From IMG/VR virus record IMGVR_UViG_3300024985_000004, positions 1 to 37,658 of that record: a stretch of 37,658 nt of DNA. One strand, written 5' to 3'. The notes beneath the pieces were generated by a model that did no database searches, was not told the DNA's origin, and saw nothing but the letters and a program-made list of their open reading frames with translations. This DNA is from a virus. The translations under genes and the position numbers were made by a program. Positions 1 through 37,658 of the stretch are shown here, piece after piece (the first letter of the stretch is position 1; each line of letters begins with the position of its first letter).

Positions 1-33
1 ACACTGTCGCCCATACATTGCAGTAAAGCGGCT

Positions 34-114
34 TTGAATTCCGGACAAAATGCGCTTGAATTCCGGACGGGAATAAACGCATAAATGTCTTGAATATCGG
101 ACAGGAATAAACGC
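34..114 (+). repeat. Three direct repeats at the left edge, candidate transposase-binding sites
   Basis: Copies begin at 34, 56 and 90 with the core TTGAATTCCGGAC; the third reads TTGAATATCGGAC. Copies 2 and 3 also share the following GGAATAAACGC. The spacings are 22 and 34 bp. Copy 1 is matched by an inverted copy at 37524-37537. Three compact sites beside the dam end recall the R1-R3 sites of Mu next to mom, where transposase sites of about 22 bp cluster. An alternative is the repeated terminus of a neighbouring IS21-type element. The repeats overlap the end of the methylase gene. Confidence 0.6.
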
Positions 115-875
115 TACCAATTGCGAATAATTAACTCCTTTGCTGCTTTAACATTCTTCGCGCCACCTACCGTGTAATTAATCCCCACACTCTCCATCGT
201 TAAACCATCAAACGCCTGTCTCATTTCGGGAATATCGTTAACGGAAATAATCATCTTGCCAGCGATAGACTTAGCCAACGTAGACATAACATCGTATTGT
301 TCAAGATCGAATTCCACACCGTAACCTTCAGTGCCCCAATACGGTGGGTCAAGATAGAACAATGAATGGGGCCTGTCATAACGCTTAATACAACCATCCC
401 AAGTTAAGTGCTCAATATACGCCCGCGATAACCTTAAATGAGCTGCAGACAACTCCTCTTCAATTCGCAACAAATTTAGCCTGGGCGCGCTTGTTGTCGC
501 GGTACCGAAATGCTGGCTAGTCACCTTGGCCCCAAAGGCCATCTTTTGTAGATAATAAAAGCGGGCCGCCCTTTGAATATCCGTCAACGTTTCTTCAGGT
601 GTTGCCTTCAGCCAGGCGTAAATTTGTCGGCTTATTAACGCCCATTTAAACTGCCTTACAAACTCCTCCAAATGGTGTTTAACAACCCTATAAAGGTTGA
701 TCAACTCACCATTGATGTCATTTAGCACCTCAACGTCAGAAGGCGCTTTCATAAAGAATAATGCCGCGCCGCCTGCGAACGGTTCTACATAGCATTGATG
801 CTCAGGGAACAAAGGTAAAAGGCGTTTAGCCAGGCGGCGCTTACCACCGACCCACGGAATGATTGGAGTTGCCAT
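114..875 (-). CDS. Dam-type adenine-N6 DNA methyltransferase (D12 class)
   Basis: This predicted 253-residue enzyme transfers a methyl group from S-adenosylmethionine to adenine N6 in DNA. The D12-class landmarks are visible: an N-terminal WVGGKRRL element (8-15), the AdoMet-binding VEPFAGGAALFF motif (30-41) and the catalytic DPPY tetrad (176-179). The start at 875 is preferred because GAGG lies six bases upstream; an earlier ATG at 887 overlaps the stop of the Com-like gene. It is the last gene of the tail operon and sits where Mu carries mom, so it probably modifies phage DNA against host restriction. The target sequence cannot be read from the protein. No restriction partner is present. 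Confidence 0.9.
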   Translation of the reverse strand: MATPIIPWVGGKRRLAKRLLPLFPEHQCYVEPFAGGAALFFMKAPSDVEVLNDINGELINLYRVVKHHLEEFVRQFKWALISRQIYAWLKATPEETLTDIQRAARFYYLQKMAFGAKVTSQHFGTATTSAPRLNLLRIEEELSAAHLRLSRAYIEHLTWDGCIKRYDRPHSLFYLDPPYWGTEGYGVEFDLEQYDVMSTLAKSIAGKMIISVNDIPEMRQAFDGLTMESVGINYTVGGAKNVKAAKELIIRNW

Positions 876-883
876 GTTAAACC

Positions 884-1033
884 TCATTGTTCGATGCTCT
901 TGGCATTCTGAATTAGAGGCTCGGTGGCCTTCAGTTGATTTAAATGCCCACAACGTGAGCACTTTATAGATAGGCGGGTAAATTCCGCTTCTGCTAATTT
1001 TTTACAGCACTGCTTACAACGCACAACTAACAT
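884..1033 (-). CDS. com: Com-like zinc-finger translational regulator
   Basis: This 49-residue protein has a CxxC pair near the N terminus (C6, C9, with C10) and a second CxxC pair (C25, C28) followed by H30. That is the arrangement of Mu Com. In Mu, Com binds the com-mom mRNA and opens the mom ribosome-binding site. Here the gene ends eight bases before the preferred start of the Dam-type methylase and overlaps an alternative ATG through ATGA, copying the com-mom arrangement. The Cys pattern, size and position make the call good. Control of the dam start is inference. Confidence 0.75.
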   Translation of the reverse strand: MLVVRCKQCCKKLAEAEFTRLSIKCSRCGHLNQLKATEPLIQNAKSIEQ

Positions 1034-1164
1034 AATTGCTACTCTGCTCTATCCTTAACATCGCTGTGTACACAGTGCGGTGTCTAGGCCAAACGCAGGA
1101 TCAAGCTGCCGATGGTGGCCGTTGAAAGTGCACTAACACTAACAACGGTCACACCGTTTTTTAC

Positions 1165-1854
1165 CTACCAAACAACTGCTTCAAGCGCGACCAAATCATC
1201 GCCTGCAGCCGCTAACGCAGCCATCTTAGTATCTAAATGATTGAGCGAATCAGTAATGTGCGCATCAACCGCTAAACCCACCGCGATAATTTGCGCAGCC
1301 GTATGATCGACCCTTGACCAAACACCCGCAGCATCTTGGCACTTGAACGAATAAGGCTCACCGCTGGCACCCAGCGCCTGCGCTTTAGCAAATCGTGCTG
1401 ATAAAAAATTTTGGTCGTTGCGAGTTGATGGGTATTTATGCACGCTACCTAACGCACCGCAATCGACACCCGCAATAATTTGCGCTTCGCAAGCCTGGCT
1501 AAGCTGTGAAATTTTTGCACTACGTACTTTAACGGCGTCGAGTACCCAGTCGATACCACCCCATGAATGCAATGCACTTGGCTTTTTAATGGATGTAAAT
1601 CCAGATGGCAACGGACCGAGATCGGCATGATCAGATGGGATACCCGTTGCCGTGTCATAAATAGTGCCGCGATGGTCTGCAACATTTAACCAATCATTGT
1701 TTGTTAATACAGGCCATGTCCCAGCAGTAAATATAGGTTTTTTAGGCGACGATTTTTCCGGCGTTATGTAATCCCCAGGAGACTTTGGGTTTTCCTGGGC
1801 ATCGTACTCGCAAGTAAATTCGTTTTTACTATTATGTAAATAAAAAGTTTTCAA
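1165..1854 (-). CDS. Tail fibre accessory protein with DUF4376-like domain
   Basis: This 229-residue protein is probably a tail fibre component or fibre-assembly protein. The C-terminal half (about 100-215) looks like DUF4376, with a helical run of Ala-rich segments and a conserved-looking DQNFLSARFAKA block. The N-terminal half contains Trp- and Gly-rich fibre-like sequence. The start is TTG, supported by AGGAGG six bases upstream. It follows the collar fibre gene by nine bases. After its amber stop the frame stays open for 26 codons (1086-1164), so a short readthrough extension is possible. Its role in host recognition is inferred from position. Confidence 0.65.
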   Translation of the reverse strand: MKTFYLHNSKNEFTCEYDAQENPKSPGDYITPEKSSPKKPIFTAGTWPVLTNNDWLNVADHRGTIYDTATGIPSDHADLGPLPSGFTSIKKPSALHSWGGIDWVLDAVKVRSAKISQLSQACEAQIIAGVDCGALGSVHKYPSTRNDQNFLSARFAKAQALGASGEPYSFKCQDAAGVWSRVDHTAAQIIAVGLAVDAHITDSLNHLDTKMAALAAAGDDLVALEAVVW

Positions 1855-1863
1855 AAGCCCTCC

Positions 1864-2862
1864 TTAAAATGAAACATAAAATTTTACACGGCGACCAGCA
1901 GCCAGGTTGTATGACCCACCCGTATATGATGTTGCGGTACCCAGCACAGTAGAAACACCAGCATCCCCCTCATCAGAGCCATCATGCGTTAAACCCTGCC
2001 CAGCAAATGTCAACCGGTTAAACATTAGATGAGCATGCGAAATAACCTGACCTACACTCAACGCCCCCACCACACCAGCACCTACAGCAATCGCAGCAAG
2101 CCCATCTTCAAAAAATGGCAGCCCAAACGTTGACGCACCATCGCCTGCACCCCATACAGTACCTATCGCTGCAAATAAATCCGCATACGTAGATCGAGAA
2201 ACATTCATGACTACAGTAGCGAGCTGCAAATAATCACCCACCGGAGCCCCTCCGCCCGCAAACGCAATTACTTCGCCAGCAGGCCGCTTTGGTACTACGA
2301 TTACACCCTTCGCTGGATTATTTAAAACCCACTTATCCAACGTTAAATCATATTGCAACGATGCCCAATAGCCCGCCCCAGCAATATCCCCTACAGCTAT
2401 TGGCAAGTTGTTACCCTTGACAATTGTTTTAGCAGCAATAGTCCCGTTATTAGGTGTAAATGTTGGCGTAGTTGTTGTATTAGCAGCCAAGCAGCGCACA
2501 TACAACACCATGCCATGTGACGCCGCCAAATCTGTAATGGCCGGGAAAAATCCAGCCACAATGGCATTGGCAGAACCCACAACACTGGCATCAGCAATTT
2601 TATAATCATCAAACTGCACAGCTGTTTTAGTCGCATAGTCACCAGCCGGATTAATGGATGCGAATTTGGCTTGTAATGCCTGTAGCAACTGGCTGTTATC
2701 TGCTTTACTTAGCGCCAAGCCCGCCCACTCAATGACGTTGCTTAACTCCATCTGCAACGCATTCATAAAATCGGCAGTAATTTCCGTAGGGGGGCGATTT
2801 ATCAGCGCATCCTCCATTACAAACATGTGCCCGAGATGCCCCGCGCCATCAATCTTGTGCAT
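1864..2862 (-). CDS. Tail fibre / tail collar domain protein
   Basis: This 332-residue protein is the likely receptor-contacting tail fibre. The N terminus (MHKIDGAGHLGHMFV) is typical of Mu-like fibre proteins that attach to the baseplate. The C-terminal third contains a collar-like segment with PVGDYLQLA and LFAAIGTVWGAGDGASTFGLP, the pattern of phage tail collar domains. The start at 2862 is chosen over upstream codons because GGAGAGG precedes it at good spacing. It overlaps the end of the gp48-like gene by 14 bases. Receptor specificity cannot be inferred. Confidence 0.85.
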   Translation of the reverse strand: MHKIDGAGHLGHMFVMEDALINRPPTEITADFMNALQMELSNVIEWAGLALSKADNSQLLQALQAKFASINPAGDYATKTAVQFDDYKIADASVVGSANAIVAGFFPAITDLAASHGMVLYVRCLAANTTTTPTFTPNNGTIAAKTIVKGNNLPIAVGDIAGAGYWASLQYDLTLDKWVLNNPAKGVIVVPKRPAGEVIAFAGGGAPVGDYLQLATVVMNVSRSTYADLFAAIGTVWGAGDGASTFGLPFFEDGLAAIAVGAGVVGALSVGQVISHAHLMFNRLTFAGQGLTHDGSDEGDAGVSTVLGTATSYTGGSYNLAAGRRVKFYVSF

Positions 2863-3427
2863 AGTTAACCTCTCCACCGCTGCCGGTGATGTCCTCAAAC
2901 CATAAATAAACATGCGCTTGCTTAAACGCTTTAAGTACTGCCCATAACAAACGGGGTGGCACTACGGAGCGGTAATAACGCACTCGTAAAATATAACGGC
3001 TCCGTGAGCTAAATAAACTGCTGCCGACCGTACTACCTACCCGAAACGGCCCCACCAAATGATCAACTTGCACCAACGGCACCGGAAACGTTGTCGCGGG
3101 TGCGGCACTGCTCCAAAGCCTATCTCCAACGCAGCTACCTACTGCAAACATCTTACGGGGCATAGCCTCAGCGATGCCCGCAACTGCTTGATTAGCCACT
3201 TGCCGATAGGTGCTGATATGCCAGTTGGCAATAGTTGGACGATGGGTTTCGACGGCATTATCTAAAACAGCCTGTGTTGCAGCATCAACGCGAGCCAACT
3301 CTTGACCGGTGCCCTGCAGCATCGCAAAACCAACGCCGCCGTCGGGCCAGTCCCACGCCGCGCCCGGTGGCAACAAGGCTTTTAGCGCCTTGGCATACTC
3401 ATCGGCATCATGCGGATTGATCTGCAT
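2849..3427 (-). CDS. Mu gp48-like baseplate / tail protein (DUF2313)
   Basis: This 192-residue protein fits the DUF2313 family (Mu gp48, YmfQ-like), a baseplate protein that joins the baseplate to the fibres. The N terminus, with ADEYAKALKALLPPGAAWDWP, is the family signature. The start ATG at 3427 overlaps the stop of the baseplate J gene as TGATG; a GTG nine bases earlier is possible. It follows J and precedes the fibre gene, as in Mu. Confidence 0.88.
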   Translation of the reverse strand: MQINPHDADEYAKALKALLPPGAAWDWPDGGVGFAMLQGTGQELARVDAATQAVLDNAVETHRPTIANWHISTYRQVANQAVAGIAEAMPRKMFAVGSCVGDRLWSSAAPATTFPVPLVQVDHLVGPFRVGSTVGSSLFSSRSRYILRVRYYRSVVPPRLLWAVLKAFKQAHVYLWFEDITGSGGEVNYAQD

Positions 3428-4473
3428 CACGACCACTGCACCGGATTGAGTACAAAAAGCTCGCCCGGCCCAACAGCTATGTCAGCCAGCGGTAACAGGC
3501 GGGTATATTGCTGGGTAACTGTGGCAATGGCTGCATCAATCTCCGCCATTGTTAGTTGTGATGTCTCAGTAGCCTCGGATAATACTAATGCCTGCAGCGC
3601 GGCTGAAATAGCTGATCGATTAGCGCCGCTATCAAAGCCCGGCAATAAGGCAATCATAATATCGACGGCTTTTAAAAGTGGGCTGGTGACTCGCCAGTCG
3701 GCAGTCGCCGGGGCAATGCCATTAAAATAGCTTGCAACAGCGGCTAATACCGCCGGGGTTGGCAGGCGATCAGTCAAGCCATTGCAAATAGGCCGCACAA
3801 CGACAGTGCCTATGCCTAAAACATGCGGTTGTACCAGCGCGCCGGTGACAGATGGATGGGCCGTTTTAGCCCAAAATCGATAGTCTTCAGCTTTGCCGGA
3901 TCGTCCACCGCGTTGCACCATCACGCGCCACTCATCGGCGACCCGCACCCGCCATGCTTCCAGCGTTTCTTCAGCCGCTCCGCCGGTTAATCCAGAGCCA
4001 TTAACAGTCAATGTGCTATTAACACCCGGTACCGGATCTACTAACGCTAAAGTTTGGCCCGCCAGCAAATTACCGGCTGCACCAGGGGTAAGACAACGCA
4101 CCGTGGCCGCAGTAGACCCAGCACCCAACGTTACTGCCGCCAATACCGTGTAATCCAGCCCGTTTTGGCCGCGCAATAGTGTATTAGCCAGCAGATCAGT
4201 CCCTGCGGTACCGGTAGCCAATACCACACCGCTGGCCAATGAGGCCGCTAATCGATCCACGCCATATAATGCCGCCCAATCAAACAAGCGCTCCAGCTCA
4301 CACGTCAGCGGGCTGCACTGCGCATCAATCCAATCTAAATAGCCATGCTGACTATGACAGGCCCGTGCCCATGCCGCAGACAACGGGACGCGCAATACCG
4401 CTGGCATAGCAGCCAGATCGGTTTCAATGCGGGTTTTTAATGCGTCGTAAGAGGGGCGGGCGTAAATAGTCAT
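3427..4473 (-). CDS. Baseplate J-like protein (Mu gp47)
   Basis: This 348-residue protein is the baseplate J/gp47 wedge component of the contractile tail. Recognisable parts are the N-terminal MTIYARPSYDALKTRIETDL, the central GTAGTDLLANTLLRGQNGLDY stretch, and GEETLEAWRVRV-like sequence (here AAEETLEAWRVRV) followed by KAEDYRFWA. Those last two blocks are hallmarks of the family. Its start overlaps the gp46 stop by four bases, indicating coupled translation. Confidence 0.93.
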   Translation of the reverse strand: MTIYARPSYDALKTRIETDLAAMPAVLRVPLSAAWARACHSQHGYLDWIDAQCSPLTCELERLFDWAALYGVDRLAASLASGVVLATGTAGTDLLANTLLRGQNGLDYTVLAAVTLGAGSTAATVRCLTPGAAGNLLAGQTLALVDPVPGVNSTLTVNGSGLTGGAAEETLEAWRVRVADEWRVMVQRGGRSGKAEDYRFWAKTAHPSVTGALVQPHVLGIGTVVVRPICNGLTDRLPTPAVLAAVASYFNGIAPATADWRVTSPLLKAVDIMIALLPGFDSGANRSAISAALQALVLSEATETSQLTMAEIDAAIATVTQQYTRLLPLADIAVGPGELFVLNPVQWS

Positions 4474-4874
4474 AATGCCGTGCTGAATAAAAACTTTGTG
4501 CCATTGTGCAATCCAGCGATGTCTATAAACAGGCTGGAAACGCTTCCCGGCGGGGCGAGTCGCTCTGTGACAACAACATCGGATAACGCCGGGCTGTGAC
4601 TTTGCAGGGCTTGTTGCACCATGTTTAGCGCCTCACGTCGAGCGGCCGGGCTTAACCCTTGTCTGCGCACATGCCAAATGCCGCACCCCGCGTCAGCATT
4701 CGCCCACCAGCCGCGCCGGGTAAATCGGTCAGGGGCTCGGTTAATAGGTGCCTCAGCATCGGTAAAAAGCACTGTATATATAAGAGTGGCTACCGCAGTA
4801 TCGGTGTCGGTTTGCACTGGATCAGCAAACACCAGGTCAAACACGCCATTATCAAATTGCACTAAATTCAGCAT
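4470..4874 (-). CDS. Mu gp46-like baseplate protein (GP46 family)
   Basis: This 134-residue protein matches the phage GP46 family, a gp25-related baseplate wedge component. The TATLIYTVLFTDAEAP and DRFTRRGWWANADAGCGIWHVRR blocks are typical. It lies between the spike gp45 (one base apart) and baseplate J (four-base overlap), the Mu order. An imperfect copy of the late-operon palindrome lies inside its coding sequence at about 4534-4554, probably by chance. Confidence 0.9.
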   Translation of the reverse strand: MLNLVQFDNGVFDLVFADPVQTDTDTAVATLIYTVLFTDAEAPINRAPDRFTRRGWWANADAGCGIWHVRRQGLSPAARREALNMVQQALQSHSPALSDVVVTERLAPPGSVSSLFIDIAGLHNGTKFLFSTAL

Positions 4875-5369
4875 TTAATTAACCCCGCTAGTCGGTGAGC
4901 CAGCCGCCGCGCTGGTGTGGGTATGGGTATCACTGACGTTTTTACCGTTAACGGTCAGCCCGCCGATAATCTCAACATCGCCGCCCACCTTCAGGTTTTG
5001 TTTAGTCTCTACCAGCGGGCTATCAATCAGCACTTTCGTAGTCGCTTTAACCTCAATATTGCCATCACGTTTTATGGCCACATAATTGCCCTGGTCATCA
5101 TGCAGGGCTACCTCGCCGCCGACCAGGTCCATTTGATATTGCTTATCGCCCACCACTAACGCCACACCATACGAGCGATCACCAGACGGAAACACGATAT
5201 ACGCCTGACAACCCGCCAATGGCCTGCTGCTAAAGCCGTAGGGCTCAACCCGGCGCACGTTGTTTAGCACCTCGCCATCCAGCACTTTTACTTGCACTTT
5301 GTCAGCGCTTACCAGTGTGGCCACACCGTGGCCAATCATTAATTGCAGCCTATTCCAAATCTGTCTCAT
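4875..5369 (-). CDS. Baseplate spike / assembly protein gpV (Mu gp45)
   Basis: This 164-residue protein is the membrane-piercing central spike. An N-terminal OB-fold-like part is followed by short beta repeats (LVGGEVALHDDQGNYVAIK, then LKVGGDVEIIGGLTVNG) of the beta-helical needle. Near the tip the HTH pair H149 and H151 matches the HxH iron-binding motif known from P2 gpV and Mu gp45. It overlaps gp44 by four bases. Confidence 0.93.
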   Translation of the reverse strand: MRQIWNRLQLMIGHGVATLVSADKVQVKVLDGEVLNNVRRVEPYGFSSRPLAGCQAYIVFPSGDRSYGVALVVGDKQYQMDLVGGEVALHDDQGNYVAIKRDGNIEVKATTKVLIDSPLVETKQNLKVGGDVEIIGGLTVNGKNVSDTHTHTSAAAGSPTSGVN

Positions 5370-6376
5370 TTTTTCACCCGCTTTTTGCTAACGCCTTTCT
5401 TGCCGGTTTTTTTAGCATCGCCTTCAAACGCCTGGCGGTGCATTACCTGCAATTGGGTGGTCGTGCCGTTGTGGTCGTCCTGGGTAAAACTACGCTCACC
5501 GATTAAAAACACACCGTCGATACCCTCTTCAGGGATGATCACCCGCACTTGAGTATTAATCGCCCACAGGCCACCTGCATGCGTCCAGCCCACCACATCC
5601 AGCTCGATGCGGTGCGCTCTGGCCAGACGGCGATTACGCTCCAGCAACGCGCGCCGATCACTGCCGCCTTGGCCTTGGCCATAACGATCGGCAACAATCT
5701 GCATCGGGCGATAATGGGTAATCCCTTCGTCTTTTACTTTGCCATTGATGGCTACATCGTTTTCATAGTCATAGCCCTTAACCCAGTATTCGGAGTGCCG
5801 GAGCTTAAATTCATCAACTACGTCATAACGCTTGATATGCACACCATATATAAGAGTAGCGACCGGCGCGGCATTAGTCGGCGGCGTTAATACCAGTCCG
5901 CCATCTGGAGACGGGTGCAATAGCATGTTAGAGGCCCGCGCGGCATTAATCAGCGCGTTGGCAGGGGCTTCAGATTGCATGGCAAAATCAGGCACCACCG
6001 CCGTATCACCAACGATCTTTACAGGCACTTTAAACGCGCTACAAAGCTTGTTCGCAATCTCGCCCAGCTTTAATCCGGACAGCGTTACCGAGTATTGGCT
6101 GTCCACCAACTCGCGGGCCAACGAGCGCGCATCAATGCTAATGGTATGGCTGTTGGCATCAACCGACCGGCGCACCACATCAGGCCGCACCGTGGCCACC
6201 AACACCCCATCAATCAATACCTCAACGACGGTGCTGGCTGACAACCCCAATGACTCACCGGTACCAGGGCGGGTAATCGATAGCCGTACCGTCGCGCTCA
6301 TATCATCAACCGACTCACTAATTGACACTTTTTGCCAATACCCATAGCGCTTGCCATTAAACCGCAACTCAACCAT
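5366..6376 (-). CDS. Mu gp44-like baseplate hub protein (gene P, late control D family)
   Basis: This 336-residue protein corresponds to Mu gp44/P, the trimeric hub on which the spike sits. It starts MVELRFNGKRYGYWQKVSISESVDDM, the expected opening strand and DUF pattern. It contains the typical NAARASNMLLHPSPDGGLVL and WVKGYDYE segments and ends in a Lys-rich tail. It overlaps gp43 by eight bases and gp45 by four. Length matches the family. Confidence 0.92.
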   Translation of the reverse strand: MVELRFNGKRYGYWQKVSISESVDDMSATVRLSITRPGTGESLGLSASTVVEVLIDGVLVATVRPDVVRRSVDANSHTISIDARSLARELVDSQYSVTLSGLKLGEIANKLCSAFKVPVKIVGDTAVVPDFAMQSEAPANALINAARASNMLLHPSPDGGLVLTPPTNAAPVATLIYGVHIKRYDVVDEFKLRHSEYWVKGYDYENDVAINGKVKDEGITHYRPMQIVADRYGQGQGGSDRRALLERNRRLARAHRIELDVVGWTHAGGLWAINTQVRVIIPEEGIDGVFLIGERSFTQDDHNGTTTQLQVMHRQAFEGDAKKTGKKGVSKKRVKK

Positions 6377-7529
6377 TGACGCGCCCCTGCATAAATAGCG
6401 GGTGCCGCACGGCGTTACGGGCTAACAACACCGCCTCATCAACCTCCAGCAAATGCGCCAATAGCGTGGCAGGCAGGGGGTTAATCACATCGCGCACCAC
6501 GGCCGGGTTTAATTCTTGTGCTAACAGCGCCTCACGCAATGCAGCGCGGGCATCCACCGCCGCCTGAAATACTGCATCGGGCAGACTAGGCAACAATGCC
6601 TCAAAAGCAGCATCGACACTGGCCAGGGCTGCGTCTCTATCCGCCTCAGAGCGGTAATCAGTCAACGCCACTTGCGCTGCCGCCATCACTAACAAACGGC
6701 TTTGCAACGCTGATTGTTGTTGTAAATTACGCCGCACTGCACCGTCGGTTAGTCCAGCGGTAACAGCGCTATTAGTCGTGGCCAGCGTGCATAGCCGCGA
6801 CACTACGCGCGGCCGGTCGGTATCAGCAACATCAACATCGTCGGCACTGGCACCAAAGCTGTTCATCAGCCCACGCAGTGCGTTGGCATACGCGCCTGGC
6901 ATGCCCATTAGCGTGCCGATATCGCCTTTAATGCCGGTGATCACCCCCATAATTTGCTGGGCATAGGTCAATGGCAAGCTGGCAAGGGCAATCACCGTGC
7001 GCACTACTTCCAGCTGGCGTTGCACGGCGGCGATAAATGCTGTCATGCCGTCGTCGTTCATTTCCTCCGGATTAAAATCATCCTCGGCCGCATCACCAAG
7101 CACATGCGTGCGATCGACAGCCACATCAACCTTGTCAGGCTCAACCCCGAATGGCTGCTCGCCGCCCGGCACAAAACTGATAGACAACGTGCAATAACCG
7201 TTTTTATCGCTGGACTCAGTCCGCGACCATTGCTGAGCACGCACCCATAATTGTCCCAACCAGGGATGCGTCAGCCAGGCCGGGCCGGATTCGTTGAGCT
7301 TGGCTAACAGCCCGTTGCACTCCAGGTCATACTGCGGGCCGGTAAAATAGGCGGTCAGTTGATACTCGCGGGCCTTGCCGCCCATATCTTCAACCAACGG
7401 ATCTTCTGCACCTGGGTACTCATGGACAACTAAACGGCGGCCATATTTGGCATCATGGCTATCGGTGCGAAATTCAAAGCCCCGGAAAGAGGCCGTGGCC
7501 CAGCGGTCTTGATAGGTTTGCTCAGCCAT
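6369..7529 (-). CDS. Mu gp43-like DNA circularisation / tail protein (gene N)
   Basis: This 386-residue protein belongs to the DNA circularisation N-terminal family (Mu N/gp43). The N terminus, with W..ASFRGFEFRTDSHDAKYGRRLVVHEYP and the following YFTGPQYDLECNGLL, is diagnostic. The C-terminal half is a helical region with a typical ARNAVRHPLF close to the end. In Mu it is a tail protein needed for assembly. It abuts the tape measure gene by one shared base. Confidence 0.93.
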   Translation of the reverse strand: MAEQTYQDRWATASFRGFEFRTDSHDAKYGRRLVVHEYPGAEDPLVEDMGGKAREYQLTAYFTGPQYDLECNGLLAKLNESGPAWLTHPWLGQLWVRAQQWSRTESSDKNGYCTLSISFVPGGEQPFGVEPDKVDVAVDRTHVLGDAAEDDFNPEEMNDDGMTAFIAAVQRQLEVVRTVIALASLPLTYAQQIMGVITGIKGDIGTLMGMPGAYANALRGLMNSFGASADDVDVADTDRPRVVSRLCTLATTNSAVTAGLTDGAVRRNLQQQSALQSRLLVMAAAQVALTDYRSEADRDAALASVDAAFEALLPSLPDAVFQAAVDARAALREALLAQELNPAVVRDVINPLPATLLAHLLEVDEAVLLARNAVRHPLFMQGRVNG

Positions 7530-15631: not shown

Positions 15632-16528
15632 TTATGCAATGTATGGAGTGACTAACAACTCAACACGTTTGTAATTCGTGTTGCTCTCACCATTGGCCAG
15701 CTGCTCTTTTAATAGCAACGCCTCAGCTGCGACCCGGTTACTCGGTCCACAAACCAACAAGTTAGGAATAGTGCCCAATTTGATGCCGCCATCGCCGGTT
15801 TGGGACAACATGCTGTTATAAAGCAGGTCAAAATTAGCGGCAGTCAGGGCGATTTTGCTACCGTAGCAACACTGCCAAAAACCATACGCTGCATTGCCGC
15901 GCCATCTGCCGCCAAAACTAAATACGTCGTTTTCAAATACGCCTGTGGCATTTGCTGTGTTCTGCGACTCCAGTTTTGCTGCTAGGCGTTCTTGTAAGAT
16001 CAATGCCGGGGCATTAGGAGCAAATAGATACCACTCGGCAAGCGCACCCGCTTGCACGTTTGACTTGGCAACTGCAACACCAGTGCCGTCAGCATTGGGA
16101 TAAACCGGGTGATCGGTGTCGAAGAAAAATTGGTCGTCATAGCAGTTGGTTGACCAGCCCGCTGTTAATGCAGCAAAGATCAGCTCATCCTGCAATCGAG
16201 TCGCGGCCTCGCCATGGCCGTTGGCGACCATCGCGTAATGCCCAAAATCGTCGTCTTCAATTTCAGTACGTTGCACATCAATGGTGGCCTCGTATTTGTC
16301 ATTGATAACGGTATAGGCTTTTTCCGCGACCGCTTTATGCAGCCTAGCGCCGACCCATTTTCTAAACGATGGCCATTGGCTCAGCCAGGCATACGTATTA
16401 GATTTGCTGGTGCTCTTCATCAGCTTCGCAATCGCTTTCCAATTACTGGGCGTATTGACCAGGCCTTTATCAAAATTGGTTTGCAGCGATGTTTTTAAAG
16501 CATCGATCTGCGCTTGTGTTAATGCCAT
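15632..16528 (-). CDS. Major capsid protein (Mu gp34 / T)
   Basis: This 298-residue protein is the Mu-type major head subunit. The opening MALTQAQIDALKTSLQTNFDKGL, the SNTYAWLSQWPSFRKWVGAR block and the QFFFDTDHPVYPNADGT region are diagnostic. It follows the protease/scaffold gene with a 31-bp gap, as in Mu, and precedes the gp35-like gene. Length is as expected. Confidence 0.95.
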   Translation of the reverse strand: MALTQAQIDALKTSLQTNFDKGLVNTPSNWKAIAKLMKSTSKSNTYAWLSQWPSFRKWVGARLHKAVAEKAYTVINDKYEATIDVQRTEIEDDDFGHYAMVANGHGEAATRLQDELIFAALTAGWSTNCYDDQFFFDTDHPVYPNADGTGVAVAKSNVQAGALAEWYLFAPNAPALILQERLAAKLESQNTANATGVFENDVFSFGGRWRGNAAYGFWQCCYGSKIALTAANFDLLYNSMLSQTGDGGIKLGTIPNLLVCGPSNRVAAEALLLKEQLANGESNTNYKRVELLVTPYIA

Positions 16529-16559
16529 GTGCTGCTCCTAATGGGTAATTAATGGGTAG

Positions 16560-17024
16560 TTAAGGGTAGTTAGCGTTTTTTTTCTGGGTCGCTAAAAACT
16601 CTTCTGCCGTTACGCCCAGTTTGGTGGCGATGTCGGCTTGCTCTTTTGATAGCGCCGCGGTGTTAGTTGTATGCTCATCCCCCGCTTGTTTGTTTAACAA
16701 CGCCAGCGGGTTAACACTGCCTAGGTACTCGGTTAAATCCGCCAGGCTGCGTTTTTCCGCCCAGTCTTTAAGCGCAGGCGGCAAGCGGCCGTCAGTTAAA
16801 GCGGCTTTTACCAGGTCGGCCTTTTGAGTCTGCTCAACTGCTAACGCCGCCTGTGCTTTTTCAGCATCAAATGCATCGACCCTGCTTTTAAGCGTGTCGC
16901 GCTCAGTGGTTAATGCAGCCACCTGAGTGGATAGGCTGTCGCGCTCAATCGTCAGCGCGGCGACTTTGTTAGTTAAGCCATCGCGCTCGACGGTGAGCGC
17001 GGCTAGTTGGGCTGTATCTGGCAT
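16560..17024 (-). CDS. Scaffold protein from an internal in-frame start (Mu gene Z-like)
   Basis: An ATG at 17024 inside gene I (MPDTAQLAALTVERD) is preceded by CGGAG with a six-base spacer, as strong as any RBS in the operon. It would release the 154-residue coiled-coil scaffold alone. Mu makes scaffold gpZ in exactly this way from the 3' part of I, so this second product is very likely. Confidence 0.8.
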   Translation of the reverse strand: MPDTAQLAALTVERDGLTNKVAALTIERDSLSTQVAALTTERDTLKSRVDAFDAEKAQAALAVEQTQKADLVKAALTDGRLPPALKDWAEKRSLADLTEYLGSVNPLALLNKQAGDEHTTNTAALSKEQADIATKLGVTAEEFLATQKKNANYP

Positions 17025-17570
17025 GTCAATCTCCGGGTTGGTAAGTGTGGGCAGGGAAAATCGTTTTGAAAGCGCGGCGATGTCTTGCTCGCCCAGGCTG
17101 TTTAGGCCATCTAAAGCGGGCGTATTAGTGAGGGCGACGGAGATAATCTCCAGCACCTCGCCAGTGCGTTCGTAGTAGTAAAAAACAGCACTGATGTAGC
17201 GATATTCTTTAGCAGCAATGTAGGCTTTGGCTTTGGTGGTCCAGTCGACGCCGGTTGCATATAAACCTAAACCATCCCGCCATTCCAAATCATGAAACCA
17301 GCCCGCCGCAATCACCGGCTGGCCATTCCACTCGGCGCGAAGGCTTTGGTGCTCATAGTCGATCAAGGTGTCGTTTTGCACATCGGCCATGCGGGCAATA
17401 ACTGCCGCCGCAATGGTGGCGTCTAATTGCCAGGCGTCGGCATCTTCCGGACGACCATCAGTTGCGCGAAATGGGCCAACCGGCAACAGATGTGCTTCGG
17501 TAGGCACGCCGTTACCAGCGGTAATTTCAAACGCTAAGGCGGCAAGTTTGAGAGCGCGGGGTGTGGACAT
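16560..17570 (-). CDS. Prohead protease with C-terminal scaffold (Mu gene I)
   Basis: This 336-residue protein corresponds to Mu gpI, the head maturation protease. The N-terminal half is the protease (IDYEHQS around the likely catalytic His, and IISVALTNTPALDG around the likely catalytic Ser). The C-terminal half is a Gln/Glu/Arg-rich coiled coil with about four repeats of a VAALT.ERD.L pattern, the scaffold. The start at 17570 has GAGG six bases upstream. It opens the leftward late operon, downstream of the palindrome at 17631-17642. It sits on the opposite arm from gene G, unlike Mu. Confidence 0.93.
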   Translation of the reverse strand: MSTPRALKLAALAFEITAGNGVPTEAHLLPVGPFRATDGRPEDADAWQLDATIAAAVIARMADVQNDTLIDYEHQSLRAEWNGQPVIAAGWFHDLEWRDGLGLYATGVDWTTKAKAYIAAKEYRYISAVFYYYERTGEVLEIISVALTNTPALDGLNSLGEQDIAALSKRFSLPTLTNPEIDMPDTAQLAALTVERDGLTNKVAALTIERDSLSTQVAALTTERDTLKSRVDAFDAEKAQAALAVEQTQKADLVKAALTDGRLPPALKDWAEKRSLADLTEYLGSVNPLALLNKQAGDEHTTNTAALSKEQADIATKLGVTAEEFLATQKKNANYP

Positions 17571-17630
17571 ATCAGCCTCAATAAATTTGTTGAGGTGATT
17601 GTCCGGGGATTGGGGCAAAACAATAATGCT

Positions 17631-17642
17631 GGAAACGTTTCC
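17631..17642. promoter_or_regulatory. Late-operon palindrome, copy A (upstream of gene I)
   Basis: The perfect 12-bp palindrome GGAAACGTTTCC is centred about 66 bp upstream of the gene I start codon. The same palindrome with the same flanks (GCTGGAAACGTTTCC, then a GGCTGAT a few bases on) stands between the lysis and head operons at 29637-29648. It is a candidate binding site for the Mor/C-like activator. Confidence 0.6.
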
Positions 17643-17810
17643 GGCGGGCTGATATGGCGATTGAAGCAGAGGCGATTTAAGGCGTTTTTTGGCTTAGCTA
17701 TACAAAGGCTTAATTAAAAATCTTCAAACGCGTGTGCGCTTTTTTAAATGGCTTGCTGGCGGTGTTGCGGGGCGTTTTGTTGGTGGGTTGGTATTGTTGG
17801 TTAATCTATT

Positions 17811-17844
17811 CCGCGTGGGCAGGTAAAGCGCTGCCCACCCTACG
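17811..17844. repeat. GTGGGCA/TGCCCAC host-type palindrome
   Basis: Arms GTGGGCA and TGCCCAC (17815-17838) surround a short loop and are followed by CCTACG, matching the palindromes at 26304, 27185, 27774 and 31419. It lies directly downstream of the Cys-rich ORF. The 168 bp between this repeat and copy A at 17642 holds no convincing gene; it is AT-rich and may carry part of the late promoter region. Confidence 0.8.
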
Positions 17845-17845
17845 A

Positions 17846-18043
17846 CTACGGATCTACTTCAAAATCACAACTTAGCGGATGGTTTGAGCAAAATTTGAAT
17901 AGTGTCGTGGTTACCTGAACCAGGTTATAGCCGCAAATTGGGCAGGTCTCGTTTAACGTCTTATGTACACATAATCCGTTACCACAGTTTAAAACGTTGC
18001 AGGTATAGCGTTTTTTAATTAATTGCTGTCTGTTGTCGGTCAT
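17846..18043 (-). CDS. Small Cys-rich zinc-binding protein, unknown function
   Basis: This 65-residue protein has seven cysteines: C15, C20, C25, the CPIC pair C34/C37, C52 and C59. That pattern suggests one or two zinc ribbons. The start has AGGA upstream. It lies beyond the early-operon terminator at 18054-18084 and before gene I, so it may be expressed from its own or a readthrough transcript. It resembles Com only in being a small zinc protein; the spacing differs. Function is unknown. Confidence 0.6.
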   Translation of the reverse strand: MTDNRQQLIKKRYTCNVLNCGNGLCVHKTLNETCPICGYNLVQVTTTLFKFCSNHPLSCDFEVDP

Positions 18044-18053
18044 TGCTTTGTCC

Positions 18054-18115
18054 TAAAAATAAAAAAGCCCCGTCTCGTGGGGCTAGTCGGTCATGCGCTG
18101 GTGAGGATGCACCAG
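18054..18115 (-). terminator. Rho-independent terminator of the early/middle operon
   Basis: On the minus strand, AGCCCC and GGGGCT arms (18066-18084) with a seven-base loop are followed by a T-rich tract (TTTTTTATTTTT). A second perfect six-base hairpin, CTGGTG/CACCAG, lies just upstream at 18098-18115. Together they form a structured 3' end after the gene at 18170-18355. Confidence 0.88.
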
Positions 18116-18169
18116 GGTGACTGCGGGTGTTTTTCGTCTCAACTCACCGCCCGCTGGAGCCGTCCAGGG

Positions 18170-18355
18170 TTATGACTGGATTTGTTCGTTGCTCCAGAGC
18201 AGCTCCATTTTTTGCGTGGTGCGGCGCAACTCAATTAGTACCGCGCGGCGCAAATAGGGCTTGGCTTGGGTAGAGGTAGCGCGCCATAGGTCCAGCAGGT
18301 CGGCGAGTTGCTCAATGGTTTGTTCAATTTCGTGTACGTGTGTTTGTGTTGTCAT
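18170..18355 (-). CDS. Small helical protein, unknown
   Basis: This predicted 61-residue helical protein (VHEIEQTIEQLADLLDLWRA) is rich in Leu, Glu and Arg. It is the last gene before the early terminator and its start overlaps the Mor/C gene by four bases, so it is co-translated with the activator. No family was recognised. A role as a partner or antagonist of the activator is possible but unsupported. Confidence 0.65.
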   Translation of the reverse strand: MTTQTHVHEIEQTIEQLADLLDLWRATSTQAKPYLRRAVLIELRRTTQKMELLWSNEQIQS

Positions 18356-18762
18356 TGTGGCTCTCCAAATAAATCGGCCTGTTGCCAGTTAACGCCCTCA
18401 CTGCGGATGTTGGTGATTTGGCGGCTGGATAGTTTGTAAATGCGGGCCTGCTGGGCGATGCTCTCCCGGTGAGAGTTATTGATAATGCAGGCGTTGCGGG
18501 CTTTGGCTAGCAGCTTGTCGGCTTTGGGGCACCACAGGCGGTTATTGCTGTCCAGGTGGGGCTGTAATACTTGTCTAAGCCGATTAAGCTCATCTACATC
18601 TAGCCCCAGTGCTTTGGGCTTATGCAGTGGGATGTGGATATTGATCCCGCCGTGATCCTGCAGCCACTCAGCCGCACGGGCATAGCCCAGCGCTTTTACT
18701 ATCGCCCGCAATACGGGCGGCAGTGTTGCTAATAACTCAGGGTCTACGTCGGGAAAGTTCAT
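18352..18762 (-). CDS. mor: Mor/C-family late transcription activator
   Basis: This 136-residue protein matches the Mor transcription activator family in length and architecture. It has an N-terminal dimerisation part (about 1-75, with GGINIHIP, typical of Mor) and a C-terminal helix-turn-helix (about 95-125, RESIAQQARIYKLSSRQITNI). Mor and C of Mu activate middle and late promoters as dimers on imperfect palindromes. Only one such gene is present, so it may do both jobs. It is at the end of the early operon, right after GemA as in Mu. The palindromes at 17631 and 29637 are candidate targets. Confidence 0.9.
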   Translation of the reverse strand: MNFPDVDPELLATLPPVLRAIVKALGYARAAEWLQDHGGINIHIPLHKPKALGLDVDELNRLRQVLQPHLDSNNRLWCPKADKLLAKARNACIINNSHRESIAQQARIYKLSSRQITNIRSEGVNWQQADLFGEPQ

Positions 18763-19221
18763 TTATCTAGCCATCCATGCTTTAAGTGCTTCAATAATTG
18801 CCTGGCGTTCTGCATCGGTCAGGCTGTCCAGGTCGGGTACGTTGTGGGCGGTTTGCCGGGCACAAAAGGCCAGCAAGGCTTGACGACTGGCGTTATCAAT
18901 CTTGCCCGCTTGCCCCAATCGCCCCCACAACTTGACCAACAGCGCTATTTGCGGCGATACCGCTTTAGGCTTGGCCGTTGGGTTGCTATCCCGGTAAAAC
19001 GCTTTGTGCCGTGGCCAGCCGCGTTGCACGTAGTCATCCAGTACCGCGCCCAGTTGCGCCAGGTTGAGGCTGCTGGCAGTAATGCGGCCTGCGACCTCAA
19101 TCGCGCCATGCCGGGACAATAATTGGCGATGGATGTCATCATCCCAGCCGGACAGGTTTTTCTCTGCCCAGCCTTTGGCGATGCCTACCAGTTGCCGGTA
19201 ATGACGGATTAGGTCGGCCAT
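18763..19221 (-). CDS. gemA: GemA-like regulatory protein (DUF1018, Mu gp16)
   Basis: This 152-residue protein belongs to DUF1018 (Mu GemA/gp16), which modulates host gene expression and supercoiling during Mu growth. The block LIRHYRQLVGIAKGWAEKNL near the start and the C-terminal PDLDSLTDAERQAIIEALKAW are typical. The start at 19221 has AAGG upstream. It precedes the Mor/C gene as in Mu. Confidence 0.87.
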   Translation of the reverse strand: MADLIRHYRQLVGIAKGWAEKNLSGWDDDIHRQLLSRHGAIEVAGRITASSLNLAQLGAVLDDYVQRGWPRHKAFYRDSNPTAKPKAVSPQIALLVKLWGRLGQAGKIDNASRQALLAFCARQTAHNVPDLDSLTDAERQAIIEALKAWMAR

Positions 19222-19225
19222 GGCG

Positions 19226-19912
19226 TTAACCTTCTGCAGCCGCAGTTGGCTGGGCAAAATCAAACTCAAAATCAGCTGGAAATTCAGCGGCTGATATCGA
19301 TAATGGGATGTTGGTTTTTACCCCTGCTGTACTTGTGTAAAACGCTTCGATAAACCAGCACGAGCGACTGGGTTTGTAAGATTTTAGGATGATGTCCACA
19401 CCGTCTTTAAACTCAGCGCTGTTAAATTCGTCCGCCATTTTTTGCAGCTCAATTACACGGCTGGCCCGCAGGTTGCCTTTAGCATCTTTTTTTAGCAGCC
19501 GAAAAATGGTGTTGACCAGCTTTGCGGAGTCAGCATCTTTAGCCAACGACTTAATAAACGCGTTGACTTTTTGCACGCCGGAATGGCAGGTGTCGTCCCA
19601 GCTGTCGTTAACACGGTAGCCGATGGTGATGCTGTATTCGGCATTGCTAAATGTATGCGTTTGCTGCTGGTCTTTGATGTCAAATGCGCTGGCTTTTAAG
19701 GTCAGCACATCACGAAACAAATTAAAAATATGCGCTTTAACATCGGTCAAGTCGTCGCTGGTTTTGCGTAGTAGCACCACGGCTTCAGGCACTACTTCAG
19801 AGACTATTTTTTTATATGCCGCGCGGTTTTTTGCCTTCGTGTTAGCTTTATTAGCCAACAGATCGTGCAACTGTTGCTCAGTTAGATCTTCAGGGTTAAT
19901 TGCAGTTGTCAT
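19226..19912 (-). CDS. DUF3164 family early protein
   Basis: This 228-residue protein fits DUF3164, common in Mu-like early operons (a homologue lies in Mu itself). The conserved region includes FSNAEYSITIGYRVNDSWDDTCHSGVQKV and FNSAEFKDGVDIILKSYKPSRSCWFIEA. Biochemical function is unknown. The start at 19912 has GGAG upstream. It lies between the zinc-motif protein and GemA. Confidence 0.87.
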   Translation of the reverse strand: MTTAINPEDLTEQQLHDLLANKANTKAKNRAAYKKIVSEVVPEAVVLLRKTSDDLTDVKAHIFNLFRDVLTLKASAFDIKDQQQTHTFSNAEYSITIGYRVNDSWDDTCHSGVQKVNAFIKSLAKDADSAKLVNTIFRLLKKDAKGNLRASRVIELQKMADEFNSAEFKDGVDIILKSYKPSRSCWFIEAFYTSTAGVKTNIPLSISAAEFPADFEFDFAQPTAAAEG

Positions 19913-19917
19913 TGTTA

Positions 19918-20481
19918 TTACTCCGTTGTTGGTTGATGGTGTTTTTTTAATGCCCCTTTCCAATCAGGTGGGGGTTTGCTTGGGGTTTTCTCTGCTGCTT
20001 TTTGCTGCAGCTCGGCAACGGCTACCAGCCCGCCACCGACATTGCTTTTGTTGCGTTTTTGCTCAATGGCGTCTTGCTCCAACTTGGCGGCCGATTGCTC
20101 ACCGCGCCCGGCGATCATGCTCAGTAGATAGCCGTTGCTTTTAAGCGGCAGCACTAACGTTGCTGGGCGGTTAACGACCAGCTTCATCATTTCCGCTTCC
20201 CACATGGTCAAGGGAGCCGCGTAGGTAATACCGTTGCGTTTGACCTGGGCGGCTTTCATCATCGGCACCAATTCAGCGGTTAACACCACCCGGCGACTCC
20301 AGCGCAGCTCTTGTTTAAGTGGTTTAAACAACTCCAAATATCGTAGCAACGCACCGATGACAGAGTTGGGTAGGCTGTTAAGCAGGGCCGTCCATTCGTT
20401 GCCCGCCAACATCTCCATGCCCTGGATGATGTCGATATCCTTGTTGCAATACGGACAGGGGATGGTGCAGGCATTGGTCAT
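19918..20481 (-). CDS. Early protein with N-terminal zinc motif, unknown
   Basis: This 187-residue protein starts MTNACTIPCPYCNKDID, with C5, C9 and C12 suggesting a zinc ribbon. The middle resembles a winged-helix or RNA-polymerase-associated early protein (a VVLTAELVPMMKAAQVKRNGITYAAPLTMWEAEMMKLV block), and the tail is Lys/Pro-rich and basic. The start at 20481 overlaps the previous stop as ATGA. No specific family is assigned. The position in the early operon suggests a DNA or transcription role. Confidence 0.7.
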   Translation of the reverse strand: MTNACTIPCPYCNKDIDIIQGMEMLAGNEWTALLNSLPNSVIGALLRYLELFKPLKQELRWSRRVVLTAELVPMMKAAQVKRNGITYAAPLTMWEAEMMKLVVNRPATLVLPLKSNGYLLSMIAGRGEQSAAKLEQDAIEQKRNKSNVGGGLVAVAELQQKAAEKTPSKPPPDWKGALKKHHQPTTE

Positions 20482-20705
20482 AACGTGCAGACCGCTAAGG
20501 CTTCCGGCGCTGTACCCTCTAGCCAACAGTAAATGACAATAGCCAGGGTAATCGACAGCGTCACCAGCCCGATGTGGGCAATCCGCAAGCGCCACCTTGT
20601 CCAGTGCAGCTCCCACATCTGCTTGTTGATAAAGTTGTGATTAGCATCCAGGCTCTTGCGGAGCTGGTCGATCGTGTAAGCAGCGGGTTTTTTATGGGTA
20701 AACAT
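20478..20705 (-). CDS. Small single-pass membrane protein
   Basis: This 75-residue protein has a positively charged N-terminal part and one clear transmembrane helix (IAHIGLVTLSITLAIVIYCWL, about 43-63). It overlaps the next gene by four bases. No family was recognised. In an early phage operon it could act in superinfection exclusion or as a membrane anchor, but nothing in the sequence decides this. Confidence 0.6.
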   Translation of the reverse strand: MFTHKKPAAYTIDQLRKSLDANHNFINKQMWELHWTRWRLRIAHIGLVTLSITLAIVIYCWLEGTAPEALAVCTL

Positions 20706-20714
20706 AAGGTCCTC

Positions 20715-20924
20715 CTAGTGGTGTAGTGTCGAGTGCTCAATAGTCGCGGCCGCGCGGCTTAATTCTTCGAGCCGATCGAGGATGTGCTTGGCTATTTCCG
20801 TGCCGATGGTAGTAGCGACTGTGGTGGTATTGCCCGACAGCATTTGCTCGGGGGTATGGACGGCATGGGCCTTAACTAAAATGCCCTTATCGTTGTCTTC
20901 TAATGTGATGGTAAAAATACTCAT
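20715..20924 (-). CDS. Small early protein, unknown
   Basis: This 69-residue protein begins MSIFTITLEDNDKGILVKAHAV and continues with an amphipathic helix of Ala, Glu and Leu. It overlaps the DUF551-like gene by four bases and has an acceptable RBS. A resemblance to small phage proteins annotated as hypothetical is all that can be said. Confidence 0.6.
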   Translation of the reverse strand: MSIFTITLEDNDKGILVKAHAVHTPEQMLSGNTTTVATTIGTEIAKHILDRLEELSRAAATIEHSTLHH

Positions 20925-21139
20925 GCCGCTTCCTCCGTAGGGCCTGCGGGCAAATCCGCCCAGTGCGTAACTATTTGTAGACCGAGATGATTGTCATACA
21001 GAGAGCACCATTCGCCATCCTCGTAATGTCCGAGCCATATAGGCTCGCTGAGGATGGGCGCATAGATCAACACGAGGATGCATTCATCAGGCAGTTGCTC
21101 GTCTATTGGGTACCAAGTTATTGTTTCTTTTGTGCTCAT
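20921..21139 (-). CDS. DUF551-like small protein
   Basis: This 72-residue protein has the DUF551 pattern: W.P..E.LPDE..VL near the N terminus, then WLGHYEDGEWC and a VTHWADLPAGP ending. Such proteins are frequent accessory genes in phages and their function is unknown. It lies just downstream of transposition ATPase B. Confidence 0.8.
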   Translation of the reverse strand: MSTKETITWYPIDEQLPDECILVLIYAPILSEPIWLGHYEDGEWCSLYDNHLGLQIVTHWADLPAGPTEEAA

Positions 21140-21147
21140 GTGCCCCC

Positions 21148-22095
21148 CTAGGCCTTAGCCAGTGCTTGTAAACTCATGCCCTTAACGGCGACAAAATCGA
21201 CCATCTCCACGCTTAACGCCCGGCCCTGCCTAAGCTGTTTAACCGCTGAAATCAATCCCTCAACCAGCATCCGCGCCGAGCCTTTGCTGTAGGCATACAG
21301 GCGGGCGATGACATCGTCCGGCACCTCTTCAGTGCCAAAGGCGGTTTGCACCAGGGCGGCGGCATCCTCGATGGTGATAATTGTTACTGTGGCAGGCCAA
21401 AACAGCGTGCGGCTGCGGATCTGGTCAAACTGGCCCTGGGCGGGTTTGATGATGCCGGACAGCGTTTCAGTGCCGCACAGCGTTACGCCGATATTGGCAA
21501 TGTCACGCACCCGCCGGATGGTATCCAGCACATGTGGGGTAAGCGTTTCCGCCTCATCAACAATCAATAGGCTGTCGGTATTGGCCAGGCTGTTAATAAT
21601 CATCCGGAACTTATCATCAATTGATCCTTTGCTATCGGCACCGGTTACCAAGCGCGCCAGTTGCTTAATCAGCGCCTGCATGGTCATGGTGGGCGTAGCT
21701 TCAATTAAGTACGTGTTGGGCGTGTTGCGCTGGTAATGGCGTGCTGCAAAGGTTTTGCCGGTACCTACGTAGGCTGACAAAATCGAAAAGTTACGATTGC
21801 GCCGGGCCATCTGGAAAGCAGTAGTCGCCAATCTAAACACGCTGGTTTCAACGGCTGTTACCGCGTCGGTCTCGGCCTCTTCAGCGTGTTGCATGGCGCT
21901 GACTACGCTAACCAATAGCTTGCCGGGCGAGGTAGCGTAACTGCCCTTGATGATTTGGTTCAGGCTGCTGGCCGATACGCGGGACAGCCGGGCCAGTGCG
22001 GCCTGGGTATAGCTGTGCTCAGCCAGCCAGGTTTTAATCTGTTCAATCAGCGCGATGTCGTCGCTGCTGTAATGCTCTGGGTAGTTGGTAGACAT
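21148..22095 (-). CDS. Transposition target-capture ATPase (Mu B-like)
   Basis: This 315-residue AAA ATPase is MuB-like. It binds target DNA, delivers it to the transposase and gives target immunity. An N-terminal helix-turn-helix (about 14-56, QAALARLSRVSASSLNQIIKGSY) is followed by Walker A YVGTGKT (109-115), Walker B LLIVDEAE (176-183) and a C-terminal helical domain. Length matches MuB (312). It lies nine bases after transposase A, as in Mu. Confidence 0.95.
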   Translation of the reverse strand: MSTNYPEHYSSDDIALIEQIKTWLAEHSYTQAALARLSRVSASSLNQIIKGSYATSPGKLLVSVVSAMQHAEEAETDAVTAVETSVFRLATTAFQMARRNRNFSILSAYVGTGKTFAARHYQRNTPNTYLIEATPTMTMQALIKQLARLVTGADSKGSIDDKFRMIINSLANTDSLLIVDEAETLTPHVLDTIRRVRDIANIGVTLCGTETLSGIIKPAQGQFDQIRSRTLFWPATVTIITIEDAAALVQTAFGTEEVPDDVIARLYAYSKGSARMLVEGLISAVKQLRQGRALSVEMVDFVAVKGMSLQALAKA

Positions 22096-22104
22096 GGTTT
22101 ATCC

Positions 22105-23781
22105 TCAGTTGTTTAAAAAATCATCCAGGCTAAAATCAGCGCTGGGTGTTGGGTTAGGTAATTCAGGTGTTACGGGTTGCATCAGTGATTGCGCGTTATC
22201 GACGACTGAGTCGACATCGATCACCAGCCCGGCGCGGGCATTGAGTTCGTCCATTTTCTTTTGGATGCGTTTTTGTTGTCCCACTACCCGCTCCTCGCGC
22301 TTTTCTTCCAGACGGTTAGGCGCAATCACATCAATGGCGTTAACCAGTACGGCATCACAGATCCAACGGCCGTCATCAGTGCGGATGATGGCGACGTGGT
22401 CATCCATAAGGTCATACTCCAGCACCACTTTTTGTTTATTGTAGGCATGCAGGTCAGGATGCTTATAAACACGCTTGCCCTGGGTAATGCTGGCCCGTTG
22501 TACCGTCAGTACCACCGATTGGCGCTTCATCTCGATCTCGCTGCTGACTGGCGGCAGTGGTGCCAGCTCTGCCCATAAAGAGGCTTTGCTGACATGCTTG
22601 TTTTCCGGATGCGGTCGGTTAGCGTAGCGGGCAATCCAGGCATTAAATGCATCGGTAAACTCTGCCAAAGTCGGCGGGATCAACTTGCCGCTCTTAACGT
22701 CCTTTGCCGTTTGGGCGCGGGCCTCATCAGACATGTCGTCACCGCAGTAAAACGCAGGCCGCCATACCTTCAAAAAGTCGCGCTTAACCTCAACAAAAAA
22801 CCGCTCTATCCAGCCTTTGCCGTGTGGGTTGCCCGGTATGGCGTGGATAACCGTGATGTTATGGCGGGCATAAAATCCGGTCATTTCATCGCTCATCAGT
22901 TTGTTTTTATGGCCTGAGCCGTTATCCACGTATAAAAACAGCGGTACATGGTTCCAGCGGGCGAAGGCTTCTGCCCACATGTTTTGCACGGCAACGGTGC
23001 CTTCGTGCTCATCTGCCCGCCAGCCCACCGGCACCCGGCTGCGTAAATCGATAGAGCAGGTCAGCTCAGGCCGCCAAGGCCAATGGCCGTCGCGTGGGTT
23101 GGCCAGCAAGATGTCAGCGCAATAACCGTCAGCGACATAGACATCGCCAGGTAAGGCGTTATCCGTACACCTGCGTATGTATTGCTTTTCGGTCAGCCGG
23201 TACAGGTTTTTACCTATCCGCGCCGGGCTGTTGCGGCCCAGCATGGCCGGTACGCTGCTTAAGTAGCCGCGCACTTGCTCATAGGTGCAGGCATGCTTAT
23301 CAACCTCGGTTAACAGCCGATGCACCACCGACATTTCCGGCTTACTGGGCGCGTTGTAATACTCCAATGCTGGGCCCCACCAAGCGGGTGTCTCTTTCAG
23401 CACTTTGCCCTTGTGTTCATCTAACAGTTCAACTTTACCGCCGCCCAATTTGACTACCCGGCGCCACTCGAATAGTGCAGAGCGATTTGGGTAGTCGCGG
23501 TTTGATTTGGCCGCTGTTTTTAACGCCGCTTGCAAATGGGTATTTAACGCGCCTATCTCTGCTTTATTAAGCAAGGTAGCGATGGCTTTGTTAGTGCTAA
23601 ACCCTTCGTTTTCCATGGCAATAATGGCGTCGCAAATATCCATTCGCGCCACGGCAATGGCGCGCTGTTTGTGGCTGGCCTCATTCCATGGGTTGCGCTG
23701 ACGTAGCGCAATCACCTGAGCAGTTGGCCTGACGGCAACGCTTGTTTTATCCACGCGCTGTAATAATGTGTTGGCTCTCAT
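22105..23781 (-). CDS. DDE transposase (Mu A-like)
   Basis: This 558-residue transposase cuts and joins the phage ends. Catalytic residues by motif are D218 (VYVADGY), D286 (LYVDNGSGH) and E326 (GKGWIERFFVE). An N-terminal DNA-binding part precedes them and a C-terminal Mu-A2-type beta barrel with a basic, helical tail follows. It is shorter than MuA (663) and closer to BcepMu-type enzymes. It is followed by B. The repeats at 34-114 and 37524-37537 are its candidate binding sites. Confidence 0.96.
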   Translation of the reverse strand: MRANTLLQRVDKTSVAVRPTAQVIALRQRNPWNEASHKQRAIAVARMDICDAIIAMENEGFSTNKAIATLLNKAEIGALNTHLQAALKTAAKSNRDYPNRSALFEWRRVVKLGGGKVELLDEHKGKVLKETPAWWGPALEYYNAPSKPEMSVVHRLLTEVDKHACTYEQVRGYLSSVPAMLGRNSPARIGKNLYRLTEKQYIRRCTDNALPGDVYVADGYCADILLANPRDGHWPWRPELTCSIDLRSRVPVGWRADEHEGTVAVQNMWAEAFARWNHVPLFLYVDNGSGHKNKLMSDEMTGFYARHNITVIHAIPGNPHGKGWIERFFVEVKRDFLKVWRPAFYCGDDMSDEARAQTAKDVKSGKLIPPTLAEFTDAFNAWIARYANRPHPENKHVSKASLWAELAPLPPVSSEIEMKRQSVVLTVQRASITQGKRVYKHPDLHAYNKQKVVLEYDLMDDHVAIIRTDDGRWICDAVLVNAIDVIAPNRLEEKREERVVGQQKRIQKKMDELNARAGLVIDVDSVVDNAQSLMQPVTPELPNPTPSADFSLDDFLNN

Positions 23782-23798
23782 GACTCATCCTTAACCTG

Positions 23799-24758
23799 CT
23801 ATTTACGTGGGCGGCCCGGCCCTTTAGGTTGGCTATCAATGCGCTTTTGCTCACGCGTGGCCTTGGCAGTCTCGTGTTTGCGCTCAATCATGGGATATTC
23901 CAACAGCCAGCCGCTGGCCTCGTCATCCGTCAAAATGTGCTTGCTTGTAATTGAGGTGGGCATGTCGTCAGGCATATAAACGCTGCGCCTTACCTTATCC
24001 AGCATGTCAGCGGCGCGTGCGGCGACCACATGTGCCGTTATCCATATCTGCTCTGTGCGCAACCGCCATTCAGGTTCGTTAATGTTTTCTTTTTCAGCGT
24101 CTTCAAATAACGCCCAAATGCTGTTTAAAGCCAATTCACACTCCGCTTGATAAGCAAGACACTCTTCGCGGACATGATGGGTTTGCGGTAAAAACTGATA
24201 GGCTTTTTCGCGGTGCTTCATCTTTGCTATCAAAGTATCTCGATACTCTATTTCTGCCTCGAGCCTTTTTTCCCGTAATGATCTGCTGCTTTCCATGTCA
24301 CGCAAGCGTTGACGCAGATCGCGCACACTAAGCGTGTGTACATCGCCACTTGGATCGTCTAAAAAATCCTGTATTACTTCCGGGTCTGCACTAGCTAAAA
24401 GTTGTAGTTTTGTTTTTCCGATTGAAAACACTTTTCGGCGGTTTTCTTCAGGCAGGCTGGTATAAAACTTTGCAGTTTTCATCAGTTCATAAGCGCGTTG
24501 ATTTTCAACACCGTGCTCTTTAAGCATTTTTAAAAAGTGACCGTTTTCGGCTTCTGCATGTGCCTTAAGCAGCAAATATCCCGCCTCAAGAATTAAAGTT
24601 GCGGCAGAGTTTTGAGCTACAACAGCGCGGTTAACATAATCTGAAACGGTGCCTGATAACACGATGCCTAACGACTGAGCGACGCTCTCATCCTCATGAC
24701 TAAAGTCATTAATTACAGTTCCCGAACGTTCGGGAACTTTTTCTAATTCACTCGCCAT
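23799..24758 (-). CDS. DUF3102-like protein with AT-hook tail
   Basis: This 319-residue protein lies upstream of transposase A. The central region (about 40-150, LILEAGYLLLKAHAEAENGHFLKMLKEHGVENQRAYELMKTA) has the DUF3102 pattern of phage and plasmid proteins. A coiled-coil middle follows, and the end GPGRPRK is an AT-hook-like DNA-binding motif. The start at 24758 is set by AAGGAGA upstream. It overlaps the preceding gene by 11 bases. A perfect 20-bp palindrome lies in its fifth to twelfth codons. A DNA-architectural or transposition accessory role is inferred. Confidence 0.75.
   Translation of the reverse strand: MASELEKVPERSGTVINDFSHEDESVAQSLGIVLSGTVSDYVNRAVVAQNSAATLILEAGYLLLKAHAEAENGHFLKMLKEHGVENQRAYELMKTAKFYTSLPEENRRKVFSIGKTKLQLLASADPEVIQDFLDDPSGDVHTLSVRDLRQRLRDMESSRSLREKRLEAEIEYRDTLIAKMKHREKAYQFLPQTHHVREECLAYQAECELALNSIWALFEDAEKENINEPEWRLRTEQIWITAHVVAARAADMLDKVRRSVYMPDDMPTSITSKHILTDDEASGWLLEYPMIERKHETAKATREQKRIDSQPKGPGRPRK
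24718..24737. promoter_or_regulatory. Perfect 20-bp palindrome in the start of the DUF3102-like gene
   Basis: The arms are GTTCCCGAAC and GTTCGGGAAC with no central gap. It is inside coding sequence, about 20 bp after the ATG. A palindrome this long by chance is rare in 37 kb. It shares only AACGTT at its centre with the late palindrome. It could be an operator or protein-binding site. Confidence 0.4.
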
Positions 24759-25065
24759 TACTGTCTCCTTGTTTTGCTCTTTTAAGTAGTGATTGCTCAA
24801 TGACTTTATCTAACTGGACTTGTCTAACTTTTAATTGGAGGTGCTTCGTTTGAAAGCTTGCTAGTTTAAAAAGCTTGTTAACCAAAGCAGCTGAATCACC
24901 TAATCGGTCTATCAACTCATTTGCAGCCTCTTCAAAAGAGGCGCTCTCTTCGCAGGTACTGGCAAGCATATTCAGCCACTCAGCAAAGTGTGATAAGGAC
25001 TTCTTTTCTTCTATTGCTTGGCTTTTTGCATCCGCTACTAAAGAGGCGATATTTAAATCACTCAT
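24748..25065 (-). CDS. Small early protein, unknown
   Basis: This 105-residue helical, charged protein follows the BcepMu gp16-like regulator with a four-base overlap. The sequence (SLVADAKSQAIEEKKSLSHFAEWLNMLAS) looks like an all-alpha protein. It ends in a Lys/Arg-rich tail. No family was recognised. It lies in the position occupied in BcepMu-type phages by small early genes ahead of the transposase. Confidence 0.65.
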   Translation of the reverse strand: MSDLNIASLVADAKSQAIEEKKSLSHFAEWLNMLASTCEESASFEEAANELIDRLGDSAALVNKLFKLASFQTKHLQLKVRQVQLDKVIEQSLLKRAKQGDSNGE

Positions 25066-25247
25066 GCCGCTTCTCCTGATTTAATACCTAATGCCACAGC
25101 GACTTTATGAGCCTCTCCAGACCTGCCTTTATTAAATCCATTAACCACGGCAACCACTGTTTTGGGGTTGAAGTTGTTCGCTTTAGCCCACTCTGAATAC
25201 CTCTCGCCTCTTTCCTCGAACTGTTTCTTTACTTGTTCTCTAGTCAT
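25062..25247 (-). CDS. BcepMu gp16-like DNA-binding protein (Ner-position regulator)
   Basis: This 61-residue protein matches the BcepMu gp16 family: MTREQVKKQFEERGERYSEWAKANNF, then a helix-turn-helix ending NGFNKGRSGEAHKVAVALGIK. It is the first gene of the leftward early operon and sits where Ner acts in Mu, so it probably down-regulates early or repressor transcription. The start at 25247 has CGGAG upstream; upstream in-frame codons would extend into the promoter region. Confidence 0.85.
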   Translation of the reverse strand: MTREQVKKQFEERGERYSEWAKANNFNPKTVVAVVNGFNKGRSGEAHKVAVALGIKSGEAA

Positions 25248-25281
25248 TGATAATCTCCGTTGATGTAGTTTACTGGTGCTT

Positions 25282-25310
25282 ATCGTAGTGAAGAAATCTT
25301 CACGTGTCAA
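25282..25310 (-). promoter_or_regulatory. Early promoter (sigma-70) with operator in the spacer
   Basis: On the minus strand TTGACA (25305-25310) and TACGAT (25282-25287) are exactly 17 bp apart. This is the strongest promoter seen in the window and it reads into the early transposition operon. The 17-bp spacer is almost filled by the operator palindrome at 25288-25303, so repressor binding would block RNA polymerase directly. Confidence 0.8.
25288..25303. promoter_or_regulatory. Repressor operator O1
   Basis: GTGAAGA-AA-TCTTCAC is a palindrome with seven-base arms between the -35 and -10 of the early promoter. It is the presumed target of the adjacent XRE-type repressor. Confidence 0.7.
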
Positions 25311-25320
25311 CATACAAACA

Positions 25321-25336
25321 GGAATATTTCTTCATG
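25321..25336. promoter_or_regulatory. Second, imperfect operator over the repressor start
   Basis: Read on the minus strand, CATGAAGAAATATTCC resembles O1 (GTGAAGAAATCTTCAC), with 33 bp between centres. It overlaps the repressor RBS-to-ATG region and may give autoregulation. Confidence 0.5.
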
Positions 25337-25777
25337 AATGCAGGCGAAAGATTAAAAGAAGAGCGGGAGCGATTAAACCTCACGCAAAAAGCTATTGCTG
25401 ATGCAGCCGGGACAACCTCACGCACACAAATTTCATATGAGGGGAACGGCTCTCCACCCAAATCAAGTTATCTAGCGAAGGTGGCTTTGCTTGGCGTTGA
25501 TGTTGGATATGTAATAACTGGTATACGAGCTGAAAACGTTGCCCACACGCCAACGGAATTGGGCTATCTACGACACTGTCGACTATTGGCAACCAAGGGG
25601 CTGGAGATTCAAGGGCTGAACGGATTGGTGTTTTTGCGTGAGTCTAACGGCATATCGATTGATGACATGCCCAATACCTACCAACAGACGGTCCAGCAGG
25701 TCAGCATGATAGCGGGGACATACACCGTGCATGAGGATGGGCCGGAGTATGGAGACGCCGAAGGGATAAAAGAATAA
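25334..25777 (+). CDS. XRE-family phage repressor
   Basis: This 147-residue protein has an N-terminal helix-turn-helix (about 3-60: GERLKEERERLNLTQKAIADAAG, then TSRTQISYEGNGSPP). A C-terminal part of about 85 residues lacks an obvious LexA-like Ser-Lys protease signature. It is transcribed divergently from the early operon across a region with two operator-like sites, the typical lysogeny switch. The start at 25334 is preferred over an upstream codon in the operator region. Its stop overlaps the next gene (TAATG), so that gene is co-expressed in the lysogen. Confidence 0.88.
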   Translation: MNAGERLKEERERLNLTQKAIADAAGTTSRTQISYEGNGSPPKSSYLAKVALLGVDVGYVITGIRAENVAHTPTELGYLRHCRLLATKGLEIQGLNGLVFLRESNGISIDDMPNTYQQTVQQVSMIAGTYTVHEDGPEYGDAEGIKE

Positions 25778-26304
25778 TGCAAAACAGCATCCCCCTTACT
25801 TTGCCTGGGCATACGTTTGTTGATCAATTGCAATGGCTTGAAGCATGGGCCTGTTTGCCGGAAGGCATGCTCTCGAATGCAGCTGAGAAACTGGCTGCGG
25901 TCGCTAACGAAGGCGCGGAAAAAATGGTTCCAGTCATATTGGATAGCGTGAATCATCAAGCGTGGTCGTGGCCTGCTTACGATGCTTATCTGGAAGCTGA
26001 TGGATTCACATATAGCGGCAACCGATTAAAGGATATGGCCGAACAGATTTATCATAAGTACCGTACCAACAAGATGGCGATATACCGAAAATCGCAAATG
26101 GAACCGTTAAAACACTTGCGCCCATTTTGGAAATTATCTGGTCGGTGTGCGTCGTCTGATAAGCGTTTTGATGATGCAATTATTACTAAAGCAGCTGATG
26201 ATATATTTTGGAATACAGGCTGCCTACCATGGCATTGCGATCAATTAGATTGTCGGTGCCGAGTATCATCACATACAGAAAGCGAAATAAAGGAACCAGT
26301 CTAG
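25777..26304 (+). CDS. Repressor-operon protein resembling part of minor head protein F
   Basis: This 175-residue protein is translated with the repressor. Its C-terminal half (about 95-165) can be aligned with residues 98-170 of the F protein at 35693-36928. Shared landmarks are Y.TN (95-98), KHLRP (112-116) and C.CR (159-162), at nearly the same spacings. The N-terminal half is different and looks alpha-helical. Possible readings are a captured fragment of F or a decoy that disturbs head assembly of a superinfecting relative; both are inference. It is followed by a host-type palindrome. Confidence 0.6.
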   Translation: MQNSIPLTLPGHTFVDQLQWLEAWACLPEGMLSNAAEKLAAVANEGAEKMVPVILDSVNHQAWSWPAYDAYLEADGFTYSGNRLKDMAEQIYHKYRTNKMAIYRKSQMEPLKHLRPFWKLSGRCASSDKRFDDAIITKAADDIFWNTGCLPWHCDQLDCRCRVSSHTESEIKEPV

Positions 26305-26372
26305 TAGGGTGGGCACTGCTGTTCGTGCCCTCATGGAATAAAATAGTAAGTAGGATGGGTAGAGCATCCTAC
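26304..26372. repeat. Two host-type palindromes
   Basis: The first is GTAGGGTGGGCAC with GTGCCC (26304-26330), followed by TCATGGAATAAA. The second is GTAGGATG/CATCCTAC with eight-base arms (26350-26372). Both fill the gap between the repressor unit and the first accessory gene and could act as transcription terminators. Confidence 0.8.
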
Positions 26373-26384
26373 TGGAGATAAACA

Positions 26385-26882
26385 ATGACTCAAGAAGCAA
26401 CGCAACCAATAAATAAGCGGCCTAGTTGGCAACACATCGGATTGTTTTTAATCCTAATGATTGCTGTCAATTTAATTTATGACGCGAGTAAAAAGTATAT
26501 TGCTCTGCGCGCTGCGCCAGTCAGTGTTGAGGATGCCAAAGATAAAATGGTTGGTGTCTGGACATACGCTGAGCCGTTGGATTTTAGCAATGACCCATTC
26601 CCATTTGAGTGGATTAAATGGGATATCCAGGCAGATGGCACTATGACAATATGGCATACCAGCCCCACCAGTAATGACTGGGGGACTGGCGAAACAATCC
26701 CATATCAAATAGTCAGCGATAAATATGCCCCTACCGGTGAGCGCTGGTTTGGTATTGAGGCCCCCAACGGCTATACCGTAGGGGTTTATGAGGGTGGTCA
26801 TATCGTTTTGCACATGCGTCCGGCTGCAAATACAAAAACTGGCACGATGCAACGAGGTGATAGCGACCCATTTACGAGATAA
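26385..26882 (+). CDS. Membrane-anchored accessory protein, unknown
   Basis: This 165-residue protein has a short cytoplasmic N terminus, one transmembrane helix (about 17-34, HIGLFLILMIAVNLIYDA) and a periplasmic-type domain of about 130 residues rich in Trp, Gly and Thr (KMVGVWTYAEP, GTMTIWHTSPTSNDWGTGE). That is a lipocalin-like or beta-rich pattern. It is flanked by palindromes on both sides. It is likely expressed in the lysogen as a moron. No family was recognised. Confidence 0.65.
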   Translation: MTQEATQPINKRPSWQHIGLFLILMIAVNLIYDASKKYIALRAAPVSVEDAKDKMVGVWTYAEPLDFSNDPFPFEWIKWDIQADGTMTIWHTSPTSNDWGTGETIPYQIVSDKYAPTGERWFGIEAPNGYTVGVYEGGHIVLHMRPAANTKTGTMQRGDSDPFTR

Positions 26883-26988
26883 CCTGTTAATTCCGGCAAG
26901 GTAAGTAACGCTGTTCCCTACGCAGAATAAATCGGTGGGCAATAAAGCATGGACCACTACATTACTCGATAACTATAGATACCTAAAA

Positions 26989-27177
26989 ATGAAACACTTA
27001 CTTAAGCTAACGACACTAATTTTAATTGCTCAAGTTTTCCTATCATCTAACGCATTTGCTAAGGGCAGAGAGCCATGCTCAGGAAAGAAAGGAGGGATAT
27101 CGCATTGCGCCGGGACTAAATTTATTTGCAACGATGGCACGGTAAGTAAATCAAAAAAGTCATGCACAAAAGGATAA
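26989..27177 (+). CDS. Secreted small Cys-rich protein
   Basis: This 62-residue precursor has a signal peptide of about 24 residues ending SNAFA, leaving a mature part of about 38 residues with four cysteines (PCSGKKGGISHC, FICNDG, KKSC). This resembles a family of small periplasmic proteins with a CSGKKGG...C...CNDG motif seen in gammaproteobacteria and phages, with two probable disulfides. The start at 26989 is chosen for the signal peptide; an upstream extension has no support. Function is unknown. Confidence 0.65.
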   Translation: MKHLLKLTTLILIAQVFLSSNAFAKGREPCSGKKGGISHCAGTKFICNDGTVSKSKKSCTKG

Positions 27178-27184
27178 CTATATA

Positions 27185-27212
27185 GCGTGGGCGTCGCTGT
27201 TCATGCCCACGC
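27185..27212. repeat. Host-type palindrome
   Basis: Eight-base arms GCGTGGGC and GCCCACGC flank a 12-base loop, followed by GGAATAAA as in the 26304 copy. It lies eight bases after the secreted protein gene. Confidence 0.8.
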
Positions 27213-27257
27213 GGAATAAATTTTTGGGTAATAAAGCGTTGCCTGCCTATTTATTAG

Positions 27258-27479
27258 CTAATCGTCATCTTCATCATCTTCGTCACTATTAGGATCGTTG
27301 GTCAGACATTTGAACATCCATTTTGCTGCTAGTTCTAGCTCTAGGCATTGGTGTTCAAGATCAAAGTCAGCGTGGAAATCAGTGCCGGGTTGTACGGTAT
27401 CTAGGCTCTCTATCATGTGTTGACAACGATCGCGCAGTTCGTTGTGGATTTTTTCTTTAAATTTTTTTGATATTTTCAT
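27258..27479 (-). CDS. Small acidic protein, divergent partner of 27492-27758
   Basis: This 73-residue protein begins with a basic stretch (KISKKFKEKI) and ends in a very acidic tail (DPNSDEDDEDDD). Its start and that of the plus-strand gene are only 12 bp apart and share a palindromic ribosome-binding site. A weak match in the first half to the neighbour (LRDRCQHMIESLD against LRTQSEALLNLLD) hints at a duplicated pair. No family was recognised. Confidence 0.55.
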   Translation of the reverse strand: MKISKKFKEKIHNELRDRCQHMIESLDTVQPGTDFHADFDLEHQCLELELAAKWMFKCLTNDPNSDEDDEDDD

Positions 27480-27491
27480 AAGGAGGCTCCT

Positions 27492-27758
27492 ATGCCGATT
27501 ATTCGTAAGTCTAAGGTTATTGATTATTCAAACTTGCTGCGGACACAATCCGAAGCATTGTTGAATTTGTTGGATGGCGCTGAACCAAATTTGAATATTT
27601 GGGATCAATTCGCTATTAGCGAACAGGATTACCTGACGCAATTTACTGAAATAAATCCGATATATCTCTCCTCCTCGATTAGTGCGCTTGAAGCTACCCT
27701 CAAGCAATTGAAAAAATTAGAGCGTTATAAGGAACCTAAGCTGCATAAGAAAAAATGA
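27492..27758 (+). CDS. Small basic protein, divergent partner of 27258-27479
   Basis: This 88-residue protein has a basic C terminus (KKLERYKEPKLHKKK). It has AAGGAGG upstream at good spacing. The pair has an acidic and a basic member, transcribed head to head with no room for promoters between them, which is compatible with an interacting pair. A toxin-antitoxin role is only a suggestion. Confidence 0.55.
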   Translation: MPIIRKSKVIDYSNLLRTQSEALLNLLDGAEPNLNIWDQFAISEQDYLTQFTEINPIYLSSSISALEATLKQLKKLERYKEPKLHKKK

Positions 27759-27773
27759 AGCAAGAATTTAATA

Positions 27774-27802
27774 GTGGGCAATAAAACGCTGCCCACCCTA
27801 CG
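27774..27802. repeat. Host-type palindrome after the accessory island
   Basis: Arms GTGGGCA (27774-27780) and TGCCCAC (27790-27796) are followed by CCTACG. It lies between the convergent ends of the basic protein gene and the muramidase gene and could serve as a terminator for both. Confidence 0.85.
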
Positions 27803-27805
27803 TTA

Positions 27806-28375
27806 TTACGCTATCAATTTGTTATAAGCATCCTGCATGGCAATGTTGTAGGGCGTGCGGCCGTATTGCGCGGCGATGCCTAGGTAGTTGCTGCCGTTGT
27901 AAATGGTGGCCACGCGGTGCCAGTCTTTGTTTATCAGCGCGGTATGCAAGGCGATATCGGTTTTTATAAATTCAATCAGGGCTTTGATTTGCTGCAGTTC
28001 GCTGCGTTTAAAGTCGTCCCACATTGCGCCTACCGACGCATACCCCAAGCGTTGCCAGTGCAAACCCATGATCTGCGGCAGGCCGATTGATGTGGCTTGC
28101 ATCGCTGCATCGGCATCGAGTGCAAAGGCGTTATTAAAAGCGCGCCACTCTTTAGCTTGCACGTCGACCTTGTTAATTGACCATAACCCACTGGGTGCAA
28201 AAGGGGCCTTTTTCTTAAACCATTTGGGCTCAAATTGGATGATGAGTTTGCCGGTGGCTACATCAAAGCCACGGCCGCCTGATTCAACGGCGATAAATGC
28301 TAACAATATGGCGGGCTCTATTGCTGATTGGCTGGCGGTTAGGGCTGCGTTAACAGTGGCTGTTAGTCTGTTCAT
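27806..28375 (-). CDS. N-acetylmuramidase endolysin (DUF3380 / Muramidase family)
   Basis: This 189-residue endolysin cuts the glycan chain of peptidoglycan. The N-terminal region carries the likely catalytic Glu in FIAVESGGRGFD (E31). It is followed by IIQFEPKWFKKKAP, SIGLPQIMGLHWQRLGYAS and IYNGSNYLGIAAQYG, all typical of the family. No signal peptide is evident, so export needs a holin. The start at 28375 has GAGGC upstream. A hairpin stands directly before this RBS. Confidence 0.9.
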   Translation of the reverse strand: MNRLTATVNAALTASQSAIEPAILLAFIAVESGGRGFDVATGKLIIQFEPKWFKKKAPFAPSGLWSINKVDVQAKEWRAFNNAFALDADAAMQATSIGLPQIMGLHWQRLGYASVGAMWDDFKRSELQQIKALIEFIKTDIALHTALINKDWHRVATIYNGSNYLGIAAQYGRTPYNIAMQDAYNKLIA

Positions 28376-28389
28376 GGTTGCCTCGTTGG

Positions 28390-28448
28390 GCAGGCTCACG
28401 GGGAGCCTGCATTGTGTAAAAACCATTGCGAGCACATCCTCACAATGG
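28390..28448 (-). terminator. Tandem hairpins between membrane genes and muramidase
   Basis: On the minus strand a ten-base stem (CCATTGTGAG/CTCGCAATGG, 28423-28448) follows the 21-residue ORF and ends in TTTTT. A second perfect eight-base stem (GCAGGCTC/GAGCCTGC, 28390-28410) stands just upstream of the muramidase RBS. The first looks like an attenuating terminator; the second may affect translation of the endolysin. Confidence 0.65.
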
Positions 28449-28514
28449 TTAGCTCATCACTAATGCAATCAGGCTAATAATGGTCGCGATGATGAATATG
28501 GTCTGCATGCTCAT
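28449..28514 (-). CDS. 21-residue membrane peptide, lysis cassette
   Basis: The ORF MSMQTIFIIATIISLIALVMS is a single hydrophobic helix. It starts two bases after the stop of the upstream 56-residue gene, with GGA within the expected window. It lies between holin candidates and the endolysin, so it may be a small holin regulator. Alternative upstream starts would read through the neighbouring gene in another frame and are unlikely. Confidence 0.4.
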   Translation of the reverse strand: MSMQTIFIIATIISLIALVMS

Positions 28515-28516
28515 GG

Positions 28517-28687
28517 TCAGTCCTTTAATAACACGCCAAGGCCGCCGGCAACACCCGCACCTAATGCTAATAACGGCTGAATATCTTTGCCTAGCCACCA
28601 ACCAATAATCCCCAATACAAAAACACCAATCCAAATCGCGCCGCGCTTGGTGGAGCTTTGGCTCCAGTCGATGCCTATTTTGTCCAT
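28517..28687 (-). CDS. 56-residue membrane protein, holin candidate
   Basis: This small protein has a short polar N terminus (MDKIGIDWSQSSTKRG) and two hydrophobic segments (AIWIGVFVLGIIGWWL and LLALGAGVAGGLGVLL) ending KD. Two short transmembrane helices in the lysis cassette, upstream of the endolysin, suit a class II holin. It is one base from the 189-residue membrane protein gene. Confidence 0.6.
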   Translation of the reverse strand: MDKIGIDWSQSSTKRGAIWIGVFVLGIIGWWLGKDIQPLLALGAGVAGGLGVLLKD

Positions 28688-28688
28688 A

Positions 28689-29258
28689 TCAAACCCCCAA
28701 TAAATAGTGTGCGATCAACATGATCAAAACAAAATCTTGCGCGACACCGTAGATAAGCTCACTGCGCGACCAGGTATCGGATACCAAGCCGGGGATGGTG
28801 AATTTTGTCTCTTGTGCTAGCCAAATAGATACCGGCCAAAACAGGGCTAAAAACACGATGCCGACGGTGACCTCAATGGGGTTTAATGCCCAGGCCAGTG
28901 GCCCGAGTGTTGGCACCCACCAATAAACGCCCCGGATGATTAAGGCGGTAATGTTGTAGCGCCTGACGTTGTCAGCTAATGAGCGCCCCTGTGATGGGTA
29001 GTTAAACGCCACTATTTTTTCGGCCAACCAGGCGATGCCATTGTTGCGGCCCTCTGCGCCGATAAAGTCGCGGCCGTCGATGAGTCCGCCGATCCAATCA
29101 CCCCAGCCCCATGACTCCCCGGCAATGTAGCCGATGGCCACTGCCAAGCCGAGATACGGGTTGTCGGTAATAAAGCCAAACAGCAAACCAAGTAACACGC
29201 CCACCACTTTAGCCATCCAGCTCCAGGTACCGCGCAATCTATGTAATATCGTCATCAT
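28689..29258 (-). CDS. Multi-pass membrane protein of the lysis cassette
   Basis: This 189-residue protein has several hydrophobic helices: about 15-30 (VVGVLLGLLFGFI), 36-48, 105-125 (ALIIRGVYWWVPTLGPLAWAL), 128-146 and 173-188. The middle is a polar stretch with GRDFIGAEGRNNGIAWLAEK. The start codon overlaps the previous stop (ATGATG), with GGAGG upstream. It is found between holin-like genes. Role unknown; holin, antiholin or a host-envelope modifier are options. Confidence 0.6.
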   Translation of the reverse strand: MMTILHRLRGTWSWMAKVVGVLLGLLFGFITDNPYLGLAVAIGYIAGESWGWGDWIGGLIDGRDFIGAEGRNNGIAWLAEKIVAFNYPSQGRSLADNVRRYNITALIIRGVYWWVPTLGPLAWALNPIEVTVGIVFLALFWPVSIWLAQETKFTIPGLVSDTWSRSELIYGVAQDFVLIMLIAHYLLGV

Positions 29259-29449
29259 TTGTAACCTCCACAGTAGTAGTCTCTAAAAGTTTGTTCACGG
29301 GCCTCAGTCTCTGAGATGCCCGCCATTGTTTTAATGCCGACACGCTCGGTAAAGCGGTGGGCATCATCATTGGTTAAGCGCTGTTGTATTTTGTCCAGCC
29401 GGGCTTTTAGCCAGTCGCTGTCAGTTATTTGTGTGGGCAGTGTTTGCAA
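29255..29449 (-). CDS. Small soluble protein of the lysis cassette
   Basis: This 64-residue helical protein starts with TTG and overlaps the upstream 50-residue gene by 25 bases and the downstream gene by four bases. The sequence contains SDWLKARLDKIQQRLTNDDAHRF and ends DYYCGGYK. The RBS is weak, so it may depend on coupled translation. No family was recognised. Confidence 0.5.
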   Translation of the reverse strand: MQTLPTQITDSDWLKARLDKIQQRLTNDDAHRFTERVGIKTMAGISETEAREQTFRDYYCGGYK

Positions 29450-29577
29450 CGCAGTAACCCGATTATTTTTTTTTCGATGGTCATCGCGCCAAAAATAGCC
29501 GCTTTAATTAACAGCACGCTACCGATGATTAGGCCAAGCGCCAAGCCGATTTTGATAAGTGCGTGTAATGGGGCCAT
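29425..29577 (-). CDS. 50-residue membrane protein heading the lysis operon
   Basis: This short protein begins MAPLHALIKIGLALGLIIGS and has one hydrophobic helix (about 8-32) and a Cys/His-rich basic tail (LLRCKHCPHK). It is preceded by AGGA and by the palindrome copy B about 60 bp upstream. As the first gene of the lysis unit it could be a holin or antiholin. Confidence 0.5.
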   Translation of the reverse strand: MAPLHALIKIGLALGLIIGSVLLIKAAIFGAMTIEKKIIGLLRCKHCPHK

Positions 29578-29636
29578 GTGGCAATCCTATTTTGTTAGCA
29601 AAAACAATACGCCAACCCCCGCTAATTGCCCTCGCT

Positions 29637-29648
29637 GGAAACGTTTCC
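29637..29648. promoter_or_regulatory. Late-operon palindrome, copy B (between lysis and head operons)
   Basis: GGAAACGTTTCC lies in the 127-bp gap between the divergent lysis (start 29577) and head (start 29705) units, about 60 bp from each start codon. It is identical to copy A at 17631-17642 and shares its flanks. A weak -10-like TAACCT lies at 29676-29681 for the rightward unit. Confidence 0.6.
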
Positions 29649-29704
29649 CGGCTGATCAAACCCCTCGCGCGCGCGTAACCTGCAAGCTCGTTTTGGGAGT
29701 TGTT

Positions 29705-30058
29705 ATGACACGCATTTATTTAGCCGGACCGATGTCGGGCCTGCCCGAGTTTAATTACCCGGCATTTAATGAGGCCGCAGCGCAGTTGCGAGCGCGTGGC
29801 TTTATTGTTGAAAACCCTGCGGAAAACCAACAACCGCCGTGCGGTAGCTGGGAAGGCTATATGCGGCTGTCATTAACACAGATGCTGGCCTGTGATTGCG
29901 TGGTGTTGCTGCCGGGTTACCGAGCATCAAAAGGTGCCAGCGTTGAAAACCTGGTCGCCAGCTATTTAAAGATCCCGCGCTACTCAATCGATGAGGCATT
30001 GCAGTTTGATTACAAGTTGCGGGACAGATGCGCTAAACAAGCAGAGGTAACAAAATGA
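29705..30058 (+). CDS. DUF4406 protein (deoxyribosyltransferase-like)
   Basis: This 117-residue protein has the DUF4406 pattern: MTRIYLAGPMSGLPEFNYPAF at the start, PAENQQPPCGSWEGYMRL in the middle and GYRASKGASVENLVA with the conserved Glu. The fold is that of nucleoside 2-deoxyribosyltransferases, but the substrate is unknown. GGGAG precedes the ATG. It is the first gene of the rightward head operon. Confidence 0.85.
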   Translation: MTRIYLAGPMSGLPEFNYPAFNEAAAQLRARGFIVENPAENQQPPCGSWEGYMRLSLTQMLACDCVVLLPGYRASKGASVENLVASYLKIPRYSIDEALQFDYKLRDRCAKQAEVTK

Positions 30059-30555
30059 ATTTATTAGCGATTGTCGCCCTATGTAGCGCGCTGCTAGGTG
30101 GCGGGTTTAGTTGGTTGGTGAGTGGCTGGATCAACAGCGTACAAATGGCAGCGATTAAAACTGAGCAAGCTGAAGATGCCGCGATTGCCGCGCAATTGTC
30201 GTTAGAACGTTTGTCTGCCACCCAAGCCAAGGCGGATCTGTTGTCTAGCCGCCTGGCAAAAACAGAATTTCAGTTAACCCAAACCACCCTGGAAAAATCC
30301 GATGCTATTAAAAAGCTTACTACCGGCCGCGCTTGCCTTAACAGCGCTACTGTCGGGCTGCTCAACCGCGCCCGCGAAACTACTACTACTGCCGTGCCCG
30401 AGCCCCCCGGCGCATCTGTTGCAGAAAGTACCGCCATTGCCACCGATACCGACGTCGCCGGATGGATTGCTGCCGCCCAAGGCAGTTACGAGACCTGCCG
30501 TGCCAGGCTAAACACGCTAATCGATTTTGAAACTACACAGGATGACCGCAAATGA
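30055..30555 (+). CDS. Rz-like inner-membrane spanin
   Basis: This 166-residue i-spanin has an N-terminal transmembrane anchor (about 2-24, ALCSALLGGGFSWLVSGWI) and a coiled-coil periplasmic part (about 25-105), with a Cys near the end (YETCRAR). It contains a complete outer spanin gene in another frame (30302-30511). Together they span the periplasm and fuse the two membranes at lysis. It overlaps the DUF4406 gene by four bases. Confidence 0.8.
   Translation: MNLLAIVALCSALLGGGFSWLVSGWINSVQMAAIKTEQAEDAAIAAQLSLERLSATQAKADLLSSRLAKTEFQLTQTTLEKSDAIKKLTTGRACLNSATVGLLNRARETTTTAVPEPPGASVAESTAIATDTDVAGWIAAAQGSYETCRARLNTLIDFETTQDDRK
30302..30511 (+). CDS. Rz1-like outer-membrane lipoprotein spanin, nested in Rz
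   Basis: This 69-residue protein, wholly inside the Rz-like gene in the +1 frame, begins MLLKSLLPAALALTALLSGC with a perfect lipobox (LSGC, lipidated C20). The mature part is Pro-rich (PPLPPIPTSPDG), as expected for Rz1. Nested Rz/Rz1 pairs are known from lambda. Confidence 0.85.
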   Translation: MLLKSLLPAALALTALLSGCSTAPAKLLLLPCPSPPAHLLQKVPPLPPIPTSPDGLLPPKAVTRPAVPG

Positions 30556-30914
30556 GCGAGCAAGCACCGGTCGATAACGGCCAAATTATGCACAGCATCG
30601 GACAGCTGACCGGCGCAATACAGTCCATGCACCAAGGCTTAACAGCGCGTATTGAAGATATTAAAGACGACATTCGCCGCCTGGACAACGCAAGCAACGC
30701 GCGAATGGACCGCATTGAAGAAAACATGGTCCGGCAAATCCACGAGCAAGGCGACAGCACCAATAAACGCATTGATGGCTTGGGCGATCGGGTGTCATCG
30801 CTGGAAAAAGAAGACAAGATCATGATCCGTGAGATTGCCAAATACTCAGCCATGGGTGGCGGTGCCTCGGCAGCACTGGTGGCTGGCGTGGTTGAGCTGC
30901 TGAAGCGCATCTAA
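30552..30914 (+). CDS. Coiled-coil protein with C-terminal membrane segment
   Basis: This 120-residue protein has a long coiled coil (about 20-90, ARIEDIKDDIRRLDNASNARMDRIEEN) and a C-terminal hydrophobic segment (GGGASAALVAGVVELL). It overlaps both neighbours by a few bases. It corresponds in position to small Mu genes ahead of the terminase and may be a lysis or membrane-tether protein. Function is unassigned. Confidence 0.65.
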   Translation: MSEQAPVDNGQIMHSIGQLTGAIQSMHQGLTARIEDIKDDIRRLDNASNARMDRIEENMVRQIHEQGDSTNKRIDGLGDRVSSLEKEDKIMIREIAKYSAMGGGASAALVAGVVELLKRI

Positions 30915-31408
30915 TGGCACATTCTCACGAGGTCCGTGCGCAACTCCGTAGGCTCTATATTGAAGGCATGCCGCTGTCGGGTGCTGCTATCAGCTGCAGT
31001 GTTAACTACGACAGCGCCAGGCAGTGGAAAGCGGCGGCTAAAGCTAAAGGTGATTGCTGGGATGCGGGCCGCGCAGCGTATCGCATCAGCGAATCTGGCA
31101 TTGATGATCTAAACAAGCAGCTGGTGGAGGATTTTGCACGGCAGGTGATTACCACCACGCGCGAGCTGCAAGAGTCGACCATTCCGGCACAAGCCAAGGC
31201 ACAGTTGTTAGCGCAGTTGGCCGATGCTTATGCCAAGTTTAGCAAGGCTTTCAGCCGAGTTAATCCGCAGTTTAGCGGGCTGTCGGTGGCATTAGATACG
31301 TTAAAAACCATCGCTGATCATCTGGCTAAAAAAGACCCGGCAGCGTTGCGTGTGCTGCAGGAACACCTTGAAGACATTGGGGCTGTGCTGGGGAAAAGGT
31401 ATGGCTGA
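30914..31408 (+). CDS. Small terminase subunit (DUF1804, Mu gp27-like)
   Basis: This 164-residue protein matches DUF1804, the Mu-like small terminase. The helix-turn-helix at the N terminus (HEVRAQLRRLYIEGMPLSGAAI.. with NYDSARQWK) recognises the packaging start, and the C-terminal part oligomerises. In the virion assembly line it directs headful packaging from the left phage end. Confidence 0.88.
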   Translation: MAHSHEVRAQLRRLYIEGMPLSGAAISCSVNYDSARQWKAAAKAKGDCWDAGRAAYRISESGIDDLNKQLVEDFARQVITTTRELQESTIPAQAKAQLLAQLADAYAKFSKAFSRVNPQFSGLSVALDTLKTIADHLAKKDPAALRVLQEHLEDIGAVLGKRYG

Positions 31409-31418
31409 ATCAAATAAT

Positions 31419-31450
31419 GTAGGGTGGGTTAGCGATAGCGTAACCCACCA
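31419..31450. repeat. Host-type palindrome in the terminase operon
   Basis: Arms GTGGGTTA and TAACCCAC (31424-31448) with the leader GTAGG. It separates the small terminase gene from the Acb2-like gene. It could lower transcription into the large terminase unless an anti-terminator acts. Confidence 0.85.
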
Positions 31451-31477
31451 ATCCTTTGACAAAAACGCGAGGTGTGT

Positions 31478-31663
31478 ATGTCGCCAATTATGAAATATTT
31501 TAAATATGAACACCTGCCAGAGCATTTGCAGGAAATTAGCAAACCCTTTGGCGACTTAGCCAGGCAGATGGATGAAGCATTGCCAGACGGAGCAGAAAAA
31601 AGCGCAGGCCTGCGCAAGCTGTTAGAGGCTAAAGACTGTCTGGTGCGGGCTAAGTTGGGATAG
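31478..31663 (+). CDS. Small Acb2-like hairpin protein (possible anti-CBASS sponge)
   Basis: This 61-residue protein has two predicted helices: EHLQEISKPFGDLARQMDEA and EKSAGLRKLLEAKDCLVRAKL, joined by LPDGA. This helical hairpin and the LPD..EKS..LRKL.EAKD..VRA pattern resemble the Acb2/Tad1 hairpin family, hexameric proteins that sequester cyclic-nucleotide immune signals. Acb2 has been described in Mu-like Pseudomonas phages. The start at 31478 has GAGG upstream. Homology is judged from pattern only, and ligand residues could not be checked, so this is tentative. Confidence 0.6.
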   Translation: MSPIMKYFKYEHLPEHLQEISKPFGDLARQMDEALPDGAEKSAGLRKLLEAKDCLVRAKLG

Positions 31664-31672
31664 TCACAGCTC

Positions 31673-33364
31673 ATGTCCGAAACCATCGATATCCAAGACG
31701 TCCGCAACTGGCGCGAGTTTGAAAAAGAGCTGGCGTTACTCGGCGAACAGATCCGTAATCAAATCGAGCTGGAGTGCGAGGCATTTGCAACCGACCCCGC
31801 CGAAAGCGCCCTTCGACGTGATAAAGCCAAAGTTGATTATGGCTTCTTCTGCAAAACTTACTTTCCGCACTATGTACCGACGGCGCATTTCAGCCTGTTC
31901 CACCAATTCATTTTTGAGCGTTTCCCAGCAATCATAGACGGTGCTGCTGACGGCCGCGAAGTACACCAAGCACCGCGTGGTGAGGCTAAGTCGACCTACG
32001 AAACCCAGCTGGGCTCGTTGTGGTGCATCGTCACCGGTCGCAAGCACATGATCGGGATCATCATGAACACCGAAGAGCAGGCTGCGGAAATGCTGGAAAG
32101 CATCAAAGCGGAGCTGGACACCAACCCGCGCCTGGCGATGGACTTTCCGGACGCTTGCGGTCGTGGCCGGGTGTGGCAATCGACAACAGCTATTACTGCC
32201 AACAATATCAAGGTGCGCATCGGCGGTACCGGCAAGAAAATCCGGGGTATGAAGCACGGCCCGCACCGGCCTGACTTGATCTTTTTAGACGATCTTGAGA
32301 ACGATGAGAACGTTAAAGACAAAACCCAGCGCGACAAGGTGCAAAAGTATGTATTAAGCGCGGTGCTTGGCTTAGCCGGGCCGCAAGGCGGTATGGACGT
32401 GTTTTGGGTGGGCACCAGTTTGCATTATGACGCGGCGATCAATCGGGTGAGCCGTGCGCCGGGTTGGCGGCGTCGGGTGTTCCGCTCGATTCTGAAATGG
32501 CCAGATCGGATGGATCTTTGGGACCAGTGGGAAGCGCTGTACACCCGCAGCGGCGAAGATGACGAAAAAGAACAGTTCGAAGCCGAGGCGCTGGCGTTTT
32601 ACCAAAAGCACAAGAAGTCGATGGATGCCGGTGCGGTATGCAGCTGGCCAGAAGTGCGGCCACTGTACCGGTTGATGTGCATGCGCGCGGTCAATCACGA
32701 CAGTTTTAGTCAAGAGCAGCAAAACGAAGCAGGCAACGACGAAAACGCGCCGTTTAAGGATATTCAGTTTTGGGTTAACAGGCTATCTGATTGGGTTTTT
32801 TTCGGTGCGATTGATCCGTCCCTAGGCAAAAAAGGCACGGTCAAAGGCGACCCGTCAGCCATTTTAGTGGGCGGTTTGGATCGTAAAAAGATGGTGCTGG
32901 ATGTGTTGGAAGCTGATATCGCCCGCCGCGTGCCGGATTTGATCATCAGCCGCGCCATCGATCTGCAGGCGGAATACAACTGCGTAGCGTGGTCTGTGGA
33001 GGCTGTGCAATTTCAATATTTTATGTACACCGAGCTCATCAAGCTGGCTGCGCTGCGCGGCATTGCGTTTCCAGGGATTCCTGACACACCGCATACCGAC
33101 AAGTCGTTGCGGATATCCAGCATGCAGCCGCACATCGCCAACGGCCTGATCAGATTGCATCGCAATCAAAGCACATTAATCGAGCAATTAAAATTTTACC
33201 CTGAGGCCGACCACGATGACGGCCCGGATGCGCTGGAAATGCTATGGCGACTGGCTCAGCAATTTGGCGGCGAGTGGGAATATACATCGGCGGGTAATAG
33301 CCGCAACAAACGGCGTTCGACGAGTCGTCGAAGCACTTATGAAGAGGATTGGGATGATGATTGA
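31673..33364 (+). CDS. Large terminase subunit (Mu gp28)
   Basis: This 563-residue packaging motor has an N-terminal ATPase with a Walker A-like HQAPRGEAKST (98-108) and Walker B LIFLDDLE (202-209), and a C-terminal RNaseH-like nuclease with GAIDPSLG (D381) and DDGPDALEM near residue 517. The C terminus is basic, Arg/Ser-rich. It cuts and packages phage DNA with host DNA attached, as in Mu. Confidence 0.95.
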   Translation: MSETIDIQDVRNWREFEKELALLGEQIRNQIELECEAFATDPAESALRRDKAKVDYGFFCKTYFPHYVPTAHFSLFHQFIFERFPAIIDGAADGREVHQAPRGEAKSTYETQLGSLWCIVTGRKHMIGIIMNTEEQAAEMLESIKAELDTNPRLAMDFPDACGRGRVWQSTTAITANNIKVRIGGTGKKIRGMKHGPHRPDLIFLDDLENDENVKDKTQRDKVQKYVLSAVLGLAGPQGGMDVFWVGTSLHYDAAINRVSRAPGWRRRVFRSILKWPDRMDLWDQWEALYTRSGEDDEKEQFEAEALAFYQKHKKSMDAGAVCSWPEVRPLYRLMCMRAVNHDSFSQEQQNEAGNDENAPFKDIQFWVNRLSDWVFFGAIDPSLGKKGTVKGDPSAILVGGLDRKKMVLDVLEADIARRVPDLIISRAIDLQAEYNCVAWSVEAVQFQYFMYTELIKLAALRGIAFPGIPDTPHTDKSLRISSMQPHIANGLIRLHRNQSTLIEQLKFYPEADHDDGPDALEMLWRLAQQFGGEWEYTSAGNSRNKRRSTSRRSTYEEDWDDD

Positions 33365-33419
33365 AACCGCCTTGCTTGTAATTAGTAGTGGTTTGATCTG
33401 TTCTTTTGTTTTTCTTTAG
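33354..33419 (+). CDS. Possible 21-residue membrane peptide
   Basis: The ORF MMIETALLVISSGLICSFVFL overlaps the end of the terminase gene in another frame, with GAGG six bases upstream. It is one hydrophobic helix. The evidence is only its RBS and composition. Confidence 0.25.
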   Translation: MMIETALLVISSGLICSFVFL

Positions 33420-33443
33420 GTTGAACTCAATAGGCGTTTAGCA

Positions 33444-33593
33444 ATGATTGAAACAGATGATCGTGAATATTACGAGGGCCAAGAAGCCTATAGAAATGGA
33501 TTAGACGAAACTGACAATCCCTATATAAAAGACACTCTGGCTCATGATGATTGGTTTAGCGGTTGGTACGAAGGAGTAAATTTCAGTGATTAA
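33444..33593 (+). CDS. Small RMF-like protein
   Basis: This 49-residue acidic protein has a G..AY..G...T.NPY........W..GW..G pattern (EGQEAYRNGLDETDNPY, then DDWFSGWYEG). It resembles ribosome modulation factor and related small phage proteins. RMF itself is basic, so the match in charge is poor. Its stop overlaps the GTG start of the portal gene, so the two are translationally coupled. Confidence 0.55.
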   Translation: MIETDDREYYEGQEAYRNGLDETDNPYIKDTLAHDDWFSGWYEGVNFSD

Positions 33594-35136
33594 ACAAGCC
33601 AAGGCCGCATTGGCCAAGCTCACCCAGGTCAGCAAAAAAGGCCTGGAAACCCTGCAAGCCGGTGCTCGCTCCACGCAAAGCACAGCGCTTAATTATATGA
33701 GCGTTACCACGCTTGACCCCACTAGGTTGGCGGCGGCGTTTGCTCAGGCCGACCAGGGATATATCACCGACCAAGCTACCCTATTTGAGTTGGTAGAGGA
33801 GCAAGACCCGCATATTTTTAGCGAATTGGGCAAGCGGCGGCGGGCGGTGACTGGGCTGGGTTGGCAATTGCACCCGCGTGATGATGCTAATCAAGCCGAG
33901 ATTGACCGCACCCAAGAGCTGACCGATATGCTCAATAACATCCCAAGATTTGAGGATGCGCAATACGATTTAACCGATGCGATTGGCAAGGGCCTGTCCA
34001 TCCTGGAGTTTGACTGGCAAACCGGCAGTGAGTGGCTACCCAAAGCGCTCAACTGGGTGCCGCAACGGGATTTCAGAATTGACATCAAGACCGGCGAGTT
34101 GATGTATTTAAAAAACAGCCTGCCGGAGCCGCTCCGCGAGTGGGGCTGGGTAGTGCATGAGCACCGCGCCAAGTCTGGATATATTGAGCAAGCTGCATTG
34201 TTTAGGGTACTGGCCTGGACGTATGCCTATAAAGCCTACAACATCCGCGACATGCAGCGGTTTTTAGAGGTGTACGGCATGCCGTTGCGCCTAGGTAAAT
34301 ATCCCAGCGGTATTGGTAAACCGGAGCGCGACCAGCTGCTTAGGGCCGTGCGCAATTTGGGCAACGATGGCGCGGGCATTGTCCCCAGCACGATGACGAT
34401 TGATTTTGTCAGCGCGCAGGCCGGTAAAGTGGAAGATTTTTTAAACGCCACCGAGTATTGGGAGCGCAAGCAGTCGCTGGCTATTTTAGGCGGCACGTTG
34501 ACCAGCCAGGCTGACGGCAAAACCAGTACTAATGCGCTGGGCCTGATCCATGACAAGGTGCGCCGCGAGATTATGTTGCATGACGTTCGGCAGATTGAGC
34601 CAACCATGAACAGCCAGATCATCAAGCCGATTGTGCTGTTGAACGGCATGTTTGCGCCTGACCGTATGCCGGTGCTTAAGTACGACACCGCCGAGTCAGT
34701 CGATCAAAAAGCGATGGTTGATGTGCTAAAAATTGGCGCTGAGCTGGGCATGGAGATCGATGTTGATTGGGCGCATCAATCGTTACAGATACCGCGAGCG
34801 GGTAAAGATGCCAAGATTTTAACAGCGAGCGGTAAGACGGCTGTTCCGGCGGCTAATGCTGCATTGACAAAGCTGGCGGCGTTGGCGGCGCAAAAAGGTG
34901 GGGCTGACGACATTACCGCAGCCTATAGCGCCCAATTGGCCGCGCTATGTGTACCGCATGAACAAGCAGTAATTCAACAGATTGCGGCGTTGGTGGCTGA
35001 GGCTGGGTCGTTTGATGAGGCGATTGCCGGGATTGAGGCGTTAAAGCTGGATGGTTCGGCATGGGCCGAGTCGGTAGCGTTGGGGTTAGCGGCAGCTAAT
35101 TTGGCGGGGCGGGATGATGTTAATGAGGGTAGGTGA
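33586..35136 (+). CDS. Portal protein (DUF935, Mu gp29)
   Basis: This 516-residue protein is the DUF935 portal, the dodecameric channel at one capsid vertex. The GTG start is preceded by AAGGAG. Landmarks are DPHIFSELGKRRRAVTGLGWQL, FEVYGMP-like sequence (here FLEVYGMPLRLGKY) and a TSQADGKTSTNALG stretch. The C terminus is Ala-rich and helical. It follows the terminase, as in Mu. Confidence 0.95.
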   Translation: MIKQAKAALAKLTQVSKKGLETLQAGARSTQSTALNYMSVTTLDPTRLAAAFAQADQGYITDQATLFELVEEQDPHIFSELGKRRRAVTGLGWQLHPRDDANQAEIDRTQELTDMLNNIPRFEDAQYDLTDAIGKGLSILEFDWQTGSEWLPKALNWVPQRDFRIDIKTGELMYLKNSLPEPLREWGWVVHEHRAKSGYIEQAALFRVLAWTYAYKAYNIRDMQRFLEVYGMPLRLGKYPSGIGKPERDQLLRAVRNLGNDGAGIVPSTMTIDFVSAQAGKVEDFLNATEYWERKQSLAILGGTLTSQADGKTSTNALGLIHDKVRREIMLHDVRQIEPTMNSQIIKPIVLLNGMFAPDRMPVLKYDTAESVDQKAMVDVLKIGAELGMEIDVDWAHQSLQIPRAGKDAKILTASGKTAVPAANAALTKLAALAAQKGGADDITAAYSAQLAALCVPHEQAVIQQIAALVAEAGSFDEAIAGIEALKLDGSAWAESVALGLAAANLAGRDDVNEGR

Positions 35137-35399
35137 TGAGTGATTTTATATGTCCGCATTGTAATGCGTGGATCTATGCTCCCTTGCCATGTGAGGCAAG
35201 GGAAACCAGTAACCCGGTCGCTTTGGCTGCGGATTGTCCGAAATGTGGAAATGAATATGAATTTACAAAGACCTCGATAGGTTATTACCAAGTCCGAAGA
35301 CCTTATCAAATCGATGCCGCCTATCCTGATAGGTGGAAACAGCCAAAGTTTAATCTACCGCTACCAGATAAACATCGGAGTAAAAATCATGAAAAATGA
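35136..35399 (+). CDS. Small zinc-ribbon protein between portal and F
   Basis: This 87-residue protein carries CPHC near the N terminus and CPKC at about residue 40, a zinc ribbon. Its start overlaps the portal stop as TGATG. The C-terminal half is basic and Pro-rich. Many Mu-like phages have no gene here. Function is unknown. Confidence 0.65.
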   Translation: MSDFICPHCNAWIYAPLPCEARETSNPVALAADCPKCGNEYEFTKTSIGYYQVRRPYQIDAAYPDRWKQPKFNLPLPDKHRSKNHEK

Positions 35400-35703
35400 C
35401 TATACAACTATGACCGATGATGAGTTAACGGACATTAGGCATGCTCTCGCGGCAGAGTATAAGCGCCGGGAAGCTGAGCCTAAAAAACCCGTTTATATAG
35501 TCGATGGCATAGCATACAAAAATGTTAATAAAGCGCTAGATCAATTAGTCAGCGACATTTCATTTTGCCAAAAATTTGAGCTTGGTCCATCTGTATATTT
35601 TGAAAGATCAATGGATGAAGGCCCTGTTTTTTTTGGTCTGAAAATAGCGTTTTTGTCTCTATCTGAGTACAACTCCAGGGCTGCTGAAGTCTATGGCTAC
35701 TAA
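35389..35703 (+). CDS. Small head-operon protein, unknown
   Basis: This 104-residue protein begins MKNDYTTMTDDELTDIRHALAAEYKRREAE, a helix rich in charged residues, and continues with an alpha/beta part (VYIVDGIAYKNVNKALDQLVSD). GGAG precedes the start at 35389. It overlaps both neighbours by about 11 bases. No family was recognised. Its place suggests a head-assembly or accessory role. Confidence 0.65.
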   Translation: MKNDYTTMTDDELTDIRHALAAEYKRREAEPKKPVYIVDGIAYKNVNKALDQLVSDISFCQKFELGPSVYFERSMDEGPVFFGLKIAFLSLSEYNSRAAEVYGY

Positions 35704-36928
35704 CACCTCCCAATTGCCATTCCAAGAGGCAATCGATTTCTTAAAAAACAAAACTAAGCTGCCAACATCCGGCTGGACGGACATTTGGCAACAACAACAC
35801 AGTCATGCCTTTGTTGTAGCTGGGGCGGCGCAAGACGCCTTGGTTGAGGATTTTTATAACGCGATCATCCAGGCCAAAACAGTGGGCGGTGGTTATGAGG
35901 AGTTTAAGCAGTCGTTTCAAGACATTGCCACTAAGCATGGCTGGTCATACAACGGCGCGCCTGGCTGGCGTAGCAAGATTATCTACGATACCAATATCAC
36001 CCAATCATATAACGCCGGGCGGTGGCAACAGATGCAGGCGGTTAAGCATCTACGGCCGTATGTCGAGTACGACCACACCTCTATTGAACACCCTCGATTA
36101 GAGCATAAAGCCTGGGATGGTCTAGTTCTGTCTATTGATGATCCATGGCTGGATACTCATTCACCGCAAAATGGGTGGTTATGCCAATGCAGGCTGCGCT
36201 CACTGACTACAACTGAGGCTGAGCAAAAGTGGCAGTTGCGCGGTAAATCCGGCCCCGACCAAGCGCCCCCGATCGAGTGGCAAGATAAGGTAGTCGGTAA
36301 AAACGGCAGTAACCCACGAACGGTGCGAGTGCCGAAGGGCATTGATCCAGGCTTTGCTTATAATCCCGGCAAAGCCTATCTGGAGCCGCATACCGTGCCG
36401 CCATTGACGGGTTACGATGCAGTGTTAAAGCAACGTGATAAGTCGTGGCCGACCGGGTTTAAGGTGCCCGATGCGCCTGCACCGACTAAAGTATCGCCTA
36501 ATATTTTATTAGCTCCAGATATCGCTACTAAAGATGCAGTTGACGAGTTTTTAAGCGTGTTTGGTGCAACAATTGATGCCGGTGTCGCATTTGAGGATGC
36601 TGCAGGTAGTACGCTGGCAATCACTAAGGCATTGTTGGCAGATGTTGATAGCAAGCATCTTCAATATCTCAATTTAATGGCGATGGCAATAATTGAGCCT
36701 GACGAAATTTGGTGGGTTTGGGTAAAAGATCATGCTGACAATGGCCTATGGCGGCTAAAGCGCCGATATTTGCGGGCGTTTACGATTAATGGTGTAAATG
36801 CCTATGTTGTACCGGTGTTCGAGTGGGGGCGCACCGGTTGGACGGGATCGGCCACCGTGTTGTCAACTGCTGAGGGTGCCGACTATTTCGACAGCCTGCG
36901 CAATGGCCGCCTGGTTTATAAAAAATGA
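35693..36928 (+). CDS. Minor head protein F (Mu gp30) with C-terminal PBECR-like nuclease domain
   Basis: This 411-residue protein has an N-terminal SPP1 gp7/Mu F morphogenesis domain (about 1-190; landmarks YDTN at 98-101, KHLRP at 118-122, LCQCRLRSL at 163-171). After a linker (about 200-275) comes a C-terminal part that resembles the PBECR phage nuclease fold, with WWVWVKDHADNGLWRLKRRYLRAF and GWTGSATVLSTAEGADYFDSLRNGRLVYKK. Such domains are injected or packaged effectors in other phages. Catalytic residues are not proven here. Confidence 0.85.
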   Translation: MATNTSQLPFQEAIDFLKNKTKLPTSGWTDIWQQQHSHAFVVAGAAQDALVEDFYNAIIQAKTVGGGYEEFKQSFQDIATKHGWSYNGAPGWRSKIIYDTNITQSYNAGRWQQMQAVKHLRPYVEYDHTSIEHPRLEHKAWDGLVLSIDDPWLDTHSPQNGWLCQCRLRSLTTTEAEQKWQLRGKSGPDQAPPIEWQDKVVGKNGSNPRTVRVPKGIDPGFAYNPGKAYLEPHTVPPLTGYDAVLKQRDKSWPTGFKVPDAPAPTKVSPNILLAPDIATKDAVDEFLSVFGATIDAGVAFEDAAGSTLAITKALLADVDSKHLQYLNLMAMAIIEPDEIWWVWVKDHADNGLWRLKRRYLRAFTINGVNAYVVPVFEWGRTGWTGSATVLSTAEGADYFDSLRNGRLVYKK

Positions 36929-36961
36929 CCAGCGCTACTCTATATATATGGGCGGTAATCG

Positions 36962-37429
36962 ATGCAATTTGAGATTGAGTTTAATGATGACCATCTGCGC
37001 CGGATTATGGAGGCAGTTCGTAGAGAGATAGCAACGCCCCAAGAGATGTTAGGTAGTATCGGTGAGTCGTTATTTAACGCTAATCAAAAGCGCCATGATG
37101 CTGGCAAAGATCCTGAAGGCAATGCGTGGACGGAATTATCATTAGCAACATTGGCTCAAGGTAAGCGCAAAGGTGGTCCGCTTAAAAAAACAGGTCGCAT
37201 GCTGGCAAGCTTTCATTATTCAGTTAATGGTAACGAGTTGATTTTAGGATTTGATGAGTCACGAGTTCAAGGCAAGTTGCCGGGGATTCATCATTTTGGT
37301 ACTGAGCGTAAAGGTCGTCATCCTGGCATCCCAAAACGGGACTTAATTGGCTTCCCTGATTCTGATAAAAAGATTGTTACTGATGTGACTATTGACCATT
37401 TAACCCGTGTTTTAAATCGCGTTAGATAA
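36962..37429 (+). CDS. Virion morphogenesis protein G (Mu gp31)
   Basis: This 155-residue protein matches the phage virion morphogenesis family (Mu G, P2 gpS-like), which acts in tail completion and head-tail joining. The region NQKRHDAGKDPEGNAWTELS and IHHFGTERKGRHPGIPKRDLIGF are diagnostic. It is the last gene of the rightward operon; in Mu the next gene would be I, which here lies about 20 kb away on the opposite strand. Confidence 0.92.
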   Translation: MQFEIEFNDDHLRRIMEAVRREIATPQEMLGSIGESLFNANQKRHDAGKDPEGNAWTELSLATLAQGKRKGGPLKKTGRMLASFHYSVNGNELILGFDESRVQGKLPGIHHFGTERKGRHPGIPKRDLIGFPDSDKKIVTDVTIDHLTRVLNRVR

Positions 37430-37446
37430 TCAATTAAATGCTATTT

Positions 37447-37492
37447 AAATAGGATTAATACCCCAATCATAGATTTAATTAATCCTATTTTT
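37447..37492 (+). terminator. Terminator-like inverted repeat after gene G
   Basis: Arms AAATAGGATTAAT (37447-37459) and ATTAATCCTATTT (37478-37490) are perfect over 13 bp, separated by 18 bases and followed by further T residues. It stands 18 bp after the G stop codon. It is AT-rich with a long loop, so the efficiency is uncertain. Confidence 0.6.
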
Positions 37493-37523
37493 AGCTGTAA
37501 ATTTCCTGATATATCCCCCAATC

Positions 37524-37537
37524 TGTCCGGAATTCAA
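37524..37537 (-). repeat. Right terminal inverted repeat, candidate phage end
   Basis: TGTCCGGAATTCAA is the exact inverted copy of the left repeat at 34-47. Read inward from the end it starts TG, as Mu-type ends do. No second and third copies are visible inward of it, unlike on the left. The 121 bp beyond it, which are pyrimidine-rich, hold no gene that I can recognise and may be host DNA. Confidence 0.6.
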
Positions 37538-37658
37538 GAATTTTTTGTTTATGGCTTAATATCAGAGTTTTCGTGGCTTCCGTGGGTTTTTTGTTTGTTT
37601 TTTCTATCCGTTTTCTACCCCCTCCCTACTCTGATGTCCACGCTTCCGCTGAAGCTCT

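Follow-up and report, generated by a model that had tools for sequence, protein, structure and literature searches.

The 61-residue protein encoded between the terminase genes of a Mu-like virus belongs, by sequence comparison, to a large, unnamed phage family (phrog_1761/5120) that appears remotely but demonstrably homologous to the Acb2/Tad1 hairpin family when the two are compared at the family-to-family level. The protein would extend the Acb2/Tad1 hairpin superfamily by a new, distant branch and is probably a sponge. From its kinship, predicted fold, cargo behavior and genomic company, we infer a counter-defence role in which a nucleotide-type signal is sequestered; that it is at once Acb2/Tad1-hairpin kin, counter-defence cargo and a nucleotide-signal sponge is, in our judgment, rather likely. 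The window analyzed here is the whole stretch of 37,658 nucleotides (positions 1 to 37,658 of IMG/VR virus record IMGVR_UViG_3300024985_000004). Portal and head genes follow the large terminase (TerL) gene, with a transposase gene (phrog_310) some way to the left, a layout that fits the label Mu-like. The relevant features are collected in Table 1.

Table 1. Features at and around the hairpin gene in the window.
Feature	Position	Strand	Basis
Probable small terminase (TerS), slot border	30914..31408	+	phrog_756 DNA binding protein, E 2.1e-48; named by position before TerL
Palindrome, 9-bp arms GGTGGGTTA/TAACCCACC	31423..31449	.	Sequence; RNA hairpin z -2.6; near-identical element by Methylomonas gene
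GAGG, likely ribosome-binding site	31469..31472	+	Sequence reading, 5 nt upstream of ATG 31478
phrog_1761/5120-family 61-aa hairpin protein, remote Acb2/Tad1-hairpin relative (stop 31663)	31478..31663	+	Translation, PHROG, homology, predicted fold, selection
Large terminase (TerL), other slot border	31673..33364	+	phrog_38, E 3.9e-111

The product of the hairpin gene reads MSPIMKYFKYEHLPEHLQEISKPFGDLARQMDEALPDGAEKSAGLRKLLEAKDCLVRAKLG; the 61-residue frame and the motif LPDG.EKS..LRKL.EAKD..VRA, both claimed in the earlier note, are present in the translation at those coordinates. The frame is a real gene, since at least 80% of the protein is kept in one place in 358 phage records, and it is under strong purifying selection. 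Its closest genomic relative, 95% identical, is encoded by Methylomonas sp. SURF-2 in the same gene order as in the window, with extra short sequence on both sides. Comparison with the nearest relative gives a dS of 0.51 and a dN of 0.022 (a dN/dS of about 0.04 against the Methylomonas gene), and among more distant relatives synonymous sites are saturated, yet 76-90% of the residues are kept. Relatives occur in 366 phage records (Vibrio, Mycobacterium, Erwinia, Acinetobacter, Brevibacterium, Gordonia and others) and in 522 viral-contig stretches. PHROG matches of the protein are phrog_1761 (1.4e-35) and phrog_1454 (5.9e-5), and eight polar residues are nearly or fully invariant across the family: His12, Glu40, Arg46, Lys47, Glu50, Lys52, Asp53 and Arg57.

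The gene lies in a variable cargo slot. In relatives of the window's TerL, TerS and TerL range from overlapping to 1.6 kb apart, and the gapped ones hold many unrelated small open reading frames (ORFs), in agreement with the accessory slot that had been proposed from the sequence. Apart from the window's twin contig, none of 65 readable TerS-TerL gaps contains a phrog_1761/5120 gene. An ORF of ~100 aa, its function not assigned, recurs in the gap of the close relatives L506, L507, L510, L515 and L539. Elsewhere in the window, just 5′ of an Rz-like spanin gene, positions 29429-30058 encode a DUF4406 / nucleoside 2-deoxyribosyltransferase-like protein (84 bits), possibly another nucleotide-handling cargo gene.

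The palindrome upstream of the hairpin gene travels with it. Its core pattern would be expected 0.02 times by chance, and the exact core has one copy in the window and one in the Methylomonas sp. SURF-2 genome, there adjoining the relative of the 61-residue gene. A search with the 69-bp leader of the gene found no phage match. The palindrome had been described as host-type; it is indeed there, but with one exact-core copy in the Methylomonas genome, beside the hairpin gene, neither that description nor the idea of a multi-copy host repeat finds support.

Across the family as a whole, the gene likewise behaves as cargo, with neighbors that vary between phages: holin, major capsid, baseplate, thymidylate synthase, Rz, topoisomerase/rIIA or portal genes, depending on the phage. 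The hairpin itself is sometimes part of a larger or repeated protein. It is joined to a crAss001_48-related domain in L412:2986-3450 and is apparently doubled in tandem within one protein in L441:2992-3375 (by eye), while the ORF downstream of L433:2950-3183 seemingly joins a Tad2-like N-terminal part to a domain similar to the crAss001_48-related one. A family member of 122 aa from Ochrobactrum phage vB_OspP_OH (BFVD A0A6G6XYP8) carries the name Anti-TRAP domain protein, which suggests a hairpin plus an additional domain.

The fold of the protein was predicted with AlphaFold2 from an alignment containing 78 relatives (monomer; pLDDT 97.4, pTM 0.82). The model has a short helix (residues 3-8) followed by two long antiparallel helices (15-34 and 39-58), so that the two-helix hairpin of the earlier note is recovered with a short helix in addition. 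The helix layout of Acb2 protomers has been described (PMC12043709), and the confident model has this layout as predicted. In a search of BFVD, the top six matches look like members of the protein's own family (44-56% identity), and 17 of the entries at ranks 7 to 38 are named Acb2/Tad1 hairpin protein, including the nearest non-self match at rank 7 (E 0.018, prob 1.00, TM 0.69, 36% identity). P1 gp22 and isoleucine tRNA ligase are weak matches in the PDB; the gp22/sheath match falls inside a sheath protein of ~530 residues and was taken as chance. Foldseek and VIA searches of the PDB with the same model did not list Acb2. This outcome counts neither for nor against kinship, since a control model of a Pfam-recognised hairpin protein did not detect its own fold significantly with Foldseek (Tad1 E 0.69, T4 Vs.4 E 0.85); with VIA, the control placed T4 Vs.4 first at a Z of 7.6, barely exceeding unrelated helical proteins.

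Kinship was assessed by comparing three sets of proteins: the phrog_1761/5120 family (set A), Acb2 of the PaMx33/JBD67/T4 type (set B), and Acb2/Tad1 hairpin proteins (set C, the source of the control model above). Set C was gathered with a hand-written, consensus-like probe and validated afterwards: all 36 sampled members match the Pfam Acb2/Tad1 hairpin domain (PF24729), and among solved structures the set matches 'Acb2 homolog 43' (PDB 9ptq) at 1.9e-11 and Tad1 at 5e-5. Single sequences of set A stay below the Pfam gathering cut-off of 27 bits for PF24729. The 61-residue protein scores 12.6 bits, against 66-71 bits for true Acb2 proteins, and no sampled family member passes (best E 0.011 among 40 members and 0.066 among 78; highest score seen, 16.5 bits). 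PF24729 found nothing in 16 whole records carrying a family gene; in 12 further records it gave sub-threshold matches at the family gene in two, besides the true Acb2 of T4 and JBD67.

Compared as families, sets A and C align without gaps over residues 18/19-51 with an hhalign probability of 94-96% (E 4e-9 to 9e-8, score 40-44). As controls, 300 column-shuffled profiles gave a mean score of 9.6 (sd 2.0, maximum 18.5) and the reversed profile 9.4. Reciprocal HMM searches, with whole loci as background, were specific: the set C model recovered 215 of 237 set A genes at E<=10 among 20,667 ORFs (100 at E<=1e-3; best 1.1e-5, best other ORF 1.1), and the set A model matched 80 of 81 set C genes among 5,440 ORFs (best 1.9e-5, best other ORF 3.5). 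PHROG matches cross over in both directions, from the 61-residue protein to phrog_1454 and from 26 of 36 set C members to phrog_1761. A direct profile-profile comparison of A with B gave no signal, but B and C, though accepted relatives, reach only 10-33% between themselves, so A and B may still be linked through C. A weak Pfam match to the Occludin homology domain (0.037), the name used in some Acinetobacter phage records, is below its own cut-off and was set aside as a chance helical match. The profile check that the earlier note had proposed for an 'Acb2/Tad1-type' protein thus comes out positive between families, by hhalign and reciprocal HMM searches, and below the cut-off for the direct PF24729 score. 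That note had named a missing profile match together with a predicted fold or oligomer lacking the Acb2 pockets as grounds for giving up its reading; what was found is a family-level match, a predicted Acb2 layout and hairpins in BFVD, with the direct Pfam match far below the cut-off.

One of the closest known systems is the PF24729/phrog_1454 hairpin (including Acb2 homolog 43, 9ptq). It shares the helical hairpin, an FxY(x)H start, an LP.G.E-type loop and a helix 2 core of E..(A/S)L.KL.EA, and it too is encoded by a small, stand-alone phage cargo gene with Tad2 neighbors. The 61-residue protein differs in its sub-threshold score and in its first long helix, shorter by roughly one turn, and its family has an invariant Arg46 in place of the Thr of TKLEEA and lacks the Trp/Asn of the FWAN motif. 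With PaMx33/JBD67 Acb2 and T4 Vs.4 (anti-CBASS 2), it shares a short helix followed by two antiparallel helices and a similar neighborhood, seen with true Acb2 in a related Mu-like phage; aligned by eye, it also has the KL.EA.....RA of helix 2 of T4 Vs.4 in the same register, whereas it lacks the GYRDLS N terminus and the ligand-stacking C-terminal aromatic. Tad1 (Thoeris anti-defence 1) has a similar helix 2 core (RE..ALTH.EEA..W), but its two helices are preceded by an N-terminal antiparallel beta-sheet (PMC12043709), a domain absent from the model, which consists of helices only. Acb4 and Tad2 would share the proposed sequestration strategy, and Tad2 is also a recurrent neighbor; they are separate families (PF13876 and PF11195), neither of which is among the Pfam matches of the protein.

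The missing aromatic residue bears on the name. In T4 Acb2, Phe82 stacks on bound cyclic dinucleotides, and its change to Cys abolishes Panoptes activation (PMC12657218). We took the T4 residues for the ligand comparison from this one paper. In an ungapped register set by eye from KL.EA.....RA, Phe82 corresponds to Leu60 of the 61-residue protein, a position that is mostly Leu family-wide, and by this alignment the ligand-stacking aromatic is missing. Since the conserved polar residues are not those of Acb2, the protein should not be named Acb2, and it may bind a different signal. Of the 'Acb2-like sponge' in the earlier note, we therefore keep an Acb2/Tad1-hairpin relative that is probably a sponge, and give up the name, given the sub-threshold score and the absence of a Phe82-type residue.

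The genomic company of the family supports an anti-defence function. Tad2-like genes are found in seven of 236 phrog_1761/5120 loci (six independent phages, ~3%), always at most 62 bp from the family gene and on the same strand; there are none elsewhere in the 1.85 Mb of family loci scanned, nor in any of 68 TerL control loci. All six independent genes are confirmed by PF11195, five at 71-93 bits and the sixth at 59.5 bits. Such closeness would arise with a probability of roughly 1e-9 under random placement of six genes, a value that is illustrative only, since the distance limit was chosen afterwards. Loci of true Acb2 and of set C likewise have Tad2-like neighbors (3 and 5 of 80). On one prophage-type contig (L062:4146-5183), lysis genes, a true Acb2 (PF24729, 58 bits), a Tad2-like gene (PF11195), a phrog_1761/5120 gene and pRha follow one another in this order, and in a Mu-like relative with a 52% identical TerL, TerS is immediately preceded by a true Acb2 (L557:2242-2475; PF24729, 69.7 bits).

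In the mechanism we propose, a stand-alone helical hairpin of shared Acb2/Tad1 ancestry would be carried as counter-defence cargo in the TerS-TerL slot. Reasoning from its relatives, we would expect the protein to form an oligomer, with inter-subunit pockets that bind a nucleotide-type signal: either a CBASS cyclic oligonucleotide or an ADP-ribose-type signal of Thoeris. The signal would be held rather than degraded, so that the host suicide effector stays off and the phage evades immunity. The invariant or near-invariant polar residues listed above would be natural candidates for the pocket. As they and the base-stacking position differ, the mode of ligand recognition is probably not quite that of T4 Acb2.

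An alternative is that the protein serves counter-defence or host takeover by binding a protein (an effector, sensor or regulator) and no nucleotide signal at all. A cargo slot and anti-defence neighbors would suit any mode of counter-defence, and the aromatic residue with which T4 Acb2 stacks on its ligand has not been retained. We nonetheless consider this unlikely: the characterised members of the homologous family, Acb2 and Tad1, are nucleotide sponges, and purifying selection this strong, at saturated synonymous divergence, is more in keeping with a small ligand that does not vary than with a protein partner that changes fast.

The family could also be an accessory of capsid or head assembly, its hairpin packing on the head, with a distant historical link to Acb2 only. 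Family genes are often near head genes: in Acinetobacter phages they are flanked by genes for a head morphogenesis protein and the major capsid protein, and in Vibrio and Gordonia phages they lie 3′ of the major capsid protein gene. In L340:2974-4845, moreover, the hairpin forms the N terminus of an in-frame fusion with a prohead S78 protease and a major capsid protein (Pfam-confirmed); similar ORFs were seen in L341, L347, L351 and L353, the Pfam check having been made on L340 alone. These fusions keep the head-protein reading alive at low odds, and would equally suit a sponge produced at levels similar to the capsid. A position just 3′ of the head genes is also that of the true Acb2 of JBD67, family genes are found as well beside holin, topoisomerase and rIIA, thymidylate synthase, Tad2 and Acb2 genes, and absence from 65 other TerL relatives with a readable gap is unlike an essential head part, so that we give a head protein little credence.

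Convergence of short amphipathic hairpins, with no Acb2/Tad1 kinship, is very improbable: short helical proteins do match by chance, Occludin_ELL scores equal to the hairpin in Pfam, and P1 gp22 and isoleucine tRNA ligase were weak PDB matches, but shuffled and reversed profiles score far below the true comparison, the HMM searches are specific in both directions over whole loci, PHROG matches cross both ways, an unguided structural search of BFVD yields Acb2/Tad1 hairpins, and adjacency to Tad2 is independent of sequence likeness.

Within the sponge reading, a bolder version can be put forward tentatively: phrog_1761/5120 might form a separate, very widespread class of sponges with a pocket chemistry of its own, in which His12, Arg46, Lys47, Glu50, Lys52, Asp53 and Arg57 replace the pocket residues of Acb2, directed at a signal poorly covered by Acb2, Tad1 and Tad2, and in some phages forming part of a capsid polyprotein. 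A sponge inside a capsid polyprotein would couple the amount of sponge to the amount of capsid. We regard this version as a possibility worth stating, somewhat short of an even chance.

If the proposed kinship and function are right, current Pfam thresholds miss hundreds of counter-defence genes of the Acb2/Tad1 superfamily, at present annotated as 'hypothetical', in phages of Vibrio, Acinetobacter, Erwinia, Mycobacterium, Gordonia, Roseobacter-group bacteria and others. The TerS-TerL slot, with its many unrelated small ORFs, would be a candidate hunting ground for further genes of this kind. And because the conserved polar residues are unlike those of Acb2, the family could lead to an immune signal not yet tapped or to a new mode of binding.
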